Shown here: piece by piece, positions 1 through 64,000 of the stretch
Layout: every line of letters begins with the position of its first letter
Numbering within the stretch: the first letter of the stretch is position 1
From: Filomicrobium sp.
Lineage (GTDB): Bacteria > Pseudomonadota > Alphaproteobacteria > Rhizobiales > Hyphomicrobiaceae
DNA: 64,000 nucleotides
Reading direction: 5' to 3'
NCBI GenBank assembly: GCA_017792465.1
Contig: CP051234.1
Coordinates: 2,234,606-2,298,605, forward strand
The notes under the pieces: model-generated
The model's database searches: none
Seen by the model: the letters and a program-made list of their open reading frames with translations, nothing else
Told to the model about the DNA's origin: nothing
Made by a program: the position numbers and the translations under genes

Positions 1-1
1 C

Positions 2-3000
2 GGTCCCGGGATAGACAAAAGCGACAAGGACAACCTCGAGATCCCTGAATTGCCTTTGGCTCAGTCGAACGCCAATGTCGACAAAGCCGACGACATTGAA
101 GAGGCAAGCCCCATCCTTGAGCGGGTTCGCGAAGCCTCCCGCGTGTTTGCGTCGGCCCCGACGATCGACGAGTTGGCTTCCGCACTGGATCGCAAGGAAG
201 GTTGGCGGCTTTCGGGGTATGCCATTCGACTGCATGAACTGACAGGATTGCCGCGCCGGCAGCCGCTGGCGATCTACGGTTCGAATGGCGCGATCTGGGC
301 GCGGCTGGCGCATGCGCTCGACAGAATAGAAAATCCCGGCGCCGAAAAGACTTTGCGCAGATATACCAAAGAGGCCGCAGCCTCATTGAATGCCGAGCAG
401 GCCGAGCCGCTGCCGCAAATCTACGCTCTTTCAGATCGGATCGGAGTGTGGCTGACAGACCGTGCGCCGCAACCCAACGAAACAAAGACCGTTCTTTTCG
501 GAAGGATCGAAACGCAGCGCCAGGCAGCACTCAAACAAAGCGGGGCTGGTCCTCTCCCGCCCCTTGATCCGTTCCTGGTGGAGCGGGCGTTGGCGATTTC
601 GACTGATCCGAAAATCCGCAGGGTCTTTGCCGATGCTCATTGGTTCACGCGCGGCAAGCCTTCGCAAGCTGCTACGGCGCCGGATTGGGCTCCCTTTGCT
701 GCCGCGCTGATCCCGCTATCGCTGGCGCTCATCTGGCTCATCAACAGTCTCGCCCTGCGCAAAGCCTACCTGCGCAGACGGCCGCCGCAACGCCGCCCGG
801 AACATGTGCAGCTTGTTGCCGACGCCGCCAACCAGATCGGCGAGTTCGGCAGTAAGTTCAGGCGGATCTCCCAACAACTGGCAACCCGCACATCGACGCG
901 GACCGGCCGCATCGACGTTGCCGGCACAATCCGCGCCGCGATTGCGGACGGGACCGGGATGATCCGGCCGGTCTATGAAGAAGCGACGCGCGCGCCGGAA
1001 TATCTTGTTCTCATCGAGCGCAGGTCGGCGGGCGATCAGGAAGCGCGCCGACACCGGGAACTGGTGCGCCAGCTCGAAGGCTTACTTCATTTCAACGTTT
1101 TTTATTTCCGCACCGAGCCCTCGATCCTCGAACCTGACGGTGGCGGCAAGCCGATTGCAATCGAACGGCTGCGCTCAAGCCATGCCGGGCAGAGACTTCT
1201 GGTTATTGGGTCGGGCATCGGCTTTCTCGATCCGGTCGACTTCGAACCCCTGCCGGCCGCACAGGTCCTGACCCATTGGGACTACCGGGCTTTGCTGACG
1301 CCTGTTCCGCTGGCCGAGTGGGGGCGGGAAGAATTCGAACTTGCGCGGCAACTGAATATGCCGGTCGGGCGTGCGACCGTCGAAGGGCTGACAGGGCTTT
1401 CGGAGCTTCTGGGGCTTGAAGGCAATCTTTCCCGCGACAGCGTCGAACCGCACGGAGATGCACTGGCTCGGCCGCTGCCAGAAGTGTTCCGGTTGCGACC
1501 TCAGCGGCTGCTCTATGACACCCCGCCAACCGACTTGCCGGAAGAACAGGTATTGCAGGACCTGCGTAACTTCCTCGATCCGGCGAGCTTTGACTGGCTT
1601 TGTGCTCTGGCCGTCTATCCGGCGGTGCAGTGGGACCTGACGATTTATCTTGGCGTTGCACTGCCTGAAACGGCCGGCGGCGATCCGGCCCGGGCTCCGC
1701 TATATAACGAAGCTCGCATAGCGGCGCTGACCCAGCTGCCGTGGCTGCGCGAAGGCATGATGCCGAACTGGCTTCGCCGCGCCTTGATGCGAGAAATGCC
1801 GCCCAAGCGCAGCAAGGAAGTGCGCCGGGCTTTGGCCGCCGTGCTCGAACAAGCCCGCGAGCAGGATGGCGCGTTTTCCGACAGCGCGGTCAAGTTCGAT
1901 ATCTCGCGCGAGGTCGCTCAATCCGCGCTCGCGGAAACCTTCGATGACGAAGTGCTGCTCGACTTTCTCGCACGCGGCGACATCGAAGACCTGAAAGTCG
2001 ACCAGAGCAATCTCATCAAACGGCTGGTGCCGAAGGGCATTCTCGACCGCATCGGCTGGCCGGAATTGATCGCTGCCGGAGTTGCGGGCATCTACGCCGC
2101 GGCCGCCTATCTGTTGACGCCTCGAGCTGGCGCGCCGCTGGTGACCGGGGCTTGGCTGCCGCTCGTGTTCCTGGGTGTCGGAGCCGTTATCGCGCTGGGG
2201 CTGGCAAACCCTTATGAAGCCTACCGGCGCATTCGTCTCTGGCTGATGCGGTCGACGACGTTTGGGCTGGCCTTTGCCCTTGCGGTTCTGCTGTCTGCCC
2301 CTTTGCAAATCGTTCGGCTAACTTTGAGCGATGCGTTTGCCAGCCAGTTCAATGCTGCACTTGCCGCGGCGGTGCTGGGGCTTCTTGCTGCCCGGTCTAT
2401 CGTCAAGTGGCTGTGGCTGCCGACCTGGATGAGCGCCGGCAGCATCTGGAAACGAGGCGCGATATTCTGGGCCAAATGTCTCGCTCTGGCAGTTGTCGTT
2501 TTTGGCATCTGGCAACTCCTCGAACCGCCTCCGCAGCGCGCCGGCATCAATTCAGCTTCGGACTATTTCGCAGCGCTTGCGGCGACACTGTCACCGCTGT
2601 CGCCCGTCTATTCCCAGCTCTTGATCGTCGTTGCTGCTGGCTTCAGCCTCTTTGCCCTCGGCTTTGCGGCCGCGCGGTTCCTGCCGGAGCATCTACCCGA
2701 AGCCCCTTCGATGGTGTTGTCACGCGGCCCCGACTGGGCGGCTGGCGCGTTGAAGGTCGCGATCTGTCTATTGCCGATCCTGCCGGCGATCTACCTTTCG
2801 GTGGAACTGGCGTCGTCAAGCGTGATCCTGAACGGCGTGTCGCGCGAAATCACGGCGCGGGCGCAGCTCCCCGATGGGTCGGTGCTCGCACTCGGCGGCT
2901 CCGATGGGCAGGTCACGTTTATCCAATTCGAGGAGCGCGGCGGGTTTGAGCAGTCTTCCGTACGTTTTGCCGGCGGATCGATTGTCGATCTTGCGCTCCA

Positions 3001-5806
3001 CGAACTTGGGCCCGGGCGAACGAAGGTCGCGTTCGCTTTGCGCGACGGGATGGTGCGCGGCGGTGTTTTGAGTTCGCGGCCTGACGGGCTCGAATTCCAA
3101 AGTTCCTTTTCCAAACAGGTTGGGGGCGCCAGCAACGGTGCGCCGCTCAAAATTGCGTACAATGGCCAAGGTCATCTCGTCAGCGCGACGGAATCGGATG
3201 TTGGTGCCAGCCAGATTTCCGTTGAAGGGCGCGGCAGCGACATTACCGTCACGGATGGGCCTGTCACCGCCATGGCCTCAGCCGGTCCCGGTTTCGTCTA
3301 CGCCACCATGGACGGTCGCCTTTGGCATGTCAGCAATCCCGCCTACCAGGCCCAGCCCACTCCGACAGAGCCGCAAAGCGATTCCACCATCGTCGATTTT
3401 CGAAATTTCGGCCGTGCGCGAACACTCAAGATCATTCCGGACACAAAGCAGAGCGATCGCTATCGGCTCGTCGCGATTGGCGATGACGGCACGGTGATTA
3501 CCGGATATGTCGGCGATGGTTTCGAAGAACTCACACTCATGACCGACCACCGCGAGAAGCTGGCCCTGACAACCAAGCCGGCCATCTGGCGAGGCATTGA
3601 GAATAAAACTCCCGGCGCCGATGCCGAAGAGACGAGCTCCAAGAAGTTCGCGGCGCTGGTCTATGACGTCGACAATCAGCAACTGTTGTACAGCCAGAAC
3701 ATCGATGAGCTGCGCTACCCAGCCTCGCTTGTGAAGGTGATGACCCTCTTCATCGTTTTCGATAGGCTAGCCGATGACCGGCTTCGATTGGACGATCAGA
3801 TTTCCGTATCGCCAAAAGCGGCTGCCGTGCCGCCGGCAAAGGCTGGACTGCGGGCAGGCGAAACCTTGAGCGTCGAACAGGCTATCAGTCTAATAGCGAC
3901 GAAATCGGCCAACGACGTTGCCGTTGCGGTCGCAGAACACATTGCCGGTTCGGAAGAAGCTTTCGCCGATCTCATGACACGCGAGGCACAAGCTCTGGGA
4001 ATGGCAAAGTCGGTTTTCAAGAACGCTAGTGGGCTGCCAGACCGTGAGCAGGTTACGACCACGCGCGATCTCCTGACGTTGAGCCTGGCCATGCTCAAGC
4101 GCTTCCCGCAGTACTATAAATACTTCGGGCTTGAGACCTATGAATTCAGGGGCAAGACCTATAAAAATTTCAACGCTCTGCTGACATCATTCGAAGGCAC
4201 CGATGGCATCAAGACCGGTTACACGCGGGCGTCGGGGTTCAACATCATCGTGTCGGCGAACAGGGTCGGGGGCGCAACCAACGGGCGAGGGCGGCTGATC
4301 GCGATTGTGACCGGCGGTCGAACTTCGGCTGTCAGAAACTCGATCGTTCGGGCGTTGCTCGGCCGCTATTACGGCGACCCGCCGACTGCCGACAGCGAAA
4401 TCCTGATTGCCGAGGACGGCTCCCAACGACCGAAGGCTTTGAAAGAGATCGCCGCTGCCGCAGCCGATATCGGCAAGCGGGCTGCTTCGGTTGATGCACT
4501 CGTCGAGGAGCTGGATACCGAAGTGGCCGCCTTGGTCAAGGAGGACAGCAGTTCAACGAAGGCCGCACGCCTTTCACCAGAGCTTCAATTTGCGCAAGCG
4601 AAAGGAAAACTGCCGCGTCCGACATACGCCCGGCGCGTCTTGCCCTATGGCGCAGAGACCCAGTCTGGAGGTGTCTCCAAAGGCGAATTCTACCAAACCC
4701 GCGACAACGCACAGGTTACGTCTCCAGCCGATGGCTGGGTTGTCTATGCCGGAGAATTCCGCGCGTATGGCCAGATCCTGATCATCAATTGCGGTGACGG
4801 GTATCAAGTGCTGCTCGCCGGTTTCGAGAAGATCACCGCTCAGCCCGGTCAATTCGTCCTTTCAGCCGAACCGGTGGGAGAAATGGGCGGGCGTGACAGC
4901 GAAACCGAGCCGTTCCTCTATGTCGAGTTTCGCAAAGACGGCAAGCCGATCGATCCCGCACCCTGGTGGGAAAACGGAACCGACACGGCGGCGTCGGACA
5001 CGTCACCACCTGGATCTCCCCGAGGACCAGATGGAGCTGACGGATCGGCCATCGAGGCTGATCCCAACCCCGGTTTAGCGCCCAGCCTGGGCATTCCCAG
5101 AAAGCCGATCATCGTGATCGACCCTGGCCATGGTGGGGCCGACCTGGGCGCGCAAAAATTTGGTTTGCTCGAAAAAGACGTGGTGCTGCGGCTCGCATTG
5201 GAGCTGGGCCGGAAACTCGTCGAAGAAAATGGCTACGTCGTCAAACTTACGCGTTTGGGCGATCAACGGCTGACGCTGCAGCGCCGGCGGGAATTCGCCG
5301 AACGAAGCGGCGCTGACGTGTTCCTTTCGCTCCACGTGGATTCTGCTCGTTCCGACGCTACCGGTCCGATAATCTACACGCTGCAGCCTTCAATCCTCAC
5401 CGAGCTTTTCGGATCGGACAATTCCGAGCTTCGGCAGGAACTGCAAATCAGAAACCGCGCCTTGGGGCAATCGATCGCATCCGAACTCGTCGAACCGTTA
5501 CTTACCAAGGAAAATCCTCTGAGGCCCGGAAAGTTTGGTGTGCTGAGGACAACGAAGCTGGCCGCTGCACTCATCGAGGTCGGCTATGTCTCGAACAGGG
5601 CTGACGCTCAGGCGATGCTCTCGCAAGACTGGCGGGACCGTGTTGTCGGCGCGATCGCGACCAGCCTCGAACGGTACTTCAAGCGATACCCGGCCGAGCG
5701 AAGGCAAGGCGAACCGATAGATTCCGAGCAGCAGCCACCATTGCTCGATCCATCCAGTGTGCCGCTTCCGGCTGCGCTCATCGACGACCCCAACACCAAA
5801 AACTGA
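2..5806 (+). CDS. Giant multidomain envelope protein: vWA-like region, membrane helices, D,D-carboxypeptidase, degenerate LytM and Amidase_3 (5' partial)
   Basis: The frame is open from the window edge, so the true start lies upstream. Residues are counted from the TTG at 50. Visible in order: a soluble part with a membrane helix near 214-236; a region around 270-440 with alternating hydrophobic strands (EYLVLIERRS, LLVIGSG, RALLTPVP) resembling a vWA-like fold; a helical region to about 660; about seven membrane helices between 672 and 921; a beta-rich region to about 1180. Then comes a serine D,D-carboxypeptidase domain with S1226-LV-K1229, S1286-A-N and K1388-T-G, so all three motifs are intact. 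An M23/LytM-like domain (about 1545-1645) has no HxH and looks catalytically dead, like EnvC. The C-terminal Amidase_3 domain keeps zinc ligands H1694, E1708, H1762 and catalytic E1843. Domain calls are family knowledge. Inference: a membrane-anchored peptidoglycan hydrolase that carries its own activator-like domain. The role of the N-terminal half is unknown. Confidence 0.85.
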   Translation, partial: GPGIDKSDKDNLEIPELPLAQSNANVDKADDIEEASPILERVREASRVFASAPTIDELASALDRKEGWRLSGYAIRLHELTGLPRRQPLAIYGSNGAIWARLAHALDRIENPGAEKTLRRYTKEAAASLNAEQAEPLPQIYALSDRIGVWLTDRAPQPNETKTVLFGRIETQRQAALKQSGAGPLPPLDPFLVERALAISTDPKIRRVFADAHWFTRGKPSQAATAPDWAPFAAALIPLSLALIWLINSLALRKAYLRRRPPQRRPEHVQLVADAANQIGEFGSKFRRISQQLATRTSTRTGRIDVAGTIRAAIADGTGMIRPVYEEATRAPEYLVLIERRSAGDQEARRHRELVRQLEGLLHFNVFYFRTEPSILEPDGGGKPIAIERLRSSHAGQRLLVIGSGIGFLDPVDFEPLPAAQVLTHWDYRALLTPVPLAEWGREEFELARQLNMPVGRATVEGLTGLSELLGLEGNLSRDSVEPHGDALARPLPEVFRLRPQRLLYDTPPTDLPEEQVLQDLRNFLDPASFDWLCALAVYPAVQWDLTIYLGVALPETAGGDPARAPLYNEARIAALTQLPWLREGMMPNWLRRALMREMPPKRSKEVRRALAAVLEQAREQDGAFSDSAVKFDISREVAQSALAETFDDEVLLDFLARGDIEDLKVDQSNLIKRLVPKGILDRIGWPELIAAGVAGIYAAAAYLLTPRAGAPLVTGAWLPLVFLGVGAVIALGLANPYEAYRRIRLWLMRSTTFGLAFALAVLLSAPLQIVRLTLSDAFASQFNAALAAAVLGLLAARSIVKWLWLPTWMSAGSIWKRGAIFWAKCLALAVVVFGIWQLLEPPPQRAGINSASDYFAALAATLSPLSPVYSQLLIVVAAGFSLFALGFAAARFLPEHLPEAPSMVLSRGPDWAAGALKVAICLLPILPAIYLSVELASSSVILNGVSREITARAQLPDGSVLALGGSDGQVTFIQFEERGGFEQSSVRFAGGSIVDLALHELGPGRTKVAFALRDGMVRGGVLSSRPDGLEFQSSFSKQVGGASNGAPLKIAYNGQGHLVSATESDVGASQISVEGRGSDITVTDGPVTAMASAGPGFVYATMDGRLWHVSNPAYQAQPTPTEPQSDSTIVDFRNFGRARTLKIIPDTKQSDRYRLVAIGDDGTVITGYVGDGFEELTLMTDHREKLALTTKPAIWRGIENKTPGADAEETSSKKFAALVYDVDNQQLLYSQNIDELRYPASLVKVMTLFIVFDRLADDRLRLDDQISVSPKAAAVPPAKAGLRAGETLSVEQAISLIATKSANDVAVAVAEHIAGSEEAFADLMTREAQALGMAKSVFKNASGLPDREQVTTTRDLLTLSLAMLKRFPQYYKYFGLETYEFRGKTYKNFNALLTSFEGTDGIKTGYTRASGFNIIVSANRVGGATNGRGRLIAIVTGGRTSAVRNSIVRALLGRYYGDPPTADSEILIAEDGSQRPKALKEIAAAAADIGKRAASVDALVEELDTEVAALVKEDSSSTKAARLSPELQFAQAKGKLPRPTYARRVLPYGAETQSGGVSKGEFYQTRDNAQVTSPADGWVVYAGEFRAYGQILIINCGDGYQVLLAGFEKITAQPGQFVLSAEPVGEMGGRDSETEPFLYVEFRKDGKPIDPAPWWENGTDTAASDTSPPGSPRGPDGADGSAIEADPNPGLAPSLGIPRKPIIVIDPGHGGADLGAQKFGLLEKDVVLRLALELGRKLVEENGYVVKLTRLGDQRLTLQRRREFAERSGADVFLSLHVDSARSDATGPIIYTLQPSILTELFGSDNSELRQELQIRNRALGQSIASELVEPLLTKENPLRPGKFGVLRTTKLAAALIEVGYVSNRADAQAMLSQDWRDRVVGAIATSLERYFKRYPAERRQGEPIDSEQQPPLLDPSSVPLPAALIDDPNTKN

Positions 5807-6189
5807 TGAGGTCGCCGCACCCGGTGAGCCAGGCAAAGCGGTCCTTCGCCCCGGCATTTTAAGGGCGTTTCACTGTTGCCTTTGCACACCACGGTGCGAT
5901 GAAGGTTATATATTGCAAAGGACATTTCGTCAGTGCTCTTGCAATCAGCCACTCAGGTGACACCTGATAATCGTGTCTAGTGAGTCGCCTCGGGCCGATT
6001 TGTTCCCACGCGCCGCGAAAGGCCGAACTCACACGAACCGCCCGGCGGGCAGTGCCAGCCGCATGCGCCGCGCGGTCAAACTAACTGCAAGTTTTGCGTC
6101 CCGGGACAATCAAACGCGTGCAGGCCATTGGCAGACCGTGCGCGCGTGCCGGCCTAGCGCCGACAAACTGGATAGGATTGACCAGCTGG
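5807..6189. other. Intergenic region, no gene recognised
   Basis: The 383 bases between the giant envelope protein and the asparagine synthase contain no ORF with a convincing start and no strong hairpin with a T-run. A promoter for the downstream gene is expected here but I cannot point to one. Confidence 0.5.
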
Positions 6190-8190
6190 ATGTGTGGATT
6201 TGCGGGTGTTCTGGATCTGAAGGGCCTTGAAGAAATCGACCGACGGATGGTCGAACGCATGGCCGACGCCATCAAACATCGCGGTCCAGATGAAAACGGC
6301 TGGTTTGGTGAAGCCGGTATCTCGATCGCGCATCGGCGCCTCAGCATCATCGACGTCGAAGGCGGTCATCAGCCGATCTTCAATGAGGACTCCTCGGTTG
6401 TCGTAATTTTCAATGGCGAGTTGTTCGACTTTCCTGAGCAGCGGGCTCGCCTGATCGAGAAGGGGCACACGTTCCGCACCAAGGCCGACACCGAAATCAT
6501 CGTCCATCTCTACGAGGAATACGGCGAAGACCTTTTCCGGCACCTCAACGGTCAATTCGCGTTTGCGCTGTTCGATCGAAGACATCGCAAACTCATTCTC
6601 GGTCGAGACCGTGTCGGGATCTGTCCGCTGCACTGGTCGCGGCAGGGCGATCATCTTTTCTTTGGCTCGGAGATCAAATCGCTGTTGGCGTCGGGTGCCG
6701 TTCGCCCGGAAACCGATCCGAGAGGGCTCGATCACATCTTCACGTTTTTTGCGATCGGGCGTCGCCGCACGATGTTCAAGGGCGTGCATTCGCTGCTACC
6801 GGGTCGATACCTGCGCATTCAGCTCGATCAATCGGGCCGGCCGGCCGAGATCACCGAGCGGCAGTATTGGGATCTCGATTTTCCGGACATGGGAGCCGAG
6901 GACGACCCGGCCGACGAAACGGCTTTGATGGACGAGTTCGAAGCGACGTTCCGCGAGGCGGTCAAGGTTCGACTTCGTGCCGACGTGCCTGTGGTTGGCT
7001 ATCTGTCCGGCGGTATCGATTCCGCAGCCGTCATGGCGCAGGCCACCGAAGTCACAGGGCGCAGCCTGCCGAGCTTTACGATCAAGGTTCCGCACAAGAG
7101 CTTCGATGAAACCGATAACGCGATGCTGGCTGCACGCCATATCGGAACCAAACCGATTGTGCTTGAAGCCGGACCGCAGCTCATCTCGCAGATGTACCCG
7201 AGGCTTGTGTCGGCTGCCGACAGTCCCGTCGTTGACACGGCATGCGCTGCGCTTCACGCACTGGCCGGACGGGTGCATGAGTCGGGCTACAAGGTGGCGC
7301 TGACGGGTGAAGGGTCCGACGAGGCGTTGGCGGGTTACGTCTGGTTCAAGATCGACAAGATCATGCGCGGCCTTGGCATCGGTTCGTCGCAACCCGGGGC
7401 GACGGTCCACCGTGCCATTCGGAAAATGCTGGTGCCGTCGGTGTCTTTTTCCGAGATGGCGCATGCCGATCGCCAATTGTCCGGCATTCAGGCGCAGAGT
7501 CCCGTTTGGCATTTGATGTCGGGCACGCGGCATCGCTTTTTCAGCCGTGATTTTCTCGACAGTCTGGACGGGCATACGGCTTACGACGATCTGGAACTCG
7601 ATACCGAGCGCATGGCGCGCTGGCATCCGCTCAACCAGTCGCTTTATGTCGGCTACAAGGTGTTCCTTGCCGGGCTCCTGCTCAACCACAAGGGCGACCG
7701 TGTGGCGATGGCCAACAGTGTCGAGACCCGCTACCCGTTTCTCGATGAAAAACTGATCGCCTTGATGGCGCGTCTGCATCCGCGCTGGAAGCTGCGTGGT
7801 ATGCGCATGGACAAGTATCTGCTGCGTAAGGTTGCCGCGCGGTCGTTGCCGCATGAGATAGCGCTCAGGCCGAAGGCGATGTTCCGGGCTCCCTTCGCCG
7901 ATAGCTTCGTTGGCGAGGATGCGTCTTATGTCGGCCAGTTGCTGAGCGAAGAATCGTTGCGCAAGACGGGCTACTTCGATGCAAAAGCGGTTCGCGACTT
8001 CTACGAGCACGCCAAGCTCGGGCGCACCCGGAGCACACAGATGTTTTCGGGCATGGGGCTTGCCGGCGTGATCTCAACGCAGTTGTGGCATCATCAGAAT
8101 TTCGGTGGCGGCCTGTGCGATCTTCCCTACCGCAGCTTCGACGTCGATGCGCATCCGCCAGCACAGCGCCCCGAGGAACTGATCTCCTGA
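6190..8190 (+). CDS. asnB: Asparagine synthase (glutamine-hydrolysing)
   Basis: This is a class II glutamine amidotransferase fused to an ATP-pyrophosphatase synthetase domain. It transfers ammonia from glutamine to an AMP-activated carboxylate, normally aspartate, in the cytoplasm. The start is fixed by the family rule that the catalytic cysteine follows Met1: the protein begins MCGFAGV, so the in-frame upstream extension is ignored. R31-GPDE and the FNGELFDF segment near residue 74 are glutaminase landmarks. S273-GGIDS is the PP-loop that binds ATP. At 666 residues it is slightly long for AsnB, with a short C-terminal tail. Paralogues of this family also modify peptides or surface polysaccharides, and no cell-wall synthesis operon lies beside it to decide between these roles. 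The only strong neighbour is the upstream peptidoglycan hydrolase on the same strand, 383 bases away. Confidence 0.85.
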   Translation: MCGFAGVLDLKGLEEIDRRMVERMADAIKHRGPDENGWFGEAGISIAHRRLSIIDVEGGHQPIFNEDSSVVVIFNGELFDFPEQRARLIEKGHTFRTKADTEIIVHLYEEYGEDLFRHLNGQFAFALFDRRHRKLILGRDRVGICPLHWSRQGDHLFFGSEIKSLLASGAVRPETDPRGLDHIFTFFAIGRRRTMFKGVHSLLPGRYLRIQLDQSGRPAEITERQYWDLDFPDMGAEDDPADETALMDEFEATFREAVKVRLRADVPVVGYLSGGIDSAAVMAQATEVTGRSLPSFTIKVPHKSFDETDNAMLAARHIGTKPIVLEAGPQLISQMYPRLVSAADSPVVDTACAALHALAGRVHESGYKVALTGEGSDEALAGYVWFKIDKIMRGLGIGSSQPGATVHRAIRKMLVPSVSFSEMAHADRQLSGIQAQSPVWHLMSGTRHRFFSRDFLDSLDGHTAYDDLELDTERMARWHPLNQSLYVGYKVFLAGLLLNHKGDRVAMANSVETRYPFLDEKLIALMARLHPRWKLRGMRMDKYLLRKVAARSLPHEIALRPKAMFRAPFADSFVGEDASYVGQLLSEESLRKTGYFDAKAVRDFYEHAKLGRTRSTQMFSGMGLAGVISTQLWHHQNFGGGLCDLPYRSFDVDAHPPAQRPEELIS

Positions 8191-8207
8191 CAAAGCCAGG
8201 CCGCGTG

Positions 8208-9791
8208 CTAGCACGTCGAGCAGTTGCCGTCGGCGCGCGGATCGGTTGCGCCGCGAATGACGCCGTCGGGGGCGATCGACACCATGCCTGCGTGCCCCAT
8301 CATGTCCTCGTAAGCGCCGACGATTTCCACGTCGTGGCCTGAGTTGCGAAGCGCTTCGATCACTTCAGGATCAAACCGGCTCTCGAGTTTCAGGTTCGTG
8401 GACGCCGCGCCCCAGGTTTTACCAAGCAGCCATCTGGGAGCAGCGACGGCGGCCTGCATGTCCTGTCCGAAGAGGACGTGCCGGGTGAATATTGCCGCCT
8501 GCGTTTGCGGCTGACCTTCGCCGCCCATCGTGCCGTACGACAGCGTGCGCCCATCCGACAATAGCGCCATCGCCGGGTTGAGCGTGTGGAAAGGAAGCCG
8601 GCCGGGCCCAAGTTCGTTGGGTCCGGGGAATAACGTGAAGCTCGCGCCGCGGTTTTGCCAAAGGACGCCGGTTTCCGGGACGACGATGCCGGAGCCGAAT
8701 TCCCAGAAGATGCTTTGGATATAACTGACGGCGTTGCCGTCTTTGTCGATTGCGCCCATCCAGATGGTGTCGCCTTCGGCAGCCGGATGCGGCCAAGGTG
8801 CTGCGGCTTGCATGTCGATGCGTTGGGCTTCCCGATCGATGACGGCGTCGCCGAGCCAATCCTTCCAGATATCGCCCATCCGGTCGGGATCGCCGAGTGA
8901 GGCATTGCGCAGGATGAAAGCGCGCTTGGTGGCTTCGACGGCGGCGTGGACATGCTCGAAGCTTTCTGCAGACTTGGGTTTCAGTTTTTCAAACAGCCGG
9001 AGGATCATCAACGAGCTGACACCCTGGGTCGGCGGCGGCATGTTGAAGATGCGACCGACTTCGAGGTTCGCTTCGGCCGGTTCGACCAGTCTGGCGCGAT
9101 AGGCTTCCAGATCGGCAAGACGCACCGGACTGCCAGCCTTCTCCAGCCCGGATGCGAGGCTTCTCGCAACGTCGCCGCGATAGAAATCATCAAGGCCCGC
9201 TTCGATCAGACGAGCGAACGTTCCGGCGAGTCCGGGTTGCTTGAGGACCTTGCCTTCTGTCGGCAGTCCATCTGATGCGAACGTTTCGGCAAATCCGGGA
9301 ACGTCTTTCAGTTCATCCCATTTCTCTTTGGTCAGGCGCTCCTGAGAGACGGTGACCGGCACGCCTTCGGTGGCGTGGTGTTGCGCGGGCGCCAGCAGGC
9401 GGCTCAACGGCAGCGAGCCTCCGAACTCTTCGGCGAGCTCTTTTGCCTTCGCCCAGCCGCCGATGGCACCAGCGACCGTCAAGGCGGCGCGCGGTCCGCG
9501 CGTCGGGATCGCGGCGTCGCCATGCGACTTGTAGAAATCGAAATCGGCAAGACCGGCCGCCGGTCCGCACGCGCGAATTCCCACCGGGGCTTTGCCGGCG
9601 CGAGAAACGAGCCAGAACCCATCGCCGCCGATTGCGTTCATATGCGGATAAACGACGGCGATCGTCGCGGCGGATGCAATCATGGCTTCGATCGCGTTGC
9701 CGCCTTCGCGCAGTACGGCAGCGCCTGCTTCGGCGGCAAGATGATGAGGAGCCGTTACCATCCCGCCCAGACAGGTTTTCGATCTCAGCAT
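8208..9791 (-). CDS. Gamma-glutamyltransferase-like Ntn hydrolase
   Basis: This is an N-terminal-nucleophile hydrolase of the gamma-glutamyltranspeptidase family (527 residues). The N-terminal half has the typical pattern of alternating Gly/Ala helices (APHHLAAEAGAAVLREGGNA, IGGDGF). The autocleavage site is the DT dipeptide in GDTIWMGAID, which makes T342 the expected nucleophile and gives a small subunit of about 186 residues. Classical GGT has Thr-Thr here and this one has Thr-Ile, as in YwrD-type relatives. No signal peptide is visible, so a cytoplasmic location is likely. It is divergent from a TRAP transporter with 270 bases between them, which suggests that the transporter brings in a substrate with an amide or gamma-glutamyl-like bond. 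That link is inference. Confidence 0.82.
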   Translation of the reverse strand: MLRSKTCLGGMVTAPHHLAAEAGAAVLREGGNAIEAMIASAATIAVVYPHMNAIGGDGFWLVSRAGKAPVGIRACGPAAGLADFDFYKSHGDAAIPTRGPRAALTVAGAIGGWAKAKELAEEFGGSLPLSRLLAPAQHHATEGVPVTVSQERLTKEKWDELKDVPGFAETFASDGLPTEGKVLKQPGLAGTFARLIEAGLDDFYRGDVARSLASGLEKAGSPVRLADLEAYRARLVEPAEANLEVGRIFNMPPPTQGVSSLMILRLFEKLKPKSAESFEHVHAAVEATKRAFILRNASLGDPDRMGDIWKDWLGDAVIDREAQRIDMQAAAPWPHPAAEGDTIWMGAIDKDGNAVSYIQSIFWEFGSGIVVPETGVLWQNRGASFTLFPGPNELGPGRLPFHTLNPAMALLSDGRTLSYGTMGGEGQPQTQAAIFTRHVLFGQDMQAAVAAPRWLLGKTWGAASTNLKLESRFDPEVIEALRNSGHDVEIVGAYEDMMGHAGMVSIAPDGVIRGATDPRADGNCSTC

Positions 9792-9983
9792 CGTGTTCCG
9801 TCTCCTTTGATCACTCTATTTTTCGGCGCGCCTTCCCTTCGTTGGACGCCATTGTGCAGCATCCTGCAAGGCCAAATCGGCTCGTACGGACGAGACCGAT
9901 CAAACACTGCCCAACATGCTCAATGGCTTTGCAGTGCGCCCGCGTCGATACGCACAAACCCCTTATTGTTCAGAGCCTTATCT

Positions 9984-9999
9984 AACTGGCACACCAGTT
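9984..9999. promoter_or_regulatory. Palindrome in the divergent TRAP/GGT promoter region
   Basis: AACTGG-CACA-CCAGTT is a perfect 6-bp inverted repeat 63 bases upstream of dctP. The CTGG/CCAG half-sites resemble operators of FadR/FCD-type GntR regulators (family knowledge). No such regulator is visible in the window, so the assignment is inference. Confidence 0.4.
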
Positions 10000-10004
10000 G
10001 CTTT

Positions 10005-10012
10005 TGTATACA
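10005..10012. promoter_or_regulatory. Second palindrome TGTATACA upstream of dctP
   Basis: TGTATACA is a perfect 8-bp palindrome five bases after the AACTGG repeat. It could be part of a -10 region or a second GntR-type half-site pair. Confidence 0.3.
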
Positions 10013-10061
10013 TAAGCGTTCTTGAGACGCTCAAAATCGCAGCAACCCTGGAGTTTCCTGC

Positions 10062-11150
10062 ATGGAGAGAAGAGAGTTTCTGAAAACCGCTGGCGTCGCC
10101 GCCACGGCAACAACGGCAGTGGTCGCCGCCCCTGCCGTGGTTCGCGCTCAAGAGACTTTCACCTTCAAAATGACCAACGCGTACCCACCCGGCGCGCCAT
10201 TCTACACGGTGGGTCCCGGCAGCCCGACAGACTTCTGCAAGAAGGTCGAGGCGATGTCCGGTGGGCGCCTCAAGATCCAGCATTTCGCAGCTGGAGAACT
10301 CATCCCTGCGCTTGAAGGGTTCGATGCGGTGCAGGCCGGCACCGTCGAAATGAATGCCGCCAACGCCTACTTCTGGGCCGGCAAGATTTTCGCCGCACAA
10401 TATTTCACAACCGTCCCATTCGGCCTCAATTTCCAGGGCGTCAACGCCTGGCTTTATTCGGGTGGCGGGCTCGAACTCTGGCACGAACTCTACAAGCCGC
10501 TCGGCCTCATCGCTTTCCCGATGGGCAATACCGGCGTGCAGATGACGGGCTGGTTCCGCAAGCCGATTACGTCTGTCGACGACTTCAAGGGCCTGAAGAT
10601 GCGAATTCCGGGTCTTGCCGGCAAGGTCTACAAGGAACTCGGCGTCGATGTGAAACTGCTGCCAGGCGGTGAAATTTTCCCAGCACTTGAGCGCGGCGTT
10701 ATCGATGCAGCGGAATTCGTCGGGCCTTTCCAGGACCGCCGTCTCGGCCTGCAGAACGCGGCCAAGTACTATTACACGACCGGCTGGCACGAGCCGTCCA
10801 ACGTCACCGAACTGCTGATCAGCCTGAAAGCCTGGGAAAAGCTTCCCGACGACCTCAAAGCGATCGTCAAAACGGCAGCCATGGCCTGCAATCTGGAAAG
10901 CCACGCCTGGTGCGAGGCCAACAACGCCGACGCGCTTGAAGACCTCGTCAAGAACCATGACGTCAAGGCCGATGTGCTTCCTAAAGAGATCGTCGCCAAG
11001 CTTCGCGAGTTGACGTTCTCCGTTCTCGAAGCCGAGGCGGCCAAAGATCCCAAAACCAAGAAGGTCCATGACGCCTTCATGGCGTTCCGTGAAAAGCATC
11101 GTTCCTGGGCGGCTATCAGCGAGAAGCCCTACCACAACGACCTAAGCTAG
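10062..11150 (+). CDS. dctP: TRAP transporter solute-binding protein, DctP family
   Basis: This is the periplasmic substrate-binding component of a tripartite ATP-independent transporter. The N-terminus MERREFLKTAG followed by an Ala-rich stretch ending VVRAQ is a Tat-type signal, so export is probably in folded form. The mature part has DctP landmarks: an FxKKVEAMSGGRLKI segment, FDAVQAGTVEMNAAN, and a DFKGLKMRIPG segment with the conserved substrate-carboxylate arginine. A GGAG ribosome site lies 9 bases before the ATG. The length (362) is normal. The sequence resembles the TakP/alpha-keto-acid-binding subgroup, but the ligand cannot be read from the sequence. It is followed directly by dctQ (6 bases) and dctM. 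Confidence 0.9.
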   Translation: MERREFLKTAGVAATATTAVVAAPAVVRAQETFTFKMTNAYPPGAPFYTVGPGSPTDFCKKVEAMSGGRLKIQHFAAGELIPALEGFDAVQAGTVEMNAANAYFWAGKIFAAQYFTTVPFGLNFQGVNAWLYSGGGLELWHELYKPLGLIAFPMGNTGVQMTGWFRKPITSVDDFKGLKMRIPGLAGKVYKELGVDVKLLPGGEIFPALERGVIDAAEFVGPFQDRRLGLQNAAKYYYTTGWHEPSNVTELLISLKAWEKLPDDLKAIVKTAAMACNLESHAWCEANNADALEDLVKNHDVKADVLPKEIVAKLRELTFSVLEAEAAKDPKTKKVHDAFMAFREKHRSWAAISEKPYHNDLS

Positions 11151-11156
11151 TCGTCG

Positions 11157-11696
11157 ATGGCAATCGAACCTGACCCGGGGGCGCTGTCGGGACCGGTCGG
11201 CCTGATCGACAAATTTGTCGGTTGGGTCGGCCGTATTGTCGCCTGGGCAACCGTCGGCCTGGTCCTGCTCGTCGCCTATAACGTGCTCGCGCGCTACCTG
11301 TTCAGCGTCGGAAGCGTCGGCCTGCAGGAACTGGAATGGCACATGCTGGCGCTGACCGCGCTCATTGGCATGTCGTATGGCGTCAATCGCGGCGATGAAG
11401 TGCGCGTCGACATGCTTTACGCGCGCTATGGCCCGCGCACCAAAGCGATCGTCGACATCTTCTCGGCTGGCCTCATGCTGTTCGTGGCGGTCTTCCTTGC
11501 CTACAAGGCGCTCGCCTATGTGGGCCAGAGCTACCAATTCAACGAAGGCTCACCGGATCCTGGCGGGCTGCCGTATCGCTTCGTCTTGAAGAGTTTCATT
11601 CCAATCGGATTCGTTTTGCTGGCGCTGCAGTCGGTCGTTGAGATCGCCAAGGCCATCGGGCGACTGCGGGTCGCGCTTGAAGGCAGCTCTTCGTGA
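11157..11696 (+). CDS. dctQ: TRAP transporter small permease, DctQ family
   Basis: Small membrane subunit of the TRAP system (179 residues) with four predicted helices, at about 18-43, 55-75, 100-122 and 140-163. The LQELEWHMLALTALIGMSYGV stretch is typical of DctQ. It starts 6 bases after the dctP stop, so it belongs to the same operon, and ends 22 bases before the dctM start. The protein would pair with DctM to form the sodium-coupled translocator. Confidence 0.9.
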   Translation: MAIEPDPGALSGPVGLIDKFVGWVGRIVAWATVGLVLLVAYNVLARYLFSVGSVGLQELEWHMLALTALIGMSYGVNRGDEVRVDMLYARYGPRTKAIVDIFSAGLMLFVAVFLAYKALAYVGQSYQFNEGSPDPGGLPYRFVLKSFIPIGFVLLALQSVVEIAKAIGRLRVALEGSSS

Positions 11697-11718
11697 TGCG
11701 AGGGAAAACACTAGCACT

Positions 11719-13041
11719 ATGACCAATGAACTCCTCGCAATTTTCATGATCGGTGGCTTTTTCACGCTGATCATTACCGGCGTTCCAGTCGGGATTTCGC
11801 TCGCCATCTCGGGGCTCTTGTTTGGCTATCTCGGGTTCGGCGACGGGCTCTTCAATCTGCTTCCCTCGCGGATCTATGGCGTGGTGACGAACTACACGCT
11901 GCTCGCTTTGCCGCTCTTCATTTTCATGGGCGTGATGCTTGAGAAGTCACGGCTTGCCGAAGACCTTCTAGAGACCATTGGGCTGGCGATGGGCGGATTG
12001 CGCGGCGGCATGGCGCTGGCCATCGTTCTGGTCGGCGTTCTAATGGGCGCCTCATCGGGTATCGTTGGTGCGACCGTCGTCACGGCGGGACTGATTGCAC
12101 TGGGGCCGCTCATCAAGCGCGGCTATGACCATGGCGTTTCGTGCGGCGTTATTTGCGCATCAGGCACGCTTGGCCAAATCATTCCGCCGAGCCTTGTCCT
12201 TATCCTTCTCGCCGACATTATGGGCGAGTCGGTCGGTACGCTTTTCGCCGCCGCGCTCATTCCCGGACTTATGCTCGGCGGGCTGTTTGTCGCCTATATC
12301 CTGCTCCTCGGCGTCGTTGCGCCTAACCGCGTCCCGCCCATCCCACAAGACGAGCGCGCAGCCGTCAGCTCCGGCGAACTGACCAAACGCTTGTTGCTTG
12401 TCGTTGTGCCGCCACTGGCGCTTGTGTTCGCCGTTCTTGGTTCCATCATCGGGGGCGTCGCGGCACCCACCGAAGCGGCTTCCATGGGCGCGTTCGGCAG
12501 CATCCTGCTTGCGGCGTTCGCGCGCCGGCTCGACTTCACGACGCTCAAGGAAGTTGCGGAGTCGACGTTGTCGACGAGCGCGATGGTGTTCTTCATTCTG
12601 ATTTGCGCGCAGCCTTTCGGCTTGGCCTTCCGAGGGCTGGGGGGCGAACACCTGGTGCAGGATGCGTTTGCGCAAATACCGGGCGGCCTTGAAGGACAAT
12701 TGTTCTTCTTAATGGCACTATTGTTCGTGTTGGGCTTCTTTCTTGAATGGATCGAGATTTCCTACATCGCCTTGCCATTATTTTTGCCAATATTCGCTTC
12801 TAGCGGAGTTGATATGGTTTGGATTGCGATTCTGGTTGCGATGAACCTGCAAACGTCATTTCTCACGCCGCCATTCGGATGGGCACTATTTTTCCTACGA
12901 GGGGTGGCCCCGCCCGAAGTCACAACCGCCGATATCTATCGAGGAGTTATTCCATTTATCGGTATTCAACTCGTAGGGCTTGCGATCGTATTTCTGTATC
13001 CGGGCGTTGCAACATGGTTGCCCAAAGCCATCGGCTGGTAA
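11719..13041 (+). CDS. dctM: TRAP transporter large permease, DctM family
   Basis: Main translocation subunit of the TRAP transporter: 440 residues, about a dozen helices. The ATG giving MTNELLAIFMIGGFF is preferred over the longer in-frame extension because the extension overlaps dctQ and is highly charged, unlike a DctM N-terminus. The glycine-rich segments GASSGIVGATVVTAGLIALG and CASGTLGQIIPPSLVLILL are DctM hallmarks and contribute to the substrate and sodium path. Third gene of the dctPQM operon. Codon use in the last 300 bases is slightly more AT-rich than upstream, but the reading frame is intact. Confidence 0.92.
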   Translation: MTNELLAIFMIGGFFTLIITGVPVGISLAISGLLFGYLGFGDGLFNLLPSRIYGVVTNYTLLALPLFIFMGVMLEKSRLAEDLLETIGLAMGGLRGGMALAIVLVGVLMGASSGIVGATVVTAGLIALGPLIKRGYDHGVSCGVICASGTLGQIIPPSLVLILLADIMGESVGTLFAAALIPGLMLGGLFVAYILLLGVVAPNRVPPIPQDERAAVSSGELTKRLLLVVVPPLALVFAVLGSIIGGVAAPTEAASMGAFGSILLAAFARRLDFTTLKEVAESTLSTSAMVFFILICAQPFGLAFRGLGGEHLVQDAFAQIPGGLEGQLFFLMALLFVLGFFLEWIEISYIALPLFLPIFASSGVDMVWIAILVAMNLQTSFLTPPFGWALFFLRGVAPPEVTTADIYRGVIPFIGIQLVGLAIVFLYPGVATWLPKAIGW

Positions 13042-13100
13042 CTGACGAGTTGTCTATCGGATTATCGCGCGTTTTTAACGGGGTAGAGCTGCTCTGCAAT

Positions 13101-13125
13101 GGAACCCGTTGAGCTGCGGTCGGTT
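13101..13125 (+). promoter_or_regulatory. EcfG-like stress promoter upstream of opgG
   Basis: GGAAC at 13101-13105 and GGTT at 13122-13125 are separated by 16 bases. The -10 element differs from the consensus CGTT in one base. The -10 element lies 40 bases before the opgG ATG, a fitting distance. Confidence 0.45.
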
Positions 13126-13165
13126 TAATGAAAATGGTCAACGAAGAAAAAGGAGTCTTCGGACG

Positions 13166-14836
13166 ATGGAGGCACCTTCCTGGATATCAAATTGCAATAT
13201 ATTTCATTTCAGGCGACCAGTAAGTTCTGCCGCAGTTATGCTGGGAATGGGTTTTACATTCGCCACAGCATTCGATTTGGCGTCGGTTGCGCAAAGCACC
13301 GAGCGCGAGCCGCGCTTTGAAGATTTTTTCTCGGGCCAGCTCGAAGGATTGAACGATACGACATCAAAGCTTGACGCATTTGTCGCAAGCGTTGCGAAAC
13401 ATCGCGCATCGAAGCCTTATGCCGCACCGGTAAAAATCAAAAACGATAAAAACGCCAAGACTTACGACGATTACCGCAAAATGGTTTTTAACCGCGAGCG
13501 GGGTCGCTGGCGCGGCGAGCCGAATGGGTTTGAGGTCCATGCGCTGCCGATGGGCTGGCTGTTCGACCATGGCATTTCGGTTGCCTCGGTCGACGCTCAA
13601 GGCATGCGTCCGCTACAGTTTACTGCCGAAGATTTCCTGCTGAACGGCAAGGAGCCGACGACGCAGAATTCCGGTCAGCCGAAAACCAACCAAACACCGC
13701 CCGAAGAGGTTCCAATCTCGGGCTTCCGCATCAACGGGCATCTCAACAACCTCGATAAGAGCGACGAGATCATTGTCTTCCAGGGTGCCAGTTATTTTCG
13801 TGCGCTGGCGAGAGGCCAGACCTATGGGCTTTCAGGCCGCGGGCTGGCGATTGCGACCGGCAGCTCCAAGGGCGAAGAGTTTCCCGAGTTTCAATCGTTC
13901 TGGATTGAGAAGCCTGCCGCGGATGCCAAGTCTTTTGTCATCCATGCCCTGCTGGACAGCCCGTCGACGACAGGAGCCTACAGGTTTGATGTCACGCCGG
14001 GCGTCGAAACGGTGGTGAATGTCAGCGCGAAACTGTTTCCGCGTAAGGAAATGAAGGAGTTTGGCTTGGCGCCGCTGACAAGCATGAACGTTTTGAGCCC
14101 ACTGACGCCTGGCCGCATCAAGGACTTCAGGCCACGCGTTCATGACTCGCAGGCGCTGGCGATCTGGAACTCCAACGGTGAGCGTATTTGGCGACCGCTG
14201 GCCAATCCGCGTGCGCTGCAGATCAGCTCGTTCATGGGCGGTTCGCCGAAAGGTTTCGGCCTTATTCAGCGGGTGCGCAAGTTCGATAGCTATCAGGATC
14301 TCGAAGCGCGCTATGAAAAGCGGCCGAGTGTCTGGATCGAGCCCAAGAGCGATCTGTTCAAGGACGGCGCTGTCGTGCTGGTTGAGATCCCTGCCGAACA
14401 GGAGTGGCACGACAATATCGTCGCCTACTGGCAGCCCAAGCAGCCCCTGGAACCTGGCAAGTCCTACGACTTTTCCTATTCGATGCACTGGGCGTCCGAC
14501 ACCCCGCCGGGCGAGGACGACCAAGGCTTGCGCGTTTGGGCGACCCGGCTTGGTGCCGCTCATAACGGCAAGGACGATGCATTGCGCTTCGTGATCGATT
14601 ACCAGGGCCCCGCCGAGGGTGGCGATGTCGAAAAACTGCCGGAAGGAGTTGCGCGAGCCTCGAAAGGTGCGGTCGAAGATGTGGCCGTTCAGCGCAATCC
14701 GGAAACCGGAGGCGTTCGTGCGAGTTTTGTATTCAATCCGCAAGGTGCGGAGAGTTCGGAGCTGCGCCTTGATCTCAAAGGCGAGCGCCAGTTTTCAAAT
14801 GAAACGTGGCTCTATCGTTGGACGCGGAGTGACTGA
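13166..14836 (+). CDS. opgG: Osmoregulated periplasmic glucan biosynthesis protein OpgG
   Basis: Periplasmic protein of the MdoG/OpgG family that acts with OpgH in building and branching beta-glucans of the periplasm. The ATG at 13166 is chosen because AAGGAG lies 10 bases upstream. It gives 556 residues and a hydrophobic export segment near residues 18-45 (AAVMLGMGFTFATAFDLASVA). The mature part has the family's FSGQLEGLN-like start, the YRFDVTPG motif and the C-terminal immunoglobulin-like region ending in LRLDLKG. opgH starts 5 bases after the stop, so the two are co-transcribed. The candidate stress promoter upstream would link synthesis to osmotic or general stress (inference). Confidence 0.9.
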   Translation: MEAPSWISNCNIFHFRRPVSSAAVMLGMGFTFATAFDLASVAQSTEREPRFEDFFSGQLEGLNDTTSKLDAFVASVAKHRASKPYAAPVKIKNDKNAKTYDDYRKMVFNRERGRWRGEPNGFEVHALPMGWLFDHGISVASVDAQGMRPLQFTAEDFLLNGKEPTTQNSGQPKTNQTPPEEVPISGFRINGHLNNLDKSDEIIVFQGASYFRALARGQTYGLSGRGLAIATGSSKGEEFPEFQSFWIEKPAADAKSFVIHALLDSPSTTGAYRFDVTPGVETVVNVSAKLFPRKEMKEFGLAPLTSMNVLSPLTPGRIKDFRPRVHDSQALAIWNSNGERIWRPLANPRALQISSFMGGSPKGFGLIQRVRKFDSYQDLEARYEKRPSVWIEPKSDLFKDGAVVLVEIPAEQEWHDNIVAYWQPKQPLEPGKSYDFSYSMHWASDTPPGEDDQGLRVWATRLGAAHNGKDDALRFVIDYQGPAEGGDVEKLPEGVARASKGAVEDVAVQRNPETGGVRASFVFNPQGAESSELRLDLKGERQFSNETWLYRWTRSD

Positions 14837-14841
14837 TCGCT

Positions 14842-16719
14842 ATGCATACCAGTTCGATATCGGGAGCACGTTGGCTGGCTTCCCGCCCATTCACCGCCGC
14901 CATGCTATCCATGCCGGTGCAAAACCTTTCGCAGGCTCCGACCAAGCGCAGGCTGGAGGCTAGTTTCGATGAGCTGTTCAGGACCAGGTTGAGCCGGTTG
15001 CTGCTGGCAGCGTTGACGCTTGGGCCGACGATGCTGTTCGTGGACGGCCTCTATCGCGCGCTGGCTCTGCAAAACGGCGCCACCATTCTTCACTACCTGT
15101 TCCTGTTTCTGGCCAGTATGGCGTTCATGTGGATGGCGTTTGGTGCGGCCAATGCCTTGATCGGGGCTTACGCGATTTTACGCGGCCGATACGTCGACAC
15201 GATCGCGATGCCTTCGAAGGGGCATGGTGCGCGCAAGAGCGGTGCTGGTCCTGACAGCGGGCCGACGGCGCTGCTGTTTCCAATTTACCAGGAAGACCCT
15301 GAAGACATCGCTGGCACCATCCGCACGCTCGCGACCGAGCTGCGCGCGCGAAGCGAGAACGAGCGCTTTCACTTCTTCATCTTGAGCGACAGCCAGTCGG
15401 AGGAGGCGCGGCGAACAGAGTCCCGCGTCATCCTGCAGCTGATCAGCGAACTTGGTCCGGAGTTTTCGATCTTCTACCGAAATCGAGAGATCAACAAGGA
15501 AAAGAAAGCCGGGAACGTCGCCGACTGGGTCAGGAACTTCGGCGGTGCATACCCCTATTTCGTCGTGTTCGATGCCGATAGCGAAATGCATCCCGACACG
15601 CTTGATACCCTTGTGCGCTCGATGGACCATCATCCCGACACCGGTCTCATCCAGACGGTTCCGAGGCTGAACGACTCCAATACGGTTTTCGGCCAGATGC
15701 AGGCGTTCGCCAACAACGTGTTCGGACCGATTTCGGCGGCGGGCTTTGCCACCTGGCAGGGTGCGTCGGGCAACTACTGGGGTCACAACGCGATCATCCG
15801 CACGGCCGCGTTTGCCGAAAGCGCGGGCTTGCCGCATATCGCCGGCCGGGCACCGTTCGGTGGTCCGATCCGCAGCCACGATTTCGTCGAAGCGGCACTC
15901 ATGCGGCGGGCGGGATGGCGGATTGCACTCGTCACCCGATTGACGGGCAGCTGCGAAGCGAGCCCTCCAACCCTCGTCGACATGGCGGTCCGTGACCGCC
16001 GCTGGATGCAAGGCAACCTGCAGCATATCGCGGTGGTGCCGGCCACCGGCCTGGCTCCGATCAGCCGCGGTCACATGATGATCGGCATCCTGTCTTATGT
16101 GGCTTCGTCGGTCTGGCTGGCAATGCTGCTCGTTGGCATCGCACTGGTGGCGCACGAGCACGGCCGTGAGATCGCCTACTTCAGCGAACGCTCGCTATTT
16201 CCGCAGTGGCCGACCTTCGATCCGGACGCCGGCTTGAATGTGCTTCTTGGTACGTTGCTGATCGTATTCCTGCCGAAGCTTCTCGGCCTCGGCATTGCGC
16301 TGCGCGACATTGCGCTGGATGGCGCCGACCAGTTTTCGCGAGGGCTGAAGCTGGTTGTGGGCTGGGCCTATGAGCTGCTTGTCAGCTCGCTTATGGCACC
16401 GGTGTTCATGCTTCTGCATGTGCGATATCTGGCCGAAGTCTTTCTGGGTATGGATTCTGGCTGGAACCCGCAGAACCGTCGTCGTGACGGAATTCCGTTC
16501 ATGCAGGCGCTGAGGTTCCATGCCGCGCATGTTCTGGTGGGTCTGGTGCTGTTTGCGGTCTCCATCAACATCGACCGCGCCGTTGCGCTGTGGCTGTCGC
16601 CGATCATCGCCGGATTGGTGCTGTCGCCAATTCTTACCTGGTTCACGTCACGGCCGAAGACCGATCTTGAGGGTGCAATCCTGACGCCCTACCGGTCGGC
16701 GGCGAAGGGTTCTGAATAA
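14842..16719 (+). CDS. opgH: Glucans biosynthesis glucosyltransferase OpgH
   Basis: Inner-membrane GT2-family glucosyltransferase (625 residues) that uses UDP-glucose to make the linear beta-glucan backbone. Two helices lie near residues 58-105, followed by the cytoplasmic GT-A domain with D244-A-D246 (metal and UDP binding), the TGLIQTVPRLN segment, GNYWGHNAIIRT, the catalytic HDFVEAALMRRAG, and an R384-DRRW-MQG motif of the Q/RxxRW type. Further helices follow to the C-terminus. The length is shorter than the E. coli enzyme (about 850), which has a longer N-terminal part. This matches the short alphaproteobacterial forms. It is second in the opgGH operon and is closed by a strong terminator. 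Confidence 0.92.
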   Translation: MHTSSISGARWLASRPFTAAMLSMPVQNLSQAPTKRRLEASFDELFRTRLSRLLLAALTLGPTMLFVDGLYRALALQNGATILHYLFLFLASMAFMWMAFGAANALIGAYAILRGRYVDTIAMPSKGHGARKSGAGPDSGPTALLFPIYQEDPEDIAGTIRTLATELRARSENERFHFFILSDSQSEEARRTESRVILQLISELGPEFSIFYRNREINKEKKAGNVADWVRNFGGAYPYFVVFDADSEMHPDTLDTLVRSMDHHPDTGLIQTVPRLNDSNTVFGQMQAFANNVFGPISAAGFATWQGASGNYWGHNAIIRTAAFAESAGLPHIAGRAPFGGPIRSHDFVEAALMRRAGWRIALVTRLTGSCEASPPTLVDMAVRDRRWMQGNLQHIAVVPATGLAPISRGHMMIGILSYVASSVWLAMLLVGIALVAHEHGREIAYFSERSLFPQWPTFDPDAGLNVLLGTLLIVFLPKLLGLGIALRDIALDGADQFSRGLKLVVGWAYELLVSSLMAPVFMLLHVRYLAEVFLGMDSGWNPQNRRRDGIPFMQALRFHAAHVLVGLVLFAVSINIDRAVALWLSPIIAGLVLSPILTWFTSRPKTDLEGAILTPYRSAAKGSE

Positions 16720-16723
16720 AAAA

Positions 16724-16774
16724 AAGACCGGCTGGTGAGCACCCAATTGGGTGCTCGCCGAGCCGGTCTTTTTT
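16724..16774. terminator. Strong bidirectional terminator between opgH and the SGNH gene
   Basis: A long hairpin with AAGACCGGCT (16724-16733) pairing with AGCCGGTCTT (16761-16770), an inner stem GAGCACCC/GGGTGCTC, and a following T-run. Because the genes converge and A's precede the left arm, it can serve both strands. Confidence 0.9.
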
Positions 16775-16857
16775 GTTTTCGTTCCGGGGGGCCAACTTCC
16801 AGGCCCCCACGCTTTATCGCAAGCGACTTGCCTGCCAGATTGCCAGACTGAAGCCCG

Positions 16858-17676
16858 CTATTGAATGAGCGAGATCTGCAGCGCATCGCCCAGGACTTGT
16901 CCCAAGCAATCGTATGACACGTCGTTCTGGTGGAACTTGTCGGGCGCCAGCAGGGCCTGGAGCTTGTACTGCGACGAGCTGACCAAATACGACATCAGTT
17001 GGTAGCGCCGGAAAACCGGCACCGAATATTCCTCGCCGATCTCGTGCAAGAGCTTCAGATAGCCATCGTAGGACGCGACCTTGCTGGAGCCTGGATAGAA
17101 CTGCTGGTCGACAAGCACGACATCGATGCCCTGGTCTTTCATCATACGCAGACCAGTTTCGACGTTCTTCCTGAAGACCTTGGGGTCGACACCGCGAATG
17201 GCGTCATTCACCCCCGTTTGCCAGAGCACCAGTTGCGGTTTGACTGCAAGCACGTCGCGCTCCAGTCGTTTCAGCATATGGCTGGCCAATTCGCCGGGCT
17301 TGCCCTTGTTCAGGACCTGGAACGGCCGGCCCGGAAAATGCTGGCGCAAGCGCTGGCTGAGCCGCGCCGGATAAGTTTTGTCAGGCGAACTTGCCCCCGA
17401 TCCGGACGTACTTGACGATCCCAGAGCGACAATCCGAACCGTGCGGCCTGCCTTAATAGCTAAAGACAGGCGGGGCAGCGGTTTGCCCAAATGCACGATG
17501 GCTTCGGGCGCCTTACAAGTTGCGGCGCCCGACGGCGTCGGAGCGAAAGTGAGAGTTAGAATACCGGCCATTGCGGCCAGGACGAACGACCGGCGATACG
17601 CGGTTGTTCGGCCGTAGTGAGACTTGCGGGCGTCGGTTGACTTTTCAACGCGTCGCCCCGTTGCGAAAGCACCCAT
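16858..17676 (-). CDS. Exported SGNH/GDSL-family hydrolase beside opgC
   Basis: Secreted esterase or acyltransferase of the SGNH fold (272 residues). An export signal covers residues about 28-51 (RRSFVLAAMAGILTLTF...SGA). Block I is LGSSSTSG with S87 as nucleophile, the block III-like TGVND supplies N157, and D246-x-x-H249 completes the triad. Its start overlaps the 3' end of opgC by 121 bases. No alternative in-frame start preserves the signal peptide, so translational coupling is likely. Lying between opgC and opgGH, it may attach or remove acyl substituents on periplasmic glucans. That role is inference, and a general carbohydrate esterase is the alternative. Confidence 0.82.
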   Translation of the reverse strand: MGAFATGRRVEKSTDARKSHYGRTTAYRRSFVLAAMAGILTLTFAPTPSGAATCKAPEAIVHLGKPLPRLSLAIKAGRTVRIVALGSSSTSGSGASSPDKTYPARLSQRLRQHFPGRPFQVLNKGKPGELASHMLKRLERDVLAVKPQLVLWQTGVNDAIRGVDPKVFRKNVETGLRMMKDQGIDVVLVDQQFYPGSSKVASYDGYLKLLHEIGEEYSVPVFRRYQLMSYLVSSSQYKLQALLAPDKFHQNDVSYDCLGQVLGDALQISLIQ

Positions 17677-18755
17677 GCAGCGGCTCCCAAGGCGATAATA
17701 CCGAGAGCGTTGACTGCCATCTGCAGAGCGAGGGTATTGCCCAGCTCACTCAGCACGATCCACCCCGTTAGGGAAAGGAATATCCCCAGGACAAAAACCT
17801 CAAGTGAATGGCGCCCGATCCGTCGGATTTCCCGTGCAATTTTCGTATCGAGCCATGAGGCCTGCGGCATGATCAACGCCAGCGTTGTATACGCGAGAGC
17901 CAGGACATGCGCAAGACGCCAAAATGCGAGATTTGTCTTGTCGATATTACCCAGGAGCGCGGGCTCGATGAGGCGGGCTTTTTCCATCCCAGGAATGGCC
18001 GTCCAGGGGGCCGCGAACAGGAAGCCGAAGACCAGGATCATGGCGGAAACCGCGAACGCGACGTTCGAATAGGGGAAGCCGTTGCGACGAATTGCCAGTG
18101 CGGCTGCCGCCCCGCAGGCGAACAGCAATACCCAGCCAAACGGGTTCAGGAACCATCCGCCGAACTTGCCGTCGGGGCGAAGAGTCGGGAAGTTGAGACC
18201 GAGCACACCGGCGGCGATCCAGAGCACGGCAAGCACCGAAAGCCCCATCAGGATATTCCAGCGCAGCAGGAAATAGACGATCGGGAAGGCCGCCAGCAAG
18301 ACGATGTAGATCGGCAGGATGTTGAAGAGGTTGGGCTGCATCATGAGCAGCGACGCGGAGATGATCGTGCGCTGCGTGTCCGTCTCCAGGCCTTGGAAAC
18401 CGATGTTGTTGACGTACTGGCGGTTGCCGGTCAGTTCGGCCACGGCATACAGGAGCACCGCGCCTAAAACCAGCGCCATAAGATGCCAGACGTAGATCGA
18501 GCGTACGCGTTCGAACACCGATGACGTACCGGCGCCTAGCGGGTCGGCTTCGAGCTTGCGTCCATAGGCGAGAACGGCCGAGTAGCCAGCCAGGAAAACG
18601 AACACTTCGGCGGCATCTGAAAAGCCAAAGTTGCGCAGCGTGAAGCTTGCGAATTGGTTGCCCGGGACGTGGTCGACAAAGATGAAGATCAACGCGAGGC
18701 CGCGAAAAAAATCGATACGCCAGTCGCGCACTTTGCCTGTCTGATTGCCGCTCAT
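17556..18755 (-). CDS. opgC: OpgC-type membrane acyltransferase
   Basis: A 399-residue polytopic protein of the OpgC/acyltransferase-3 group, which in related bacteria succinylates periplasmic glucans. It opens with VRDWRIDFFRGLALIFIFVDH, the family's signature with the catalytic histidine in the FVDHVPGN segment, then shows about ten hydrophobic helices. GAGG lies 7 bases before the ATG. It is transcribed towards opgH, converging on the shared terminator, with the SGNH gene coupled downstream. An EcfG-like promoter lies 47 bases upstream. The donor is probably succinyl-CoA by family analogy. Confidence 0.88.
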   Translation of the reverse strand: MSGNQTGKVRDWRIDFFRGLALIFIFVDHVPGNQFASFTLRNFGFSDAAEVFVFLAGYSAVLAYGRKLEADPLGAGTSSVFERVRSIYVWHLMALVLGAVLLYAVAELTGNRQYVNNIGFQGLETDTQRTIISASLLMMQPNLFNILPIYIVLLAAFPIVYFLLRWNILMGLSVLAVLWIAAGVLGLNFPTLRPDGKFGGWFLNPFGWVLLFACGAAAALAIRRNGFPYSNVAFAVSAMILVFGFLFAAPWTAIPGMEKARLIEPALLGNIDKTNLAFWRLAHVLALAYTTLALIMPQASWLDTKIAREIRRIGRHSLEVFVLGIFLSLTGWIVLSELGNTLALQMAVNALGIIALGAAAWVLSQRGDALKSQPTPASLTTAEQPRIAGRSSWPQWPVF

Positions 18756-18801
18756 GGCGATGCCTCAAAGTTCGTTGAAATGTGTTTCAGCTCTTGAAAT
18801 G

Positions 18802-18826
18802 AACACCTCTGCTCGCGAAGTGTTCC
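18802..18826 (-). promoter_or_regulatory. EcfG-like promoter of opgC
   Basis: On the minus strand GGAAC (18826-18822), 16 bases, then TGTT (18805-18802). The -10 has one mismatch to CGTT. Distance to the opgC ATG is 46 bases. Confidence 0.4.
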
Positions 18827-18982
18827 AGAACGTCATGCCTCAACTTTGAGCATTCTCGGGCGCGCCGTCCGAATCAGACACGCGCCTAGCGGCGACAGCA
18901 CTGATGGCACTTTTTTAAAAAATGTCATCAGAAATTTTTGGGGGGTGTTTTCGGGTGCGCCCGATTTACGGGAGCGACGTTT

Positions 18983-19399
18983 TCAGGATGGAGTATTTGT
19001 CGCGGGCAGGCCGAGAATATCGGCAATTATTTTGGCGCTGCCAGGCTTCGGAATGAAGATGTGCGGCGTCCCGGAGAGTTCCTTGATGGCTTCCGGCGAC
19101 GTCCCCGAAAAGACCATCAGCTTGCCGACCCGGTCGCTCAAGTCGGCCGCCGTTTTTGCACCTGTGCGGCCGTCTTCCAGCTGGAGATCAAAGATACCGA
19201 AATCGAAGTTTTCGCTTTCAGCTAGCTGGCGCGCCGCTTTTCCGCTTTTCACCCAGACCATGTCATCGACTCCGCAGTCTTCCAGGTAGAGAAGCAAGTC
19301 GAGAGCGAAAACGGCTGAGTCTTCGACGAGCAAGCCGCGGATGAGGTCTTTGCTCGAAGCAACGGAGGCGGTTTGTGCGAATGTGTGCGTATCGAGCAT
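18983..19399 (-). CDS. Stand-alone response-regulator receiver protein
   Basis: A 138-residue single-domain receiver. The acidic pair E26-D27, phospho-acceptor D71 in FDFGIFDLQLEDG, the S98/T100 switch segment (VFSGT) and K118 in FIPKPG are all present, so phosphorylation is plausible. There is no output domain, so it should act as a phosphate sink, phosphorelay intermediate or protein-binding switch. No histidine kinase is adjacent. The nearest promoter candidate is EcfG-like, which puts it in the stress block with the metallopeptidase upstream. Single-domain receivers such as SdrG are known partners in alphaproteobacterial general stress signalling, but orthology cannot be claimed from this sequence. 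Confidence 0.85.
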   Translation of the reverse strand: MLDTHTFAQTASVASSKDLIRGLLVEDSAVFALDLLLYLEDCGVDDMVWVKSGKAARQLAESENFDFGIFDLQLEDGRTGAKTAADLSDRVGKLMVFSGTSPEAIKELSGTPHIFIPKPGSAKIIADILGLPATNTPS

Positions 19400-19437
19400 T
19401 ATTGTTCCAATCGCTTGCTCAGGATCATCAAAAAGGG

Positions 19438-19463
19438 AACTCCCAGAATCTTGCAGAAGTTCC
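19438..19463 (-). promoter_or_regulatory. EcfG-like promoter of the receiver gene
   Basis: Minus strand GGAAC (19463-19459), 17 bases, AGTT (19441-19438), 38 bases before the ATG. GGAAC also occurs on the plus strand at 19436-19440, so the element is nearly palindromic. Confidence 0.45.
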
Positions 19464-19578
19464 CATCGCCCGGCGACTGGAGATGCGACATCGCGCCTAG
19501 ACGTGGCAGATATGATTCACCTGCCGACGTGGGATTTTCCGGCTGCCAGGAAACTGCGGCTGGGAATAGGACGACGGG

Positions 19579-20673
19579 CTACGCCACCGCGGGCTGCTGT
19601 TTGCGCTGACGCTTTGCCTTCGAGCGGTCGCGCGTGAACGCTCCGATCGTATCGTGGATGAACGCCAACTTGCGGCCGACGGGCTGGGCGAGGGCAAAGG
19701 GGTAGAAATCCGGGTGGCCGAGTGCGCGGCTCAAGGAATTCATGCCGACGCTGAGCGGCAACCACATGTTCTGCAAGTTTGCGAACGACAACTCGCGGTA
19801 GGGATCGACAGGACGCGGGCGCGCAAAAAAGCCGCGCTTCACCGGGGCCGGCGTCGGCAGCATGCGCTCAGCCATGGCGGTATCCACCGCCGAGACCAAG
19901 TGCAGGTAGTGCGCCCACGTTTCCGCCCAGTCTTCCCACGGGTGCGCGCTCGCATAGGCCGAAACGTATGAGCCTTGCCAGTCGGGTGGTGGGCCCTGGT
20001 CATAGTGATTTTGAAGGGCTGCCTGGTAGTCGGCGCTTTCATCGCCAAACACGTTGCGGAACACATCGAGCTTGCCGCCCTCGGCGATCATAAGCTGCCA
20101 GAAGAAGTGCCCGCTTTCGTGGCGCAGGTGCCCCAGAAGCGTCCGGTAGGGCTCGTCGAGCAGGTTGCGTCGGCGTTCGCGCTCGACGCCGTCGGCCTCT
20201 CTCAGATCGAGTGTGATGACGCCGTTCATGTGGCCTGTGGTGGCTTCGTTAATAAAGTCGAACGTCAGCCGGCCGGTTGCCTCCGTCTCGCCCTCCAGCG
20301 GAAGGCCGAAACGCAGGATCGAATAGATCAGCCGCTTCTTTGCGGCCTCGATGCGCTGCCAGGCCTCTTTATGGTCGGGGTTGGAGCAATCGGGGATGTG
20401 ACGGTTCAGGTCGCAGGCCCGGCATAAGCCGTTTGGATGCTCGGTTGGATCGATTACCCAGTTACAGGCGGCCATTTCGGCGTTCGAGCAATACTGAAGC
20501 GCGTGGCCGCCACGACCGGCCGAATTGACGTAGCTACCCGGCGTTCCGGCCGGCGTTAGCGTGACAAAGTCCAAGTTCCGGTAATCGAATCCGACAGCGT
20601 AGCCGCAATTAAGACAGGTGCTGTTTTCGAAGTGCAGGCGTGTATGGCAATGGGTGCAGTGAAAAGTGCGCAT
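19579..20673 (-). CDS. Zinc-ribbon putative metallopeptidase
   Basis: A 364-residue protein. The N-terminus has a zinc ribbon (CTHC near residues 6-9, CLNC near 20-23), and a second Cys-rich stretch follows around C62-C95. H185-ESG-H189 is an HExxH zinc-protease motif, followed by a WEDWAETWAHYLH segment that can provide the third ligand glutamate. This architecture matches the family annotated as putative zinc-binding metallopeptidase. No signal peptide is seen, so it is cytoplasmic and its substrate is unknown. GAGG sits 7 bases before the ATG. A consensus EcfG-type promoter lies 28 bases upstream, so expression in stationary phase or stress is expected. Confidence 0.82.
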   Translation of the reverse strand: MRTFHCTHCHTRLHFENSTCLNCGYAVGFDYRNLDFVTLTPAGTPGSYVNSAGRGGHALQYCSNAEMAACNWVIDPTEHPNGLCRACDLNRHIPDCSNPDHKEAWQRIEAAKKRLIYSILRFGLPLEGETEATGRLTFDFINEATTGHMNGVITLDLREADGVERERRRNLLDEPYRTLLGHLRHESGHFFWQLMIAEGGKLDVFRNVFGDESADYQAALQNHYDQGPPPDWQGSYVSAYASAHPWEDWAETWAHYLHLVSAVDTAMAERMLPTPAPVKRGFFARPRPVDPYRELSFANLQNMWLPLSVGMNSLSRALGHPDFYPFALAQPVGRKLAFIHDTIGAFTRDRSKAKRQRKQQPAVA

Positions 20674-20700
20674 GGGTTAAACCTCGTTGACCGCCCCAGA

Positions 20701-20725
20701 AACGCTTAATGTTTCGCGCAGTTCC
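20701..20725 (-). promoter_or_regulatory. Consensus EcfG-type promoter of the metallopeptidase gene
   Basis: Minus strand GGAAC (20725-20721), 16 bases, CGTT (20704-20701). Full match to the alphaproteobacterial general-stress consensus, with a short leader of about 20 bases. Confidence 0.7.
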
Positions 20726-20855
20726 ACTCGTTGAACGTGCCGGATACAATTACTTCAATAATTGCCGTCGCGCGCGCTTCGATGGTCAATGGAGCGCACG
20801 TACTGCAAAGTTCGTTGGGGTCTCGAACAAGGCGTTTATACGCTGAACTGTCGCG

Positions 20856-21488
20856 TCATGGACAGTGCGCTCCGGCCTCAATCCATGCTTTTGTCAACTC
20901 GCCGAAGACTTCCTGCGAGCCTGGTGCCGGTTCGCGTCCAGGTCCTGGATGCCATCCCCAGCCAACGAGACCGTCGGTCGCGTTGTGCTCGGCGAGTTCT
21001 TCTAATGAGCGACCGCCATTGCGACCTTCGTCTTTCAGCTGCTGGCAGATCTCACCCAGCGACTTGCCTTCCCAGGCCATCGACCGGGGAGCGAGGTGCC
21101 AGGCTTCGTTGCCGGGCAGAGATCCACGGTCTCCGCCGAAGTCGAAGTTCTTCGAGCCGTGGCAGGTCGTGCAGCGCATAGCCGGCGCGCCGAAATTGTC
21201 GACGCCGCGGATGACCGGCGGCTGGTGGGGATGAGAATTGTCGTCCTGCAATGGCTGGTCGCCGGCTGGATGGCAATTCACGCAGCGCGGATGCGTTAGC
21301 ACTTTGCCCATTTCCTGAAAGAGCGCCGTGGAGCGTTCTGTTTCTGAGGTCATGCTCTCGAAGGCGGACGGCGGCTTCAAGTCTTCGGCGTGGGCGACGG
21401 CGCCCAAACTGGCGAAGAGACATCCGGCCACCGCAAAGCGGATCAAGTTTGCAGCCATCTTTTTCATCTCAGAAACGCGGTTTCTCAT
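20856..21488 (-). CDS. Exported diheme cytochrome-like protein
   Basis: About 200 residues with a signal peptide ([20 protein letters not shown]) and two heme-binding motifs, CVNCH and CTTCH. Related proteins are often labelled isoquinoline 1-oxidoreductase subunit, although the rest of that enzyme is absent here. ATGs at 21488, 21467 or 21458 are all possible, and the later ones leave a more usual signal peptide. It follows the PNPOx gene on the same strand by 45 bases with no promoter found between, so the two are probably co-transcribed from the EcfG-like promoter at 22079. The role is likely periplasmic electron transfer, partner unknown. Confidence 0.75.
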
Positions 21489-21533
21489 GCTCGGCTCTCA
21501 ACCCATCATCGAACGGAAAAAAGGTGTGGCTAT

Positions 21534-22031
21534 CTACGCGAACTGGACTTCGGTTTTCACACCGGCGTCGGGCTCGTTCCCGGTGACATTGGCCTTGGCG
21601 ATCTCCCACGCGAAGACCACCGGGTTCGCGAGCGATGCCCACACTGCGGCATTGTTGGGAGTGAATTCCAAAAGCGTCATGTCCGGATCATCTTTGCCAT
21701 CGAACCAGGCTGCGACGATGCTGCTCCAATATTCCTTGATCTTATCTGGATCGCGATTTTCTTGCAGGGTTCCACCGATGCAGGCGTGGTAGTCGTGCCC
21801 GGATCCGACGACGACAAAATGAGCCTTTCGGCCGCCGCCGAGGCTTTTGACAAGGTCGCTACTTTTCTTGCTGAAAAACCAGATGCGGTTGCCGACGCGA
21901 TCGACTTGCGGCGCCATGGGTTGGAAGTGCTGGGGCGAATCTTCCAAACCGAGCATTCCGGCGGAAACCTTTTCTATCTGGTCGAACAGCTGCTTTTTCG
22001 GGTTGGACTTAGCGAGTTCCAGATCTGACAT
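21534..22031 (-). CDS. Pyridoxamine 5'-phosphate oxidase-fold protein, general stress type
   Basis: A 165-residue flavin-binding split-barrel protein of the general stress protein 26 type. The ATG at 22031 (MSDLELAKSN) has GGAG 5 bases upstream. The longer in-frame extension begins with an unrelated hydrophobic run and is rejected. Landmarks are RIWFFSKKSSDLVKSL and HFVVVGSGHDY, followed by WFDGKDDPDMTLLEFTPNNAAVW, a family hallmark. It probably binds FMN or a related cofactor, and the reaction is unknown. It is divergent from the DUF2383 gene, and both carry EcfG-like promoters in the shared region. Confidence 0.83.
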   Translation of the reverse strand: MSDLELAKSNPKKQLFDQIEKVSAGMLGLEDSPQHFQPMAPQVDRVGNRIWFFSKKSSDLVKSLGGGRKAHFVVVGSGHDYHACIGGTLQENRDPDKIKEYWSSIVAAWFDGKDDPDMTLLEFTPNNAAVWASLANPVVFAWEIAKANVTGNEPDAGVKTEVQFA

Positions 22032-22078
22032 GAGCGCTCCAATCGAAAAGTCATGGTTATAGAATTCTTCGTTGGGAG

Positions 22079-22104
22079 AACGCGCCATCACTCCTGCATG
22101 TTCC
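22079..22104 (-). promoter_or_regulatory. Consensus EcfG-type promoter of the PNPOx gene
   Basis: Minus strand GGAAC (22104-22100), 17 bases, CGTT (22082-22079), 47 bases before the ATG at 22031. Confidence 0.65.
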
Positions 22105-22165
22105 CAAATGAGTTGAGGGATCAGCCGCCGATCAGCCGTCCGACGCAGAATGTGCCGGAGCATCG

Positions 22166-22190
22166 GGAACCGCCCCCGGCGCTCACAGTT
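22166..22190 (+). promoter_or_regulatory. EcfG-like promoter of the DUF2383 gene
   Basis: GGAAC (22166-22170), 16 bases, AGTT (22187-22190), 40 bases before the ATG. One mismatch in the -10 element. Confidence 0.5.
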
Positions 22191-22230
22191 GTCGCCACAG
22201 GTTCCAATTAGGACAACAAGGAGAGTTGGA

Positions 22231-22665
22231 ATGTCTGAGACAACAAATACAATCAACAATACGATCAGCCTTCTGCGCGCCGGCGAGGCGTTTTATCGTG
22301 ACGCTGTCGAGCGCGTAAAAGAACCCGGCCTCAAAGAAATGTTTTCGGAGATGGCGGCCATTCGCAATGCTGCCGCGACCGAAATGAGCGTCCGGATCGA
22401 AGCGCTCGGAGAGAGCCCATCAGCTGCAAGCTGGGCAGAGCAGGCGCGCCAGATCTATGCCGAAGCCGAAGCGCTCTTTAGCAATGAAACGAACGCCCTC
22501 ATTCGCTATCTGGAAGAGCACGAGGATCGCACACTGGATCAGATCCGCTCGTCGCTTTCGAAAATCGACGACGATGCGGCCTTCGCGATTTTCATGCGCC
22601 ATTTGCCGATTTTCGAGCAGACCCACGACCGGATGCGTCTTTTGAAGGAATCGCTCGACGCTTAA
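22231..22665 (+). CDS. DUF2383-type ferritin-like four-helix protein
   Basis: A 144-residue all-helical protein (MSETTNTINNTISLLRAGEAFYRDAVERV...) matching the DUF2383/PA2169 group of ferritin-like bundles. The ATG at 22231 is preferred because AAGGAGAG lies just upstream. The longer frame begins inside the promoter. Several Glu and His side chains face one pattern (E, E, H near the last helix), but I cannot confirm a metal site. Divergent from the PNPOx gene with paired stress promoters, and closed by a strong terminator, so it is monocistronic. Confidence 0.82.
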   Translation: MSETTNTINNTISLLRAGEAFYRDAVERVKEPGLKEMFSEMAAIRNAAATEMSVRIEALGESPSAASWAEQARQIYAEAEALFSNETNALIRYLEEHEDRTLDQIRSSLSKIDDDAAFAIFMRHLPIFEQTHDRMRLLKESLDA

Positions 22666-22710
22666 GGCGCGCATCAGCGAGACAGGTTTCTGTTTCGCCT
22701 GAAATGATTG

Positions 22711-22744
22711 GCAGGAGACCACAGCGGTCTCCTGCTATTTTTTG
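22711..22744 (+). terminator. Terminator of the DUF2383 gene
   Basis: GCAGGAGACC (22711-22720) pairs with GGTCTCCTGC (22726-22735), followed by a T-rich tract. It lies 46 bases after the stop codon. Confidence 0.88.
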
Positions 22745-22853
22745 CTTGCGAGAAGACTGCCTTGAGATTTCTCGCGGAAAGCAAAAGGGCAAAAGAGCAC
22801 TTCGCGGCATGTGGGGGTAGGCAATCGGCGAAGCAACGAATTCACATAAAAAG

Positions 22854-22885
22854 AAACCCTCCTCCGAGGGGGCGGAGAAGGGTTT
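22854..22885 (-). terminator. Terminator of the small membrane-protein gene
   Basis: AAACCCTCCTCCG and CGGAGAAGGGTTT form a hairpin with one mismatch. Read leftwards it ends in a T-rich tract (A-run at 22848-22856 on the plus strand), 33 bases after the small gene's stop. Confidence 0.7.
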
Positions 22886-22917
22886 GACGCGAGGGAGATT
22901 TTTAGGACGATCGACGG

Positions 22918-23049
22918 TTAGCCAATCGACGTCACGACAGGGGTATCGACAGATCCTGTCTCAATCGAAATTGTGTGTTCGTCCTGATAGTAGATGTAGC
23001 CCAGTGCACCTAGAGCCACGACGAGGGCACCGATAAGAAACCATTTCAT
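22918..23049 (-). CDS. 43-residue single-pass membrane protein
   Basis: A short ORF encoding MKWFLIGALVVALGALGYIYY followed by a polar acidic tail (QDEHTISIETG...). One membrane helix spans residues 3-21. Support for a real gene: a near-perfect GGAGGA ribosome site 8 bases upstream, a full-consensus EcfG-type promoter 63 bases upstream, and a terminator hairpin after the stop. The function is unknown. By context it is a stress-induced inner-membrane miniprotein next to mscS. Confidence 0.78.
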   Translation of the reverse strand: MKWFLIGALVVALGALGYIYYQDEHTISIETGSVDTPVVTSIG

Positions 23050-23112
23050 TTGTCAAATTCCTCCTGCTTTGCCGGGTCCGGCACGTCATTTCGAAAGCGT
23101 GTACAGCTATTA

Positions 23113-23137
23113 AACGCGGGCCGTGCAGGAGAGTTCC
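23113..23137 (-). promoter_or_regulatory. Consensus EcfG-type promoter of the small membrane protein
   Basis: Minus strand GGAAC (23137-23133), 16 bases, CGTT (23116-23113). A full match, correctly placed and oriented. Confidence 0.72.
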
Positions 23138-23219
23138 TTGGGATTGGCGGCGATCGTGTGCTAAGGCCCGAACATCTGCAAAACGGAAATGATTGCAAGC
23201 GAAGGAGGCCAACCGAAAC

Positions 23220-24086
23220 ATGGATGCACTCAATCTGGAAAATTCGATTTCTTCATTTATCGATGGCATCGCGAGCTGGGGGGCGGTCGCGTTACCGAAC
23301 CTCATTGCAGCGCTCATGATTTTGATCGTCGGATTGACATTCGCGAGCTGGGCGGCACGGCGCGTAAAGAACAAGATCCTCACGACCAACCGCATCGACA
23401 ATACGTTCGCGGGCTCCATATCGTCGCTGGTTCAATATGCCATCGTGCTTGTCATTGTGATCGCGGCTCTTGGCCAGTTGGGCTTTCAAACGACCAGTCT
23501 GCTGGCGGCCCTGGGTGCGGCTGGCCTGGCTATCGGTCTTGCCCTGCAGAGTACTTTGTCGAACATCGCCGCCGGGTTCATGCTGCTCTGGCTGCGACCC
23601 TTTCGCGTCGGTGACTTCATCAAAGGCGGCGGGGTTTCGGGGACCGTGAAGGAGGTCAATTTGTTCGCGTCGCAGCTTGAAACCTACGACGGCATTTTCG
23701 AGTTCGTTCCCAACTCGGAATTATGGAACACGCGCATCACGAATTATTCGCGCCTGCCCAATCGGATGCTCGACCTGCGCTTTGGCATTTCCTACGACGA
23801 CGAAGTTGCACAGGCACAAGAGGTCTTATTGAAACTCGCCCAATCCGATGACCGCATTCAGGACCATCCCGCTGCGCCGAACGTCTTTGTCTTCAGCCTG
23901 GATGATAGCGCGGTGACATTGGGGATGCGGGTCTGGGTCAAAACAAAGGACTACTGGGCGACCCGCTGGAGCCTGACGGAAAAAGCTAAGCTCGAACTTG
24001 ATCAGGCCGGCATCACGATCCCGTATCCGCACGTGACGGTCGATGGAATGCCCGAGCCTGCAGCGCCGCAACAGCCCGCCAGCTGA
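23220..24086 (+). CDS. Small-conductance mechanosensitive channel, MscS family
   Basis: A 288-residue channel. Three helices occupy residues about 18-40, 65-90 and 95-125. The pore helix has the Gly/Ala-rich pattern ALGAAGLAIGLALQSTLSNIAAG, followed by the beta domain start RPFRVGDFI and the C-terminal alpha-beta vestibule. GAAGGAGG sits upstream of the ATG at 23220. It opens under membrane tension and releases solutes in hypo-osmotic shock (family knowledge). Unlike its neighbours it has no EcfG-like promoter that I could find. Location beside the osmoregulated glucan and lipid genes fits an envelope-stress role. Confidence 0.93.
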   Translation: MDALNLENSISSFIDGIASWGAVALPNLIAALMILIVGLTFASWAARRVKNKILTTNRIDNTFAGSISSLVQYAIVLVIVIAALGQLGFQTTSLLAALGAAGLAIGLALQSTLSNIAAGFMLLWLRPFRVGDFIKGGGVSGTVKEVNLFASQLETYDGIFEFVPNSELWNTRITNYSRLPNRMLDLRFGISYDDEVAQAQEVLLKLAQSDDRIQDHPAAPNVFVFSLDDSAVTLGMRVWVKTKDYWATRWSLTEKAKLELDQAGITIPYPHVTVDGMPEPAAPQQPAS

Positions 24087-24119
24087 CGAGAAGTTCGAAC
24101 ACGCCGCGCGTTTTCGTTT

Positions 24120-24144
24120 GGAACCAATCAGCCATCACTCCGTT
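24120..24144 (+). promoter_or_regulatory. Consensus EcfG-type promoter of the small secreted protein
   Basis: GGAAC (24120-24124), 16 bases, CGTT (24141-24144), giving a leader of about 120 bases before the ATG at 24272. Confidence 0.65.
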
Positions 24145-24271
24145 AGGCTTTTCGTCGAACGATCGTCATCTCAAGCAGGTGGCGCAATCGCTAGAAACAA
24201 ATCGAAAAAGATATTGGGCGCCAAGCGATCGGCCCGCGTTCAATCCAAATCTAAAGCGAACTGGAGTTGAT

Positions 24272-24559
24272 ATGATCAGGCTTCTTGCCATTTCGATGAT
24301 GGTGCTCTTTGGAGCAACCGTTGCCAATGCTGCACCCGCAGCGCCGAGCGGCATCACCCCGCAAAACGAGCTGCTGGTAAAAGTTCATGGCGGTCATGGC
24401 AAAGCTTGCCGCTGGGGACGTGTTCATCGTTGGGACACGAAGGCCCGTCACCGTCATGTCGGCCGCGACGTTCGCGTCTGCGGCAAGCGCTGGCGCGGTA
24501 AGGGACGTCCGCATCATCGTGGCTGCTTTAAGATTGGTCCAGTTTGGTACTGCCCGTAA
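24272..24559 (+). CDS. Small secreted basic Cys/His-rich protein
   Basis: A 95-residue protein with a clear signal peptide (MIRLLAISMMVLFGATVANA). The mature part is rich in Arg, His, Gly and has four cysteines (CRW, VCGKRW, GCFKIGPVWYC). The ATG at 24272 is preceded by GGAG. The longer frame is unlikely because it would hide the signal peptide. No domain is recognised. Its composition resembles small periplasmic proteins common in Rhizobiales. Full-consensus EcfG promoter upstream and a strong terminator downstream define a single-gene stress unit. Cys/His content might bind metal, which is speculation. Confidence 0.75.
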   Translation: MIRLLAISMMVLFGATVANAAPAAPSGITPQNELLVKVHGGHGKACRWGRVHRWDTKARHRHVGRDVRVCGKRWRGKGRPHHRGCFKIGPVWYCP

Positions 24560-24589
24560 TTCAAGAAAGCAAAGCTGAACAAGCTTCGA

Positions 24590-24630
24590 CATCAGGGTCA
24601 GGCGCTCGTCTGGCCCTGATGTTGTTTTTT
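24590..24630 (+). terminator. Terminator of the small secreted protein gene
   Basis: CATCAGGGTCAG pairs with CTGGCCCTGATG (one bulge), followed by TTGTTTTTT. Confidence 0.9.
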
Positions 24631-24694
24631 GGGTCTTAGGATACATCAGTGTCGACACCGCTGCCGCGCGCAGCAATTATTGGTTCGCTTGGCG

Positions 24695-24720
24695 GGAACC
24701 AAAGAACAGAGCGTGGGGTT
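24695..24720 (+). promoter_or_regulatory. EcfG-like promoter of the PAP2 gene
   Basis: GGAAC (24695-24699), 17 bases, GGTT (24717-24720), 48 bases before the ATG. One mismatch in the -10 element. Confidence 0.45.
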
Positions 24721-24768
24721 CTACGTTCACGCGAAACCACGACTTTCCCATAAAGGCAATTCCAAAAC

Positions 24769-25470
24769 ATGCTATTCAGCCGCGAACCTGCGACCGTTCA
24801 AACCGTGATGGTGCTCACCGCCGGGTGCTACCTAGCCTTCGCGATTGTTGCAACGATTGTAAACTTTGGACTGACGTCAGGCATCGATGAGCAGGTGCTG
24901 CTGGCGTTGCGCAACGCTCAAGATCATGGCGATCCGCTCGGGCCGCAATGGGTGGAGGAAGCTGCCGTCGAGCTGACGGCACTGGGCGGCTACACCGTCA
25001 TCGCGATTGCGGCCGTCGCTGTGGTTCTGACGCTATGGATGGCGGGCAAGTCGGGAGCTGCCCTTTTTGCGGCTCTCGCGATCGCCAGCGGAACGGTTCT
25101 TTCTAACGCAATGAAGCTGATCTTCGAGCGCGCGCGTCCAGATCTCGTCCAACATCTCGACCAAGTCTCGACAGCCAGCTTTCCAAGCGGTCATTCGACG
25201 ATCTCGATGCTGGCGTGGATGACTTTTGCCGCGATCGCCGTGCGATTTGTCCAACACCATTCGGTGCGGGTTTTCTTGGTGCTTACAGCGCTCGCCCTGT
25301 CGATCGCAATCGGCGTCACGAGAGTCTACCTCGGCGTGCACTGGCCCTCTGACGTCGTCGCGGGTTGGCTGCTTGGCGCAGCATGGGCGGGCAGCTGCTG
25401 GCTGATAGCGCACTACATTTCGTACCATATGTCGGGTGAAATGAGCGCTCTGGGTCACTCGAAAACCTGA
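24769..25470 (+). CDS. PAP2-family membrane phosphatase
   Basis: A 233-residue membrane phosphatase of the type-2 phosphatidic acid phosphatase family. The three signature blocks are present: KLIFERARPD, the FPSGHST core with catalytic His, and TRVYLGVHWPSDVVAGW with the second catalytic His. Six helices are visible. Substrates in the family include phosphatidate, undecaprenyl pyrophosphate and lipid A phosphates. It converges on, and overlaps by 16 bases, the diacylglycerol kinase-like gene. The two could work on the same lipid in opposite directions. Both have EcfG-like promoters. Confidence 0.88.
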   Translation: MLFSREPATVQTVMVLTAGCYLAFAIVATIVNFGLTSGIDEQVLLALRNAQDHGDPLGPQWVEEAAVELTALGGYTVIAIAAVAVVLTLWMAGKSGAALFAALAIASGTVLSNAMKLIFERARPDLVQHLDQVSTASFPSGHSTISMLAWMTFAAIAVRFVQHHSVRVFLVLTALALSIAIGVTRVYLGVHWPSDVVAGWLLGAAWAGSCWLIAHYISYHMSGEMSALGHSKT

Positions 25471-26486
25471 TGCCCATCCCTCGTCGCGACTTCCGACTCT
25501 TTCGGCAGCAGGATACGTAGACTGTTCTCGCGCACCCGGTATTCCAAAGGTCCGGAAATGACTTCGACTTCACCATCGTTGGAGACGCGGATCTTTCGTC
25601 CCTTCGGCTTGATCGTCATCGATTTGGTGCGGAATTCATCGACGTCAGGATCGTGCCGCCACAGCCCGAGCATCGCTCTAACGACCGACAGCATCAACGA
25701 TGCCCCTGTCTCGTGGCGGGCGACGTAAACGGCCAATTCACCGCCTTGCAACGTGCGCTTTTGCATCATCAAGCTTGGGGTTTCTTCGTAGCGATTGTTC
25801 GAGACCGCAATCGAAATCGCACGCACAGTTTTATTTTGGCGATGGTCGTCGAGCTCCAACGTGATCTTTCGCGTTGTCGAAAAGACGTCGACCAACAGCG
25901 ACCAGTAGCCGGACAGGCGATCAATCAAAGTTTTGCCGCGCAGGTTTCTGCGGCGATCCGCGACCTGCAGCGGCAAGCCGATCAGTGAATTGCATAAGAA
26001 AATTTCGCCGTTGAGTTCTGCGGTGTCCATCGACTCGATGCGGGCTTCGGCCAGCGCCGTCGCGGCTTCATTGATTTCCAACGGCATACGCAGATCGCGC
26101 GCCAAACGGTTGAGCGTTCCCAGTGGCAGAACACCCAGGGCGATATCCGTGTCGACGAGCAAGCGAGCGGCCGAGCGCACGCTGCCATCACCGCCGCCGA
26201 CAATAATCACATCGGGCGCCTCGTCGATGGCGTTCTCCAAGGCCGCTGCGAAGTCCTCGGGTTCAGCGCAAACGGTGTGGACGCGCGCAAACCCTTCCGA
26301 CAGCCTTTCGGCAACCGATGCGCGCAAGTCTTCCGGGTCCCAGTCGCTCGACGTCCCGGCCTTGGTGTTGATAATGGCAACGCAGTTCTTTTGGGCCGCA
26401 GGCGAATTATACTCGCCTTCAGACTCATCGTTGCTTCTTTCAGAGTTTTCGACCATCGTTTCTTGCCAACTCTGTTCCATTGTCAT
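25455..26486 (-). CDS. Diacylglycerol kinase catalytic-domain protein
   Basis: A 343-residue soluble lipid-kinase-like protein. The N-terminal domain contains the INTKAG segment and the nucleotide-binding GGGDGSVRSAARLL, followed by LGVLPLGTLNRLARDL (family signature GTxNxxA). The C-terminal beta domain has the TKSMTIKPKG segment. About 30 residues of acidic N-terminal extension precede the domain. Phosphorylation of diacylglycerol or a sphingoid lipid is the family function. The ATG at 26486 is 5 bases after GGAG, and a second ATG two codons on is possible. A full-consensus EcfG promoter is 29 bases upstream. Confidence 0.85.
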   Translation of the reverse strand: MTMEQSWQETMVENSERSNDESEGEYNSPAAQKNCVAIINTKAGTSSDWDPEDLRASVAERLSEGFARVHTVCAEPEDFAAALENAIDEAPDVIIVGGGDGSVRSAARLLVDTDIALGVLPLGTLNRLARDLRMPLEINEAATALAEARIESMDTAELNGEIFLCNSLIGLPLQVADRRRNLRGKTLIDRLSGYWSLLVDVFSTTRKITLELDDHRQNKTVRAISIAVSNNRYEETPSLMMQKRTLQGGELAVYVARHETGASLMLSVVRAMLGLWRHDPDVDEFRTKSMTIKPKGRKIRVSNDGEVEVISGPLEYRVRENSLRILLPKESEVATRDGHQVFE

Positions 26487-26515
26487 TTTCTCCGAAGAAA
26501 AGAACCGACAGAATT

Positions 26516-26540
26516 AACGTTCGGCAAATGAGAACGTTCC
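26516..26540 (-). promoter_or_regulatory. Consensus EcfG-type promoter of the DAGK-like gene
   Basis: Minus strand GGAAC (26540-26536), 16 bases, CGTT (26519-26516). Correct orientation and distance. Confidence 0.7.
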
Positions 26541-26968
26541 GCTGGTTCGACCCGGAGTGGCGTGGCATTGACGGACTTCAATTGGTCACAAAACGGCCTG
26601 AATTCGCGATGTTACGACGTCGATGCCAGAGACAGTCACAGCTATTAACGCGCGCTCTCGTTGGTCGGTCGGTCGAGTATTTGTCAGCCCTGGAACAATC
26701 GCCAGTATGAAATCCAATTCGTCAGTCCCGCGGCGCATCGCAGGTCACGGGGTTCAATCGGACCGATCTGTACCAGCAACCGCGATCCGATAGATCTACG
26801 CCCGGGCTTGGGCTGCGGCTGCAGCGCATGCTGCTTTGTTGCGACAGCGAAGTTCTTGCTGCGCAGCGGCGCGGCAGGACGCTAACAATTTGCTCATCTA
26901 CCGGTTGCGCTCCGTCGCGGCGCGAGTGAGACTGCGGCAGTTCAGGCGACAGGGAATTGGGTGCTGAC
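26541..26968. other. Intergenic region, no gene recognised
   Basis: Beyond the DAGK promoter this 428-base stretch has only short ORFs with no ribosome site and no recognisable protein. A GGAAC at 26692 has no matching -10 element. Confidence 0.45.
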
Positions 26969-27214
26969 ATGGAATTGGATGCCAAGCTAGAGCTGGCGAA
27001 CGCGATCCTCAACACGTTCGAAGAGCGGGAGGCAAGTTTCATCCCTGACGAACGTCGCTATTCGAAATCCTATTGGGAGACGGCCGCCGAGGTCGTCGAA
27101 GACCCCGATCTCAAATCGTTGATCCCGACCATGCTGGCCTGGAGCCGCGAACACGTGGAGTGGGCCGAAACGTTTTTACAGCATCACCAGGGCGACGGCG
27201 AAGACAAGAGCTGA
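26969..27214 (+). CDS. Small charged protein of unknown function
   Basis: An 81-residue acidic, probably all-helical protein (MELDAKLELANAILNTFEEREASF...). I do not recognise it. A TTG start four codons upstream (26957) is an alternative, since AGGGA lies close to it. The ATG at 26969 is chosen by codon preference. No signal or membrane segment. It stands alone between the DAGK promoter and the end of the permease gene. Confidence 0.55.
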   Translation: MELDAKLELANAILNTFEEREASFIPDERRYSKSYWETAAEVVEDPDLKSLIPTMLAWSREHVEWAETFLQHHQGDGEDKS

Positions 27215-27289
27215 GGCGGGCTGCTTGGAGAGCTGGCCTCTCGGCGGCTTGAGGCACGCCGCGCGGCCGCACCCGGCAAACCCGTTCGC

Positions 27290-28519
27290 TCAACCTTCAA
27301 CGGCTTGACCAAAGACCGCTATCAACAAGCCGAGCATCGCGAGGGCGGCGTAGGCGGTGCTCTGTCCGTGGTGTCCGTTGGACCTTGCTTCGACGCAGGC
27401 AATCGCCGCCTGCAAGCCGTAGTAGATCGCAAATGCTCGCGACGCATAGCTGATGATCTCAAAGACATCGGCCGACCAGGTCAGCAATAATCCGAGCACG
27501 ACGAGAACGCCATAGGCCTGGCGGATGGACAGCCGCTCGGCGGTCAGCTCGGCGATCAGTCCGCCGCCGCCGCCGGTGTCGGCGACCGCTGCACTAAACT
27601 GTGCCGCCAATGCCGCAGCAACCAGCAACCCTGGCAAAATCGGCGCAACGATGTGCATCATGTCGACGATCGCCGTCTCGGTCAGTTTCACCTGGACGTT
27701 GTCGAAGGCATAGGTGACGAGCAAGATGTAAACGACATAGATGATTGTCGAGGACCACTGCGCGAGCCGCATCGACCTTATGCGCGTGCCGCTGTCATAT
27801 TCTTTGCCCAGGTAGCGCGACGTCTCGAACCCCTGGACGGTGACGATGAGACCGAAGGCCAACGTCAGGGCCGGCCATCCAGATAGCTTTGCGGCATTGG
27901 CGACGAGTTCGCCGCTTGACGCTGCGGCGGCGAAGTGGGCGATGAGCCCGACGATCAAACCGCTGATGATGGCGAGCTTGCCGGCCACCGAAAAATATTC
28001 AAGCTGTTCGAGCGCCTTGAAGCCGCGGGTCCAACCGACAATCAGAATGAGCAGGTAGACGGCCGTCGTCAGGATTTTGGCGTGGAGCGGATCATCGACG
28101 TTGGTGAGGCTGACGCCGAAGGCGCCGAAGAGGTTGAGGTAGTAGGCGACCGAAATGATGTAGGCAATTCCAAGCGACCAGGATGCCGCCATCTCAAGGC
28201 CTTGCACCGATGCGCCCCTTGCATCGGACGCGTCGGCGCGTTGTGCGATGTTGTAGCGGATCGCCATGCCGAACAGATAGGCGACCAGGCACAGGCCAAC
28301 CATGACGAGCGGCGCGTACTCTCCATAGGACGTTGAAAGAATTGGGCCGATGACGAGAAAGCCGCTGCCGATGATCGAAGCAAGCGGCGTAATGGTTGCG
28401 CGCCAGAGGCGGTTATTCTCAAGCTTCGGGGAGAGGAGAAATAACGCCGCGGCCAGCACGGCCGCAAGGATGGCGGCGTTCAGATAGGGCGTCGATTCCA
28501 AGGCCTGTAGAATTGCCAA
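27290..28519 (-). CDS. Polytopic membrane protein, APC-permease-like
   Basis: A 409-residue protein with about eleven hydrophobic helices. The segment LASIIGSGFLVIGPI in helix 2 and the unusual TGGGGGLIAELTAERL near residue 325 suggest an amino-acid/polyamine/organocation-like permease, but there is no decisive motif. The start is a TTG preceded by AAGGGGGA at good spacing. It is the last gene of the leftward group patatin-adc-bdhA-monooxygenase-permease, 164 bases after the monooxygenase. It could carry a small acid or ketone-related substrate of that pathway (inference). Confidence 0.65.
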   Translation of the reverse strand: MAILQALESTPYLNAAILAAVLAAALFLLSPKLENNRLWRATITPLASIIGSGFLVIGPILSTSYGEYAPLVMVGLCLVAYLFGMAIRYNIAQRADASDARGASVQGLEMAASWSLGIAYIISVAYYLNLFGAFGVSLTNVDDPLHAKILTTAVYLLILIVGWTRGFKALEQLEYFSVAGKLAIISGLIVGLIAHFAAAASSGELVANAAKLSGWPALTLAFGLIVTVQGFETSRYLGKEYDSGTRIRSMRLAQWSSTIIYVVYILLVTYAFDNVQVKLTETAIVDMMHIVAPILPGLLVAAALAAQFSAAVADTGGGGGLIAELTAERLSIRQAYGVLVVLGLLLTWSADVFEIISYASRAFAIYYGLQAAIACVEARSNGHHGQSTAYAALAMLGLLIAVFGQAVEG

Positions 28520-28683
28520 TACCGCCGATCCCCCTTCGCATGCCGCAAGCGCCCGGCCGGCCTGCAGCCCGCTTCAAATCATCCTGCATCGGCATGCCAT
28601 AGACGCTCGCGCAATGCAAAGTCTTGGCGCGAGTGATCAGTTGTCGCTGGGATTTCTCCGACATTCCTATCTGGTGCGATCGA

Positions 28684-29919
28684 TCAGGCCCGGTTGGCCA
28701 GCTCGGCCAATTCGTAAGCAATGCGCCGTCGCAACAGCGGGATCGACCCGACGATGGAAATCAGCGTGTTGCGGATTTTTCTTGCGCGTGGCGAGCGCAA
28801 CAACGCAGCATGGGTCATGCGGTCGGTCAGCGCGACAACCTTTGCGGCAACGCGCCGGCGACCGGCATCGTACCTGTTCAGCGCCCGGTCCTTCTGAGCC
28901 TGCTCAGCATGGGGAGCAAGCGCCTCGCTTAAAGCTGCCGACAGCGCCAAAGCGTCCTGGATGCCGGTATTCATGCCTTGGCCGCCGGCCGGACTATGGA
29001 CGTGCGCGGCATCGCCGGCAAGCAGCAACCGGCCTTCGCGGAAACTTCGAGCCAGACGGTGATGGACGTGAAAGCGGGAACTCCAGATGATGGAGTGGAC
29101 GGTTGCCGGTAAGGCGGCGGGACCGCGCTCATCGAGCAACGCCTGGATTTCTTTTTGATCTGGATTTTCGGGCGGGTCGTCGTAAGTGGCGACGATGCGG
29201 AAATGATCGCCAGGCAGCGCCGCGACAACCATGAGGCCCGCCGGCGAAAAGAAGAGTTCGACTTCATCTTCCGGCAGCGGCCAATCCATCGTCACATCGG
29301 CGAGGACGAACGATTGCGCATAGGAGCCGCCTTCGAACGGGATCCCTGCGGCTTCACGAACGCGGGAATGCAGGCCGTCGGCCCCGACGACATAGTCGCA
29401 TTGGATCGTCGTGCGGCGGCCGTCGTCGGTTTCGACAGTAACGCTGCAGCCGTCATCGCCCTGGGTGACAGAGGTCACGGCAGAGGACCACTCGACGCGG
29501 CCACCGAAGTGTTCCAACCGCTCGCGAAGGATCTCCTCAGTCCGATACTGGGGGATCATGAGGGTGAAAGGATAATCTGTCGGCAGGCTCGCGAAGCTAA
29601 TCGAATTGAGAACGTGATCGCGGTCTCTGACCGAGAAGTTCGGGACGATCTTGCCTTCGGCGAGCAGCGTTTTGCTGACGCCGATCTCTTCCAACACCTC
29701 CATGGTGCGGGCATGAACAACCGCGGCGCGCGACGTGTTGGCGCCTTGTTTGGCCTTATCGACGATGATGAAGTTGATGCCTTTTTGAGCAAGGCTGCAG
29801 GCGAGCGCCAGACCGGTCGGGCCAGCGCCGACGATGACGACGCTGGTCTTGCGTTCCGCAGAAGTGGGCGCAGCAGCCTCAGTTGCCAAGCTGCGCATTT
29901 GCGAGAGCGGTTGTGTCAT
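28684..29919 (-). CDS. FAD-dependent monooxygenase, p-hydroxybenzoate hydroxylase type
   Basis: A 411-residue group A flavoprotein monooxygenase. The dinucleotide-binding motif VVIVGAGPTGLALACSL lies near residue 26, the DG motif is VVGADGLHSRVREAAG, and the GD motif is LLLAGDAAHVHSPAGGQGMN. The ATG at 29919 is chosen over a GTG eleven codons upstream because AAGGGG precedes it. Such enzymes hydroxylate aromatic or related compounds with NAD(P)H. The substrate is not readable. It lies 111 bases downstream of bdhA on the same strand. Confidence 0.85.
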   Translation of the reverse strand: MTQPLSQMRSLATEAAAPTSAERKTSVVIVGAGPTGLALACSLAQKGINFIIVDKAKQGANTSRAAVVHARTMEVLEEIGVSKTLLAEGKIVPNFSVRDRDHVLNSISFASLPTDYPFTLMIPQYRTEEILRERLEHFGGRVEWSSAVTSVTQGDDGCSVTVETDDGRRTTIQCDYVVGADGLHSRVREAAGIPFEGGSYAQSFVLADVTMDWPLPEDEVELFFSPAGLMVVAALPGDHFRIVATYDDPPENPDQKEIQALLDERGPAALPATVHSIIWSSRFHVHHRLARSFREGRLLLAGDAAHVHSPAGGQGMNTGIQDALALSAALSEALAPHAEQAQKDRALNRYDAGRRRVAAKVVALTDRMTHAALLRSPRARKIRNTLISIVGSIPLLRRRIAYELAELANRA

Positions 29920-30030
29920 CTCCGTACCCCTTTTTCGATTTGCCTCGCTCACTCACTCACTTACTCAGGGTGCGAAAGCCGACGCCGCCGGTTGCCGCGA
30001 CTTGAGCGCCGGCTTCCTTGCCTCAGTCGA

Positions 30031-30813
30031 TCAGTCCATATGCCAGCCGTGGCTGACGACAAGCGCCTGACCGGTAAGCGCGTTGGTCGGGAACGCTGCA
30101 AACATGAGCGCCACATCGGCAACATCCTGGATCGTGGTGAAAGTCTTATCAACGGTTTCTCCGAGCATGACTTCGTTGACGACCTCTTCCTCAGAGATTT
30201 GAAGATCGGCGGCCTGTTCGGGGATCTGTTTTTCGACCAGCGGCGTCTTTACGAACCCTGGGCAGATCACGTTGGCGCGGACGCCATGCTCTGCTCCTTC
30301 TTTGGCGACGACGCGGGCGAGGCCGAGCAATCCGTGCTTGGCGGTGACGTATGCCGACTTCAGCGGCGAGGCTTCCATCGAGTGAACCGAGCCCATGTAG
30401 ATGACCGAGCCTTCGCCCTGCTTATACATGTGAGGCAAGACGGCCTTGGTCGTCAGGAAGCCGCCGTCGAGGTGAATTGCAAGGAGCTTTTTCCAATCGG
30501 CAAACGGGAACTTCTCAATCGGGTGAACGATCTGGATGCCGGCATTCGAGACGAGCACATCGACACGGCCCCAGGATTTGACGATCTTCTTGACCCCATC
30601 GTTGACCTGGGCCTCGTCGGTGACATCCATGGCGACGGCCATTGCGGTGCCTGGACCCATTTCGGAAAGTTCATCGGCGGTCTGTTGAGCGGCTTCGAGT
30701 TTGAGGTCGGCGATTGCAACCTTGGCGCCGTGCTCGACGTAAAGTTTTGCGATGCCTTTACCGATGCCGCTGGCCGCGCCGGTGACTAAGCAGACTTTGT
30801 CTTTGAGTTGCAT
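30031..30813 (-). CDS. bdhA: 3-hydroxybutyrate dehydrogenase
   Basis: A 260-residue short-chain dehydrogenase that interconverts 3-hydroxybutyrate and acetoacetate with NAD. T11-GAASGIG-18 binds the cofactor, and S142, Y155 and K159 (SAYVTAKHG) are catalytic. The C-terminus [15 protein letters not shown] and the internal [18 protein letters not shown] are typical of BdhA, setting it apart from other SDRs. The ATG at 30813 gives the normal family length and has AAGGAA upstream; the longer frame is discarded. It acts next to acetoacetate decarboxylase in use of PHB-derived monomers. Confidence 0.93.
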
Positions 30814-30878
30814 TTGCGAATTCCTTCTTTGTTTTCGGAAAGCGCGTTCAGCGCTCTCCGGCTCACGAATAATTGGGT

Positions 30879-31649
30879 TCATTCGGCCGCTTGCAGGCGC
30901 GATTCCGTTGCGCCGCCTGCGAGATAATCATGCTCGACAACGCCTAATCCAAGCGTCAGGTCGGCGATCAGGTGGGTGGCGGATACGATTTCCAGGACGG
31001 GCAGGTTGGCGACCGGGGCAAGCGCGTGCGCGTGGAGTTCAAGTGCAGCCGGACCCGACCACGCGCCTTTCAAATCGATATCCTCGATCTGGTAGCGAAC
31101 GAGTTGGCAGACGCCGGGCGTTCCATCGGGATTGGGCACGACCTTGACGAGGTAATTGGGTTCATTGAGAGACGCGATGACGGCCTCACCGTCGGCTTCG
31201 CGATGCTTGAAGCCCATCGTTCCGGTGGCGATGCGCACGGGGCCGTAGTCGAGTGAGCCGACGAGTGTGTCGCGATGGACGGCCAATGCCGGCTCGGCGT
31301 ACTTCTTGGGGAAACCCCAAAGCTCGCGACCGCCGAGAATGGGTGGGCCGTCGTTCAGATACATGGCGTGGGAGAAGCCACCCTTGCGGCCCTTATATTG
31401 GACGGGAATGACTTGGCCGGATTCGGTGTAGTCGCCGAACCCTGTCGAGTTCGGCATTCGAATGAATTCGAACTTGACGAGCGGCTCGACGAATTCCAGC
31501 GGCTCGGGAATCGCTTCGCGCAGTTTCTTTTCATCGGTGCGATAGGTGATGACGAGAAACTCGCGGTCGTATAACCGATACGGCCCTTTTGGGAATGCCG
31601 GGCTTGAGATCGGCATCGCGTAGGTCTGGGAGACATCTTTCTCTTTCAT
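30879..31649 (-). CDS. adc: Acetoacetate decarboxylase
   Basis: A 256-residue enzyme that converts acetoacetate to acetone and CO2. K115-K116 in [13 protein letters not shown] are the Schiff-base lysine and its neighbour, at the same numbers as in the clostridial enzyme. The Glu-rich active-site region ([26 protein letters not shown]) is intact. It sits between patatin and bdhA with gaps of 39 and 65 bases, so one operon is likely. Together BdhA and Adc would turn 3-hydroxybutyrate into acetone, or Adc may drain excess acetoacetate. Confidence 0.93.
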
Positions 31650-31688
31650 GGGATGAAAACTCCTGTCTTGAGATTTCGGTTGCTTTGA

Positions 31689-32828
31689 TCAAGCGAAGTT
31701 GAGGTCGAAAACGCGGACGCCAACTTGCGGATCGGGCGAGGCAGCCCAGTCGGGGTCGTGCAATGTGCGCTGCGTGTCGTTGTGGCCGCTTTGCCAATGC
31801 TCCTTCATCGAAGCCCGTGAGAATTCGTAATCGCTGGAATGCAGCTCATACCTTCGCGGCCGGTAGATGAGATGAACGATCGAGACCGAATGGCTCTGGC
31901 CGAGTTCGCTCAAGTCCTTGAGGCGCGGATCCTGCCGGCTCTCGGGCGGAAGCGCTTGGTAGAGTTCGGCGATCGCCTTTTTTAGCGCGTGGGTCTGCTG
32001 GAAGTGATCGGTATTGAGACGCGTGCGGCTCGAAAAGCCGATCTGCTTGCGCCGGTTCTCGACTTCGAAAAGATCGCCCGGCAGACCGCCGCGGGAACTG
32101 AACAGATCGACCTGAAAGACGAGCATGTCTTCTTCGCCGTCGTCTTCCAGAACGTGCATCAGCGGGGTGTTGGAGACGAGCCCGCCATCCCAATAGCATT
32201 CGCCATCGATCTCAACTGCGGGGAAGCCTGGCGGAAGAGCGCCGCTCGCCATGATGTGTTCGGGTGCGATCTCGCGATGGGCGCTGTCGAAATAGATGAA
32301 GTTGCCGGTTCGCACGTTGACGGCACCGACCGAAAGCCTGGTTTTGCCGGAGTTGATGAGATCGAAATCGATAAGCTCCAAGAGGGTTTGGCGAAGCTCG
32401 GAGGTGTCGTAGAAGCTTGCGGCTCCCGGCGCTCCATGCGCGCGAAGATAAGGCGGAGGAACACGTGGGCTGAAGAAGCCGGGCTGGCCTGCGCCCATCG
32501 ATGAAAACGAACTCAACCGGTTGAAGATCTGGCGCGCGTTGTCTCCAAGTTCGGGTGCCGGCCAAACGACGTTCGACGTGATCTTCTGCCAGAACTTACG
32601 CAGCGCCGGGACGCGTTTTTCGGGACGGTTGCCCGCGATTAGCGCCGCATTAATTGCACCAATCGAAATCCCGGCAACCCAGTCGATTTCCACGCCGGTT
32701 TCCTGGAGCGCTTCGAAGACGCCGCCCTGGTAAGCCCCGAGTGCGCCACCGCCTTGCAAGACGAGCGCCGTCTTTGCGGCAGTAGGGCGACCGCCGCCCG
32801 AATTTTGAAATTCCAATCTTTGCAGCAT
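31689..32828 (-). CDS. Patatin-like phospholipase
   Basis: A 379-residue serine hydrolase with the patatin catalytic dyad. The oxyanion segment ALVLQGGGALGAYQGG lies near residue 22, the nucleophile elbow is GISIG, and the Asp motif is DGGLVSNTP. The C-terminal part matches the DUF3734-type extension often seen in PHB-linked patatins. First gene of the leftward operon with adc and bdhA. It could release fatty acids or act on the PHB granule. Substrate unknown. No promoter of the EcfG type was found upstream. Confidence 0.88.
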   Translation of the reverse strand: MLQRLEFQNSGGGRPTAAKTALVLQGGGALGAYQGGVFEALQETGVEIDWVAGISIGAINAALIAGNRPEKRVPALRKFWQKITSNVVWPAPELGDNARQIFNRLSSFSSMGAGQPGFFSPRVPPPYLRAHGAPGAASFYDTSELRQTLLELIDFDLINSGKTRLSVGAVNVRTGNFIYFDSAHREIAPEHIMASGALPPGFPAVEIDGECYWDGGLVSNTPLMHVLEDDGEEDMLVFQVDLFSSRGGLPGDLFEVENRRKQIGFSSRTRLNTDHFQQTHALKKAIAELYQALPPESRQDPRLKDLSELGQSHSVSIVHLIYRPRRYELHSSDYEFSRASMKEHWQSGHNDTQRTLHDPDWAASPDPQVGVRVFDLNFA

Positions 32829-33023
32829 GATGATCTCGAAGCGTTTTCGTTTGCGACTACTTCGTAAATTGCAACGCCGGTGCCATCACGCTAACGACCT
32901 GTTTTCCATTGCTTTTCTGCCAGCCCCTTATTCGCGAAATTCTCAATGTGGGGGCTTTCAACCACCTGTTGATGCGTCGCCACCACCGGGCAAACCCGGG
33001 CGCGCGTGAGCCGCTCCGGAGGT

Positions 33024-33053
33024 CAAAAAAAAAGCGCGCAAATGAATGCGCGC
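33024..33053 (-). terminator. Terminator of the cytochrome c gene
   Basis: TGCGCGC (33047-33053) pairs with GCGCGCA (33034-33040). Read leftwards the stem is followed by a run of nine or more T. It lies 44 bases after the cytochrome stop. Confidence 0.85.
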
Positions 33054-33096
33054 GACACAGGAGGAAACTTGAGGGGGCTATCAAAAATTCAAAAGC

Positions 33097-33519
33097 TTAC
33101 TTTGAAGCGGCGTCTGCGTTTTTGGGCAGCGTAATTGTTTGCGCGACTTTTTCGTCGAGCGGCGTTGAGCCGGCTTTGTAACCGTTCCTTTTCAGGATGT
33201 AGGCGGTGATCTTCAATATCTGTTCTTTGGGAAGCGACCCTGGGCTCGTGGCCGGCATCTTCTCGTGTTCGAACTGGAACAGGTCTTCGACAGACTTACC
33301 GCCCCACCGCGCGAGGAACGGCTTGCCGACAAGTGCCGGACCCAAGGCGCCGGTCAGGTCCGGGCGATGGCATTCCGCGCAGTGGTTATTGAAATCCATG
33401 TGGCCGTCGTCAGCCTGTTGTGCTGTGTAGTAGCCGGCGTCGGCGGCATAGGCCGGAAAAGATGCCAGCATCAGTATGGCCAGGGATGCGATGACCGGTC
33501 GTCCGAGAAGTTGCAGCAT
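33097..33519 (-). CDS. Class I cytochrome c
   Basis: A 140-residue periplasmic monoheme protein with a signal peptide (PVIASLAILMLASFPAYA). The heme site is CAECH near residue 48, and KMPATSPG gives a likely axial Met. Electron carrier, partner unknown. It follows the sigma-54 response regulator gene on the same strand after a 276-base gap and is closed by a strong terminator. Confidence 0.88.
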   Translation of the reverse strand: MLQLLGRPVIASLAILMLASFPAYAADAGYYTAQQADDGHMDFNNHCAECHRPDLTGALGPALVGKPFLARWGGKSVEDLFQFEHEKMPATSPGSLPKEQILKITAYILKRNGYKAGSTPLDEKVAQTITLPKNADAASK

Positions 33520-33795
33520 GTCGAATTCCTATTGCGCGGGTTTGAACTGCCAAAGTTTGGCGCTTGATAGTGAGCTCATCGCAGCAATCGTGCCGTTCTC
33601 GCATCCAATTGATTTCTCGATATTTTTCCTCTTCTCGGAAATCGCCTCCACCGCCCAGGGGCTCAAGGCCACCACAGCCCGGAGGGGCAAATGCACCGCC
33701 CTTCCCGCGTGCCATTCGATCGAAAAAGAGCATGTGCACGCAGGACAGCCAGTCTTGCGGATGCAGCGGTTCAGGCTCATCGGTTGGGGCGGATT

Positions 33796-35205
33796 TCAGT
33801 TGCGATTTTTTTCGCGCAGCAGTCCGTACTTCTGGACTCGGTAGCGCAACGTTTCGCGCGTCGTGCCGAGCGCTCTGGCCGTCGCCATGACGTTATAGTC
33901 GTGGCGCTTGAGCGTCGTTTCGATGATAAAGCGGTCCATGTCTTCAAGCGCCATTGAGCCATCGAGCGGCAACTGCAGCAAGTCTTCGTCACATGACGCA
34001 ACCGGCGCAGAATTGCCTTCGCCGGAGCGGCTCAACTGGATCCATTCGATCGGCAGCGTATCGCCGCTGGAAAGCAGTACCGCGCGCTCGATGACGTTGC
34101 GAAGTTCGCGAACGTTGCCCGGCCAGGAATAGGCTTCAAGGATCGACCAGACTTTTTCAGGGACCTTGCGTACCTTTTTTTTCGCCAGGGCGTTGAATTC
34201 CTCGATAAAAGAAAAGACGAGATCTTCGATGTCGTCGGTACGCTGGCGCAAGGCGGGAAGCGTGATCTCGAACACGGAGAGCCGGTGATAGAGGTCCTGG
34301 CGGAAGCGGTTCTCGCGCATCTCGACGCCGAGGTTTCTGTTGGTGGCAGCAACCACCTGGACGTCGATTTTGATTTCCTTTTCGCCACCGAGACGGCGGA
34401 TCGTCTTGTCTTCGATCGCCTTTAAAAGCTTGGGCTGCAGAGAAATATCCATTTCGGCGATTTCGTCGAGGAATAACGTGCCGCCGGAGGCCTGCTCCAT
34501 CAATCCGATGTGGCGGCCTTTGGCGCCGGTGAACGCGCCGGCCTCATGACCGAACAACTCGGACTCGAGAAGATCGCGCGGCAAGGATGCGCAATTGACT
34601 TCGACAAACGGGCCATCGGCGCGCGGTGAACTATGGTGGAGAATCTTGGCCGTCAGACCTTTACCGGTGCCTGTTTCGCCATTGATGATGAGACCGGAAA
34701 ACGGCAAGCCGGTCAGCCTTTGCAGCATATCGCGAACGGCCGCTGCGGCACTGCTGTGTCCTCGATAGGCTTCGGGCTGATAGCTGCGGCTGGCGGCGGT
34801 TGTTTCGCGAGAAATGCGCCGCTGGGCAGTGGCGCTGCGCGCAGCGCCGGCGACGACGAGATCGAGCCGGTCCATATCCGCAGGCTTGGTGAGAAAATCA
34901 AACGCGCCAAGACGCATCGCGCGCACCGCATCAGGGGCATCGCCGTAGCCGGTCAGGAAGATCCACTCGCCGTTGGAGCGCCCGGTCTTGCGCATCGACT
35001 GCAGCAAGTCGAGCCCGTTGCCGTCGGGGAGGTTGAGGTCGCACAAGACAATCAAGGGGTCGCAGGTCCCGTCGGCTATCATGTCATTGGCGGCCTTGAC
35101 CGATGAGGCGAGCATCGCGTCCCAATTGTTTCGGCGGAAGTGCCGGACAAGCTCATTCCCGAGCAATTCTTCGTCTTCGACGATCAACAGTTGATCAGGC
35201 ATCAC
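33796..35205 (-). CDS. NtrC-family sigma-54-dependent response regulator
   Basis: A 469-residue activator. The receiver domain has E10-D11 and phospho-site D56 (VLCDLNLPDG). The AAA+ domain has Walker A G176-ETGTGKG, G223-AFTGA (sigma-54 contact) and LFLDEIAEM. The C-terminal Fis-type helix-turn-helix is ATARALGTTRETLRYRVQKYG. It overlaps the upstream histidine kinase gene by 11 bases, so they are translationally coupled. A sigma-54 promoter with an upstream inverted repeat lies before yfdX on the other side of the kinase, a likely target. The stimulus is unknown. Confidence 0.92.
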   Translation of the reverse strand: MMPDQLLIVEDEELLGNELVRHFRRNNWDAMLASSVKAANDMIADGTCDPLIVLCDLNLPDGNGLDLLQSMRKTGRSNGEWIFLTGYGDAPDAVRAMRLGAFDFLTKPADMDRLDLVVAGAARSATAQRRISRETTAASRSYQPEAYRGHSSAAAAVRDMLQRLTGLPFSGLIINGETGTGKGLTAKILHHSSPRADGPFVEVNCASLPRDLLESELFGHEAGAFTGAKGRHIGLMEQASGGTLFLDEIAEMDISLQPKLLKAIEDKTIRRLGGEKEIKIDVQVVAATNRNLGVEMRENRFRQDLYHRLSVFEITLPALRQRTDDIEDLVFSFIEEFNALAKKKVRKVPEKVWSILEAYSWPGNVRELRNVIERAVLLSSGDTLPIEWIQLSRSGEGNSAPVASCDEDLLQLPLDGSMALEDMDRFIIETTLKRHDYNVMATARALGTTRETLRYRVQKYGLLREKNRN

Positions 35206-36742
35206 AGCTCCTGCACGGCAACGATAGCTTCACGATTGCGCCTCCTTCAGGCCGGTTGGAGATGGTCAATTTCCCACCCATCTGCTCGGTCAGGCGCTTG
35301 ACGGTCGCGAGCCCGATGCCGGTGCCACCGGGCCGGCGCGACTGGAACATGCGGGGGCCGAGTTCGATGATCTCAGCGGGGAAACCGGGCCCGTTATCTT
35401 GAACGGCCAGTTCGATTGAACCTTCGGAGCGCTCAACTTTGACTTCGACCTCGCCGGGTCCGGTTCCGATGGCCTGCACCGCGTTCAAAATCAGATTGAA
35501 AATAACCTGCTTCAGCGTGTCTCTTGGTAACAGGCAGCTAAATCCGGGCTCGCCTTCTGCCAGGATCGTTATGCCTTCCGGCGTCTGGTAGCGCGCGAGG
35601 GCGGCGGTTTCCTTGGCGCAGGCAAACACGTCGACTTCATTGGCCTTTTCGGGAACGCCGCGGCCCTGATCGAGCAGCGAGGTCAATAATCGCGCCATCC
35701 GCTGCATCTCGGAGATCATCGGATCGAGACGTTCGGGCAGGGAGGGATCGAGGGGCTCGCTCGTGTCCTCGCAATCCTTGCGCAAATTCCTGAGGCCCAG
35801 TTCGAGGCCGGCCAAAGGGTTGCGAAGTTCGTGCGCAATACGCGCCGACGTTTCTCCAACTGCCGCAAGCCTGTCGGCATCAGCCAGTTCGCGGCCCTGG
35901 AGCAAGACGGTCCGCGTCGCCTGGCGGACCTGCTCTTCAAGTTCGTCTCTGCGCCTAGCGTTTTCGGCTTCGGCTTCGGCCAGACGTTTGACCAGTTCAT
36001 TGTAGCTTGAGAGGACGGGGATCAGGTCCTTGTCATGTTCGGTGACGGGCTGAGGCACGAACTCGCGGCCGCCGAGACGCTCAAGCAATTCGGAAATGCG
36101 GTCGAGCGAATAGAGGATGCGGCCGCGCAGGATGAAGAACATTCCGGCTGTCAGAAGCGGCAACACGATCAACGCGCCGATGGCAATACGGTTTTCCCAT
36201 TCGGCGTAGGCGTGCATTGTCTGGATGAGGCCGGCTTGCGCTTGCGTTTCGCCATCGACAATCTTGCGGATTTCAGCCAGCGAAGCGATGAGTGCCGCAC
36301 GCGGATTGGTCTTGAAAGACGCCAGAGCACTACGCGCATTGGCGAGACGTTCTGGCGTAGTCGGGTCGAGGTTGTGGTCGTTGACGATCAGGCGCGCGAG
36401 CCTGTCGCGGACGGCTTCGATCTCGTCAACGGTCGGCGGTTTTTCAAACAGATGGCGGATGAGCAGCTCCTGCGTGTCCTGGGCGGTCTGATGGAGTTCG
36501 CTCAGATGTGTGAGATGCGCGCGAACGGGACCGACCAGCACGAGTGAGCGCCAGGAGGTTACGACGAGCATCAGCAGCGCCAGGATCAAGGCGACGCCTG
36601 CCACGCCACCAACAATCATGACCGGTCTCAGCAGCGCAGGGCTAATGGAACGCAAGTTTTTCACCCTTTCTCCGCTCCGGCTTTTCGTCGAAACCTCATT
36701 TGTCTTGGACGAACCGGGTTGGCGCTCGACGCTCTGGTCCAT
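35195..36742 (-). CDS. Membrane sensor histidine kinase
   Basis: Partner of the NtrC-type regulator. The protein has two membrane helices (about residues 38-62 and 185-205) enclosing a helical periplasmic sensor of about 120 residues, then a HAMP-like linker, a coiled coil (LAEAEAENARRRDELEEQV), the dimerisation helix with H304 in AHELRNPLAG, and an ATPase domain with NAVQAIG (N box), DNGPGF (G1) and GGTGIGLA (G2). The ATG at 36742 is chosen. A GTG at 36811 would add 23 residues but has no ribosome site. Divergent from yfdX. Confidence 0.9.
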   Translation of the reverse strand: MDQSVERQPGSSKTNEVSTKSRSGERVKNLRSISPALLRPVMIVGGVAGVALILALLMLVVTSWRSLVLVGPVRAHLTHLSELHQTAQDTQELLIRHLFEKPPTVDEIEAVRDRLARLIVNDHNLDPTTPERLANARSALASFKTNPRAALIASLAEIRKIVDGETQAQAGLIQTMHAYAEWENRIAIGALIVLPLLTAGMFFILRGRILYSLDRISELLERLGGREFVPQPVTEHDKDLIPVLSSYNELVKRLAEAEAENARRRDELEEQVRQATRTVLLQGRELADADRLAAVGETSARIAHELRNPLAGLELGLRNLRKDCEDTSEPLDPSLPERLDPMISEMQRMARLLTSLLDQGRGVPEKANEVDVFACAKETAALARYQTPEGITILAEGEPGFSCLLPRDTLKQVIFNLILNAVQAIGTGPGEVEVKVERSEGSIELAVQDNGPGFPAEIIELGPRMFQSRRPGGTGIGLATVKRLTEQMGGKLTISNRPEGGAIVKLSLPCRSCDA

Positions 36743-36872
36743 ATCCACCGAAACCTTGCCGATCTCCTCAACGCGAAATTTGAGACGTTGAGATTGCAAG
36801 GCGCGCACCACAAAGGAAGTCGCTTGTTTTTCAGCGCTTTAGCCCAGGGCACGCGATTTATCGCCTGTCCTC

Positions 36873-36890
36873 TTGGTTGAAATCAACCAC
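36873..36890. promoter_or_regulatory. Inverted repeat, candidate enhancer site for the NtrC-type regulator
   Basis: TGGTTGA-AA-TCAACCA (7-bp arms, 36874-36889) lies about 165 bases upstream of the sigma-54 promoter of yfdX, the usual distance for an activator site. Binding by the neighbouring regulator is inference. Confidence 0.5.
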
Positions 36891-37051
36891 CCGTGCACCT
36901 TGCGATTAATCTGGCGGCGTCTGGAGGATTTTTGGCTGGGCCCACCCCGGTGGTTTCACCCCAAAACAGTTTTCAGGGTTGCATTTGCCGCGCCCCAGGT
37001 CGGCGCGATTTTCTATTTTATTTCAATCTATTAGCCGCGCGTGGGACGCGT

Positions 37052-37067
37052 TGGCATCGGGTTTGCC
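37052..37067 (+). promoter_or_regulatory. Sigma-54 promoter of yfdX
   Basis: TGGCATCGGGTTTGCC: GG at 37053-37054 and GC at 37065-37066 are separated by exactly 10 bases, with TGGCA and TTGC contexts as in the -24/-12 consensus. It is 128 bases upstream of the yfdX ATG. Confidence 0.65.
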
Positions 37068-37195
37068 GAGTAGATCTTCGACGGACCCAGCGTATGGGCA
37101 TACGTCAGCTCAAGGAGCCTCATCTTCCAAGACCTCCTCATCTGTCGGCGGTCCGTCAGCGCAATTCGAATGATCAACAAACAAGGAGAAAATCA

Positions 37196-37909
37196 ATGAA
37201 ACGCGCACTGATTGCAGCCCTTGCCGTGGCCCCTTTGCTTGCGGCTCCGGCCATCGTGTACGCGAAGGAAACGCCGACGGCTGCACAACCGGGTAAGTCG
37301 GCGAGCAAATCGGATGCCGATTACGCTCGCATGATGAAACTGTCTGACGATGGGTTTAATGCTGTGCGCGGCATCCGTTCGGCGCGGATCGCAATCTTCA
37401 ACGGCGATCCGCAAGTCGCTGAGAAGTCCGTCAGTTCCGCAAGCGAAGCTATGACGAAGGCCAAAAAGGATGCCGCCAACTTCTACGGTCGCACCAACAC
37501 CAGCAACGATGGCCAATACTGGATCCCCGTCGACGCGACGCTGGATGTCGCCGACAATTTCGTCGACACGCCGGAGAAGCAGCAACACGTGAAGAAGGCC
37601 AACGAGCACTTCAAGTCAGGCAACAAGAACAAAGCCGTTGAAGAACTCAAGCTGGCAGAAATCGACGTGAATTTCACACGCCTGCTGATGCCATTGACGA
37701 CAACGCAGGATCATATCCAGGCTGCAAAGCAGATGCTCGATCAGAAGAAGTATTACGAGGCCAACCTTGCCTTGAAGGCAGCCGAAGATGGCCTCGTCGT
37801 CGATACTGTCGCTTTGACCGATATCCCCAAGCCGCAGCAGAACGGCCAGGCAAAGAAATCGGCTGATGCGTCGCCGACGACGGCCAAGCCATCGACGACA
37901 ACCAAGTAA
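37196..37909 (+). CDS. YfdX-family periplasmic protein
   Basis: A 237-residue exported protein (signal peptide MKRALIAALAVAPLLAAPAIVYA). The mature part is helical with the YfdX pattern: DGFNAVRGIRSARIAIFNGD, YWIPVDATLDVADNF, and KANEHFKSGNKNKAVEELKLAEIDVNFTRLLMPL. In enterobacteria yfdX is induced by a two-component system and linked to acid and envelope stress. Here it lies divergent from a kinase/regulator pair and has a sigma-54 promoter. The C-terminal tail is Thr/Pro/Lys-rich and disordered. AAGGAG precedes the ATG at 37196; the longer frame covers the promoter. Confidence 0.88.
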   Translation: MKRALIAALAVAPLLAAPAIVYAKETPTAAQPGKSASKSDADYARMMKLSDDGFNAVRGIRSARIAIFNGDPQVAEKSVSSASEAMTKAKKDAANFYGRTNTSNDGQYWIPVDATLDVADNFVDTPEKQQHVKKANEHFKSGNKNKAVEELKLAEIDVNFTRLLMPLTTTQDHIQAAKQMLDQKKYYEANLALKAAEDGLVVDTVALTDIPKPQQNGQAKKSADASPTTAKPSTTTK

Positions 37910-37946
37910 GCGGAAGCTTGATCTTAGACGACTTCGATCTGCAGCA

Positions 37947-37975
37947 TGGACCGTCGCGCGCTTCGCGGCGGTCCA
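37947..37975 (+). terminator. Hairpin after yfdX
   Basis: TGGACCG and CGGTCCA form a stem around a GC-rich loop, 38 bases after the stop codon. The T-run is weak, so termination is uncertain. Confidence 0.45.
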
Positions 37976-37999
37976 GCTGTTATTTTGAAAATAACAATT

Positions 38000-38476
38000 T
38001 CAATTTCGCCCAAACGGCCACCAGTTCCGACGGCTTGAAAGGTTGCGAATTTCGGGACGCGCGGTCCCAGCGAGAATGTGCTGCAACAGCCCGGCCGGAC
38101 CTTTGCGGGACGATGGCGGAAGGGGGAAATCGATTTTTTCGCCGAGTAGCAGACGGCCGATTAGGAACGCCAATAATCGGGCCTCATGCTCTGGGCTTGA
38201 CCGGCGCAATACTTCTTCAGCACACAGCACTTCGGCCGTTGTGACACTGTCGTCGCGTTCGACAAGTTCTACCCGGTAGACGCCAACGCCGCCCCAGCTG
38301 CGGTGGAAATAGAGATAGGGCGCTTCGAAATAGACGAACCACTTGTCGTCCATGGATTGTGGGACGAGGCCAGCGCGCAAGTGCGCGAATTCATCAGGTG
38401 CGAAGATCCGTTCGTATGGAATTGGCAAGGCCGCGCCCAAGGGTTCGGCTATCCAGCTCTGTTTGGTTGCAACCAT
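38000..38476 (-). CDS. Unknown soluble protein
   Basis: A 158-residue protein without signal peptide or membrane segment. I do not recognise the family. Aromatic-rich middle part (WFVYFEAPYLYFHRSWGGVGVYRVEL) suggests a beta sheet, followed by helices. The ATG at 38476 has AAGGG 5 bases upstream. It starts 24 bases after the stop of a 52-residue membrane protein gene and is probably co-transcribed with it. Converges on yfdX. Confidence 0.68.
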   Translation of the reverse strand: MVATKQSWIAEPLGAALPIPYERIFAPDEFAHLRAGLVPQSMDDKWFVYFEAPYLYFHRSWGGVGVYRVELVERDDSVTTAEVLCAEEVLRRSSPEHEARLLAFLIGRLLLGEKIDFPLPPSSRKGPAGLLQHILAGTARPEIRNLSSRRNWWPFGRN

Positions 38477-38500
38477 CAAGACCCTTCCCGAGCGCGTTTT

Positions 38501-38659
38501 TCAACCGGCGACCTGATCCAGATCGCCGTGGTCTGACATCCTCGCAGCGGGCTTCTTGCCGGCATGCGAGATCCGCCGCGTCATCATTTCGCGCAGGACG
38601 GCGAGGCCAATGATGGTCGCGATGATCGCGACGACGAAAATGTAAAGGCAGCGAGCCAT
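38501..38659 (-). CDS. 52-residue single-pass membrane protein
   Basis: MARCLYIFVVAIIATIIGLAV then a basic tail (REMMTRRISHAGKK). The ATG at 38659 has GGAGG 6 bases upstream, a strong ribosome site. A much longer in-frame extension has no such site and looks random. One helix, N-terminus short. Function unknown; operon with the 158-residue protein. Confidence 0.65.
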   Translation of the reverse strand: MARCLYIFVVAIIATIIGLAVLREMMTRRISHAGKKPAARMSDHGDLDQVAG

Positions 38660-39253
38660 TTGGGACCTCCATCGATCCTGCCAGACGGGTCTGACCGTCG
38701 GCGTTGATCGGGAAAGCTTGCCGCATCGAAGCGACCCTGGCTGTGACGTGAGGAACGTGTCGCCAGCACCCGTCCGGGATGTCCGAATAGGCGTACAAAG
38801 CAGGTTTCGGGACTTTTGAGCGGCGTAATCTTGTTGGCATGGCGCATCGCGCGTAGCAGGCGGCTTGCCAGCGCAGTCTTGCGGTGCAACAAATTCATTG
38901 GCAATAATGTTGCACCGCATCAGGCGGGCGAGCGATGGACGGCTAGGCCAATGCTCAAGCAGACGCGTCATTCAGACAGGCGATTTTCGGGGTTCGTCGT
39001 GGCCCTGAAGGTTAGCGCGTCGCCATCTTCATCTGCCTTGCAATATTTCTCACACATCGCCGCCCGCTCCTTCCCCCGCGACAGCTTCCTTGTCGGCCGG
39101 CGTCCTGGCCCATCGCGTCCTAACGCACCTGAGGCCGCGCATCACGCCGGCAGACATGCCGATCTCCGTTTGTGCGCTTCGACTACCGCCTCCTCTCCTT
39201 ATCTTTCCTTCACTGCATATCGCCACGCCCATTCCACGATCTGAAGGTTGACC
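38660..39253. other. Intergenic region of 594 bases
   Basis: No convincing ORF. It contains the inverted repeat at 38881-38918 and must hold the promoters of the small leftward operon and of sthA. A rightward ribosome site GAAGG lies just before sthA. Confidence 0.5.
38881..38918. repeat. Perfect 11-bp inverted repeat
   Basis: GCGGTGCAACA (38881-38891) and TGTTGCACCGC (38908-38918) flank 16 AT-rich bases. There is no T-run, so an operator or RNA hairpin is more likely than a terminator. Confidence 0.6.
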
Positions 39254-40699
39254 ATGCTGGATCATCAAACGACCCCAACGCCAGGCTCCGATCCGAGCCC
39301 GCTTCCCGGCCATCATTTTGATTTTCTGGTCATCGGCAGTGGGCCTGCGGGTCGACGGGCGGCGATCCAGGCCGCCAAACTTGGCAAAAACGTACTGCTT
39401 ATTGAGCGTGGCAGGAGGGTCGGGGGCGTATCGGTCCATACCGGCACCATTCCTTCGAAAACGCTGCGAGAGACAGCCTTGAACCTCTCCGGCTGGAGGG
39501 AGCGCGGTTTTTATGGTCGCGCCTATCGCGCCAAGCAGGATCTGAGTGCAGAGGATTTGCGCGCCAGGCTGCGGATCACGCTGAAGCATGAGGTTGAGGT
39601 TCTCGAACATCAATTCGCGCGCAACCAGGTGCGCACGATGCGCGGCGAGGCGACATTCGTCGACGACAAGACCGTATCGGTCGTCAATGACGATGGCGAA
39701 GCCACGAAAGTCTCCGCAGACTTTATCCTGATTTCCGTCGGCACCATTCCGTTCCGTCCCGACTACATTCCTTTCGACGGCGCGACGGTTTTCGATAGCG
39801 ATGACATTGTCGAGCTGCCCAGAGTTCCGCGCTCGATCACTGTCATCGGGGCCGGCGTGATCGGCGTCGAGTACGCAACGATCTTCAATGCGCTTGATGT
39901 GGCCGTGACGCTGGTCGAGCCGCGCAATTCGATGCTCGACTTCATCGACAAGGAGCTGATGGAAGATTTCACCTTCCAACTGCGCGACCGCGGCATGCAG
40001 CTGCGGTTCGGGGTCAAGGTCGAAAGCGTTTCAACGGATGGGAAGGGCTGTCTTGTGACGTTGGAAGACGGCCGCAAGATCCGCACCGAAAAGGTTCTGT
40101 TTGCCGCCGGGCGCGTCGGCGCAACCAAGTCGCTGGGTCTCGAGACATGCGGGCTGACTTACGATCACCGCGGGCGCATCCAAGTTGACCCCAAGACCCT
40201 GCAAACGAGCGTGCCGCACATCTATGCCGCCGGCGACGTCATCGGCTTTCCGAGCCTGGCTTCGACGTCGATGGAGCAGGGCCGGGTGGCAGCCTGTCAC
40301 GCCTTCAATGCCGCCTCCTACGTGCCGCCGGAGTACTTCCCCTACGGCATCTACGCGGTGCCGGAGATCTCGACGGTTGGGATGACGGAAGCTGAAGTGA
40401 AGGAGCGTGGGATCCGCTATGAGTGCGGCATCGCGCGTTTCCGTGAGACCTCCCGCGGCCATATCATGGGCATTGACCGCGGCATGCTGAAGATGCTGTT
40501 TTCGCTGAAGACCCGGCGGCTCTTAGGGTGCCATATCGTTGGTGAAGGGGCGACCGAGCTCATCCATATCGGGCAGGCCGTCTTGAACCTCAAAGGCACT
40601 CTCGATTATTTCGTTGAGAATACTTTCAACTATCCGACGCTGGCTGAAGCCTACAAGATCGCAGCGCTCGACGCCTGGAACCGGATGGGCGCGGCCTAA
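39254..40699 (+). CDS. sthA: Soluble (Si-specific) NAD(P)+ transhydrogenase
   Basis: A 481-residue FAD protein of the pyridine nucleotide-disulfide oxidoreductase family, converting NADPH and NAD to NADP and NADH. G28-SGPAG binds FAD, and IGAGVIGVEYA near residue 195 binds the nicotinamide nucleotide. The redox cysteine pair of dihydrolipoamide-type relatives is missing: the motif reads GGVSVHTGTIPSK with S60 and T65 in place of the two Cys. This is expected for SthA-type transhydrogenases and argues against Lpd or glutathione reductase. GAAGG lies 7 bases before the ATG. NADPH balance would matter for PhaB-driven PHB synthesis. Confidence 0.9.
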   Translation: MLDHQTTPTPGSDPSPLPGHHFDFLVIGSGPAGRRAAIQAAKLGKNVLLIERGRRVGGVSVHTGTIPSKTLRETALNLSGWRERGFYGRAYRAKQDLSAEDLRARLRITLKHEVEVLEHQFARNQVRTMRGEATFVDDKTVSVVNDDGEATKVSADFILISVGTIPFRPDYIPFDGATVFDSDDIVELPRVPRSITVIGAGVIGVEYATIFNALDVAVTLVEPRNSMLDFIDKELMEDFTFQLRDRGMQLRFGVKVESVSTDGKGCLVTLEDGRKIRTEKVLFAAGRVGATKSLGLETCGLTYDHRGRIQVDPKTLQTSVPHIYAAGDVIGFPSLASTSMEQGRVAACHAFNAASYVPPEYFPYGIYAVPEISTVGMTEAEVKERGIRYECGIARFRETSRGHIMGIDRGMLKMLFSLKTRRLLGCHIVGEGATELIHIGQAVLNLKGTLDYFVENTFNYPTLAEAYKIAALDAWNRMGAA

Positions 40700-40869
40700 T
40701 ACTATCCCGGCGAAAATTTCACTAAACTAGATAGTAAACGCGCCTGAACTGGACAGAGCAAAGTTGGCCAGCTACACGCATCTTACTTAGTTAGTTGGGC
40801 GACGGATGGTTCGAACCGGTAGCAATTTGTATTTGGCGGGCGACCGCGATCCGGGGAAATGGGTCAGAG

Positions 40870-41451
40870 GTGCGTTTCAATTTAGATTTCCGTGGGCGTC
40901 GGCCTGCAACCAACACGAAATTTGTTGGGGCAATCGTTTTACTTTGTCTAGCTGGCAGTTTGACCGGATGCACAAGCATGATTGCCGCATCGGTCCCATC
41001 TGGCGGCTATGACCCTATGCCCAAGGGATTGGTTTTTTACGCTCCGGGGAATGGTGGCTACTCCGACCGGCGGCTCGATGAGAAGCGCTATCTCATCTCA
41101 GTTCATACCGGTGCCGTCACGCCTTTCCAACGCATCAAGGACATCGCTCTGGCGCGCGCTTCCGAGCGCACGCTTGAACTCAAGAACAAGTTCTTCAAGC
41201 TCGGCCCGGAGAGGCTGAAGCTGGAATGCCTCGGAAGCCGCGTCGGCACGGGAACCAACATTGCATCCGGCAGGCCGACATACGAACTGGAAATCGAACT
41301 TGCCGGTAATAAGCCGGGTCACAACCTCATCGATGCGGAGAAGACCTTCCAGAAATTGCGTCCTAAATTCGATGTCCAACCTTCCACCCAAGAGAAAGTG
41401 AAGGCCATGGGATTCTACCGCCACCGCTGCATGAAGCAGGGAACCAACTAG
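40870..41451 (+). CDS. Lipoprotein of unknown function, paralogue 1
   Basis: About 193 residues with a type II signal: hydrophobic FVGAIVLLCLAGSLTGC, lipobox LTGC with C34 when read from the GTG at 40870. A TTG further upstream (40795) is possible but would give an overlong leader. The mature part contains RIKDIALARASERTLELKNKFFKLGPERLKLECLGS, which aligns with the next gene. The family may belong to the CC0125/CC1285-like lipoproteins, but this is uncertain. Presumably an outer-membrane or periplasmic lipoprotein. Confidence 0.7.
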   Translation: MRFNLDFRGRRPATNTKFVGAIVLLCLAGSLTGCTSMIAASVPSGGYDPMPKGLVFYAPGNGGYSDRRLDEKRYLISVHTGAVTPFQRIKDIALARASERTLELKNKFFKLGPERLKLECLGSRVGTGTNIASGRPTYELEIELAGNKPGHNLIDAEKTFQKLRPKFDVQPSTQEKVKAMGFYRHRCMKQGTN

Positions 41452-41557
41452 AGTAGGGCGATAAATCAGAAGCCTTTGGGTGAACAGTCCGAACGCCCCA
41501 CGAGGCCCGACCGTTCACGCTTTTCCTATCTGCACCAACCAGAGTTCGACCATTTGC

Positions 41558-42199
41558 ATGAAACCCTTTGATCGATCCGCCGCGAACTCGTGGCGGCCTG
41601 ACTGGAACCCCCTGCACATTTTTATGATGATCTTCACCGCCGTCGCGACGGCGGGCTGCGGTCCAGCTCTGGTGAAAAACAAAGCCGTTACGGGCTACCC
41701 GCTCAACCCCCTTCGACCCGACATTCATACAAGCCACGATCTATATGGCATCAAGAAGCTGAGCAGCCAGGAATACGTGGTCTTTCAAGACGGCACGTAT
41801 GTGACTCCTATGTTGCGTATGCAGAAGATCGTTCTTGCGCGTGCTGCTGAGCTATCACTCGCGCTCGACAACAAGTATTTTGTGGCCGGCAAATTTCAGA
41901 TGCGGCTCCATTGTTACGGAACAAAGAACGCTGTTTCGGAAGTCTATCACTCCGGAGCCCCCTACGTTGAATTGCGGATCAAGCTTGCCGGCAACATTCC
42001 CCGAAAAGGATTGCTCGACGCTAAGAAAGCCTTGGCAACTCTTAGAAATCAAGTTGGTGCGGAAGAGGTTTCGCCTGAGCAGAAATTCGCTGCGCAAAAA
42101 GACTATCGTGCGAGATGCAAGAAGAAGCTCGAAAAACCGACGTGGTTTTCTGAACTCTCGGATAACCTCTTCAAAAGCCCGGAGACAGAGAAGAAGTGA
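41558..42199 (+). CDS. Lipoprotein of unknown function, paralogue 2
   Basis: A 213-residue lipoprotein with lipobox ATAGC, again at C34. RMQKIVLARAAELSLALDNKYFVAGKFQMRLHCYG is clearly homologous to the preceding protein at the same position, and both end with a conserved xxYRxRCxK motif. The two are separated by 106 bases and diverged well, an old tandem duplication. The ATG at 41558 is chosen because it leaves a normal signal region. Function unknown. Confidence 0.7.
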   Translation: MKPFDRSAANSWRPDWNPLHIFMMIFTAVATAGCGPALVKNKAVTGYPLNPLRPDIHTSHDLYGIKKLSSQEYVVFQDGTYVTPMLRMQKIVLARAAELSLALDNKYFVAGKFQMRLHCYGTKNAVSEVYHSGAPYVELRIKLAGNIPRKGLLDAKKALATLRNQVGAEEVSPEQKFAAQKDYRARCKKKLEKPTWFSELSDNLFKSPETEKK

Positions 42200-42399
42200 G
42201 TTGGCCTTTGCGCTTCCGCAGCGAGACCCGCTTGCTGGCTAGGGGCCGTCGCTGCTAATAGTTTGCCGGTCATTCGCGGTTCGGGCGTTAAGCCTTTTTT
42301 CTTTGCCAAACAAGCCGGTGAGCGCACTCAAGACTATCGCTGCGCTTTTGCGCGAGAGAGAGTTGGACATCGACCCACACCGCAGCATTAAGAGGGCGC

Positions 42400-43284
42400 A
42401 TGCTATTCTTGTTCGCCGGCGGCCATCGGATGGGTTCGACGTTTCAGGCCCTGACGTTTCGCCACGCATTACGACAGCTCAAGGTCGATATCCGCACGAC
42501 GGACAATCCGGCGCTCGATATCTTTCATCTGCAAAAAATCCGATCGAGCTTTGCTGAAGCCGACCGGCATCCTGAAGCCTTCTACTTCGGCAAGGCGCAT
42601 GCCGCCTTCCCGGCCCAGGTGGAGGCTGTCATTTCCGCCCAACATTTGCGTGTGTTTCTGATCTGGCGGGATCAGCAAGATGCGCTTGTCTCAGACTTTC
42701 ATTTTTCGCGCCGCCGGGCCGGACACGTCTATCGCGACTTCGACGATTATTTCGAACGGCGCGGACGCAAAATCCTGCTACGCAACTGCCTGCAAAAGAC
42801 GGTTTGGGATGGCATCGACGATCCTCGTGTGAAGGCTTGGGGTTATCTTGATCTTGCCAATGACTTCCAAAAGACCGCCGGCGAGATGCTGGAGTTTGCT
42901 GGCTTAAGCGGCGTCAACCTCAAGGCGCTGGAACGCAGCGTTTCGATTGGCCAGTTGCGCAAGCGCTATCGCGACGACAAGGGGACCTTTTTTCGCGAAG
43001 GCGGCAAGCAGGACCTGCAGGCGCTCGCCCCCAACGCGCAAACGATGTCGCAGATCGAGAGCATCGTAGCGGAGACCGACTGGCACAAGCTCGCTGAAGC
43101 CTTTGAGCGCGAAGACTGGATGCGCATTGCCGTTTGCGGTCGCGAGTCGCAAGACGCGGGGCTGCGCAAAAGCTTTCACTGGTGGCTGTTCAAAACGCAG
43201 AACGCGCAATACCTGCGGCGCAACGTTTTGCCGACAATCTACAAACTCTCGCCGCGACGCCTGCTGAGTGGGGCGGAGAAGTAG
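42400..43284 (+). CDS. Sulfotransferase-like P-loop protein
   Basis: A 294-residue cytoplasmic protein. The N-terminal LFAGGHRMGSTFQALTF resembles the 5'-phosphosulfate-binding loop of PAPS sulfotransferases, and IWRDQQDALVSDFHFSRR resembles the 3'-phosphate-binding segment (RDPRDxxVS). The rest is helical as in the family. The acceptor is unknown. It is an isolated gene converging with the tungstate regulator. An alternative is a family member that lost activity, since the P-loop reads GHRMGST where RSGST is usual. Confidence 0.65.
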   Translation: MLFLFAGGHRMGSTFQALTFRHALRQLKVDIRTTDNPALDIFHLQKIRSSFAEADRHPEAFYFGKAHAAFPAQVEAVISAQHLRVFLIWRDQQDALVSDFHFSRRRAGHVYRDFDDYFERRGRKILLRNCLQKTVWDGIDDPRVKAWGYLDLANDFQKTAGEMLEFAGLSGVNLKALERSVSIGQLRKRYRDDKGTFFREGGKQDLQALAPNAQTMSQIESIVAETDWHKLAEAFEREDWMRIAVCGRESQDAGLRKSFHWWLFKTQNAQYLRRNVLPTIYKLSPRRLLSGAEK

Positions 43285-43323
43285 GCCCGTGGGTGGACGC
43301 CCGCTTTGGCGTTCCGGCTAGTC

Positions 43324-44202
43324 TCAATGCGGGGCGTTATATCGGACCTGACCGAGGTTCGAGATATCGTAGCCGCCCAAATCAGCCGCCTTGGCTTTGA
43401 AGCTCTCGGTCTGCGTGAAGGCAAAGAGTTTTTGCAGCGGCGGCTCAAAGAAACTGCGGCGATCAATCAGCAAATCGAAACGTTCATCCAGGACCGGCAC
43501 GAAATCGAGGCGGTGCTGAGCGGCCAGCGAGGCAAGACCGAACGCGGCGTCGGCATGGCCGGACTGGACTGCCAGTGCGGCGTCGGATTCCGATAGCGCG
43601 GGCGTGACCAACGTCACGTCATCGGGTCCTAAGCCTTCCTTGGCCAACTCATTTTCGAGCAGGATCTGGCTGCCTGCCGTTGCCTGCCGCGGCACGACCT
43701 TGCGGGACTTGAGCCCGGCGACATTCTTGACCTTCAAGGGATTGCCGGTCGCGACGATCAATCCGCGTTTGCGCCAGGCCCACTCGATGAGCACGACCGG
43801 GAATGCCGACGACGTGGCCGACACCAGTGGAACGTTCCACTCCTCGGAATTGACTCCGTAGACGTGGAGGCCAGCGACGACGCCTTCGAATTCATTGAAG
43901 CGCTCAAGGCCGTCGCGGCTTGAATCGAAGAACGTTGCCAGGTTGCAGCGGCATTCGCGCAAAGCCCATTCGAGCAACGGATCGTGGCTCCCCAAGACCA
44001 CATTCGGGCGCTGGCGCAGGGCAACGAAGCCGTTGGTTTCAGTGTGCTGTGCGAGCCAGGCATCGACGGCCTCGCGCGGGAACAGCAGTTTGCCGGTCGC
44101 GCGCGTACATGGGACTTCGCCGGCCGCGGCCATGTCGTAGACCTTGCGCTCCTTGAGGCGCAGGAGTTCGGCCAGTTCCTTGGTCGTCAGATATTTGTCC
44201 AT
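43324..44202 (-). CDS. Tungstate/molybdate-locus regulator: excisionase-type HTH plus substrate-binding domain
   Basis: A 292-residue protein. Residues 1-50 (YLTTKELAELLRLKERKVYDMAAAGEVPCTRATGKLLFPREAVDAWL) are a MerR/excisionase-type winged helix. The rest is a periplasmic-binding-protein-like domain (PF12727-type) with VVLGSHDPLLEWAL, RQATAGSQILLENEL and SGHADAAFGLASLA, a fold that binds oxyanions such as molybdate or tungstate. The ATG at 44202 is chosen (MDKYLTT). It is the last gene after tupBCA on the same strand, so it likely senses the transported anion in the cytoplasm. Confidence 0.82.
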   Translation of the reverse strand: MDKYLTTKELAELLRLKERKVYDMAAAGEVPCTRATGKLLFPREAVDAWLAQHTETNGFVALRQRPNVVLGSHDPLLEWALRECRCNLATFFDSSRDGLERFNEFEGVVAGLHVYGVNSEEWNVPLVSATSSAFPVVLIEWAWRKRGLIVATGNPLKVKNVAGLKSRKVVPRQATAGSQILLENELAKEGLGPDDVTLVTPALSESDAALAVQSGHADAAFGLASLAAQHRLDFVPVLDERFDLLIDRRSFFEPPLQKLFAFTQTESFKAKAADLGGYDISNLGQVRYNAPH

Positions 44203-44239
44203 GCAATTTGCGGTCCGTGGCGGTGTCATGGGTAAAGTG

Positions 44240-44257
44240 AACCGGATTATGCCGGTT
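44240..44257. promoter_or_regulatory. Inverted repeat before the tup regulator gene
   Basis: AACCGG-ATTATG-CCGGTT lies 38 bases upstream of the regulator's ATG. It is a candidate autoregulatory operator (inference). Confidence 0.4.
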
Positions 44258-44336
44258 TCTGCCGATCTGCAAAGACCTTGTAAGCATTCCTGGTGCGGGT
44301 GTGGATTGCGCTAGCGTTTTTGGGCAGTTGCGCAAA

Positions 44337-44374
44337 CAAAAAAGCAGGTATGCGGTTCGCACCCCTGCCTTTTC
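44337..44374 (-). terminator. Terminator of the tupBCA operon
   Basis: On the minus strand GCAGG...TGCG pairs with CGCA...CCTGC around a three-base loop, followed by seven T. It separates tupA from the regulator gene. Confidence 0.7.
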
Positions 44375-44427
44375 ACTGTCCGCTCACCTCATGGTCAAAC
44401 CTGCGGTGGCGGTGCTTGGCGTTTGCG

Positions 44428-45273
44428 TCAGCCTGCCTTCTTCATGTCGGCGGCAGCGGCGTTGGGGAAGAAGAGCTGCTGGCCGTCGCGCTTATAGGAA
44501 CGGATGGCGTTCTGGCCTTCCGCCGACAACAGCCAATCGACGAATTCCTGACCGAGGTCGCTCTTCACGCTCGGGCACTTGTCCTTGTTGATGAGGATGA
44601 CGCCGTACTGGTTGAACATTTCCTTGTCGCCTTCGACGGCGATCTTGTAATCGCCCTTGTTCTTGTAGGCGATCCAGGTGGCCCGGTCGGTCATGACGTA
44701 AGCGCCCATGCCGACACCGGCGTTCAGTGTTGCGCCCATGCCGGACCCGGTTTCGCGATACCATTTGCCGGAGCCTTTCGAAGGATCGACGCCGGCGGCC
44801 TTCCAGAGCTTCTTTTCCTTCTTGTGCGTTCCTGAATCGTCACCGCGCGACGCAAACGTTGCACCTTTGTCAGCGATTGCCTTGAGGGCCGCCTTGACGT
44901 CGCTCGTTTCGGCAATGCCTGCTGGGTCGCTGGGCGGACCGACGATGACGAAGTCGTTGTACATGAGGTCGAAGCGCTTGACGCCAAAGCCTTCGCCGAC
45001 GAATTTTTCTTCCGCAGATTTGGCGTGCACCAAGAGCACATCACCATCGCAGTTCTTGGCGTTCTTGATGGCCTGGCCGGTTCCGACGGCCACGACGTTG
45101 ACGGTGATGCCGGACTTCTTCTTGAACTCAGGCAAGAGGTAATCGTAGAGGCCGGAGTTGGCGGTCGATGTCGTCGACTGGACGATAATCGACTTGTCGG
45201 CCATGGCCGGAGTGGCCGCTACAGCACCGGCTGTCAGGACGGCAAAAGCTGCCATCATAAGATTTTTTCGCAT
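44428..45273 (-). CDS. tupA: Tungstate ABC transporter substrate-binding protein
   Basis: A 281-residue periplasmic binding protein. Signal peptide MRKNLMMAAFAVLTAGAVAATPAMA; the mature protein begins with VQSTTSTANSGLYDYLLPEF, which contains the TTSTxNSGL anion-binding motif of TupA. SRGDDSGTHKKE and GSGMGATLNAG complete the site. The ATG at 45273 has GGGAGA upstream. A longer frame overlaps tupC and is rejected. Third gene of tupBCA. Binds tungstate with very high affinity in characterised relatives. Molybdate is the alternative ligand. Confidence 0.92.
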   Translation of the reverse strand: MRKNLMMAAFAVLTAGAVAATPAMADKSIIVQSTTSTANSGLYDYLLPEFKKKSGITVNVVAVGTGQAIKNAKNCDGDVLLVHAKSAEEKFVGEGFGVKRFDLMYNDFVIVGPPSDPAGIAETSDVKAALKAIADKGATFASRGDDSGTHKKEKKLWKAAGVDPSKGSGKWYRETGSGMGATLNAGVGMGAYVMTDRATWIAYKNKGDYKIAVEGDKEMFNQYGVILINKDKCPSVKSDLGQEFVDWLLSAEGQNAIRSYKRDGQQLFFPNAAAADMKKAG

Positions 45274-45304
45274 TCGTTTCTCCCTGGTTTTCGTCTTCGC
45301 CCGT

Positions 45305-46111
45305 TCAAAGGACAATTCGCCCAGCCAGGAAGTCGCGCACGGCTTCACTGTCGGGACATTCGAAAAAGGTTTCCGCTGGGGCATGCTCGGCGACTTTGCC
45401 GCGATGAAGGAAGACAACGTCGCTGGCGAGGCGACGGGCCTGGCCGAGGTCGTGGGTAATGAAGATGACCTTGACCCCATGTGACACGGCATCGGCGACG
45501 ATCTGCTCGATCTTCATGACGGATGCGGGATCGAGACTTGCGGTTGGCTCGTCGAGCAGCAGAACTTCGGGATTGAGCGCCAGAGCGCGGGCCAGCGACA
45601 GGCGCTGCTGTTCGCCGCCTGACAGCAATCTGGCGGGTTGCTTTGACAGGCTTAACAGACCGACGCGATCCAGCAGTTGCTCGCGCTGCTCTACGCTTTG
45701 GCTGCCGATGGTACGGAGCACGAAGTCGACGTTTTCAGCGACTGACCGGCGCAGCAGGACAGGCTTCTGGAAGACGAGCGCCTGCTTGCGCCGGACCGCT
45801 TCCGACGGCAGCTTGCCGGCCCAATTGATGGAGCCCGATGAGGGCTGCAACAGGCCATGGATGAGACGGAAAAAGACCGATTTGCCCGCACCGTTCGGGC
45901 CCATGATCATGGTCGTGCCGGAGGCTGAAAGCGTCAGATCGAGATTGTCGATCAGGCGGCGGCCGCCGGCATCGAAACACAGGCCCCGGACTTCGAGTGG
46001 AAACAGCGTTTGAGTTTTCGCGCGGGCAGAGGTTTGGTCGGCAAAGGGGGTAGCCGAACCGGCGGCAACTTCCAGCGTTGCTTTTGTCATCGGTAAGGCC
46101 ATCTCACGCAT
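45305..46111 (-). CDS. tupC: Tungstate ABC transporter ATP-binding protein
   Basis: A 268-residue ATPase. Walker A is GPNGAGKSVFFRL, the signature is LSGGEQQRLSLARAL, Walker B is EVLLLDEPTASLDP, followed by the switch histidine in VIFITHDLGQARRLASD. Its ATG lies inside the end of tupB (8-base overlap), so translation is coupled. A short N-terminal extension of about 35 residues precedes the ABC core. Powers tungstate import with TupB. Confidence 0.92.
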   Translation of the reverse strand: MREMALPMTKATLEVAAGSATPFADQTSARAKTQTLFPLEVRGLCFDAGGRRLIDNLDLTLSASGTTMIMGPNGAGKSVFFRLIHGLLQPSSGSINWAGKLPSEAVRRKQALVFQKPVLLRRSVAENVDFVLRTIGSQSVEQREQLLDRVGLLSLSKQPARLLSGGEQQRLSLARALALNPEVLLLDEPTASLDPASVMKIEQIVADAVSHGVKVIFITHDLGQARRLASDVVFLHRGKVAEHAPAETFFECPDSEAVRDFLAGRIVL

Positions 46112-46811
46112 AAGCCTGCTTTGCCGCGCTTGAACGCAAGGTCAGAGCGAGGGCGTTGACGGTCATCGATATGGTGAGCAGGACGATCCCAAGTGCGAGC
46201 GCGAGCGCCAGATCGCCTTTGGATGTTTCAAGCGCGATCGCTGTTGTCATGACGCGCGTCAGGTGATCGATGTTGCCCCCGACAATCATGACGGCGCCGA
46301 CTTCTGCGATGGCGCGGCCGAAGCCTGCAAGAGCAACCGTGATCAAGCTGTAGCGCGCGTCCCAAAGAACCGCGCCCATGGCCTGCCAAACCGGCACGGC
46401 GAGCGAGCGGAAGAATTCGTCGTATTCATCAAATAGGTCTTCGATGATCTGGCGCGACAAGGCGGCAATGATCGGCGTTATGAGGATCGTCTGAGCGATG
46501 ATCATCGCGGTGGGCGTATATAGCAGCCCGAAAATGCCCAGCGGTCCGGCGCGCGACAAGACGAGATAGACCAGCAAGCCGACAACCACCGGCGGCAATC
46601 CCATCATGGTGTTGAACAACACAATAACCGCTGTGCGACCGGGAAAGCGCGCGACGGCAACCAAGCTGCCAAGCGCAAGTCCGATGGCGCAGGACAGAAA
46701 CATCGCTGAGAAGCTGACGCGCAAGGACAGCGCAATGATCTCCAAGAGATTGCCATCTCCGGAGGAGACCAATGCGAATGCCAACCGGAAGGATTCTGCA
46801 AAATCCTGCAA
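46104..46811 (-). CDS. tupB: Tungstate ABC transporter permease
   Basis: A 235-residue permease with five to six helices and the EAA-type loop GFGRAIAEVGAVMIVGGNI that contacts the ATPase. The segment FNTMMGLPPVVVGLLVYLVLSRAGPLG is typical of TupB. The start is a TTG with GAGG six bases upstream. First gene of the operon, so its promoter must lie between 46812 and about 47000. Confidence 0.9.
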   Translation of the reverse strand: MQDFAESFRLAFALVSSGDGNLLEIIALSLRVSFSAMFLSCAIGLALGSLVAVARFPGRTAVIVLFNTMMGLPPVVVGLLVYLVLSRAGPLGIFGLLYTPTAMIIAQTILITPIIAALSRQIIEDLFDEYDEFFRSLAVPVWQAMGAVLWDARYSLITVALAGFGRAIAEVGAVMIVGGNIDHLTRVMTTAIALETSKGDLALALALGIVLLTISMTVNALALTLRSSAAKQAYA

Positions 46812-47239
46812 AACTTACCTCTGAATTCCTAACCTTGTGAACTATGCACATTATGGCGGCTGGACGCAATGGTCTTCGGGCGCGACAGCGGTCGTAGCAA
46901 CGCCGCCCGACACGTCTTCAACGCTTTGATTTTTCGATAGGTATTCGCTCTGGCTCGATGCCTCGCCCGAGCAAGCGGTTTGGCAAAAACCGAACGGAAA
47001 TTCGTGCCGTCTTCGGAGACGGCCTTCGTGAAAGCTTCGGCTGGCGTGCCTTCTCAAAACGGCAACGTGGGGCTTCGGAATTTCAAACGCGGTGGCGAGC
47101 GAATGCTAACCTTCGCACGCTCATTCTCTTGCAAGCTTATTAAATGCAGAAAGACCGGCTGCTCATCGTTGATGAGTGGCCGGTCTTTTTTTGGTGGCTG
47201 CAGAAAATTGCGCCTGTCTCAGTCGATGCCGTGTGCGAC
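46812..47239. other. Intergenic region upstream of tupB
   Basis: 428 bases. Apart from the terminator hairpin at 47150-47190 I see only short, random-looking ORFs. The tup promoter and operator must be here but no clear repeat was found. Confidence 0.45.
47150..47190. terminator. Bidirectional terminator downstream of the peroxiredoxin gene
   Basis: AAAGACCGGC and GCCGGTCTTT with an inner CTCATC/GATGAG stem, flanked by a T-run on the plus strand. The outer arms match those of the terminator at 16724. Confidence 0.85.
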
Positions 47240-47899
47240 CTACTTCTTCATCGAGACTAAGCGAAGGTAGGGTTTCAAAGTCTTCCAGCCCTGCGGGAAC
47301 ATGCCTTTTGCGGCTTCGTCGGTGACTGTTCCGGCAATGATGGCATCATCGCCGGGCTGCCAGTTTGCCGGCGTTGCAAGTTGGTGCTGGGCCGTCATCT
47401 GCAACGAGTCGAGGACGCGCAAAATCTCATCGAAGTTGCGGCCGGTCGACATTGGATAGGTGAGCATCAGCTTGATGCGCTTATCGGGACCAACGATGAA
47501 GACGGTGCGGACCGTGGCGTTGGTCGCCGGCGTGCGGCCTTCTGAGGTTCCTTCGGTTTCGGCCGGCAGCATGTTGTAGAGTTTGGCGACGTTGAGATCG
47601 GTGTCGCCGATCATCGGATAGTTGACGGTGGCCCCCGTCACGTCGGTGATGTCCTGGGCCCATTTGGTATGGTTCTCGACAGGGTCGACGCTGAGGCCGA
47701 CGATCTTGCAGTTGCGGCGGTCGAACTCCGGCTTCAGCTTTGCCATGGCTCCAAGTTCGGTCGTGCAAACGGGCGTGAAGTCCTTGGGGTGCGAAAACAG
47801 GATCGCCCAACCGTCGCCGATCCAGTCGTGGAATTTGATCGGGCCTTCGGTCGTCTGGGCTTCGAAGTCAGGTGCGATGTCGTTGATGGCGAGTGCCAT
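47240..47899 (-). CDS. 1-Cys peroxiredoxin (Prx6-type)
   Basis: A 219-residue thiol peroxidase that reduces hydroperoxides. The peroxidatic C45 is in DFTPVCTTE, and no second resolving cysteine at a 2-Cys position is seen (the other Cys, in RRNCKIVGLSVDP, is structural in the family). The C-terminal domain with LRVLDSLQMTAQHQLATPANWQPGD is characteristic of Prx6-type enzymes. GAGG precedes the ATG. Single-gene unit with its own terminator. Confidence 0.93.
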   Translation of the reverse strand: MALAINDIAPDFEAQTTEGPIKFHDWIGDGWAILFSHPKDFTPVCTTELGAMAKLKPEFDRRNCKIVGLSVDPVENHTKWAQDITDVTGATVNYPMIGDTDLNVAKLYNMLPAETEGTSEGRTPATNATVRTVFIVGPDKRIKLMLTYPMSTGRNFDEILRVLDSLQMTAQHQLATPANWQPGDDAIIAGTVTDEAAKGMFPQGWKTLKPYLRLVSMKK

Positions 47900-48035
47900 G
47901 TTAGAACCTCGTTGGCTGCAGTGGGTTTGACTGGGTGAACCTTCGTCGTTCGCATTGGAATCAATTGCGACGGCATCAATCCGTCAAACGATGGCGAACT
48001 TCTGTCGCGCGCGGTCACCCGACCCATTTTTCGAA

Positions 48036-48071
48036 ACAAAAAAGCAGCTCCGAAAACGAATTCGGAGCTGC
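48036..48071 (-). terminator. Terminator of the BA14K gene
   Basis: GCAGCTCCGAA (48044-48054) pairs with TTCGGAGCTGC (48061-48071). Read leftwards it is followed by six T. It lies 38 bases after the BA14K stop. Confidence 0.88.
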
Positions 48072-48109
48072 CTGGAAATATCCTGCTTATTCGCGATAGA
48101 TATTTTTAG

Positions 48110-48628
48110 TTAGCCGCGCAGGTATGGGCACAGAACACGCGGTCCGCCTGCGTAAGGGATGTAGGTCCCGTCGCTCCAGCGGAACGTGCGATAGCGATCA
48201 TCGCAATCTTCCCAACGGCTGCGGTAGTCGCGGCGCGAAGCGGCGATGGCACCACCGATAATCAATCCGGCGACACCGGCTGCAATGGCACCGCCGCGAT
48301 GGCGACGACGCCCGTAGTAGTGACGACGTCCGTAGTAGTGTCGGCGAAGCGCGCGGTTACGATTCCTGAACCTGCGATTGCGGTGCCGTGCGTGGCGGCG
48401 CGCCTTGCCTCGGCGGAAACCTTTACGCGAACGGCGATCGACGAGATGCAGATAATTCTTTGCCGGGTTCGCGGAAGCGTCGGCCTGATTGATCAGCGCG
48501 TTGGTGGCAGGCATGACGTTTGCCGCTGGCGATGCCGGCGTCAGTGGTGCCGCCGTCAGCGTCGTCGCCGACATGGCGATCAGCGTACCTGCGGCAGCGA
48601 TTGAGCCCATGATTTTTCTGAGTTGCAC
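48110..48628 (-). CDS. BA14K-family secreted protein
   Basis: A 172-residue protein with a signal peptide (IMGSIAAAGTLIAMSATTLTAAP). A very basic Arg/His/Tyr-rich middle part (RRHYYGRRHYYGRRRHRGG) is followed by a Gly/Ala hydrophobic helix (AIAAGVAGLIIGGAIAAS), and the C-terminus WEDCDDRYRTFRWSDGTYIPYAGG matches the BA14K repeat, known from Brucella as a lectin-like immunoreactive protein. The start is a GTG with AAGGAG seven bases upstream. A consensus-type EcfG promoter lies 80 bases upstream. Confidence 0.83.
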   Translation of the reverse strand: MQLRKIMGSIAAAGTLIAMSATTLTAAPLTPASPAANVMPATNALINQADASANPAKNYLHLVDRRSRKGFRRGKARRHARHRNRRFRNRNRALRRHYYGRRHYYGRRRHRGGAIAAGVAGLIIGGAIAASRRDYRSRWEDCDDRYRTFRWSDGTYIPYAGGPRVLCPYLRG

Positions 48629-48707
48629 GATGTTCTCCTTCTCCTTGGATGGAAATCTGCAGCCGTTTTTGAGATCGGCCGCCGAGTTTCCGGCGTGTCG
48701 AAGGGAG

Positions 48708-48733
48708 AACGTGCCTAACCCTTTGGAAGTTCC
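48708..48733 (-). promoter_or_regulatory. Consensus EcfG-type promoter of the BA14K gene
   Basis: Minus strand GGAAC (48733-48729), 17 bases, CGTT (48711-48708), 80 bases before the GTG start. Confidence 0.6.
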
Positions 48734-48903
48734 TCATTTCTCGTTTCGAGCAAAACGCCGGGAGACGGTGGCTTGCTGCGATTTCACAGTGTTGTGAGAG
48801 GGCGTGTCCGTCGGATTCAGGGAGGCCTGCGGGAACTTTGGCAACAAAAAGGGCCGGCAATGCTGCCGGCCCCAATGCGTCGGTTTCGTGTTTAATCAAA
48901 CGA

Positions 48904-49629
48904 TTAGATCATTGCCTGTCCGCCGTTCGCGGAGATCGTCGAACCGGTGATGAAACCGGCTTTGTCGGAGACGAGGAACGCGACGACGGCGGCGATCTCT
49001 TCTGGCTCACCGAGACGACCCACAGGAATGTGCGGAAGGATGTTCTTCTTCAGCACTTCAGGATCGATGGCACGAACCATTTCGGTTCCGATGTAGCCAG
49101 GGCAGACCGCGTTAACGGTGATGCCTTTGAAGGCACCTTCCTGAGCGAGCGCTTTGGTGAAGCCGAGGTCGCCAGCTTTGGACGCCGAATAGTTGACCTG
49201 ACCCATCTGACCTTTCTGGCCGTTGATGGAGGAGATGTTGACGATGCGTCCGAAGCCGCGCTCGCGCATCCCGCCCCAGACCTGGTGGGTCATGTTGAAG
49301 AGGCCATTGAGGTTGGTGTTGATGACGTCCTGCCATTGCTCGCGGGTCATCTTGTGGAACATGCCGTCGCGCGTGATGCCGGCGTTGTTGATGAGGATGT
49401 CGACCGGGCCCAGTTCGGCTTCGACCTTCTTGACGCCTTCAGCGCAGGAGTCGTAGTCGGCAACCGACCATTTGAAGACCGGGATGCCGGTTTCTTCCTT
49501 GAACTTGTTGGCCGCTTCGTCGTTGCCGGCGTAGTTGGCAGCAACTGTGCAGCCTGCTTCCTTGAGGGCGACGGAAATCGCGTGTCCGATACCGCGGGTG
49601 CCGCCGGTGACAATGGCAACTCGAGCCAT
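48904..49629 (-). CDS. phaB: Acetoacetyl-CoA reductase
   Basis: A 241-residue NADPH-dependent short-chain reductase making (R)-3-hydroxybutyryl-CoA for PHB. VTGGTRGIG binds the cofactor, NNAGITRDGMFHKMTREQW is PhaB-typical, SSINGQKGQMGQVNYSASKAG holds the Ser-Tyr-Lys catalytic set, and the protein ends GFITGSTISANGGQAM. The ATG at 49629 has GGGAGA upstream. It follows phaA by 140 bases on the same strand. No PHB synthase gene is in the window. Confidence 0.94.
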   Translation of the reverse strand: MARVAIVTGGTRGIGHAISVALKEAGCTVAANYAGNDEAANKFKEETGIPVFKWSVADYDSCAEGVKKVEAELGPVDILINNAGITRDGMFHKMTREQWQDVINTNLNGLFNMTHQVWGGMRERGFGRIVNISSINGQKGQMGQVNYSASKAGDLGFTKALAQEGAFKGITVNAVCPGYIGTEMVRAIDPEVLKKNILPHIPVGRLGEPEEIAAVVAFLVSDKAGFITGSTISANGGQAMI

Positions 49630-49769
49630 GGAATTCTCCCTGTGTTCGTTTGATTTTGGAATAAAATGCGTGGCGCCCGGGTAATCACGGCGCCACAAAG
49701 AGCTGCGCACTTTTGCTTATCAGCCTGAAACAATGGCCGTCAGCATCCGTGCGCAGCGCCAAGTCTTGA

Positions 49770-50960
<1,191 letters not shown>

Positions 50961-51288
50961 GCGGGATCCTCCTGATTAATTGCAATTTCGCGCGGGGGGC
51001 GTTGCACCTGCTTCTTAGCAGTTTGATCGTCCAAGTCACCAATGTCTGAATAAACAGGCGGCCTGATGTCTCTGCCATAGCGGTCTTACCAGTTTCGAGA
51101 ATAGCCCGGCAATCGAGACAAGAGACGCAGAAATGCGGGCCAATAATCAGCCATGCGCACAAAAACTCGGCAGAAACGACTTAAACTCCGAGAATGCTTG
51201 TGATACCTTGTCGCAACGCAATAAAACGTACTACCTATACACGTGGCAGTTTTCGACTATCCCTGGAATCAACTTAGCAGAGCACGAA
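50961..51288. promoter_or_regulatory. phaA-phaR divergent control region with a candidate PhaR operator
   Basis: CTGC-TTCTTA-GCAG at 51008-51021 lies 48 bases upstream of phaA. PhaR proteins in related bacteria bind TGC-rich inverted sites, so this is a candidate operator (inference). No other gene is seen in the 328 bases. Confidence 0.4.
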
Positions 51289-51927
51289 ATGCTGAATACG
51301 CCGGAACAGCAGAAAGCCAAGCGGGAAGCCGTTGTCATCAAGAAATACGCGAACCGGCGCTTGTATAATACCGAGACGAGTACTTACGTTACTCTCGATG
51401 ACTTGGCGGCAATGGTTCGTTCTGACCGCGATTTCGTGGTTTACGACGCTAAAAGCGGCGATGATCTTACCCATTCCGTCCTTACCCAGATCATAGTGGA
51501 CCAGGAAAGCAAGGGGCAGACGCTGTTGCCGGTGCCGTTCCTGCGCCAGCTTATCCGCTTTTATGGCGACAGCCTCTCGCGGATGGTTCCGACCTACTTG
51601 CAGTTCAGCATGGAAACGTTTGCACGCGAGCAAGAGCGTTACCGGGACCAGATCACATCGGCCTTCGGCTCTTCGGCGACTCCGTTCGACGCCTACCAGG
51701 AACAAGCCCGCCGCAACATGGCGATCTTTGAGCAGGCCATGTCGATGTGGCGTCCATTTTCGGCACCGACGACAAAAGACGCTTCCGGTAGCGAAAATGA
51801 GCAGGGAGCGACGTCGGAAAAAAGTGCTGAGGGCGAAGATTCTCCGCGCAATGAGCTGACCGAGCTCAAGTCACAGCTCGCCGCCATGCAGCGGAAGATC
51901 GAAGAGCTGGCCCAGGATAAAGATTGA
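51289..51927 (+). CDS. phaR: PHB synthesis repressor PhaR
   Basis: A 212-residue regulator that binds PHB granules and DNA and represses phasin and its own gene. VVIKKYANRRLYNTETSTYVTLDDLAAMV is the PHB/PHA accumulation DNA-binding domain, followed by the FLRQLIRFYGDSLSRMVPTYLQFSME domain and a disordered acidic linker ending in a coiled coil (LTELKSQLAAMQRKIEELA). The ATG at 51289 is chosen from the family's short N-terminus; its ribosome site is weak. Divergent from phaA. Confidence 0.93.
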   Translation: MLNTPEQQKAKREAVVIKKYANRRLYNTETSTYVTLDDLAAMVRSDRDFVVYDAKSGDDLTHSVLTQIIVDQESKGQTLLPVPFLRQLIRFYGDSLSRMVPTYLQFSMETFAREQERYRDQITSAFGSSATPFDAYQEQARRNMAIFEQAMSMWRPFSAPTTKDASGSENEQGATSEKSAEGEDSPRNELTELKSQLAAMQRKIEELAQDKD

Positions 51928-52140
51928 TCGGCCTGGGTCTGGCGATCCAATTCATGAGACTTTTGCAGATTGAGTGCGACGGCCGATGAGCATTTCGGCG
52001 GCAGTTTAGCTCGTGCGCTTTTCGGTGGCCGGTCGGCCTTACGTGGGCGGTTGCATCGTCAATTGCTGCCGGTCAGGCTTCCGCTGACACGGCTTTTTGC
52101 AATGTTGCTTAATGGAATTTCTTGATGCGAAGAGCGCCCG

Positions 52141-53952
52141 TTAAAGATCCGTCGGCAACTCTTCGGCTCTGATCGGCTGTCCGAAATGGAAGCCTTGCAG
52201 GTAGGTAATCCCGGCCTTGGTGAGGATGTCGGCACATTCGTCATCGCCCACCCATTCGGCCACCGTTTCCATTCCGAATGACTCGGCTAGCTCGACCATC
52301 GTTCTGACGAAGATTTGGTCGGAGCTATCGATGGCGAGGTTCTTGACGAAGGCGCCGTCGATTTTCACCATATCGACGGGCAAATGCTTCAAGTTCTTGA
52401 AGGATGTGAAGCCCGCGCCAAAGTCGTCGATCGCGACGCGGCAGCCCAGTTCGCGAAGTGAATCGACAAAAGCGACGGCTTCGTCGAGATCGTCAATGAC
52501 GTTGGTTTCAGTGATCTCGAGGACCAGGCGGCGCGTCAGCGAGCGGTCGTTGTCGGTCAACGCGCGCAGACTGTTCAGCCAATCCTGATCTGTTGTCGTT
52601 GCACCCGAGACATTCAGCGACAATGTCAGCTTCGGATGCTTGCGGAGAAGTGCAACAGCCAGTTCGAGCGTTCGCCTGTCGATCAACTTCAATAGACCGT
52701 AGCGCTCAGCAAATGGAATGAACTCGCCAGCTGAAAGCAGCGTCCCATCGTGCTTCTGCATCCGCAAGAGGCACTCGTAGAAGTCGGCTTTGCGGGTCTT
52801 CGCGTTTACGAGCGGCTGCAGCACCAGCCGCATACGGTCTTCGTCCAGTGCAGCCAGGATATCGTCGGCAATGGTGATGCGACGGTTGCGGATCGTTTCG
52901 TGTTTGTTGCCGGGTTCGAACGCACAGAAGCTGTCGCTGCGGCGTGACCTGGCGACTTCCAGAGCCTGCAACGAGCGGCTGAAAACCTGCTGGACGGTGG
53001 TGGCGCTTTCGGGGATTGCCACACCGCCGACCGAGATCGTCGCGTTGATTGGGCATGCGGACGTTGAAATCGGCGTATCGCGCACGACTTTCATGAAGCG
53101 CTCTGCGGCGATCCGCATGGTGCGCGATCCGCAGTTGTTGACGATCACGCCAAACTTGTTCGACGAATAGCGGCCGAGAAGATCGCCGCTGCGCAGTTTC
53201 GATTTCAGGATCTCTCCGACGGCCACCAAAACTTCGTCGCCGATTTCGAAACCGAAAGCTTCGTTGATCGCCGCAATATTGTTAATGCCAATCATCAAGA
53301 AGCTGCTGCTCCCCTGACGATGTTCGGCGCGTCCCAGAAACGCTGCGAGTGCTTGCGGCAGTCTGGTCCGGTTAAGCTGGCTCATCGTATCGAGGAGGTC
53401 GCAGCCGAATTGGGCGGCTTGTTCGGCGACGAAGCTCTCGCTCACAACGCGGATCGTCCCGCGTGCTTTTTTAAGCCGGCCGTCTTCGCCGATCATCCAC
53501 TGGCCGTGCTCTTCCAGCCAAATCGAAGCGGTTCCACGCAGCGCGCCGGGGCGAAAGCGGTACTGGACGAAGTAGGGGATGCTGCGCACCTTCGGCGCAG
53601 CCGAACCCGGCGCGATTGCGGCGCGGCGGCGGGACTGATGCTCGCAGACGATGCGGCTTTCAAAACCCTGACCCGTTGCAATGTGCGAAATGTCATCGAA
53701 ACCGAAAACTTGAGCGGCGTTTGGCGACCATTGCACCGTGTCGGTTGCCAGATCCCAGACATAAGAACTCTCATCGAATGCCGACAAGCTGCCAATCAAG
53801 CTCGTTGCTTTCGATATCGCATTTGCATCGATTTCGTTCGACAGACGGCTGACAGCCGCGTCGTTCGCCGATGTGCGAACGGGCACACTGACCTCGTCGT
53901 CGTTTGCAATTTCTAGCCGGGCAAGCCCGAGATTCTTACCGCTATTGTCCAT
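52141..53952 (-). CDS. PAS-GGDEF-EAL protein with degenerate GGDEF
   Basis: A 603-residue cytoplasmic cyclic-di-GMP protein. A PAS-like domain (about 55-180; YVWDLATDTVQWSPNAAQVFGF) is followed by a GGDEF domain whose signature reads SSNKF, so cyclase activity is unlikely. The EAL domain has ECLLR in place of EALLR, with EITETN, DDFGAGF, K-I-D in MVKIDGAFVKNL and the terminal QGFHFGQP. Metal and catalytic residues appear kept, so it may be an active phosphodiesterase. Signal unknown. It sits alone downstream of phaR, converging on it. Confidence 0.88.
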   Translation of the reverse strand: MDNSGKNLGLARLEIANDDEVSVPVRTSANDAAVSRLSNEIDANAISKATSLIGSLSAFDESSYVWDLATDTVQWSPNAAQVFGFDDISHIATGQGFESRIVCEHQSRRRAAIAPGSAAPKVRSIPYFVQYRFRPGALRGTASIWLEEHGQWMIGEDGRLKKARGTIRVVSESFVAEQAAQFGCDLLDTMSQLNRTRLPQALAAFLGRAEHRQGSSSFLMIGINNIAAINEAFGFEIGDEVLVAVGEILKSKLRSGDLLGRYSSNKFGVIVNNCGSRTMRIAAERFMKVVRDTPISTSACPINATISVGGVAIPESATTVQQVFSRSLQALEVARSRRSDSFCAFEPGNKHETIRNRRITIADDILAALDEDRMRLVLQPLVNAKTRKADFYECLLRMQKHDGTLLSAGEFIPFAERYGLLKLIDRRTLELAVALLRKHPKLTLSLNVSGATTTDQDWLNSLRALTDNDRSLTRRLVLEITETNVIDDLDEAVAFVDSLRELGCRVAIDDFGAGFTSFKNLKHLPVDMVKIDGAFVKNLAIDSSDQIFVRTMVELAESFGMETVAEWVGDDECADILTKAGITYLQGFHFGQPIRAEELPTDL

Positions 53953-54301
53953 AATATTATTGCACGCGATTCTAACGACGTGATTTTCCCTGCTCGCACC
54001 GGAACTTCTGCCAACTGCAAGTTTAAGAATTTATTTTTTACATCAAACCTATTGGGAAACCCCTAATAGATGCCGGTCTGTCGGTCTTGACTGACATTTG
54101 GCGTATGGCTTGCCGTCGTGCTTAACAAATCGCTGCGAACCGGTCGGTTCTGGGCCACGACTGGCTGCTGGCTGCAGGAGATGGGTCTTATGCCGATTTT
54201 TCGGATTGTGCTGCGTCAGCACGTTGCGACGCGACCGATATGCCAGGGCGCAACGCTCAGAATGCGTCTCATTTCACATCGCACGGGTGGCAGCGCTAAG
54301 G
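53953..54301. other. Intergenic region, no gene recognised
   Basis: 349 bases with an AT-rich patch around 54020-54060. It may hold the promoter of the EAL gene. No supported ORF or RNA. Confidence 0.45.
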
Positions 54302-54511
54302 TCAGTTCAGCTTTTGGACTTCCGCTGAGCCGTGTAATTCTCTCTCATGCTCTTCAATCAGTATGGCAAGCGCTTTTTCGACATGATCTAGCGCGTCGAA
54401 GTATCCATCCTTGCCGACCTGACGATATACACGACTTAGAAGCGCGATCATTATTGGCAAAGACATGTTGCAGGTCGCGTCTTCGAATTCTTTTATTGCG
54501 TCTGACGACAT
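54302..54511 (-). CDS. Small helical protein of unknown function
   Basis: A 69-residue protein (MSSDAIKEFEDATCNMSLPIMIALLSRVYRQVG...). GAGG lies 5 bases before the ATG. The sequence is amphipathic helical and acidic at the end (EEHERELHG). No family recognised. The good ribosome site and natural composition support a real gene. Confidence 0.58.
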   Translation of the reverse strand: MSSDAIKEFEDATCNMSLPIMIALLSRVYRQVGKDGYFDALDHVEKALAILIEEHERELHGSAEVQKLN

Positions 54512-55003
54512 TTATACCTCGCACATAAGTATTTCCCGCACCATGCAATCTCGAGGTCCAGCGCGTGCTGGTCCAATCTGTCGCTCCAACCGATTGCATG
54601 CACGATCTTTCTTGACGATTGAGATATTGTTTATCGAGCCGTGGCAAATCGGCCTCACGATTCAATCGAAAGTGGCGGCCAATCATCACTGCCTCACGGC
54701 TGATCGCAGGCGATGGCGAAAGCGCTGGATATCGCCGCCGCCAACACGCTCGCCCGGATTTCGCCCAGAGTGCGCCCCACTCGCGTCATGTTGATTGAGC
54801 GAAATACAATCATCATTGAGGGGTTGGGAAACAGCGACACGCCTTCCATCGCATATCGGCGTCCGGACACCGGAACGATCGGTATCGCGGCGCATGCTGT
54901 TCTATCTTGGCGGGTCCAAAAAACGTTAACTTTAACGATGCGTTAAAGGGTTGCTGCAATGGTCTGGGGTGTAACTGCGCGTGTTGTTTTTGGAGTTCGG
55001 AGT
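54512..55003. other. Intergenic region, no gene recognised
   Basis: 492 bases between the small helical protein and the CAP lipoprotein. Short ORFs here lack ribosome sites. The promoter of the CAP gene should be near 54900-54960, where the sequence is AT-rich. Confidence 0.45.
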
Positions 55004-55663
55004 ATGTTTCGCGTCGGACTGGCCGCATTAACTGCGGGCCTCATGGTCGCTGCCTGCAGTACGGGGCCGACAACAGTTTCTTCGGGCTTTGCCGACAGCG
55101 GCTCAACACCGTCGATTACTCAGCTCAATCCCACATCATCGCTTGGATACTCGTCGAGCAACCGCTCTTCTAACGGCACGCGTGTCGCGAGCCTCAACGA
55201 CAAAATTCCCAGAGGCACGTTTGAAACCGCTCCCAAGGGCGCGTTGGCCGATCGGGACTATTCTTCGACGCAGCTACACATCGAACGTGCGCTCACCGTC
55301 ATCAACGGTTACCGCAAGAAGAACGGTCTGAAGCCGTTGAAGCTCAACGCCAAGCTGACTGCGGCGGCCAAAGCGCACTCGCGCGATCTGGCGAAATGGG
55401 ACCGCATCTCCCACTACGGTTCGGATGGTTCGAACCCGTGGGACCGGGTCAAGCGCACCGGCTACAATCCGCGGCTTGCGGCGGAAAACGTTGGCACCGG
55501 ACAGGTGACCTTCGATGAAGTCATGCGCGGCTGGCAGGAAAGCGAAGGCCACAACAAGAACCTGTTGCTGGCCGATGCGCGCGAAGCCGGACTGGCTCTC
55601 GTCAACGACCCCCATACGGAATTCAAATCGTTCTGGACGCTGGTTCTCGGGTCGAGCATGTAA
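55004..55663 (+). CDS. CAP-domain (SCP-like) lipoprotein
   Basis: A 219-residue lipoprotein with lipobox MVAAC and C18 as the lipidated residue. A Ser/Thr-rich linker follows, then a CAP domain from about residue 90 with the conserved KAHSRDLAKWDRISHYG, AAENVGTG and GWQESEGHNKNLL motifs (the two His and two Glu of the cleft are present). CAP proteins in bacteria often reside in the envelope. The activity is undefined. The ATG at 55004 has GGAG upstream. Confidence 0.85.
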   Translation: MFRVGLAALTAGLMVAACSTGPTTVSSGFADSGSTPSITQLNPTSSLGYSSSNRSSNGTRVASLNDKIPRGTFETAPKGALADRDYSSTQLHIERALTVINGYRKKNGLKPLKLNAKLTAAAKAHSRDLAKWDRISHYGSDGSNPWDRVKRTGYNPRLAAENVGTGQVTFDEVMRGWQESEGHNKNLLLADAREAGLALVNDPHTEFKSFWTLVLGSSM

Positions 55664-56024
55664 GCTCAATCAGCTCGGTCGAAGGGCGCTTCCTAGCAGG
55701 CGGCCGCAATCGGCCCGATCCCTCTTTTGTGCTGGATCGCGTGACCTCACCGGTGTTTTTCTGATTTCGATTGCCGAAGTTTAGTCCCCGGGAGCATCGT
55801 TTCGATGCGCCTCATTTTCCTCTGTGCGCATCACATCCGGGGTTAGGTTTGCCACGCCACGGATCACCATGGTCACGACGGTCTCACGGTCACCGTGGTC
55901 ACCACGGTCACCTCGTCAGCGATCCCAATTGCCGGCATTCGCCGCATCGCCCGTAGCATCAACGGCAGCAACTCAAGTCTTCGCGTGGTTGTCAGCTAAC
56001 GTTTGTGCGTCTGTCGGGCGCCGA
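55664..56024. other. Intergenic region with GGTCACC repeats
   Basis: 361 bases. Between about 55858 and 55915 the GGTCAC unit recurs five times, and one frame would read a His/Gly-rich peptide (HGHRGHHGH). No start with a ribosome site supports a gene. It may be the remnant of a small His-rich secreted protein. Confidence 0.4.
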
Positions 56025-57476
56025 TCATTTGGCGGCGAACCAGTTGCTCCATATCGCGATGTCGAGGCCAAGACGTCGTCGCGCGACGGTATACTGGAGC
56101 AGAGCCGTGACCAGTAGCGATGTGGATGTCGCCATGGCGGCTCCGACCAATCCGAGCCATGGCACAAGCAGCAGGTTCAGCACCAGATTCAGAATGGCCG
56201 TTGTGACGAGCACGGTTGCGCAGGCGGTCTGCTGGCCCAGCATATTAAGGAGGAATTCGCTCGGACCGATCGCCGAGCGGAACAGGAAGCCGACCACCAG
56301 GATGATCATCACGGGATAGCCTGAGGTAAACTCCGGACCAAACAGCCACAAGAGCGGCTGGCCCAGCGCCAGGATGACCATGGCGGCCAGTAGCGATGGC
56401 CAGAAGGTCCAGTTCACGGCGTCGCGCACGAAACCTTCCAAGCCTTCGCGGTCGCCGCGGGCGTTGAGCGCAGAGAAGCGATTGGCGACGGCGCTGCCGA
56501 CCGCGTAATGGACGAACATGATGAGGCTCATGGTCTTGGCGGCGGCGAAATAGATGCCGACGTCTTTTGGCGTCAGGAAGCTGGAGACGATCAGGACATC
56601 GACGTTCTGCAGCGCCAGTTCGCAGGCGCAGATGACGAAGAGCGGCAACGACATCTTGATCCAAACCGGCCATGCGTATTCACGCGGGCCGGCTGGAATG
56701 GTCTTTGCCATGTTGGAAGCAATGAGCGTGAACTGTAAGAGCGCCGCGACCCAGGTCGCAACAACTGCGGCGCCGGCGGCCGTCGTTGCCTTCATCGGCA
56801 GACCGATTGCGTGGGCCAAGGCCATCGCGCCGAGTACCAGCAAGGGGCGCAGCACGTAGGGCGGGATGAGTGCTGTTCCCATCCAGGCCTGGGCGCGGCC
56901 GAAACCGTCCTGCATATCGCCGAGTGCGTAGATTGGAACGCAAATCAGCGCCAGGTAGAGCGGCAGAATGTAATAATTCGCGACGTAGGGTTCGAACAGC
57001 CAAAGGCCCAGCAAGCCGAATACCGCCAGTGCGGTTCCAATCGAGAACGCTGCCAAGTTCGTACCGCGCTTGAGGCCGCGCAGCAGCGCAAGCTTGCCCT
57101 GTTCGCGATATTCCGGGACGAGCCGGATGACGACGAGGTTGAGGCCAATTGAGGACAGACCGCCCAAGACCAGGACCCAGGTCCAAATGAAGACGTAGAT
57201 GCCGTACTCGAAGCTGCCCATCCAGCGGGCGAGCACGATCTGCATGAGGTAGAGCAGGGCGGCGCTGGTGACGCGGACCGCAAAAGCGACGACGGCGTTG
57301 CGCTGCGCGAGTGCACGATCGTTGTCGCCGGCCATCACTTCGCGTGCGATCGCTAATGCTTGGGACACCAATCCACGAGCAAAGTCGAGCTTGCTGGCAG
57401 CCGGCGCAGGGTCCAAAGCTGCGGCAGCTAGCTCAGAAGCGTTATCTGTATGCGCCACTTCGGGCTCCTTGCTCAT
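56025..57476 (-). CDS. Polysaccharide flippase (Wzx/MviN-like)
   Basis: A 483-residue membrane protein with 12 to 14 helices of the oligosaccharidyl-lipid/polysaccharide exporter superfamily. NAVVAFAVRVTSAALLYLMQIVLARWMGSFEYGIYVFIWTWV is the typical N-terminal motif (xRxxGxxxYGxY). About 50 soluble residues precede the first helix. It should flip a lipid-linked sugar across the inner membrane. No glycosyltransferases lie beside it, so the substrate is open. Confidence 0.85.
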   Translation of the reverse strand: MSKEPEVAHTDNASELAAAALDPAPAASKLDFARGLVSQALAIAREVMAGDNDRALAQRNAVVAFAVRVTSAALLYLMQIVLARWMGSFEYGIYVFIWTWVLVLGGLSSIGLNLVVIRLVPEYREQGKLALLRGLKRGTNLAAFSIGTALAVFGLLGLWLFEPYVANYYILPLYLALICVPIYALGDMQDGFGRAQAWMGTALIPPYVLRPLLVLGAMALAHAIGLPMKATTAAGAAVVATWVAALLQFTLIASNMAKTIPAGPREYAWPVWIKMSLPLFVICACELALQNVDVLIVSSFLTPKDVGIYFAAAKTMSLIMFVHYAVGSAVANRFSALNARGDREGLEGFVRDAVNWTFWPSLLAAMVILALGQPLLWLFGPEFTSGYPVMIILVVGFLFRSAIGPSEFLLNMLGQQTACATVLVTTAILNLVLNLLLVPWLGLVGAAMATSTSLLVTALLQYTVARRRLGLDIAIWSNWFAAK

Positions 57477-57575
57477 GGCCTCATGATTAGCAGGCTCCTT
57501 AGGTTGTACTGAAGCCTTACTTGCCCGGGAGTTAAGCGAACGCCTGTTACGCGCAGTTTTTCCGTCTTTTTTGCG

Positions 57576-57803
57576 TTACCAGGCCGGGGAAACCCGCTCG
57601 CGCTCGCGTTTGCGCACGAGTTCGGCGACGCCAGCCCAGGCCCAAGAGCGGCCGGCATCTCCTTGTTGCCCATGCAAGGTCGCGAAGAAGTCGGCAATCT
57701 GGGCGGCCATCAGCCCATGTTGCGCTTCCAAGGTCGCTGCCATGTTCTCGACCTCATGCGGGTTGGGGGTCACATCCTGTCCTGGCGCCCAAATCTCGTT
57801 CAT
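57576..57803 (-). CDS. Small unknown protein
   Basis: A 75-residue soluble protein (MNEIWAPGQDVTPNPHEVENMAATLE...). AAGGG sits 8 bases before this ATG. An in-frame ATG 11 codons upstream has no ribosome site. Helical, basic C-terminus. No family recognised. Lies 99 bases downstream of the flippase start on the same strand but upstream in transcription. Confidence 0.5.
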   Translation of the reverse strand: MNEIWAPGQDVTPNPHEVENMAATLEAQHGLMAAQIADFFATLHGQQGDAGRSWAWAGVAELVRKRERERVSPAW

Positions 57804-57972
57804 CGTTTCAGCCCTTGGTTGTCGCTCGGGATTCATTTCTGACGGTGGGTAGCAAGAACAAAGCCAGTGCATTGGTCTCAAATCGGCACATTCAGGGGCC
57901 GACTGAAGCGTCTTGAGGCGGCCCGAATGGCGTGAAACAGTGAATTTTCGCAATTGCCACCTGGAGACGGAT

Positions 57973-58311
57973 ATGGACCGCCCCAAGACGAAACACGTCA
58001 CCGCGTTCGTCCCTCCAATGGATGGGCGCAGAATTGGATCCGGCCTGCGCCAGTTCGCGCGTCTGTTCTCAGGCTGCGCACTTCTCTTGGCCGCCGAACC
58101 ACTCGTTGCTGCGGAGGGCGGCGTCTTCTTGTTGGCAGAAGACGTCCCGGCGGCACCGCCGAGCCAGAAGCCCGCTCCCGACAATGGCAAGTCAGCGCGC
58201 CAGCCCGCGCCGCGAAACGGGGAAAGCTCTCGCGAACAGGCGCCACCGAAGCATCAGCCACAGCCGCGCGGATGTCCCTACCGTGAGGGACCGATCAATT
58301 TGCTGGTTTAG
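57973..58311 (+). CDS. Proline-rich exported protein of unknown function
   Basis: A 112-residue protein. A hydrophobic segment (LFSGCALLLAAEPLVAA, about residues 34-50) looks like an export signal or anchor, followed by a Pro/Gln/Lys-rich disordered tail. GGAG precedes the ATG at 57973. Its stop overlaps the stop of the convergent carboxypeptidase gene. Low-complexity composition leaves some doubt. Confidence 0.5.
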   Translation: MDRPKTKHVTAFVPPMDGRRIGSGLRQFARLFSGCALLLAAEPLVAAEGGVFLLAEDVPAAPPSQKPAPDNGKSARQPAPRNGESSREQAPPKHQPQPRGCPYREGPINLLV

Positions 58312-59387
58312 TTGTCGAAGACGTAGCTGACGGAATTCTTATTCTTCGTCGCTGAGGCCGCCTGCGGTTTTTTCGATGGCTTAAGTGCCGGTTTCTTTTG
58401 TGCAGCGGGCTTTGGCTTTTTCCGGCCGTACGTCTTGGAATACTTGCGCTTGATCCGGTTCTTGGCGGCGCGCAACCGGTTTGCCGACTTGCGATTGCCG
58501 CACGCCCACGACGTCACCGTATGCCGGATGCTACGGGCTTTGCGCGCGTCGGGCGCCAAAGGCATGTTGTCGACGGTATCGGTATTAAACAGTTGCTTCC
58601 AGCCGTATTGGCGGAACCCATGCTCCAACAAGCTTGCAGCGCGCAAGTTGCGGTCAGCGCTCGATGGCTCACCCAGAACCACCGTCATCAATTGGGTACC
58701 ATCGCGGGTGGCACTGGCGACAACGTTAAAACCGGAATCGCAGATGAACCCGGTTTTCATACCATCGGCACCCTCGAAGGATTTCAGCAATCCGTTGTGG
58801 CTACCAAGCATGCGCTTGCCGAGCCGGAAACTTGGCATCGCCCAATAATGCGCGTACTCGGGAAAGTCCTTGACGATGGCGCGCGCAAGCTTGGCCAAAT
58901 CGCGTGCGGTGGTGATCTGGCGCTTATCTGGCAGACCGTTGGGATTGACGAATTGCGTGCGCGTCATGCCCAAACGTTTGGCCGTCGCATTCATGCGGTT
59001 GATGAAGCCGTCATAGGTCGGGCCGAGCTTTTGCGCGATCATGACGGCAACATCATTTGCCGACTTGACGATCAACGCCTTCAGCGCCGTGTCCAACGTC
59101 AGTTTGGCGCCAATCGGCAGGCCAACCTTGCTGGGCGGCTCTTTTTGCGCGAGTTCGGTGCACGGAATTTCGGTCTTGAGCGTCGCGCGGCCGGCCTTCA
59201 GATCCTGGAAGGCGAGGTAGGCGGTCATTATTTTGGTCAGGGACGCAGGATGCCACTGATCGTCAATGTTCTCGGAGTAAAGAACCTTGCCGGTCTCAGC
59301 TTCGAACAATAGCGTCGGGCCAGCATCTGCGCGGCCTGGAATCAGAACCGCAAGCAGTAATGCTGCTACCGAAATAAGTGTTCGCAT
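58308..59387 (-). CDS. D-alanyl-D-alanine carboxypeptidase (PBP5/DacF type)
   Basis: A 359-residue periplasmic enzyme that trims the terminal D-Ala of peptidoglycan stem peptides. Signal peptide MRTLISVAALLLAVLIPGRADA; S49-LT-K52, S109-A-N and K211-T-G form the active site. The C-terminal part is a very basic Lys/Pro-rich tail (KKPKPAAQKKPALKPSKKP) where the classical PBP5 amphipathic anchor is expected. Its catalytic domain is related to that inside the giant protein at 2-5806, so the window encodes two such domains. Confidence 0.9.
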   Translation of the reverse strand: MRTLISVAALLLAVLIPGRADAGPTLLFEAETGKVLYSENIDDQWHPASLTKIMTAYLAFQDLKAGRATLKTEIPCTELAQKEPPSKVGLPIGAKLTLDTALKALIVKSANDVAVMIAQKLGPTYDGFINRMNATAKRLGMTRTQFVNPNGLPDKRQITTARDLAKLARAIVKDFPEYAHYWAMPSFRLGKRMLGSHNGLLKSFEGADGMKTGFICDSGFNVVASATRDGTQLMTVVLGEPSSADRNLRAASLLEHGFRQYGWKQLFNTDTVDNMPLAPDARKARSIRHTVTSWACGNRKSANRLRAAKNRIKRKYSKTYGRKKPKPAAQKKPALKPSKKPQAASATKNKNSVSYVFDN

Positions 59388-59624
59388 AAATAAATCCCTG
59401 TCTCGCCGCCACGGCGTTCCGGTTCAAGGGACCTAACATATTTGCGAGCAGGCGCACAATTGCAGGGGCCAAGGTCTGCATAATAGGTGTGGTTTGTGGT
59501 GCACATTCTATTTGCGCCTCCGGATGCCCACGCTTCGGCTGCGCCTCGCGCATCCGGCGCCGTACAATTCTCCGCTTCGGATGCACACTCTACCGACTTT
59601 CAACTTCCAGCAGAGGCGTCCGTC

Positions 59625-60344
59625 TCATCCTGCCCTGGATATTCTGGTTACCATGAGCGGCGGCATTTTGGCGTCCTGAAACTGAAGCGGTTCACTCGGC
59701 AACTCCAGGAAAAGGCCAGACAAATCCTGGGTGGAGAACGCCAACTTGATATTCTCGTAGGCCGACAGAATATCGTGCGCGTTGATTTCTGGCGGCCAAC
59801 CGCCGACGCCGATCAAAATTACCGATCGGACATTCCCATATTGCAAAACTGCGCGTGCAGCGCCCTTGGCTTCAGCAGCAAAATACGAAGGCGCCACAAA
59901 TCTTTGAGCGCGAATCAACGTGACCTTGTCTTGCTGCGCGCCTCGCACAACAAGAAAAAGCCTCTTCGTGTTTCGGCTAACCTTTGAGCCGACCAGATCT
60001 TTCGAAGGGTATTGGGCTTCAATGGCCGCCCGGTCGAACTCAAGCTGCTGGCCGGCACATCCGCCTGCAAGCTCTGAAAAGTACTTGGTTACTTCGTACT
60101 GCGTGATGAATTCCGAACCCGTACAAGACAGGTCAAGCTTTCCAGCAGACCATTTGAGACAGGTTCCGTTGGCGCGATGAATCACAAGTTGCAGCTGGCT
60201 GAACAGCTCAGCGAAGCCAATTCTGGCGATTTCGTCTCCAAAACGTGGACTGTTGCCGCCAAAGTTAATCCCTTTAAGCGGGCTCCGCCCCAATCGGAAA
60301 AGACGTTGGAATCGCTCCAGTAGCGTCGATGCTTGTTTGGGCAT
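59625..60344 (-). CDS. Unknown soluble protein
   Basis: A 239-residue protein with no signal, membrane segment or recognised motif. Two beta-rich stretches (VTLIRAQRFVAPSYFAAEAKG, VRSVILIGVGGWPP) suggest an alpha-beta fold. The ribosome site is poor. It starts only 26 bases downstream of the tRNA-Leu gene on the same strand. Codon composition is less GC-rich at third positions than in its neighbours, which could indicate transfer. Confidence 0.6.
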   Translation of the reverse strand: MPKQASTLLERFQRLFRLGRSPLKGINFGGNSPRFGDEIARIGFAELFSQLQLVIHRANGTCLKWSAGKLDLSCTGSEFITQYEVTKYFSELAGGCAGQQLEFDRAAIEAQYPSKDLVGSKVSRNTKRLFLVVRGAQQDKVTLIRAQRFVAPSYFAAEAKGAARAVLQYGNVRSVILIGVGGWPPEINAHDILSAYENIKLAFSTQDLSGLFLELPSEPLQFQDAKMPPLMVTRISRAG

Positions 60345-60370
60345 CTAAGTAATTCAAATATTCGAAGCTC

Positions 60371-60457
60371 TGGTGCCCCTGGCCCGACTCGAACGGGCAC
60401 TCCGGTGAAGGAAACGGATTTTGAATCCGTCGCGTCTACCAATTCCGCCACAGGGGC
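60371..60457 (-). tRNA. tRNA-Leu (CAA)
   Basis: The minus-strand gene begins GCCCCTGTGGCGGAATTGG and ends GGGGCACCA, so the acceptor stem pairs fully and CCA is encoded. The anticodon arm ACGGA-TTCAAAA-TCCGT gives anticodon CAA. A variable arm of type II size and a T-loop GTTCGAGTC are present. Length 87 with CCA. Confidence 0.97.
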
Positions 60458-60765
60458 TTGAGAAGCGCGGACTATACCCATGCCGCTTCTGCGGTCAACG
60501 GGCGATCATCAAGTTCGGAAACTTATTGGCCCGAAATTCGCCCCTAGCCTTCTGGAACGGAAGCCAAGAACCGAAAACTGAGGTTGTCGGTCTGAACGGA
60601 ACAAAGCGCTGCAGACGCCCGAAAACAGGTGCGAAACCAGTTTTTTCAATAAATTTCTCGCCTTGTCCCGGCCGGAACAGCCCGACGCGGCGGCCTGACG
60701 CATATTGGCTTCAACAGACGGCGCCCAGCGCCCTAACCGACACACAGTTTCAAGGAGCCAGGACA
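60458..60765. promoter_or_regulatory. Intergenic region with conserved leader of the first Cys-rich gene
   Basis: From 60674 to 60723 the sequence shares GGAACAGC and CATATTGGCTTCAACAGACG with the leaders of the two later copies, at the same 42-43-base distance from the start codon. The upstream 200 bases hold nothing recognised beyond the tRNA promoter region. Confidence 0.55.
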
Positions 60766-61035
60766 ATGAACACCACCATCATCGCAGCACTGACCCTCGC
60801 AATCTTCGCAGCAACCGCAACCCAGGCTTCGGCCGTTAGCAACTCCGTCAAGTATGCCTGCATGGGCGACTACTTCTCCTACTGCTCGCAGCACGCACCA
60901 GGCGGATCGGCCGTCAAGCGCTGCATGCGCCGCAACGGTTCGAAGCTGTCCAGCCGCTGCGTCAGCGCCCTCATCAAGGCTGGTTACGTTTCCAAGACAG
61001 AAGTTTCGCGTCGCGCAGCAAGCCTCGGCCGCTAA
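60766..61035 (+). CDS. Small secreted Cys-rich protein, copy 1
   Basis: An 89-residue protein with signal peptide (MNTTIIAALTLAIFAATATQASA). The mature domain has four cysteines in YACMGDYFSYCSQHAPGG, KRCMRRNG and SSRCVSALI, a spacing like Cys-rich GLG1-type repeats. AAGGAG upstream of the ATG. Function unknown. The mature domain differs from copies 2 and 3 at a few positions only. Confidence 0.82.
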   Translation: MNTTIIAALTLAIFAATATQASAVSNSVKYACMGDYFSYCSQHAPGGSAVKRCMRRNGSKLSSRCVSALIKAGYVSKTEVSRRAASLGR

Positions 61036-61458
61036 TTCCATGAACCCAACCCTCCCCAAATAAAGGCGGACCAGCCCGGTCCGCCTTTCGGCCCGTCTGG
61101 GGTTTGGTTAATTCGAAGCCTCACACACAGCTCCCCCTCAGGCCCTCCTAGTTCGATTTTCCGCAAAGCGTTCTTACTCGAAACTCCGCCCCCGATTTCC
61201 CTGCCTGCCGGTCAGTTTTGGCTCCTTGGCTGTGCATGTAGGGGAATTGGCGGGCGGCGACATGAATTTTCTTTTCAGCGTAATGCGCTGATATTTATTT
61301 GTTTTTTGTCTAAACCTCAGGTCCTGAGGGAAAAAAAATGAAAAATATTCACGCCTGTCCCTCCTGGAACAGCGCGATGACGGCTCTGCGGGCACATTGG
61401 TTTCAACAGACGGCGACAACAGCCGCACATCAAACCTCGAGACACCGGAGCCGAACCA
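61036..61458. other. Spacer between copies 1 and 2
   Basis: 423 bases: a terminator at 61062-61088, an unremarkable middle part, and from about 61338 the duplicated leader of copy 2. No further gene. Confidence 0.6.
61062..61088 (+). terminator. Terminator of copy 1
   Basis: AAAGGCGGACC (61062-61072) pairs with GGTCCGCCTTT (61078-61088). Confidence 0.85.
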
Positions 61459-61732
61459 ATGACCAACATCGCAACCAAATCGATCATCGCCGCAGCAATC
61501 TTCGCAGCAACCGCAACCCAGGCTTTCGCCGTTTCCAGCTCAGTCAAATATGCCTGCATGGGCGACTACCTCTCCTACTGCTCGCAGCACGCACCAGGCG
61601 GTTCGGCCGTTAAGCAGTGCATGCGCCGCAATGGTTCGAAGTTGTCGCGCGGTTGCGTCGGCGCCCTGATCAAGGCCGGCTACGTTTCGAAGGCAGAAGT
61701 ATCGCGCCGCGCTGCAAGCCTCGGCCGCTAAG
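61338..61732. repeat. Tandem duplication unit A (leader plus copy 2)
   Basis: Leader and coding sequence are repeated 633 bases downstream (unit B). The coding parts differ at 11 of 273 positions, all synonymous. Confidence 0.9.
61459..61731 (+). CDS. Small secreted Cys-rich protein, copy 2
   Basis: A 90-residue exported protein (signal MTNIATKSIIAAAIFAATATQAFA). Mature domain with C33, C42, C55 and C67 in the same pattern as copy 1. Its amino-acid sequence is identical to copy 3. GGAG lies upstream of the ATG, at the end of the conserved leader. Confidence 0.83.
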   Translation: MTNIATKSIIAAAIFAATATQAFAVSSSVKYACMGDYLSYCSQHAPGGSAVKQCMRRNGSKLSRGCVGALIKAGYVSKAEVSRRAASLGR

Positions 61733-61757
61733 TCCATGAACTCAGCCAAACCCAAGT

Positions 61758-61787
61758 AAAAAGGCGGACCCTACCGGTCCGCTTTTT
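61758..61787 (+). terminator. Terminator of copy 2
   Basis: GCGGACC pairs with GGTCCGC, flanked by A-run and T-run (AAAAAG...CTTTTT). Confidence 0.88.
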
Positions 61788-62091
61788 CGTTTCGGAGACC
61801 ACCCGTTAACTCTAACCAACCGCCTCGCATCATGTTCGCGGGACTGCAATCTGCTCTGAAGCTCGTGTTTGTGGGCAAACCGATGGTGGCCGCCATCGAA
61901 TTCAACACGCATCAAGCCACTGATATTGCGATATATTTTCAGGTCGCGACGGCGGCGAGGTGAGAAAATTTTGAAAAATGTTCGCGACTGTCCCTCCCGG
62001 AACAGCGTGATGACGGCTGTCCGGGCACATTGGTTTCAACAGACGGCGACAACAGCCGCACATCAAACCTCGAGACACCGGAGCCGAACCA
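61788..62091. other. Spacer and leader of copy 3
   Basis: 304 bases between terminator 2 and copy 3. The first 180 bases are unique. From about 61971 the sequence is the duplicated leader (unit B). No further gene. Confidence 0.6.
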
Positions 62092-62365
62092 ATGACCAAC
62101 ATCGCAACCAAGTCGATCATCGCCGCAGCAATCTTCGCAGCAACCGCAACCCAAGCTTTCGCCGTTTCCAGCTCAGTCAAGTATGCCTGCATGGGCGACT
62201 ACCTCTCCTACTGCTCGCAGCACGCACCAGGCGGTTCGGCCGTTAAGCAGTGCATGCGCCGCAACGGTTCGAAGCTTTCCCGCGGTTGCGTCGGCGCCCT
62301 CATCAAGGCCGGCTACGTTTCAAAGGCTGAAGTTTCGCGCCGCGCTGCAAGCCTCGGCCGCTAAG
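61971..62365. repeat. Tandem duplication unit B (leader plus copy 3)
   Basis: Second unit of the 633-base-period duplication. The leader matches unit A closely from the GGAACAGCG segment to the start codon. Confidence 0.9.
62092..62364 (+). CDS. Small secreted Cys-rich protein, copy 3
   Basis: A 90-residue exported protein identical in sequence to copy 2. The nucleotide differences are all silent, so the protein is under selection or the copies are kept alike by gene conversion. Same leader, ribosome site and downstream hairpin as copy 2. Confidence 0.83.
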   Translation: MTNIATKSIIAAAIFAATATQAFAVSSSVKYACMGDYLSYCSQHAPGGSAVKQCMRRNGSKLSRGCVGALIKAGYVSKAEVSRRAASLGR

Positions 62366-62397
62366 TTCAGCTTCAAAACATTCAAAAATGGAAAAAC

Positions 62398-62420
62398 CGG
62401 CGGGCCTTAGCGGCTCGCCG
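62398..62420 (+). terminator. Terminator of copy 3
   Basis: CGGCGGGCC pairs with GGCTCGCCG (one G-T pair), followed by a short T-run. Confidence 0.7.
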
Positions 62421-62466
62421 TTTCGCGTTTCAGGTTCGGAGAAGGGGCTGGGTCGGGCCGGAAGCC

Positions 62467-62823
62467 TCAGCGGAGGCTAAAGGTTGTACGTCCCGTGTGG
62501 TGGTGATGCTCGGTCACGACGATCGGCTCGCCGGAGTGGATGACCTTGTCCTCGTTGGCCAGGACGAACACGTGGCGGCCGTCTTTCAGTTGCACGCCGA
62601 CGCGCCAGCCGGGCTTGCCTCCCTTGGGCGGGACAAATCTTTCGACCAGATCGACGGTGCCGGGCAACTTCGCGTTGTCGACTTCGGAATCGAGGTTCAC
62701 CCAGTACATGCCGGCGACGATGAACGCGGCCGCGATGACCGCGACACCAACCCAGCGCATGCGGCGGAGCCAAAGCTCACGCTGTAGCTTGCGCATGGTT
62801 TCCTGCCGCATTTGTGCTCTCAT
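62467..62823 (-). CDS. Membrane-anchored small protein of unknown function
   Basis: A 118-residue protein. A basic N-terminus (MRAQMRQETMRKLQRELWLRRMRW) is followed by one helix (VGVAVIAAAFIVAGMYWV, about 25-42) and a beta-rich domain (TVDLVERFVPPKGGKPGWRVGVQLKDGRHVFVLANED) that probably faces the periplasm. It ends with a His-rich EHHHHTGRTTF. GAGG lies 5 bases before the ATG. No family recognised. Lies downstream of the mutase on the same strand. Confidence 0.72.
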   Translation of the reverse strand: MRAQMRQETMRKLQRELWLRRMRWVGVAVIAAAFIVAGMYWVNLDSEVDNAKLPGTVDLVERFVPPKGGKPGWRVGVQLKDGRHVFVLANEDKVIHSGEPIVVTEHHHHTGRTTFSLR

Positions 62824-62932
62824 GGGGGCCTCGAATATCGCGATATATCGGAGAATCGTCGTGGACGATCAGATCCTGGGCTGCCTCATACAGAATATGA
62901 CCGCGGCTGTTAAGTGGACATGAGGTCCCCAT

Positions 62933-62952
62933 GCCGGGATGGCGATCCCGGC
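62933..62952. other. Stable hairpin between the mutase gene and the small membrane protein
   Basis: GCCGGGAT-GGCG-ATCCCGGC is a perfect 8-bp stem with a four-base loop. There is no T-run. It could stabilise or separate transcripts of the two minus-strand genes. Confidence 0.45.
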
Positions 62953-63021
62953 TCTGGAGCTGAACTTTGAGGTTTCCCTCGAAGCCGTAGTGGCGATGAC
63001 AGGCAACGGAGGCGCCTAGCT

Positions 63022-64000
63022 TCAAGCCGCCTTGGCGCGGCTGTTCACGAGCTTCACGATATCGGCCATGATGTCGTTCAACTGGAAGTCCTTGGGCGTG
63101 TAGACGGCGGCGACGCCCATGGCCTTCAACTGGGCCTCGTCTTCGGGCGGGATGATACCGCCGACGATGAGCGGGATATCGCCAATGCCTTCGGTGCGCA
63201 TCCGCTCCAGGACATCCTTGACGAGCGGCACGTGGCTTCCCGACAGGATCGACAGTCCGACGACGTGGACGCTTTCATCGACGGCGGCGCGGACGATCTG
63301 CGATGGGGTCAGGCGGATGCCTTCGTAGACGACTTCCATGCCGCAATCGCGGGCGCGGACGGCGATCTGTTCGGCGCCGTTGGAATGCCCGTCGAGACCC
63401 GGCTTGCCGACCAGGAACTTGAGACGGCGGCCGAGGCCTTCGGATACCGCATCGACGGAGGTGCGGACGGCGGAGATCTCAGCCCCGTCGGTGACACGAC
63501 CGGAGGCTGATACGCCGGTTGGGGCGCGGTAATCGCCGAAGATCTTGCGCAGGAGGCCGCCCCATTCGCCGCTGGTGACACCGGCTTTGGCGCAGGCGAT
63601 CGACGGCTCCATGACGTTGCGGCCTTCCTTGCAGGCGGCTTCCAGATCAGCAAGTGCTGCTTCGGCGGCTTTGTTGTCGCGGCTTTCACGCCAGGCTTTC
63701 AGCTTGGCGATCTGCTCGGCTTCGACGGCCGGGTCGACGACGAGGATCGCGCCTTCTCCCGCCGACAGCGGCGAGGTTTCAGTTTCGGTCCAGCGGTTGA
63801 CGCCGACAACGACCTGCTCGCCCGCTTCAATGGCGGCGAGGCGTTCGGAGTTGCTCTCGACCAGCTTGCGCTTCATGTAGTCGATGGCTGCAACTGCGCC
63901 GCCCATCTTGTCGATGGCTGCGAGTTCGGCGAGCGCCTCCTCTTTCAAGGCGGCGACCTTCAATTCGACTTCCTTCGAACCATCGAAGATATCGGCGTAG
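63022..64000 (-). CDS. ecm: Ethylmalonyl-CoA mutase, C-terminal part (partial at window edge)
   Basis: The frame runs off the window; 326 residues are visible. It is the C-terminal half of a B12-dependent acyl-CoA mutase: the end of the catalytic barrel and linker, then the cobalamin-binding domain with KPGLDGHSNGAEQIAVRARDCG, where the DxHxxG histidine ligates cobalt, and GLSILSGSH plus IPLIVGGIIPPED downstream. The close match to the Ecm/MeaA pattern (GLDGHSNGAEQ, YEGIRLTP) favours ethylmalonyl-CoA mutase over methylmalonyl-CoA mutase. It converts ethylmalonyl-CoA to methylsuccinyl-CoA in acetate or C1 assimilation and draws on the same crotonyl/acetoacetyl-CoA pool as PhaA and PhaB. Confidence 0.87.
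   Translation of the reverse strand, partial: YADIFDGSKEVELKVAALKEEALAELAAIDKMGGAVAAIDYMKRKLVESNSERLAAIEAGEQVVVGVNRWTETETSPLSAGEGAILVVDPAVEAEQIAKLKAWRESRDNKAAEAALADLEAACKEGRNVMEPSIACAKAGVTSGEWGGLLRKIFGDYRAPTGVSASGRVTDGAEISAVRTSVDAVSEGLGRRLKFLVGKPGLDGHSNGAEQIAVRARDCGMEVVYEGIRLTPSQIVRAAVDESVHVVGLSILSGSHVPLVKDVLERMRTEGIGDIPLIVGGIIPPEDEAQLKAMGVAAVYTPKDFQLNDIMADIVKLVNSRAKAA

What the first reader, a model, noticed from the sequence alone, without database searches (positions are those of the whole stretch)
3640..5806. D,D-carboxypeptidase, EnvC-like dead LytM domain and zinc amidase fused in one membrane protein
Seen: intact SxxK, SxN and KTG motifs (1226, 1286, 1388), an M23-like domain without HxH, and an Amidase_3 domain with H1694, E1708, H1762 and E1843. 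Known: in most bacteria AmiC-type amidases are switched on by a separate EnvC/NlpD protein with a dead LytM domain, while carboxypeptidases are separate enzymes. Here the regulator and two enzymes that act on the same stem peptide are covalently joined. This suggests a self-contained, gated peptidoglycan hydrolase, possibly for division or programmed lysis.
Basis: partly seen in the sequence, partly recalled or inferred. Interest (0 to 1): 0.82.

Follow-up and report, generated by a model that had tools for sequence, protein, structure and literature searches.

The report
Immune-like switch fused to wall-cutting enzymes
One huge bacterial membrane protein, encoded beside immune-type genes, ends in three parts that resemble the cell-wall and cell-division machinery (two intact-looking enzymes and a dead activator domain), so it may be a built-in device for breaking the cell's own wall when a threat is sensed; this has not been tested at the bench.

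Summary
The three domains end one open 2,083-aa frame that begins 446 bases before the window in a single-contig genome. Upstream lie a TIR-iSTAND gene and an AAA_5-class (MoxR-like) ATPase gene; the giant's first two thirds are a membrane module with a probable divergent vWA core. This is the layout of iSTAND-type MoxR-vWA ternary conflict systems (PMC7159879), whose vWA proteins carry varying tails. The nearest sibling found (core 49-50%) keeps the gene order but has a WD40 tail; 0 of 80 sibling loci show this hydrolase tail. The tail is predicted to be periplasmic. Its LytM domain groups with EnvC of its own family and keeps 35 of 37 invariant EnvC residues; its amidase is about 30 residues short where AmiC enzymes hold autoinhibitory and activator-docking helices. 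Best reading: an ATPase-gated, inside-out wall-damaging effector. Main rival: a periplasmic sensor. A new variant of a known kind; function untested.

The parts
1..5806 (+). last 1,934 codons of a 2,083-aa protein; the first possible start codon lies 446 bases before the window (genome 2,234,160)
   Evidence: single open frame, ATG at L009:11554, stop ending at L009:17805; it overlaps the end of the ATPase gene (L009:10542-11588)
701..757 (+). second membrane span (aa 383-401), 7 Lys/Arg in the 15 residues after it; the first span (aa 128-146) lies just before the window
   Evidence: hydropathy scan
737..2059 (+). core (aa 395-835), predicted cytoplasmic, probably a divergent vWA domain plus a helical extension
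   Evidence: 88 relatives among 125 pattern matches; model pLDDT 83.2; first PDB match a NorQD chain, E 4.9e-3; none at E 0.001; profile hits VWA_CoxE proteins
2066..2812 (+). seven further membrane spans (aa 838-1086); nine in all, predicting a periplasmic C-terminus
   Evidence: hydropathy scan
2813..3619 (+). module (aa 1087-1355) resembling the propeller region of sibling L035 (about 32% identity); no Pfam family
3650..4318 (+). D,D-carboxypeptidase domain (Peptidase_S11) with SxxK, SxN and KTG
4421..4519 (+). presumed helical linker before LytM; weak resemblance to the end of the EnvC coiled coil (12 of 500 shuffles score as high)
4535..4990 (+). EnvC-like dead LytM domain (Pfam M23 at 4676-4957)
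5111..5671 (+). AmiC-type zinc amidase catalytic domain (Amidase_3) with a shortened regulatory segment

Best explanation
The gene is the vWA component of an iSTAND-type MoxR-vWA ternary conflict system. A cytoplasmic TIR-iSTAND protein senses or relays a threat, the MoxR-like ATPase remodels the cytoplasmic core of the giant membrane protein, and the change is passed through the membrane spans to its periplasmic tail. The tail is a peptidoglycan-attack module assembled from cell-wall parts: a D,D-carboxypeptidase, the LytM domain of EnvC and an AmiC-type amidase. When switched on it damages the cell's own wall and kills or arrests the infected cell. The fused amidase, missing most of its regulatory segment, would need no LytM docking; the well-kept LytM domain could recruit and switch on the host's own AmiC enzymes in trans. 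Shown by computation: the domains, the intact motifs, the gene set, the tail differences among siblings, the EnvC kinship and the shortened amidase. Supported but not decisive: vWA fold, MoxR subfamily, periplasmic side (hydropathy only). Inferred: direction of signalling, trans-activation, lethality.
For: Domains and motifs. TIR-iSTAND: TIR_2 58.2 bits (cut-off 28) and iSTAND 33.6 (cut-off 24); ATPase AAA_5 32.9 (cut-off 22), Walker motifs by eye. A homologue of that ATPase lies just upstream in 58 of 64 sibling loci with at least 3.5 kb upstream; third-gene proteins match Pfam iSTAND in 32 of 57 scanned, this one included. Core: first of 808 fold matches is a NorQD chain, and the profile picks up VWA_CoxE proteins. 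Tails: L035 has the same order of genes with a WD40 tail; G094 Peripla_BP_6; of 10 sibling tails scanned one by one, L048 caspase, L036 TIR, L046 IcmF_C; FGE-sulfatase in 22 of 79 tails. Nine spans at hydropathy cut-offs 1.4 to 1.6, eleven at 1.2, an odd number each time. LytM groups with EnvC of family f1 (support 99/96) and keeps 35 of 37 residues invariant in 30 EnvC. Amidase: 80 residues between the second His motif and the catalytic Glu motif, against 107-115 in the 13 of 30 AmiC rows measured. AmiA variants without the regulatory domain lower viability (PMC10268282, passages).
Against: No experiment. Only one genome was found with this tail (0 of 80 sibling loci), so there is no comparative proof of selection on the fusion. 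Siblings carry a ligand-binding tail, and a 2024 paper proposes that vWA tails are sensors (PMC10907252, passages). The eLife paper says effector domains in these systems are often inactive. Long branches (LytM 0.98; amidase 5.26), so drift cannot be excluded. The amidase segment is about 21 residues longer than in 5emi, so one helix may remain and LytM could still act in cis. vWA: VWA_CoxE is sub-threshold for this protein, no fold match reaches E 0.001, TM-scores are low, the next matches are LarB, and the listing does not say which subunit the NorQD chain is; the core profile finds no PDB sequence. ATPase: the MoxR models AAA_3 (E 0.013) and bpMoxR (E 0.22) are sub-threshold and its best PDB matches are midasins. 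iSTAND by plain tblastn is found in only 16 of 64 siblings. Sibling span counts are mixed and depend on the cut-off (L074 2, L035 4 or 5, L036 8 to 10). The tail model failed (pLDDT 36.8).
Confidence: 0.48

Rival explanations
1. The tail is a periplasmic sensor. It binds peptidoglycan, its fragments or wall damage (for instance by phage lysins or wall antibiotics) and signals inward through the core and the ATPase to the TIR domain, which is the killing enzyme.
For: A sibling carries a periplasmic ligand-binding tail and 22 of 79 carry FGE-sulfatase tails. A 2024 PNAS paper proposes for related ternary systems that the vWA-bearing protein senses and the effector is elsewhere (PMC10907252, passages). 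A TIR domain is present.
Against: A sensor needs neither two different intact hydrolase active sites nor an activator domain with 35 of 37 invariant residues kept; a shortened amidase autoinhibition segment is not expected in a sensor.
Confidence: 0.27
2. A decoy or dominant-negative module: the domains compete with or sequester the host's EnvC, AmiC and carboxypeptidase, blocking division or shielding them from a phage protein, without wall cutting.
For: Decoys made from inactive copies of host enzymes are a theme proposed for these systems (PMC7159879, section 35 part 1 and passages); LytM is close to the host's own EnvC (61%, 57.7% over a longer match).
Against: Both enzyme domains keep every catalytic motif checked.
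Confidence: 0.13
3. A division hydrolase: carboxypeptidase, EnvC-like regulator and amidase fused for daughter-cell separation.
For: Amidases and EnvC act in daughter-cell separation, where a cytoplasmic ATPase drives LytM exposure (PMC12505981, passages).
Against: A separate EnvC homologue and two AmiC homologues are in the same genome; the N-terminal part has a match in only 2 of 99 genomes, the own one and G094; the gene sits near TIR genes in a stretch that congeners lack at that place.
Confidence: 0.08
4. An assembly or sequencing artefact joined separate genes.
For: The architecture is unique in the searches made.
Against: A 6,252-base frame without a stop inside, in a single-contig genome; third-position GC is even across the domains (0.65 to 0.71); sibling L035 matches up to near the same boundary.
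Confidence: 0.02

Closest known systems
iSTAND-type MoxR-vWA ternary conflict systems (PMC7159879, section 20 read)
   Same: TIR-iSTAND third component, MoxR-like ATPase, tail-bearing membrane protein with a probable vWA core and a variable C-terminal tail
   Different: the paper lists PEGA, OmpA, PASTA and Sel1 as peptidoglycan-associating tails; the words amidase, carboxypeptidase and M23 occur 0 times in its main text. This tail has intact hydrolase motifs
FtsEX-EnvC-AmiA/B (PMC7668044, PMC10268282, PMC12505981, passages)
   Same: could work like it in outline: a cytoplasmic ATPase, a membrane relay, a periplasmic EnvC LytM domain, a zinc amidase
   Different: MoxR-like/vWA in place of FtsE/FtsX; the periplasmic parts on one chain plus a carboxypeptidase; the amidase segment with the blocking and docking helices is shortened
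Sibling locus L035 (DMER01000111.1, alphaproteobacterium UBA12226)
   Same: order: divergent TIR-like gene (by eye), TIR-iSTAND, MoxR-like ATPase, membrane protein with the same core and following module
   Different: WD40 tail instead of the hydrolases
BlaR1/MecR1-type receptors (recalled, not tested)
   Same: a penicillin-binding-protein-like domain outside and a signalling part inside
   Different: not compared here; named only as a precedent for the sensor rival

Membership tests
iSTAND MoxR-vWA ternary conflict system | third component with an inactive STAND domain | tested here: met
   Pfam PF19995 33.6 bits, cut-off 24, with TIR_2 at the N-terminus
iSTAND MoxR-vWA ternary conflict system | MoxR-type AAA+ ATPase next to the vWA gene | tested here: inconclusive
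   An AAA+ ATPase overlaps the giant's start: AAA_5 32.9 bits over cut-off 22, AAA 31.3 over 21.2. The MoxR subfamily is not shown: AAA_3 E 0.013 and bpMoxR E 0.22 are sub-threshold; best PDB matches are midasins. A homologue lies upstream in 58 of 64 siblings
iSTAND MoxR-vWA ternary conflict system | vWA domain in the tail-bearing protein | tested here: inconclusive
   VWA_CoxE sub-threshold (14.5-15.3 bits, cut-off 26.4); first fold match a NorQD chain, E 4.9e-3, prob 0.99, TM-scores 0.22/0.36, subunit not stated; the family profile hits about 395-aa proteins at E down to about 1e-9, of which two were scanned and both are VWA_CoxE above cut-off. Favourable, not decisive
iSTAND MoxR-vWA ternary conflict system | C-terminal tail varies between members | tested here: met
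iSTAND MoxR-vWA ternary conflict system | acts against phages or other invaders | not testable with these tools
   proposed in PMC7159879; no bench test here
EnvC | degenerate LytM domain without zinc ligands, groove kept | tested here: met
   no histidine in the 94-residue stretch; 35 of 37 invariant residues kept; of six groove positions recalled from the E. coli literature (their names come from no call; 0 occurrences of five of them in PMC7668044) four are identical and two are V to F and V to I, read by eye from the alignment
EnvC | N-terminal coiled coil binding FtsX and a restraining arm | tested here: inconclusive
   the EnvC local alignment covers LytM and about 40 residues before it; the rest of EnvC is not matched, and the presumed linker helix resembles the end of its coiled coil only weakly. 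It is an EnvC-like domain, not a whole EnvC
AmiC-type amidase | H-E-H plus catalytic Glu | tested here: met
AmiC-type amidase | regulatory insert with blocking and interaction helices | tested here: not met
   80 against 107-115 residues (13 of 30 rows measured; the longer segment is also seen in the other printed rows); a partial helix may remain
Peptidase S11 D,D-carboxypeptidase | SxxK, SxN, KTG | tested here: met

The most novel reading that the evidence does not exclude
A conflict system has captured a hydrolysis arm of the divisome and rewired it: a MoxR-like ATPase and a vWA membrane protein take the place of FtsEX, the EnvC LytM domain switches on the host's own AmiC enzymes in trans, and a fused amidase freed from autoinhibition together with a carboxypeptidase completes a bacterial wall-collapse death effector that fires from inside the cell outward.
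Probability: 0.23. Interest if true: 0.88.

Novelty: new variant of a known kind. Interest (0 to 1): 0.62.

Why it matters
Two published proposals disagree on whether the variable tail of vWA proteins in ternary conflict systems is the weapon (PMC7159879) or the sensor (PMC10907252). Here the tail carries enzymatic motifs with well-known assays, so point mutants can decide between the two for this system. If it is the weapon, it would be a periplasmic, wall-cutting effector for this family and an independent example of ATPase-driven control of an EnvC-type domain across the membrane. It would also be a natural test of what an AmiC-type amidase does without its full regulatory segment.

Tried and rejected
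Tried without result. Structure of the LytM-amidase part from a single sequence: pLDDT 36.8, not used, so docking in cis is open. Three viral-contig scans: no relatives. PADLOC on the four system genes: no family for the TIR-FGE gene or the giant; for the TIR-iSTAND (best PDC-S66, E 5.5e-9) and the ATPase (best TRIP13, E 1.5e-6) only part-domain matches. Phage and plasmid collections: of 180 and 311 records with a match, 0 have one place covering 80% of the 725-aa tail; with the 1,934-aa query 0 of 301 plasmid records. Attachment repeat of the tRNA-Arg end: no match of a 25-base end with up to 3 mismatches in the window, longest shared word 13 bases in the 75,999-base stretch. Integrase: none of the 6 Phage_integrase matches in the genome lies in the strain-specific stretch. 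Amidase tree: giant on a 5.26 branch, placement not used. Restraining-arm homology: 12 of 500 shuffles reach it, treated as weak. The module after the spans has no Pfam family. PDB search with the core profile: nothing; with a VWA_CoxE protein: nothing useful.

Rejected: frameshift or chimera; pure division enzyme; the beta-propeller ternary class (bpMoxR E 0.22; section 22 of PMC7159879 read; the third gene here is TIR-iSTAND).

Limits. The 84,980-species scan used one peptide pattern, so siblings without it were missed, and 80 of 88 relatives were kept. In 11 of the 80 loci the vWA frame runs off the contig end. One search lists only 25 of 119 families, so the absence of hydrolase tails rests on the tblastn at E 1e-3 with this genome's domains as queries. 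The EnvC tree used the best 29 loci of 297 genomes plus the own EnvC, not a random sample. The AmiC count covers 13 of 30 rows. Third genes were picked by script in 56 of 64 loci with an ATPase match. Topology is a plain hydropathy scan. Papers: seven search listings showed no paper describing this architecture; the library holds open-licence papers only.
Full report
The observation. Pfam finds Peptidase_S11, Peptidase_M23 and Amidase_3 in this order above their cut-offs. The M23 stretch has no histidine and resembles EnvC-type activators in the NCBIfam and PDB sequence searches. The window begins inside the gene: in the 4,470,904-base single contig the frame can start at 2,234,160 and then codes for 2,083 residues.

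What stands before it. Reading toward the giant, the upstream genes are a divergent TIR plus FGE-sulfatase gene (L009:6766-8931, minus), a TIR-iSTAND gene (L009:9084-10490), an AAA_5-class ATPase (L009:10542-11588) and then the giant, whose start overlaps the ATPase end. I call the ATPase MoxR-like from its class and its place; the specific MoxR models are sub-threshold and its best PDB sequence matches are midasins. The giant's own first two thirds hold a membrane span, about 236 residues, a second span, a core of about 440 residues, seven more spans and a further module. The span count is nine at hydropathy cut-offs 1.4, 1.5 and 1.6 and eleven at 1.2, odd each time, which with an inner N-terminus puts the tail outside. 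For siblings the counts are mixed and depend on the cut-off. This is a hydropathy argument only.

The core. Pfam gives only a sub-threshold VWA_CoxE match. An alignment of 52 relatives (A4) gave a model with mean pLDDT 83.2. The first of 808 Foldseek matches is a chain of the NorQD complex, prob 0.99, E 4.9e-3, with low TM-scores; the following ones are LarB; none reaches E 0.001. NorQ/NorD is a MoxR-type/vWA pair (recalled), but the listing does not say which subunit the chain is. The same profile picks up proteins of about 395 residues in other genomes of the class: 79 of 385 genomes match including the own one, and in the rows listed only the own one matches over the full length. Two of these proteins were scanned and both are VWA_CoxE above the cut-off. 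I take the core as a divergent vWA domain, favourable but not decisive.

Relatives. The N-terminal part has a match in 2 of 99 genomes, the own one and G094, and in 8 of 397 genomes of the order, the own one included and one of them (G013) only weakly over the first helices. One pattern scan of the 84,980-species collection gave 88 relatives, 80 kept. Of 64 loci with at least 3.5 kb upstream, 58 have a homologue of the ATPase just before the vWA gene, 16 an iSTAND match and 4 a TIR match by plain tblastn. With Pfam profiles, of 57 third-gene proteins scanned, this one included, 32 match iSTAND, 11 Trypsin_2 and 10 TIR_2. FGE-sulfatase is found in 22 of 79 tails and WD40 in 12; the eLife 2020 paper reports the FGS domain in about 22% of iSTAND systems (section 20). 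The closest sibling, L035, has the core at 49-50% identity, the same order of genes, and shares the module after the spans (about 32%), but ends in WD40 repeats. G094 ends in a periplasmic-binding domain. None of the 80 loci has a tblastn match at 1e-3 to the three hydrolase domains; in 11 the frame runs off the contig. So the hydrolases look like a swapped tail on a conserved platform.

The tail. The LytM domain is 61% identical to the same genome's EnvC over the matched part (57.7% over the longer match). In a tree of 31 sequences it lies with the EnvC of the own family (99/96) and with those of the own genus (97/94), on a long branch of 0.98. It keeps 48 of 56 residues invariant in 12 EnvC of the family and 35 of 37 invariant in all 30. 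The amidase has 80 residues between the second histidine motif and the catalytic glutamate motif; in the 13 of 30 AmiC rows where both motifs were found the number is 107-115. In E. coli AmiA the regulatory domain (residues 151-194) carries a blocking helix on the zinc and an interaction helix that docks into the EnvC groove, and variants without it lower viability (PMC10268282, passages). Against 5emi, which has 4 residues between the two matched pieces, the giant has 25, so a single helix may be left. Hence docking of the fused LytM on the fused amidase is uncertain, while the well-kept LytM suggests that it still binds something; the host's two AmiC homologues are natural candidates. This trans-activation is inference.

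Genomic setting. Four congeners were compared at the tRNA-Arg(CCG) next to polA. In G005 the tRNA is followed almost at once by sequence that here lies from window position about 43,360 on. In G007 and G003 shared sequence resumes after about 6 and 4 kb of their own, at window about 43,430 and 48,110. In G008 the 16 kb beyond the tRNA match nothing here. So the system lies in a stretch of roughly 51 kb that G005, most clearly, lacks at that place. No integrase match, no attachment repeat and no base-composition step was seen, so its mobility is open.

Mechanism. By analogy with FtsEX-EnvC, where a cytoplasmic ATPase frees the LytM groove across the membrane (PMC12505981 and PMC7668044, passages), ATPase action on the core could expose or position the periplasmic tail. 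TIR activity would be either the trigger or a second weapon. The rival, argued for related systems in PMC10907252 (passages), runs the signal the other way. The intact motifs and the shortened amidase lean toward the weapon; the ligand-binding tail of a sibling leans toward the sensor. I give 0.48 and 0.27.

Novelty. In seven paper searches no paper describing hydrolase tails in these systems was seen in the listings, and the words amidase, carboxypeptidase and M23 are absent from the main text of PMC7159879. The system class is known; the tail is a new variant.

Noticed in passing
L009:4468-4544 to window about 43,360: About 51 kb beside tRNA-Arg(CCG) are missing at that place in congener G005; three other congeners differ there too. 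No integrase match or attachment repeat was found.
   Followed up: partly
L009:6766-8931 (minus), upstream of the window: Divergent gene with TIR and FGE-sulfatase domains, perhaps an accessory of the same system; L035 has a divergent TIR-like gene (by eye) in the same place.
   Followed up: partly
L016:6098-10471 (G094): Sibling giant protein ending in WD40 repeats and a Peripla_BP_6 domain.
   Followed up: partly
L046:10835-12559: Sibling vWA tail holds IcmF_C and IcmF_helical domains, known from type VI secretion proteins.
   Followed up: no
L031:6963-15644 (G135): A 2,893-aa sibling whose tail, by eye, holds a periplasmic-binding-like part, caspase-like parts and many WD40 repeats.
   Followed up: no
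window 58308-59387 (minus): A D,D-carboxypeptidase-like paralogue lies in the same window, 39% identical to the tail's S11 domain.
   Followed up: no
window 6094-8190: Asparagine-synthase-like gene (by eye) directly after the giant; the best match in the 8 other genomes of the genus is only 45% identical.
   Followed up: no
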